A stretch of 9,556 bases of DNA from a bacterium. Lineage in GTDB: Bacteria; JAMCPX01. The translations under genes and the position numbers were made by a program. Shown one piece after another: positions 1 to 9,556 of this stretch (the first letter of the stretch is position 1; every line of letters begins with the position of its first letter). The stretch covers positions 1 through 9,556 of the forward strand of contig JAJYJX010000097.1 in NCBI GenBank assembly GCA_021789095.1, written 5' to 3'. The notes under the pieces are model-generated. The model was not told where the DNA came from. It did no database searches and saw nothing but the letters and a program-made list of their open reading frames with translations.

Positions 1-6
1 AAACCA

Positions 7-36
7 TTGACAGCATGGGGTACGTGTCATTATATT
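7..36 (+). promoter_or_regulatory. Possible sigma70-type promoter for the M50 protease-scpA genes
   Basis: A perfect TTGACA hexamer lies at 7-12 and a TATATT hexamer (5 of 6 to the consensus) at 31-36, separated by 18 bp. The expected transcription start is about position 43, only a few bases before the ATG at 47. No Shine-Dalgarno lies between them, so a transcript from here would be almost leaderless. The assignment rests on two short hexamers in AT-rich DNA at the window edge, and the site could instead lie within the tail of an upstream gene. Confidence 0.35.
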
Positions 37-46
37 TAAACTTCGT

Positions 47-736
47 ATGGACGCATCAAGCTTAAAAGAATTGATTTTACTGGTACCCGTTATTCTGCTT
101 TCACTGACCATCCATGAAGTATCGCACGGATGGGCGGCGGACAGGTTCGGCGACCCCACAGCAAGGGCAACAGGCAGGCTTACGCTCAACCCCATTGCCC
201 ACCTTGATCCTATAGGAACGCTCATGCTTTTTATAGCACATTTCGGCTGGGCCAAGCCGGTAATGATAAGCCCATACAATTTGAACTACGCCAGAAGGGC
301 CATGATATGGATATGGCTTGCGGGTCCTGGTTCCAACTTCCTGCTGGCCCTATTATCGGGAATAATTCTAAGGGTGGTGATGGCAATGGGCAATATAGAT
401 GTCTCAGGTTTAATATCATCATCCCTTTTTGCCATGCTGATACTTTCACTGCAGATCAACCTTGCACTCGGGATATTCAACCTTATACCTATTCCGCCTC
501 TTGACGGCGCAAAGGTGCTGTTTGGACTGCTGCCGTATCACATGGAGGCCAGATATGCATGGCTTGAAAGATACGGCATGGTCATACTGCTTGTATTGTT
601 CCTCGTTGACAGTTTTACCCCGTTCAAGATCCTGTCACTTATAATATGGATGCCTGCAGACCTGCTTTCCTATCTTTTCTCCGGCAGATCACTTTCTTAT
701 TTATTGGGTGTCCTCAATATGCTATTAAGCGTGTAA
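47..736 (+). CDS. Site-2-protease-family (M50) membrane zinc metalloprotease
   Basis: A 229-aa integral membrane protein of the short, PDZ-less M50 group (YwhC/SREBP-S2P-like), expected to cleave membrane or membrane-proximal substrates inside the bilayer. The zinc motif HEVSH is at residues 23-27 inside the first hydrophobic segment, with H23 and H27 as ligands and E24 as the catalytic base. It is followed by the family signature GRLTLNPIAHLDPIGTL (about 43-59). The third ligand is D153 in NLIPIPPLDGAKV (145-157). Further hydrophobic segments lie near 85-112, 122-145 and 178-200. The ATG at 47 leaves only nine residues before the first membrane helix, as is usual for this group, but no Shine-Dalgarno precedes it. 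The stop codon is part of the scpA ribosome-binding site, so the two genes are probably translated together. M50 genes of this group are often found beside scpA/scpB. The natural substrate is unknown. Confidence 0.93.
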   Translation: MDASSLKELILLVPVILLSLTIHEVSHGWAADRFGDPTARATGRLTLNPIAHLDPIGTLMLFIAHFGWAKPVMISPYNLNYARRAMIWIWLAGPGSNFLLALLSGIILRVVMAMGNIDVSGLISSSLFAMLILSLQINLALGIFNLIPIPPLDGAKVLFGLLPYHMEARYAWLERYGMVILLVLFLVDSFTPFKILSLIIWMPADLLSYLFSGRSLSYLLGVLNMLLSV

Positions 737-739
737 GGA
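734..739 (+). promoter_or_regulatory. Ribosome-binding site fixing the scpA start
   Basis: TAAGGA overlaps the TAA stop of the M50 gene and lies 5 nt before the ATG at 745. It favours 745 over the in-frame ATG at 646, which lies inside the protease gene and would add 33 residues unrelated to ScpA. The same hexamer occurs before rnhB. Confidence 0.8.
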
Positions 740-744
740 TAACT

Positions 745-1470
745 ATGGACACGGTTCCGGTTCAACAGGACTACAGGGTAAGGCTTGAAATATTCGAAGG
801 GCCCCTTGATCTGCTGCTTTTCCTGATAAGGAAGAATGAACTCGACATCTACGATATACCCATATCGTTCATAACAGAGCAGTACATCTCCTATCTTGCA
901 ATGATGCGTGAGCTCAACGTGGAGCTTGCATCGGAATTTCTGGTAATAGCCGCAACGCTGCTGGAAATTAAGGCAAGGATGCTGATACCAACGCCGGTAG
1001 AGCAGGAGGAGGATATAGAGGATCCGATGCAGGAGCTTACGAACAGGCTTCTGGAATACCAGCTCTTTAAGAACGCAGGCATGCAGATGAACAACCTTAA
1101 CATGCTTTACAGGGATACGTTCATAAAAGGCATACAGGAAGATCTTAAATCCGAAAGTACGTCGCCCAATATAGAGGCAGACGTGTACGATCTGCTCGTT
1201 GCGTTCAAATCCATACTTGACAGGGCAAAAGACGAGCAAATAGCTTACATGACGGTTGAAAGGATCAGTGTTGCACAGAGGATAAACGACATAATGGAGC
1301 GCATAAGCCTTGTAAAAAGCATATCGTTCGATTCACTGCTGCCGGAAGACTATACGAAAATGGATGTTGTGGTTACCATACTTGCAGTCCTTGAATTGTT
1401 AAGGCTCAGGATGTTAAGATGCGAACAGAAAGAACCGTTCGGGACAATATGGTTATATGTTCATGAGTGA
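745..1470 (+). CDS. scpA: Segregation and condensation protein A (kleisin)
   Basis: A 241-aa kleisin subunit that bridges the SMC head domains and binds ScpB in the SMC-ScpAB complex, which compacts and segregates chromosomes. The N-terminal family signature FEGPLDLLLFLI is at about residues 17-28, followed by the conserved helical region ending in EIKARMLIP (about 74-82), which contacts the SMC neck. An acidic linker (EQEEDIEDP) follows. The C-terminal winged-helix segment, with VVVTILAVLELLRL near 215-228, is the part that binds the SMC head. Length is normal for the family. The start at 745 is chosen because of the TAAGGA site and because the conserved region begins some 15 residues later. 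The gap to the upstream M50 gene is 8 nt; scpB follows after 66 nt containing a hairpin element. Confidence 0.95.
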   Translation: MDTVPVQQDYRVRLEIFEGPLDLLLFLIRKNELDIYDIPISFITEQYISYLAMMRELNVELASEFLVIAATLLEIKARMLIPTPVEQEEDIEDPMQELTNRLLEYQLFKNAGMQMNNLNMLYRDTFIKGIQEDLKSESTSPNIEADVYDLLVAFKSILDRAKDEQIAYMTVERISVAQRINDIMERISLVKSISFDSLLPEDYTKMDVVVTILAVLELLRLRMLRCEQKEPFGTIWLYVHE

Positions 1471-1472
1471 GC

Positions 1473-1519
1473 CCCCTCACCTTTCTCCTCTCCCCATAGG
1501 GGAGAGGCAGAGTGAGGGG
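1473..1519 (+). repeat. Imperfect inverted repeat between scpA and scpB
   Basis: The outer arms are CCCCTCAC (1473-1480) and GTGAGGGG (1512-1519). The inner arms are CCTCTCCCC (1487-1495) and GGGGAGAGG (1499-1507) around a 3-nt loop, ATA. TCT (1484-1486) can also pair with AGA (1509-1511), leaving CTT unpaired on one side and a single C bulged on the other. Both perfect arms together give 17 G/C-rich pairs, about 20 with the middle section. The pattern resembles the CCCTCACCC...CTCTCCC-type palindromes scattered through many bacterial genomes. No T-run follows on either strand, so it is not a classic terminator. It ends 6 nt before the scpB Shine-Dalgarno (GGAGA, 1526-1530), so in RNA it could affect scpB translation or mRNA stability. 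Confidence 0.8.
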
Positions 1520-1536
1520 AAAAATGGAGAACTTTT

Positions 1537-2139
1537 ATGGAAAAAGATAAATTGATAGCAATAATTGAAGCTCTGATCTTTGCATCGGACAAACCGCTCA
1601 AGACAAGGTATATCGAACAGGTCATGTCAATCGTTGATCTCGGGAACCTGACGGTCGGCACGCTTATCGAAGAGCTCAAAGGAATCTACACTATGGGAAA
1701 CAGGGGAATCGAACTTGTTGAGGTTGCAGAGGGCTGGCAGTTCAGGACAAAGCCGGGTCTTGCAGAATGGATAAAAAGACTGAACACGGTAAAACCTTCA
1801 AAATTGTCCATGCCTGCACTCGAAACACTTGCCATCATTGCGTACCGCCAGCCCATAACAAGGGCTGAGATTGAATATGTGAGAGGGGTTGACAGCGGCG
1901 CTGTGTTAAAAACACTGATAGACAGAAGGCTTATAAAGATCATCGGAAAAAAGGAACTGCCCGGCAGGCCGCTTGTATACGGAACAACACAGGAGTTCCT
2001 TGAGGTGTTCAGCCTGAAAGACATTTCAGCCCTTCCCAATCTTGATGACATAAAGCAGATGAGTTCATCGGAAACAGAGCTTGAGCGCAACCAGACGGAG
2101 CTCCCCCTTCCAGCAACTGAACCAACGGATGAAGAGTAG
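1537..2139 (+). CDS. scpB: Segregation and condensation protein B
   Basis: A 200-aa partner of ScpA in the SMC complex; dimeric ScpB binds the central part of the kleisin through tandem winged-helix domains. The first domain starts with IIEALIFASDKPL (about 9-21) and includes GIELVEVAEGWQFRTKP (57-73). The second has the highly conserved LSMPALETLAIIAYRQPITRAEI across residues 90-112, then VRGVDSGAVLKTL (115-127) and GRPLVYGTTQEFLEVF (143-158). The tail after about residue 175 is polar and probably disordered (SSSETELERNQTE). The ATG at 1537 is preceded by GGAGA with 6-nt spacing. Length and domain order are normal. The hairpin element upstream separates it from scpA; a homopolymer tract and a second repeat follow its stop. 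Confidence 0.95.
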   Translation: MEKDKLIAIIEALIFASDKPLKTRYIEQVMSIVDLGNLTVGTLIEELKGIYTMGNRGIELVEVAEGWQFRTKPGLAEWIKRLNTVKPSKLSMPALETLAIIAYRQPITRAEIEYVRGVDSGAVLKTLIDRRLIKIIGKKELPGRPLVYGTTQEFLEVFSLKDISALPNLDDIKQMSSSETELERNQTELPLPATEPTDEE

Positions 2140-2143
2140 AGCA

Positions 2144-2160
2144 TTTTTTTCCCCCCCCCC
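2144..2160 (+). repeat. T7-C10 homopolymer tract
   Basis: Seven T (2144-2150) run directly into ten C (2151-2160), a few bases after the scpB stop and abutting the repeat that starts at 2161. Such tracts are prone to slippage in replication and to length errors in sequencing or assembly. It lies outside any gene, so length change would not alter a protein. Confidence 0.9.
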
Positions 2161-2221
2161 GTCATTCCTGCGAAAGCAGGAATCCAGTTTTTTTCTGGAT
2201 TCCCGTTTACACGGGAATGAC
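2161..2221 (+). repeat. Double-hairpin dispersed-type repeat (GTCATTCC...GGAATGAC)
   Basis: A 61-bp element. Left hairpin: ATTCCTGC (2164-2171), GAAA loop, GCAGGAAT (2176-2183). Right hairpin: ATTCCCGT (2199-2206), TTAC loop, ACGGGAAT (2211-2218). The whole unit is itself an imperfect palindrome: the 27-nt arms 2161-2187 and 2195-2221 match at 22 positions and end in GTC/GAC and CCAG/CTGG. It resembles the GTCATTCC-type intergenic repeats common in many bacterial genomes, and its ATTCCC-N8-GGGAAT core has the form of the neisserial dRS3 repeat; that is similarity of pattern, not proof of family. It carries no coding capacity. Peptides read through it (such as SFLRKQES and DSRLHGND) are familiar spurious-ORF signatures. 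Confidence 0.85.
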
Positions 2222-2249
2222 AATAAAGCAACCGATGTTCTCACGGGTA

Positions 2250-2255
2250 TAAGGA
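2250..2255 (+). promoter_or_regulatory. Ribosome-binding site for rnhB (supports ATT start)
   Basis: TAAGGA, identical to the scpA site, lies 6 nt before ATT at 2262. The TAA here is also the last in-frame stop before rnhB, so translation of this frame must begin after it. The only classic start codons in the frame between this stop and the catalytic motif would be ATG, GTG or TTG, and none is present. Confidence 0.6.
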
Positions 2256-2261
2256 TTACAA

Positions 2262-2873
2262 ATTAAAGACTTTATAAAAAATAAACTCTACTCCCGCATA
2301 GCGGGCATAGACGAGGTCGGACGCGGCCCTCTTGCAGGCCCTGTTGTAGCGTGCGCAATCGTCATACCTGACGGCATCAAATGCAGGTTGATAAAGGACT
2401 CCAAACTACTGACGCCGGTGGCAAGAATCAAGGCTTATGAATACCTTAAAAAATACGCACTATCCTTCGGCATAGGCATTGTAGATGAGCAGACCATTGA
2501 CAGGATCAACATAAGGAATGCGACAATGCGTGCAATGGAACAGGCATTATCAATGTTAAACCACATGGTCGAGATTGTATTGATTGACGGCAACATGAAG
2601 ATCAACACAGACCTGCCGCAGGAAACCATCGTTGACGGCGATAAAATCCATCTGAGCATTGCTTCCGCATCCATCGTAGCAAAGGTTTACAGGGACAGCA
2701 TTATGGAAAGGTATGCAAAAATATATCCATGGTATGGATTCGACAAGAACAAGGGCTACGGCACCAAACAGCATCTTGACGCACTTAAAAAGTACGGTCC
2801 CTCCCCTATCCACAGGAGATCATTCCTGAAAAAATTGTTCAGCGGCCAGCTCGACCTGCCGATGGATATGTAA
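2262..2873 (+). CDS. rnhB: Ribonuclease HII, probable ATT start codon
   Basis: RNase HII nicks the RNA strand of RNA-DNA hybrids and at single ribonucleotides embedded in DNA. Read from ATT at 2262 it is 203 aa, normal for the family. The catalytic acids match the E. coli pattern (D16, E17, D108, D126): D17 and E18 in GIDEVGRGPLAGPVV, D109 in VLIDGN, D127 in VDGDK. The ASASIVAKVYRD segment, the GYGT motif and IHRRSF near the C-terminus are also typical. In-frame codons from the stop at 2250 to 2303 include no ATG, GTG or TTG; ATT follows TAAGGA by 6 nt and would give a typical M-K-D-F-like N-terminus. The first classic start in frame, TTG at 2388, would remove D17 and E18. An in-frame ATG at 2235 is cut off by the stop at 2250. 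Gene identity is firm; the exact start is inference. It is convergent with the next gene, whose stop lies 14 nt away. Confidence 0.88.
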   Translation: MKDFIKNKLYSRIAGIDEVGRGPLAGPVVACAIVIPDGIKCRLIKDSKLLTPVARIKAYEYLKKYALSFGIGIVDEQTIDRINIRNATMRAMEQALSMLNHMVEIVLIDGNMKINTDLPQETIVDGDKIHLSIASASIVAKVYRDSIMERYAKIYPWYGFDKNKGYGTKQHLDALKKYGPSPIHRRSFLKKLFSGQLDLPMDM

Positions 2874-2887
2874 GACAGCCCTCGCCA

Positions 2888-5098
2888 CTATCTACCCGAT
2901 CTTATCTCCACCTTGCTTATTGCCAGGCTGTATGGGTTCACATCAGGGAATCCTTGCTGCATAAAGAATGGCTCGAATGGCCCCTGCTCCACATGCAGCA
3001 CAATTGTACTGTTACCATCGGGCAGGTAAACAGATGGCAGGGTGATCTTGCCTACATTCGGAGGCACGATAGACGATATATCAAGATGCGCTGCAAGCGT
3101 CGCGTCCACAAACACATCAAGCGTTTTAATCTTCATAAACGGCCTGAAAACCGAGAACTCTATTTTTGCTGGTCCGCCATTCCAGTGAGACAGCTTTATC
3201 TCAGCATCATTTGACATCCACCGGTAAGCAATACCGTTTGCATAATACTTGGGCGGATACCATCCGTTCCCGAGATATACAATAGGTTTGAAAACAGGAT
3301 TCTTTACATGCGGTACCGAGAACATTGCAACAGTATCGTCCTGCACAGACGGATTACCGGATATCTTAATAAGCAATTTGTATAGTGCCTTCTGTGTGTT
3401 CTTATCAAACTCTACAAAATTTTTGTGCAGCAAGATAACAGGAACATCATTATCGTTGAGAGCCTTCATTCCGTAAGGTACATAATCTGTAACGTCCCTT
3501 TCTATGATGTCCCCGTAGCTCAGTGTCTCGGGCTCGCTGAACACCTGCAGCAAGGGATTGAGCAGCGTAAAATCGTCAGCATGGTTTGGTGATCTCGGGA
3601 TATGACCGTAAACAATGGGTTTGCGGTCATATGTCTGGTAATACATATAGATGTATGAATAACCTATATAAGGCAGACTGAATTCATTGCCTGACGGCAG
3701 TTCATAGATAACATTTATATCAGGGTTGGATTTTATAGATTTGTATATGGCAGGTATTGTTGCATCAGATGTAACAAAAGGTATATCTGCAGTCGTTTCA
3801 AAGGGTATAATAACGGCAAGCAACGCCGCTGCAATTACAGTTGAAACATTTCTGCGCATGACAACGGACAGGCCTGCTGCAGTAAACACAGACAGCATTA
3901 ATTCCACATCAAGCGAGTATCTGTTAGGGAACCTGAGAAAGTTCAGGACCGGGGCCTTCCATAGAAGGTAATAAGGCATAGGTATCATATGGTAGGCATT
4001 ATCGTAACTGAACATCATCAGTCCATTCACCTGAAGATAGGGACCCAGTGAAAGAACAAAAACAGTTATAAGAAAAGAAAGCCATAATACCTTAAACTGT
4101 AATCTGGATCTAAATATGCCTAACATACTGAATACAAGTACGACATATCCTATAAAGTAATGCGCAATGGTCGGGTTTAACTTATTATCTGCATAAAATC
4201 TGCTCCACAAGAAGTTTTTGATGTGCGCAGGCAGAAAATAACCGAGAAGGTCCTCTGAATAAATCACTGCATCCCTCGCCATGTCATGAGCGGAATGAAG
4301 GGATTCTATGGTCTTGACCATGGGCAGGTAAAAAGGTAATACTGCAATAACTGTGATAAGTCCTGACAAAAAAAGCCCCCAGAACCGCTTTTCCGTGAAT
4401 ATCAACTGCCTGTCGGATATAAGGGCATAGATCACAAATACGACTGCAAAAGTAAAAAGAAAGTATACGGCTATATACGGATCCGACAGTGCAACGAGGA
4501 TTGCAAAGCATGTTATAAGAACAAAGTTTTTCATGCTTTGTTTTTCAATGAAATTTACAAAGAACAGAAGGAACAGAGGTATGAATTCAATTGTTGTGAG
4601 TCCGAGCATGCCGAGGCTGACAACAAAATGATACGTGGAAAATGTATAGACAACACCTCCGACAAATGCAGGCAGGTCATTCTTTATAAGCTTCCTTAAA
4701 AAGATAAAGGCAAAGAATCCTGATAGTACAAAATGCGTAAGTACCAGAAGGTTATAGGTAATGAGGTTGCTGAATATATACTGAAACGGTATTGAACCAA
4801 GCTCGTTTACAGGCGTTGACCAGACCATAGGTATGTTATGCATAGGATAATAGATGGTATTGTTTACCAGAGGGTTGGTGTGTAGCGTAAAGAGCGCATG
4901 CTTAAACCACCAGATGTCCCATAAAAACATGTAAGCATCACCGCCTCCTATGACCCTGCTGTCAAGGTGTAAGATGACCGGGTATGTGAAAACTATGGTC
5001 AACAGGCAGTAAAGCAGGAAAGCAAGCCATGACGGAAGCCTGTAAGACTCATTAACGTCAACTACTGTTATGAATTTTCCTGTTATAGCCCGTCCCAT
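2888..5098 (-). CDS. Polytopic membrane protein, GT-C glycosyltransferase-like, with C-terminal soluble domain
   Basis: 736 aa. A first membrane helix (about 22-44) is followed by a long loop with GGGDAYMFLWDIWWFKHAL (51-69) and YYPMHN, then roughly nine to ten hydrophobic segments up to about residue 432. This layout, with an acidic motif just after TM1 (D54, possibly D61) and a FLRFPNRYSL motif (387-396) near the end of the membrane part, is that of uncharacterised GT-C-fold-like proteins, which as a class use lipid-linked sugars. Residues 440-600 form a soluble region. The last 130 residues (about 605-736, with NGWYPPKYY and IAYRWMSNDAEI) look like a beta-sandwich that probably faces the periplasm. 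The ATG at 5098 is 7 nt after the MFS gene's stop. The nearest SD-like bases (GAGG) are unusually close, so translational coupling is likely. The enzymatic role and the sugar are not demonstrated; a flippase-like or structural role is possible. Confidence 0.7.
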   Translation of the reverse strand: MGRAITGKFITVVDVNESYRLPSWLAFLLYCLLTIVFTYPVILHLDSRVIGGGDAYMFLWDIWWFKHALFTLHTNPLVNNTIYYPMHNIPMVWSTPVNELGSIPFQYIFSNLITYNLLVLTHFVLSGFFAFIFLRKLIKNDLPAFVGGVVYTFSTYHFVVSLGMLGLTTIEFIPLFLLFFVNFIEKQSMKNFVLITCFAILVALSDPYIAVYFLFTFAVVFVIYALISDRQLIFTEKRFWGLFLSGLITVIAVLPFYLPMVKTIESLHSAHDMARDAVIYSEDLLGYFLPAHIKNFLWSRFYADNKLNPTIAHYFIGYVVLVFSMLGIFRSRLQFKVLWLSFLITVFVLSLGPYLQVNGLMMFSYDNAYHMIPMPYYLLWKAPVLNFLRFPNRYSLDVELMLSVFTAAGLSVVMRRNVSTVIAAALLAVIIPFETTADIPFVTSDATIPAIYKSIKSNPDINVIYELPSGNEFSLPYIGYSYIYMYYQTYDRKPIVYGHIPRSPNHADDFTLLNPLLQVFSEPETLSYGDIIERDVTDYVPYGMKALNDNDVPVILLHKNFVEFDKNTQKALYKLLIKISGNPSVQDDTVAMFSVPHVKNPVFKPIVYLGNGWYPPKYYANGIAYRWMSNDAEIKLSHWNGGPAKIEFSVFRPFMKIKTLDVFVDATLAAHLDISSIVPPNVGKITLPSVYLPDGNSTIVLHVEQGPFEPFFMQQGFPDVNPYSLAISKVEIRSGR

Positions 5099-5105
5099 AT
5101 CCTCA

Positions 5106-6425
5106 CTACTGACTGCTCCCTTCTTTTCTCAATGCCGTTAACCTTTTGCCCTTTGTTTCGGGGAACGTCCATATCCATAGACCTGCCAGCAAAGCAAACA
5201 ATGACGCAAGTGAAATACCTCCTCCAAGCCCGTAGTATCTGGCCACAATAACTATAATGACGGGCGTAAAAAACTGTACACCCCTCGCAAGGTTAAAAGC
5301 CGTGCCCATGGCTGTGTTGCGGATCTTTGTCGGGAACAGTTCAGACATGAGAGGTCCGTACCCTCCAAAAATCCCTGTTCCAAATCCCACAAGGAACATG
5401 AACAGAAGTATTACGTAGGGATAGCTCGCAATGTAGTTCCACATAATTGTTATCATGACAAGCCCTGCTGCCATGATGAACGAATAAACAGTAAACGCAG
5501 GCCTTCTGCCGAACCTGTCGGCAATAAAACCAAATGTTCCATATCCGATAAAACCGCCTGTCTGTGTTATAATCATCCACAGCCCTGATCGGGTCATAGA
5601 AAAATGCCTCTCTTCATATAAATAACCGGGCAGCCATGAATAGGTGAACCAGTATGCTGACATTATCAGTATTGCCAGGAGCAGTGACTTCATGAATGTT
5701 GCAAGATACTCGGGGGAAAATAATGACATAAACCAGCTGCCGGTTTCATCTTTAACAATGTCCTCTGAAAGCCCGCCGCTTTTGATGATACGGTTGCGCT
5801 CCTCCCATAGATCCGATTCGGGCAGCTTTTTTCTTATGAGAACGACGAGGAGGGCAGGAAGGACCGAAACCATGAATGATGCCCTCCAGCCGATCTGTGG
5901 AGCAATAAAACCTCCTACCAGTGCTGCAAGTGCCACACCAACCGGGGCACCGGTCTGCATAAATGCGCCGAACCTGCCCCTTACCTTTGGAGGGAACGTC
6001 TCGCCTACATAGGTCTGGCCTGTTGCCCATTCCCCTCCAACACCTATGCCGGTAATGATCCTGAATAACAGCAGGAAATAGAAATCGGGTGCAAGACCGC
6101 TCAGGAATGTTCCTATACTGTAGGTCAAAATGGTCCATTGCAATACGCTGCGCCTGCCGTAATGATCCGCAAGTATGCCGAATAGTATGCCTCCGACAGC
6201 AGTTGCAGCAAGAGAGGTGCCGAGTATGTATGATAAATGCAGGTTGGACATATGAAGTTCCCTACCGATCGGTATCAGGAGGAATGTATAAAGGGTGAGG
6301 TCATAAAAATCAAACACCCAGCCAGCCCAGCTCATCAGCAGTATATAGTAATGCTTTTTTGTTGGAAGCTCGTATTCACTCAAAAGCTTGCTTGCCATAT
6401 TTATTATGAGTAAACCTGTTGACAT
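5106..6425 (-). CDS. Major facilitator superfamily transporter (metabolite:H+ symporter-like)
   Basis: 439 aa, twelve predicted membrane helices. Motif A occurs in both halves: GILADHYGRR (83-92) and GFIADRFGRR (299-308). VFDFYDLTLYTF (37-48) in TM1, FRIITGIGVGGEWATG (121-136) and FPETKGKRL (421-429) are typical of the sialate/aromatic acid/lactate-type and related MHS-like MFS symporters, so a small organic anion or similar metabolite is the likely cargo. The central cytoplasmic loop is about residues 199-240. Two starts are possible: ATG at 6425, or Met10, which begins MASKLLSEYEL; neither has a clear Shine-Dalgarno, and the longer form is given. It is the first gene of a probable two-gene operon with the GT-C-like protein. 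The pairing hints at uptake or export connected with envelope glycan work, but nothing in the sequence names a substrate. Confidence 0.9.
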   Translation of the reverse strand: MSTGLLIINMASKLLSEYELPTKKHYYILLMSWAGWVFDFYDLTLYTFLLIPIGRELHMSNLHLSYILGTSLAATAVGGILFGILADHYGRRSVLQWTILTYSIGTFLSGLAPDFYFLLLFRIITGIGVGGEWATGQTYVGETFPPKVRGRFGAFMQTGAPVGVALAALVGGFIAPQIGWRASFMVSVLPALLVVLIRKKLPESDLWEERNRIIKSGGLSEDIVKDETGSWFMSLFSPEYLATFMKSLLLAILIMSAYWFTYSWLPGYLYEERHFSMTRSGLWMIITQTGGFIGYGTFGFIADRFGRRPAFTVYSFIMAAGLVMITIMWNYIASYPYVILLFMFLVGFGTGIFGGYGPLMSELFPTKIRNTAMGTAFNLARGVQFFTPVIIVIVARYYGLGGGISLASLFALLAGLWIWTFPETKGKRLTALRKEGSSQ

Positions 6426-6467
6426 TCTTTGGCAAGAAAAAAGTGCAGGAATAAACCTGATTTTTCC

Positions 6468-6495
6468 GTAAGGGCACGTTGCAACGTGCCCTTAC
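6468..6495. repeat. Perfect 28-bp palindrome in divergent intergenic region
   Basis: GTAAGGGCACGTTG (6468-6481) is followed directly by its exact reverse complement CAACGTGCCCTTAC (6482-6495), 14 bp per arm with no spacer. It begins 43 bp upstream of the MFS start and ends 68 bp upstream of the receptor-like gene. There is no proper T-run on either side, so it is not a terminator. It resembles the GGGGCACG...CGTGCCCC palindromes found dispersed in many genomes, but its place between divergent genes also suits an operator for a dimeric repressor. Copy number in the genome would decide between these. Confidence 0.85.
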
Positions 6496-6529
6496 TCGCT
6501 TCCTGGCATCCTCATTAAACCCTACTTTA

Positions 6530-6557
6530 TTGACAAAAAATAAGTTTACGATATGTA
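6530..6557 (+). promoter_or_regulatory. Possible promoter of the receptor-like gene
   Basis: TTGACA at 6530-6535 is a perfect -35 box. TATGTA at 6552-6557, 16 bp downstream, is a weak -10 (3 of 6). The predicted start, about 7 nt later, coincides with the ATG at 6564, and no Shine-Dalgarno is present before that ATG. This gives the same arrangement as at the first gene of the window: a TTGACA about 30 nt ahead of an SD-less start. Confidence 0.3.
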
Positions 6558-6563
6558 TGTACT

Positions 6564-9092
6564 ATGAAATTTAAAACAAAGATAATAACTGCAAATGTCA
6601 CCATAACAGTTATAGCTGCAGCCACTATCTACTATATCGCCATCAATACGATTAATTTTACATCCGAGGCTATAGGCTTTATCACAATCGCTGCTGCTAT
6701 TGCAGCAATTATCGCAATGATGATCCAGTACCTGCTCACTTTAAAACCGTTTGCAATTATAAATGAATTTGATGAAAGATTGAGCAGGCACGAATTGGAT
6801 GATAAGTTTACAAGGACGGCTTTTTACACAGCACTTTATTTCCCTTTTTATTTTATGACTATATCGGCAGTGCAGTGGTATTTAGCTTCTGTAATCTTTT
6901 TCATTCTGATCTATACGTTTGCACATGCAGGACTGGCCGCCTCCATCGGTGCAACATTTGCGATCGTAAGCGGTGCAACAATTGCAAACATATTGCAGTA
7001 CTTCATATATCAAAAGCTGACAGAACCCGTAATACTGCGCATTCAAAAGCATCTGAAAGACATGGAGGTCAATGTAAGAAAAAGGCTGGGTATTTTTTTT
7101 AAAACATTCGTCAGTTCTTTGGTGCTTATATTGCTTTTCCTTATACTTATAAAGACCCTCAGCAATAAATTTGTAGGAAATATACTGAGAGCAAATAGTA
7201 TAACCTCTGCAAGGATAGATCTTGCGGCATACGTGCCAAGGATAAGATCCATTTTGTCCGAAAGGCTGACGCCGGAACAGACATCGATAGAACTTACGAA
7301 ACTTAAATTAGGCAAGTCCGGCTTTACACTTTTGATGGACAACTCGTACAACGATATCTTTAAAATCTCGAATAATTACACCGGCACCTTGCCGCTGACA
7401 ATGCTTGTTAAGAAAGATGCCTACAACGACCCAATGAATAACAGTACGCTGGTAAAAATACCCGTTAATAAAAACCTGTACCTGGTAGGGGTCTATCAAT
7501 GGGCAGACTACAGCGCCGCACTGTCTGATTTCTCCAAATCGCAAAACTGGCTGCTTCTTACAATTGCATTAATGCTTATCATGGTCTCATTAGACGCCGT
7601 AATAGACATATACCTACCGGTTAAAGCAATCGGTTCAACGATAGAAAAACTTACGCACGGCAACTTCTCGGCTTCTACAGGCCTGTTTGTCGAAGATGAA
7701 GCCGGTATTGCAGCAAATAGTGTAAGGAAGATGATCGCAGACATCAGGGCTGTTATTAAAACGATAAAATCAGCGAGTTCGAATATCGCAGAGATATCCG
7801 ACAGGATGATGGGTTCCTTTGACCATGCAAAAGAAAATATACTGGTTCTTGAAAGTGAAATAAAGACCACCTTCGGGATCATCTCGTCCGTACAGGGCAC
7901 ACTGAATCAACTAACAGAATACATAGACGGGCTGATCAATTCAATCAATGATACAATCATCAACTGCGATAACCTCAGGGAATCCATCGATAATAACAGG
8001 AACACGTTTGTAAAGATAAAAGAATCCATCGATGCAGTTATGCAGTCAAACAATAGCCTGTCATCCATGATCGGCAAATTACAGAACCGCATAACGTCCA
8101 ACATTGATGATTCTCACTTCGACAGTTACTCCAGGTTAAGGACAATGGATGTAAGAAACGAGGAAACAACAAATGAATTCAAACGTATAATCGAGTCCAT
8201 GGCTGATAATATGGACAGGCTTAATTCCGAGATCAAACTTGCGGATCATTATAAACATAAGACTGAAGACGCCCTGAATAAATCAATAAACACGGTTTCG
8301 TCCCTTAATGACAACGTCAGCAGGATAGTCGCTGATCTGAACAAGATCGACATGGTCATTGACGATACAAACCTGCTTGCAATGAATTCATCCGTTATAT
8401 CCGCACAGGCAGGGACATCCGGCAGGGGGTTCGACGTTGTCTCCGAAGAGATAACAAAACTTGCCAACGTAACACAGACCAAGATTTTAGAGGTGCGCAG
8501 TTTGACCGAACTGCTGATAAAGGAAAAAGATACGATCATAAGCAACATAAATGAGAAAAAGAAATTCCTGAATACGGTGGACGGCAGGCTGGGTGCATTC
8601 AAAGAAGAAGTAAGAAATGAAACAAACCATATTTCCAACTTTCAACAATTGTATGACAATATATTTAAGGCCTTTAACAGCATTTCATCCGGAAGCCGCA
8701 GGTTATTGAGCGATACCGTATCAGGGAAGGACAGGCAGCATCTTATCAGGACAAAACTCGTTCACATAGATAAAGGCATAAAGGATATAAACAGGCACTC
8801 CGGAGATTTCAAGAGTATGGTAGAAAATATTGCCGTTCTATGGTCAACCTATACAGAGAATCTTGTGCCGGTTATGTCAGAACTTTCCACAATAAGCGAG
8901 CCCACAAACACCATAAGCGGTTACATGAAGATTATTAAAAACAAAACTCTGGAAATACACGGCATACTGGAAAGGGTTTCTGACATATCAAAAGAGCTCA
9001 ATAAACAGCTGGACAGTTTGAATATACGTGCAGAAATTGGACGGATCTCTGCCAATATAAACGAAGAGCCTGAAAGGTACAGGATAATATGA
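6564..9092 (+). CDS. Multi-TM, HAMP-containing methyl-accepting-chemotaxis-like protein with degenerate hairpin tip
   Basis: 842 aa. Layout: TM1 (8-28), TM2 (36-60), an acidic linker (61-85), a hydrophobic region 86-150 with probably two further helices, basic cytoplasmic stretch (151-176), TM (177-198), extracytoplasmic domain (199-326), TM (327-349), HAMP (about 351-402), then long coiled coil to the end. The outer domain has GKSGFTLLMDN (250-260) and YLVGVYQW (306-313), resembling Cache-type sensors. The signalling hairpin is recognisable at DDTNLLAMNSS (600-610) and SGRGFDVVSEEITKLA (619-634). Compared with the canonical tip, the Glu and Arg equivalent to E. coli Tsr E385 and R388 are I612 and Q615; the Asn (N608) is kept. 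There is no CheR-docking pentapeptide at the C-terminus (ends ERYRII). The arms on each side of the tip are about equal (some 215 and 225 residues). It may not activate CheA in the usual way. It overlaps the next gene by ATGA. The start has no Shine-Dalgarno. Confidence 0.83.
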   Translation: MKFKTKIITANVTITVIAAATIYYIAINTINFTSEAIGFITIAAAIAAIIAMMIQYLLTLKPFAIINEFDERLSRHELDDKFTRTAFYTALYFPFYFMTISAVQWYLASVIFFILIYTFAHAGLAASIGATFAIVSGATIANILQYFIYQKLTEPVILRIQKHLKDMEVNVRKRLGIFFKTFVSSLVLILLFLILIKTLSNKFVGNILRANSITSARIDLAAYVPRIRSILSERLTPEQTSIELTKLKLGKSGFTLLMDNSYNDIFKISNNYTGTLPLTMLVKKDAYNDPMNNSTLVKIPVNKNLYLVGVYQWADYSAALSDFSKSQNWLLLTIALMLIMVSLDAVIDIYLPVKAIGSTIEKLTHGNFSASTGLFVEDEAGIAANSVRKMIADIRAVIKTIKSASSNIAEISDRMMGSFDHAKENILVLESEIKTTFGIISSVQGTLNQLTEYIDGLINSINDTIINCDNLRESIDNNRNTFVKIKESIDAVMQSNNSLSSMIGKLQNRITSNIDDSHFDSYSRLRTMDVRNEETTNEFKRIIESMADNMDRLNSEIKLADHYKHKTEDALNKSINTVSSLNDNVSRIVADLNKIDMVIDDTNLLAMNSSVISAQAGTSGRGFDVVSEEITKLANVTQTKILEVRSLTELLIKEKDTIISNINEKKKFLNTVDGRLGAFKEEVRNETNHISNFQQLYDNIFKAFNSISSGSRRLLSDTVSGKDRQHLIRTKLVHIDKGIKDINRHSGDFKSMVENIAVLWSTYTENLVPVMSELSTISEPTNTISGYMKIIKNKTLEIHGILERVSDISKELNKQLDSLNIRAEIGRISANINEEPERYRII

Positions 9093-9556
9093 GTCAGGCT
9101 AACCGGGTACTTACAGTTTTCTATGCTATCATCCTATTTGTAACAATGATAGTGTTCACAATCGTACTTGCAACTACCTACACGATAGACATCAACAATC
9201 ACATATTCAATGCAGTACTTTTTACAGGCCTGACACTTTTATCTTCTTTGATGTTCCGCACTGCAAATTCTTCAAGGCTTGCAAAGGTAAAAGACATCCT
9301 TGATGGTAATTACAATGATTCTTCCGCCCAAAAAATACCTGTCCTGGTTGCATATCCCTATAGTGTAATGCCCCTGGTTCTTCTTACGGGGCTATTGTCC
9401 ACGATCCTCTATCTAATCGTCGGAGGATTTACGAATACAATCACCCTGCACTATATGCCCGCAGGTATCCTGTTGTCATTCATATTTGCTCTTCTTGTTA
9501 ACATTATCGCGTATACCTATATATCCAAAATTGTCGTAAATTCATACATTTCAATA
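9089..9556 (+). CDS. Partial multi-TM membrane protein, likely paralogous N-terminus of a second receptor-like protein
   Basis: The reading frame is open from ATG at 9089 to the window end (156 codons, no stop), so only the N-terminus is seen. The ATG shares ATGA with the stop of the upstream receptor-like gene, and AGGA (9081-9084) lies 4 nt before it, showing translational coupling. The visible protein has two hydrophobic helices (about 7-29 and 39-54), a polar linker (about 55-84, with KVKDILDGNYNDSS), then two more helices (about 92-113 and 124-147). This is the same 2TM-linker-2TM plan as residues 1-150 of the upstream protein, and both end in a similar aromatic-rich segment (ILQYFIYQKL versus NIIAYTYISKI). 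Sequence identity looks low. Its output domain lies beyond the window; a HAMP plus chemoreceptor or cyclase-type domain is conceivable but unseen. Confidence 0.75.
   Translation, partial: MSQANRVLTVFYAIILFVTMIVFTIVLATTYTIDINNHIFNAVLFTGLTLLSSLMFRTANSSRLAKVKDILDGNYNDSSAQKIPVLVAYPYSVMPLVLLTGLLSTILYLIVGGFTNTITLHYMPAGILLSFIFALLVNIIAYTYISKIVVNSYISI

Follow-up and report, generated by a model that had tools for sequence, protein, structure and literature searches.

IF3 discriminates against start codons of the AUU type. Near-cognate initiation has been described for infC, which starts at AUU in E. coli and at ATC in Streptomyces (PMC5472188), and at AUA in S. aureus (PMC13009471). In S. aureus, the AUU start of cvfC1 reaches roughly 10% of AUG activity (PMC13009471). 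Switches from AUG to AUU are extremely rare, with one case among 61,358 reconstructed AUG starts (PMC5622118). Here, we analyzed a gene for ribonuclease HII (rnhB) that appears to start at ATT; a literature search for an RNase HII with an ATT start found none.

The window, that is, the whole 9,556-nt stretch of DNA, carries genes for an M50 peptidase, scpA, scpB and an RNase HII frame in this order on the + strand. The intact rnhB frame covers 2253-2873 and opens after a TAA at 2250-2252. A preliminary description of this DNA had found no ATG, GTG or TTG in the frame between this stop and the DEVGRG motif at 2310, and the sequence bears this out. Across all frames of 2222-2309, the sole such codon is ATG 2235, which lies in the rnhB frame and is stopped by TAA 2250; a further ATG of the frame, located in the last bases of a repeat (2217), meets the same TAA. 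Together with the stop, either ATG would define a putative short leader frame (2217-2252, +) that ends at the Shine-Dalgarno sequence, with a 4-nt Shine-Dalgarno match before ATG 2235. A frameshift from another frame was ruled out, as the other two frames have no canonical start within 2222-2309.

The positions given earlier for the TAA (2250-2252), the hexamer TAAGGA (2250-2255), the ATT (2262-2264), DEVGRG (2310-2327) and the TTG (2388) all hold. So do the consequences drawn from them: initiation at ATT 2262 yields a 203-aa protein keeping every catalytic acid, and a start at TTG 2388 would cost the enzyme its catalytic D and E. Between TAAGGA and ATT lies a 6-nt spacer, TTACAA. At scpA, as had also been described, TAAGGA at 734 precedes the ATG at 745 with a 5-nt gap. 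The starts of scpA (734-747) and rnhB (2250-2264) thereby share a layout in which a TAA stop sits within TAAGGA and the start follows close behind. This resembles translational coupling; at rnhB, the stop closes just a short leader frame.

By profile and catalytic acids, the predicted product of rnhB (2262-2873, +; 203 aa from ATT) belongs to RNase HII. It matches PF01351 with 131.3 bits (cut-off 25.8, E 5.6e-38) and NCBIfam NF000594 with 254.6 bits (cut-off 243). The translation contains GIDEVGRG, VLIDGN and KVYRDS and thus all four catalytic acids (DE of DExGRG, D of LIDG and D of YRD); matching residues were also found in the intact family relatives. Differences from these relatives are dominated by third positions, with about 0.2, 0.12 and 0.55 per site at codon positions 1, 2 and 3, and are similar among the relatives themselves. 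Identity to the orthologue in G002, a relative from another genus, is 77%, which corresponds to the 66th percentile of 210 genes. The gene thus evolves normally, and codon-position divergence together with this normal identity ruled out an old pseudogene.

We then compared the rnhB starts of eight family relatives (G001-G008), counting positions in codons before DEVGRG. All eight have a canonical start (ATG, n=7; TTG, n=1), located 9-15 codons before the motif. ATG stands at -13 in G001, G007 and G008 as well as in G005, whose frame is broken further on by a one-base shift, at -13 or -15 in G004, at -15 in G002, where two TTG lie just upstream, and at -9 in G003, which also has a GTG at -18; G006 starts with TTG at -14. 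The shift in G005 (L034, 6001-6595) occurs near codon 45 and represents either an error or a pseudogene. Counted in the same way, the ATT of the window is at -16 and an ATA is at -12.

Since FIKNKLYS of the window aligns with MIKYNFYS of G008, the common ATG column at -13, where the start stands in most relatives, reads TTT in the window (2271-2273, +). The ATT is therefore neither a conserved start nor the relatives' ATG with one base altered. The preliminary description had proposed looking in relatives for ATT, or an ATG in the same column, after TAAGGA. This expectation was disappointed: the relatives instead use ATG or TTG at -9, -13, -14 or -15 behind differing leaders, and none of them shares the ATT start. 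Extending the comparison to 33 rnhB loci from the family and from distant bacteria, some of them duplicated between collections, the window was the sole locus without a canonical start before DExGRG. On these alignments, the rnhB start has moved in this lineage.

The relatives also bear on how long the N-terminus should be. A longer conserved N-terminus reading through 2250, named earlier as an observation that would speak against ATT, is absent: the relatives carry 9-15 residues before DEVGRG, so that a start near -16 fits, and neither TTG 2388 nor a 25-31-residue extension does. This makes it very unlikely that translation begins at ATG 2235 (or 2217), with TAA 2250 being an error or read through. 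The two in-frame ATGs are what recommends such a start; however, its product would be 9-15 residues longer than that from ATT, the Shine-Dalgarno match before ATG 2235 is weak, and both ATGs adjoin or sit in the repeat rather than in conserved sequence.

To choose between the non-canonical codons, we took the anti-Shine-Dalgarno sequence from the 16S 3' end of two family members, no 16S having turned up in the window's own genome; this end reads GGATCACCTCCTTTCT or nearly so. Accordingly, the Shine-Dalgarno match before ATT is AAGGA (2251-2255, +). The earlier proposal of TAAGGA as the ribosome-binding hexamer is thus right about the site and one base too long, the match covering 5 nt rather than 6. 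AAGGA and ATT have an aligned spacing of 1. No other spacing occurs as often in the 162 genes whose ATG starts align between the two genomes. A Shine-Dalgarno match of at least 5 nt precedes about half of these aligned-start genes, compared to a match at an acceptable distance in roughly 10% of AT-rich 15-mers. Because about one in ten comparable 15-mers matches as well, the Shine-Dalgarno sequence is supportive, not decisive. Sequestration of this site by pairing (UAUAAGG/CUUUAUA) was ruled out by its weak fold of just -1.8 kcal/mol, which 25 of 200 shuffled sequences equaled.

The runner-up is the ATA at 2274-2276 (+). Being next to the ancestral -13 column, it is the position nearest to the relatives' start, and infC uses ATA across the family. 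Nonetheless, it is preceded by AAAG alone, a 4-nt match at a spacing seldom used in this genome, and initiation there appears improbable to us. With no canonical start in frame, a Shine-Dalgarno sequence at the commonest spacing and short N-termini in the relatives, ATT 2262 is the best initiation candidate, and the preliminary description was probably right to prefer it, although the statistical weight behind it is moderate.

The region ahead of the gene differs as well. While scpB (1537-2139, +; PF04079, 7.6e-53) lies directly upstream of rnhB and the two are separated by roughly 15-40 nt in G006 and G007, the window carries a 62-bp dispersed palindromic repeat between them (CGTCATTCCTGCGAAAGCAGGAATCCAG ... 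CTGGATTCCCGTTTACACGGGAATGACA; 2160-2221), identified by copy count and fold. Its left arm occurs in at least 23 copies in the genome when up to 3 mismatches are allowed, versus 0 for a reversed control. The repeat (YGTCATTCCYGCGAAAGCRGGAATCCAG ... GGAATGACA) is found at 2160-2221 and at least 22 other genome sites (L041-L063). A T7C10 homopolymer run at 2143-2159, whose length may be unreliable, stands right before it. One repeat copy is directly followed by the beginning of an open reading frame with a GIY-YIG domain (PF01541, 3.2e-9; L055 about 1537, - strand; G000:C59 near 6000), and another GGAATGACA end is located just upstream of this frame; a link between nuclease and repeat is possible.

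At the same junction, G003 has a similar palindrome (L009) and G001 another inserted sequence. The scpB-rnhB junction thus seems to have been rebuilt repeatedly, and it is plausible that this remodelling displaced the rnhB start. The repeat folds strongly and includes a terminator-like stem at 2164-2183 followed by T; a search for a sigma-70-like promoter between scpB and rnhB found none. A leader remodelled in this way could also mean that rnhB recently lost its start codon and is silent or nearly so, with RNase HI doing part of the work. The same genome encodes an RNase H domain protein (PF00075, E 4.4e-13), so the cell might survive a loss of RNase HII expression. We nevertheless consider a silent gene unlikely, because the frame has stayed intact over about 200 codons, is conserved like other genes and still has a good Shine-Dalgarno sequence.

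To see how rare such a start is, we surveyed part of this assembly against a large part of G002, covering 210 orthologue-supported genes. Similarity ahead of the first canonical start flagged 17 frames, which we sorted by eye. Only two of the 210 genes truly lack a canonical start, namely infC and rnhB. In the other 15 flagged frames, the similarity came from conserved overlap with the gene ahead, after which both genomes have the same canonical start, from short chance resemblance, or from fragments of broken genes, for instance a transposase. In G002, a frame with VVGGAPRELLLHR (L140, 4456-5833, +), which by eye resembles a nucleotidyltransferase, lacks a canonical start within its first 63 codons; just upstream there is an ATG in another frame, which probably points to a one-base shift.

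infC served as a control. Its start is ATA, preceded by a purine-rich Shine-Dalgarno sequence, in each of the seven family genomes in which the gene was readable, that of the window included, so this family tolerates a non-canonical start. Such conservation matches the pattern known for infC elsewhere, a start against which IF3 discriminates. In the window's genome, infC is found at G000:C128, about 2560, + strand (L071, L108), and gene callers would truncate it.

The survey also informs the question of whether the base itself is real. The organism may have ATG at 2262, and the T at 2264 may stem from a mistake in sequencing or assembly, or from a minor strain variant. ATG and ATT are one base apart, and our only source is one assembly that is fragmented into 203 contigs and 92% complete. 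True AUG-to-AUU switches being so rare (PMC5622118), an error or variant is a serious competitor. Against it, the 208 other surveyed genes show no such artefact, which indicates that base errors destroying starts are not common in this assembly. A scan of related-locus contigs for sequence from the same species returned other family members and distant bacteria only. Weighing these points, we regard an altered base as a minority possibility of appreciable size.

For a functional RNase HII gene translated from a genuine ATT codon at 2262, we put the chances at about even. Counting against it are the absence of ATT from every relative, the rarity of the switch (PMC5622118), the share of AT-rich 15-mers with an equally good Shine-Dalgarno match, and the reliance on one assembly. 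If ATT is the start, AAGGA 6 nt upstream would position the 30S subunit on a leader that is A/T-rich and weakly structured. The initiator tRNA would read AUU inefficiently, resulting in a low level of the 203-residue enzyme. The ancestral ATG, located three codons downstream in most relatives, would have been lost after the split from the other genera, and this loss may have coincided with remodelling of the scpB-rnhB region where the palindromic repeat now sits. The full scenario, in which a genuine AUU arose as the ATG was lost while the junction took new shape around a mobile palindromic repeat, and now sets RNase HII synthesis, possibly under IF3 regulation, seems decidedly unlikely.

Taken together, the rnhB ATT seems to be a peculiarity of one lineage, or else an error at one base, and not a conserved switch. 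It is a fresh instance of a known phenomenon that brings no new mechanism. If the base is real, rnhB joins the natural genes other than infC that start at AUU, and it illustrates how a start codon can turn over within one lineage. In practical terms, gene callers would shorten an ATT-started rnhB into a seemingly dead enzyme.

With respect to other bacterial RNase HII genes (RnhB, PF01351, NF000594), the start codon is the sole difference we observed; sequence, catalytic acids and the scpB neighbor found in relatives are alike. Among near-cognate starts, infC (AUU in E. coli, AUA in S. aureus and in this family) is similar in combining a near-cognate AUN codon and a Shine-Dalgarno sequence with the lack of an in-frame canonical start. 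In rnhB, likewise, no compatible canonical start is in frame and the Shine-Dalgarno sequence has normal spacing; the codon, however, is found in one genome only and is not known to be linked to IF3, whereas the infC start is conserved and, in E. coli, takes part in the autoregulation of IF3.

The earlier suggestion that an infC-like autoregulation limits RNase HII synthesis consequently found no support, since rnhB lacks the conservation that infC displays in the same genomes. The mechanism as such is known for infC and, with GTC, for sigR (PMC5472188), but documented regulatory near-cognate starts are conserved (infC here; ccpN and cvfC1, PMC13009471). As the ATT is not, there is no case for a regulatory device, and deliberate IF3-dependent control of RNase HII through AUU is hardly credible.

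Closer in kind are the AUU start of cvfC1 and the AUA starts of ccpN and citZ in S. aureus, non-canonical AUN starts in genes unrelated to IF3 (PMC13009471), and the AUA of citZ is confined to one strain lineage (PMC13009471), as the rnhB ATT may be. These S. aureus starts have extended Shine-Dalgarno sequences and were established by ribosome profiling and reporters (PMC13009471); the proposed rnhB start has a 5-nt match. Finally, the GTC start of Streptomyces sigR was, like that of rnhB, overlooked by annotation pipelines (PMC5472188), but in contrast to the rnhB ATT it is conserved, IF3-repressed and regulatory (PMC5472188).
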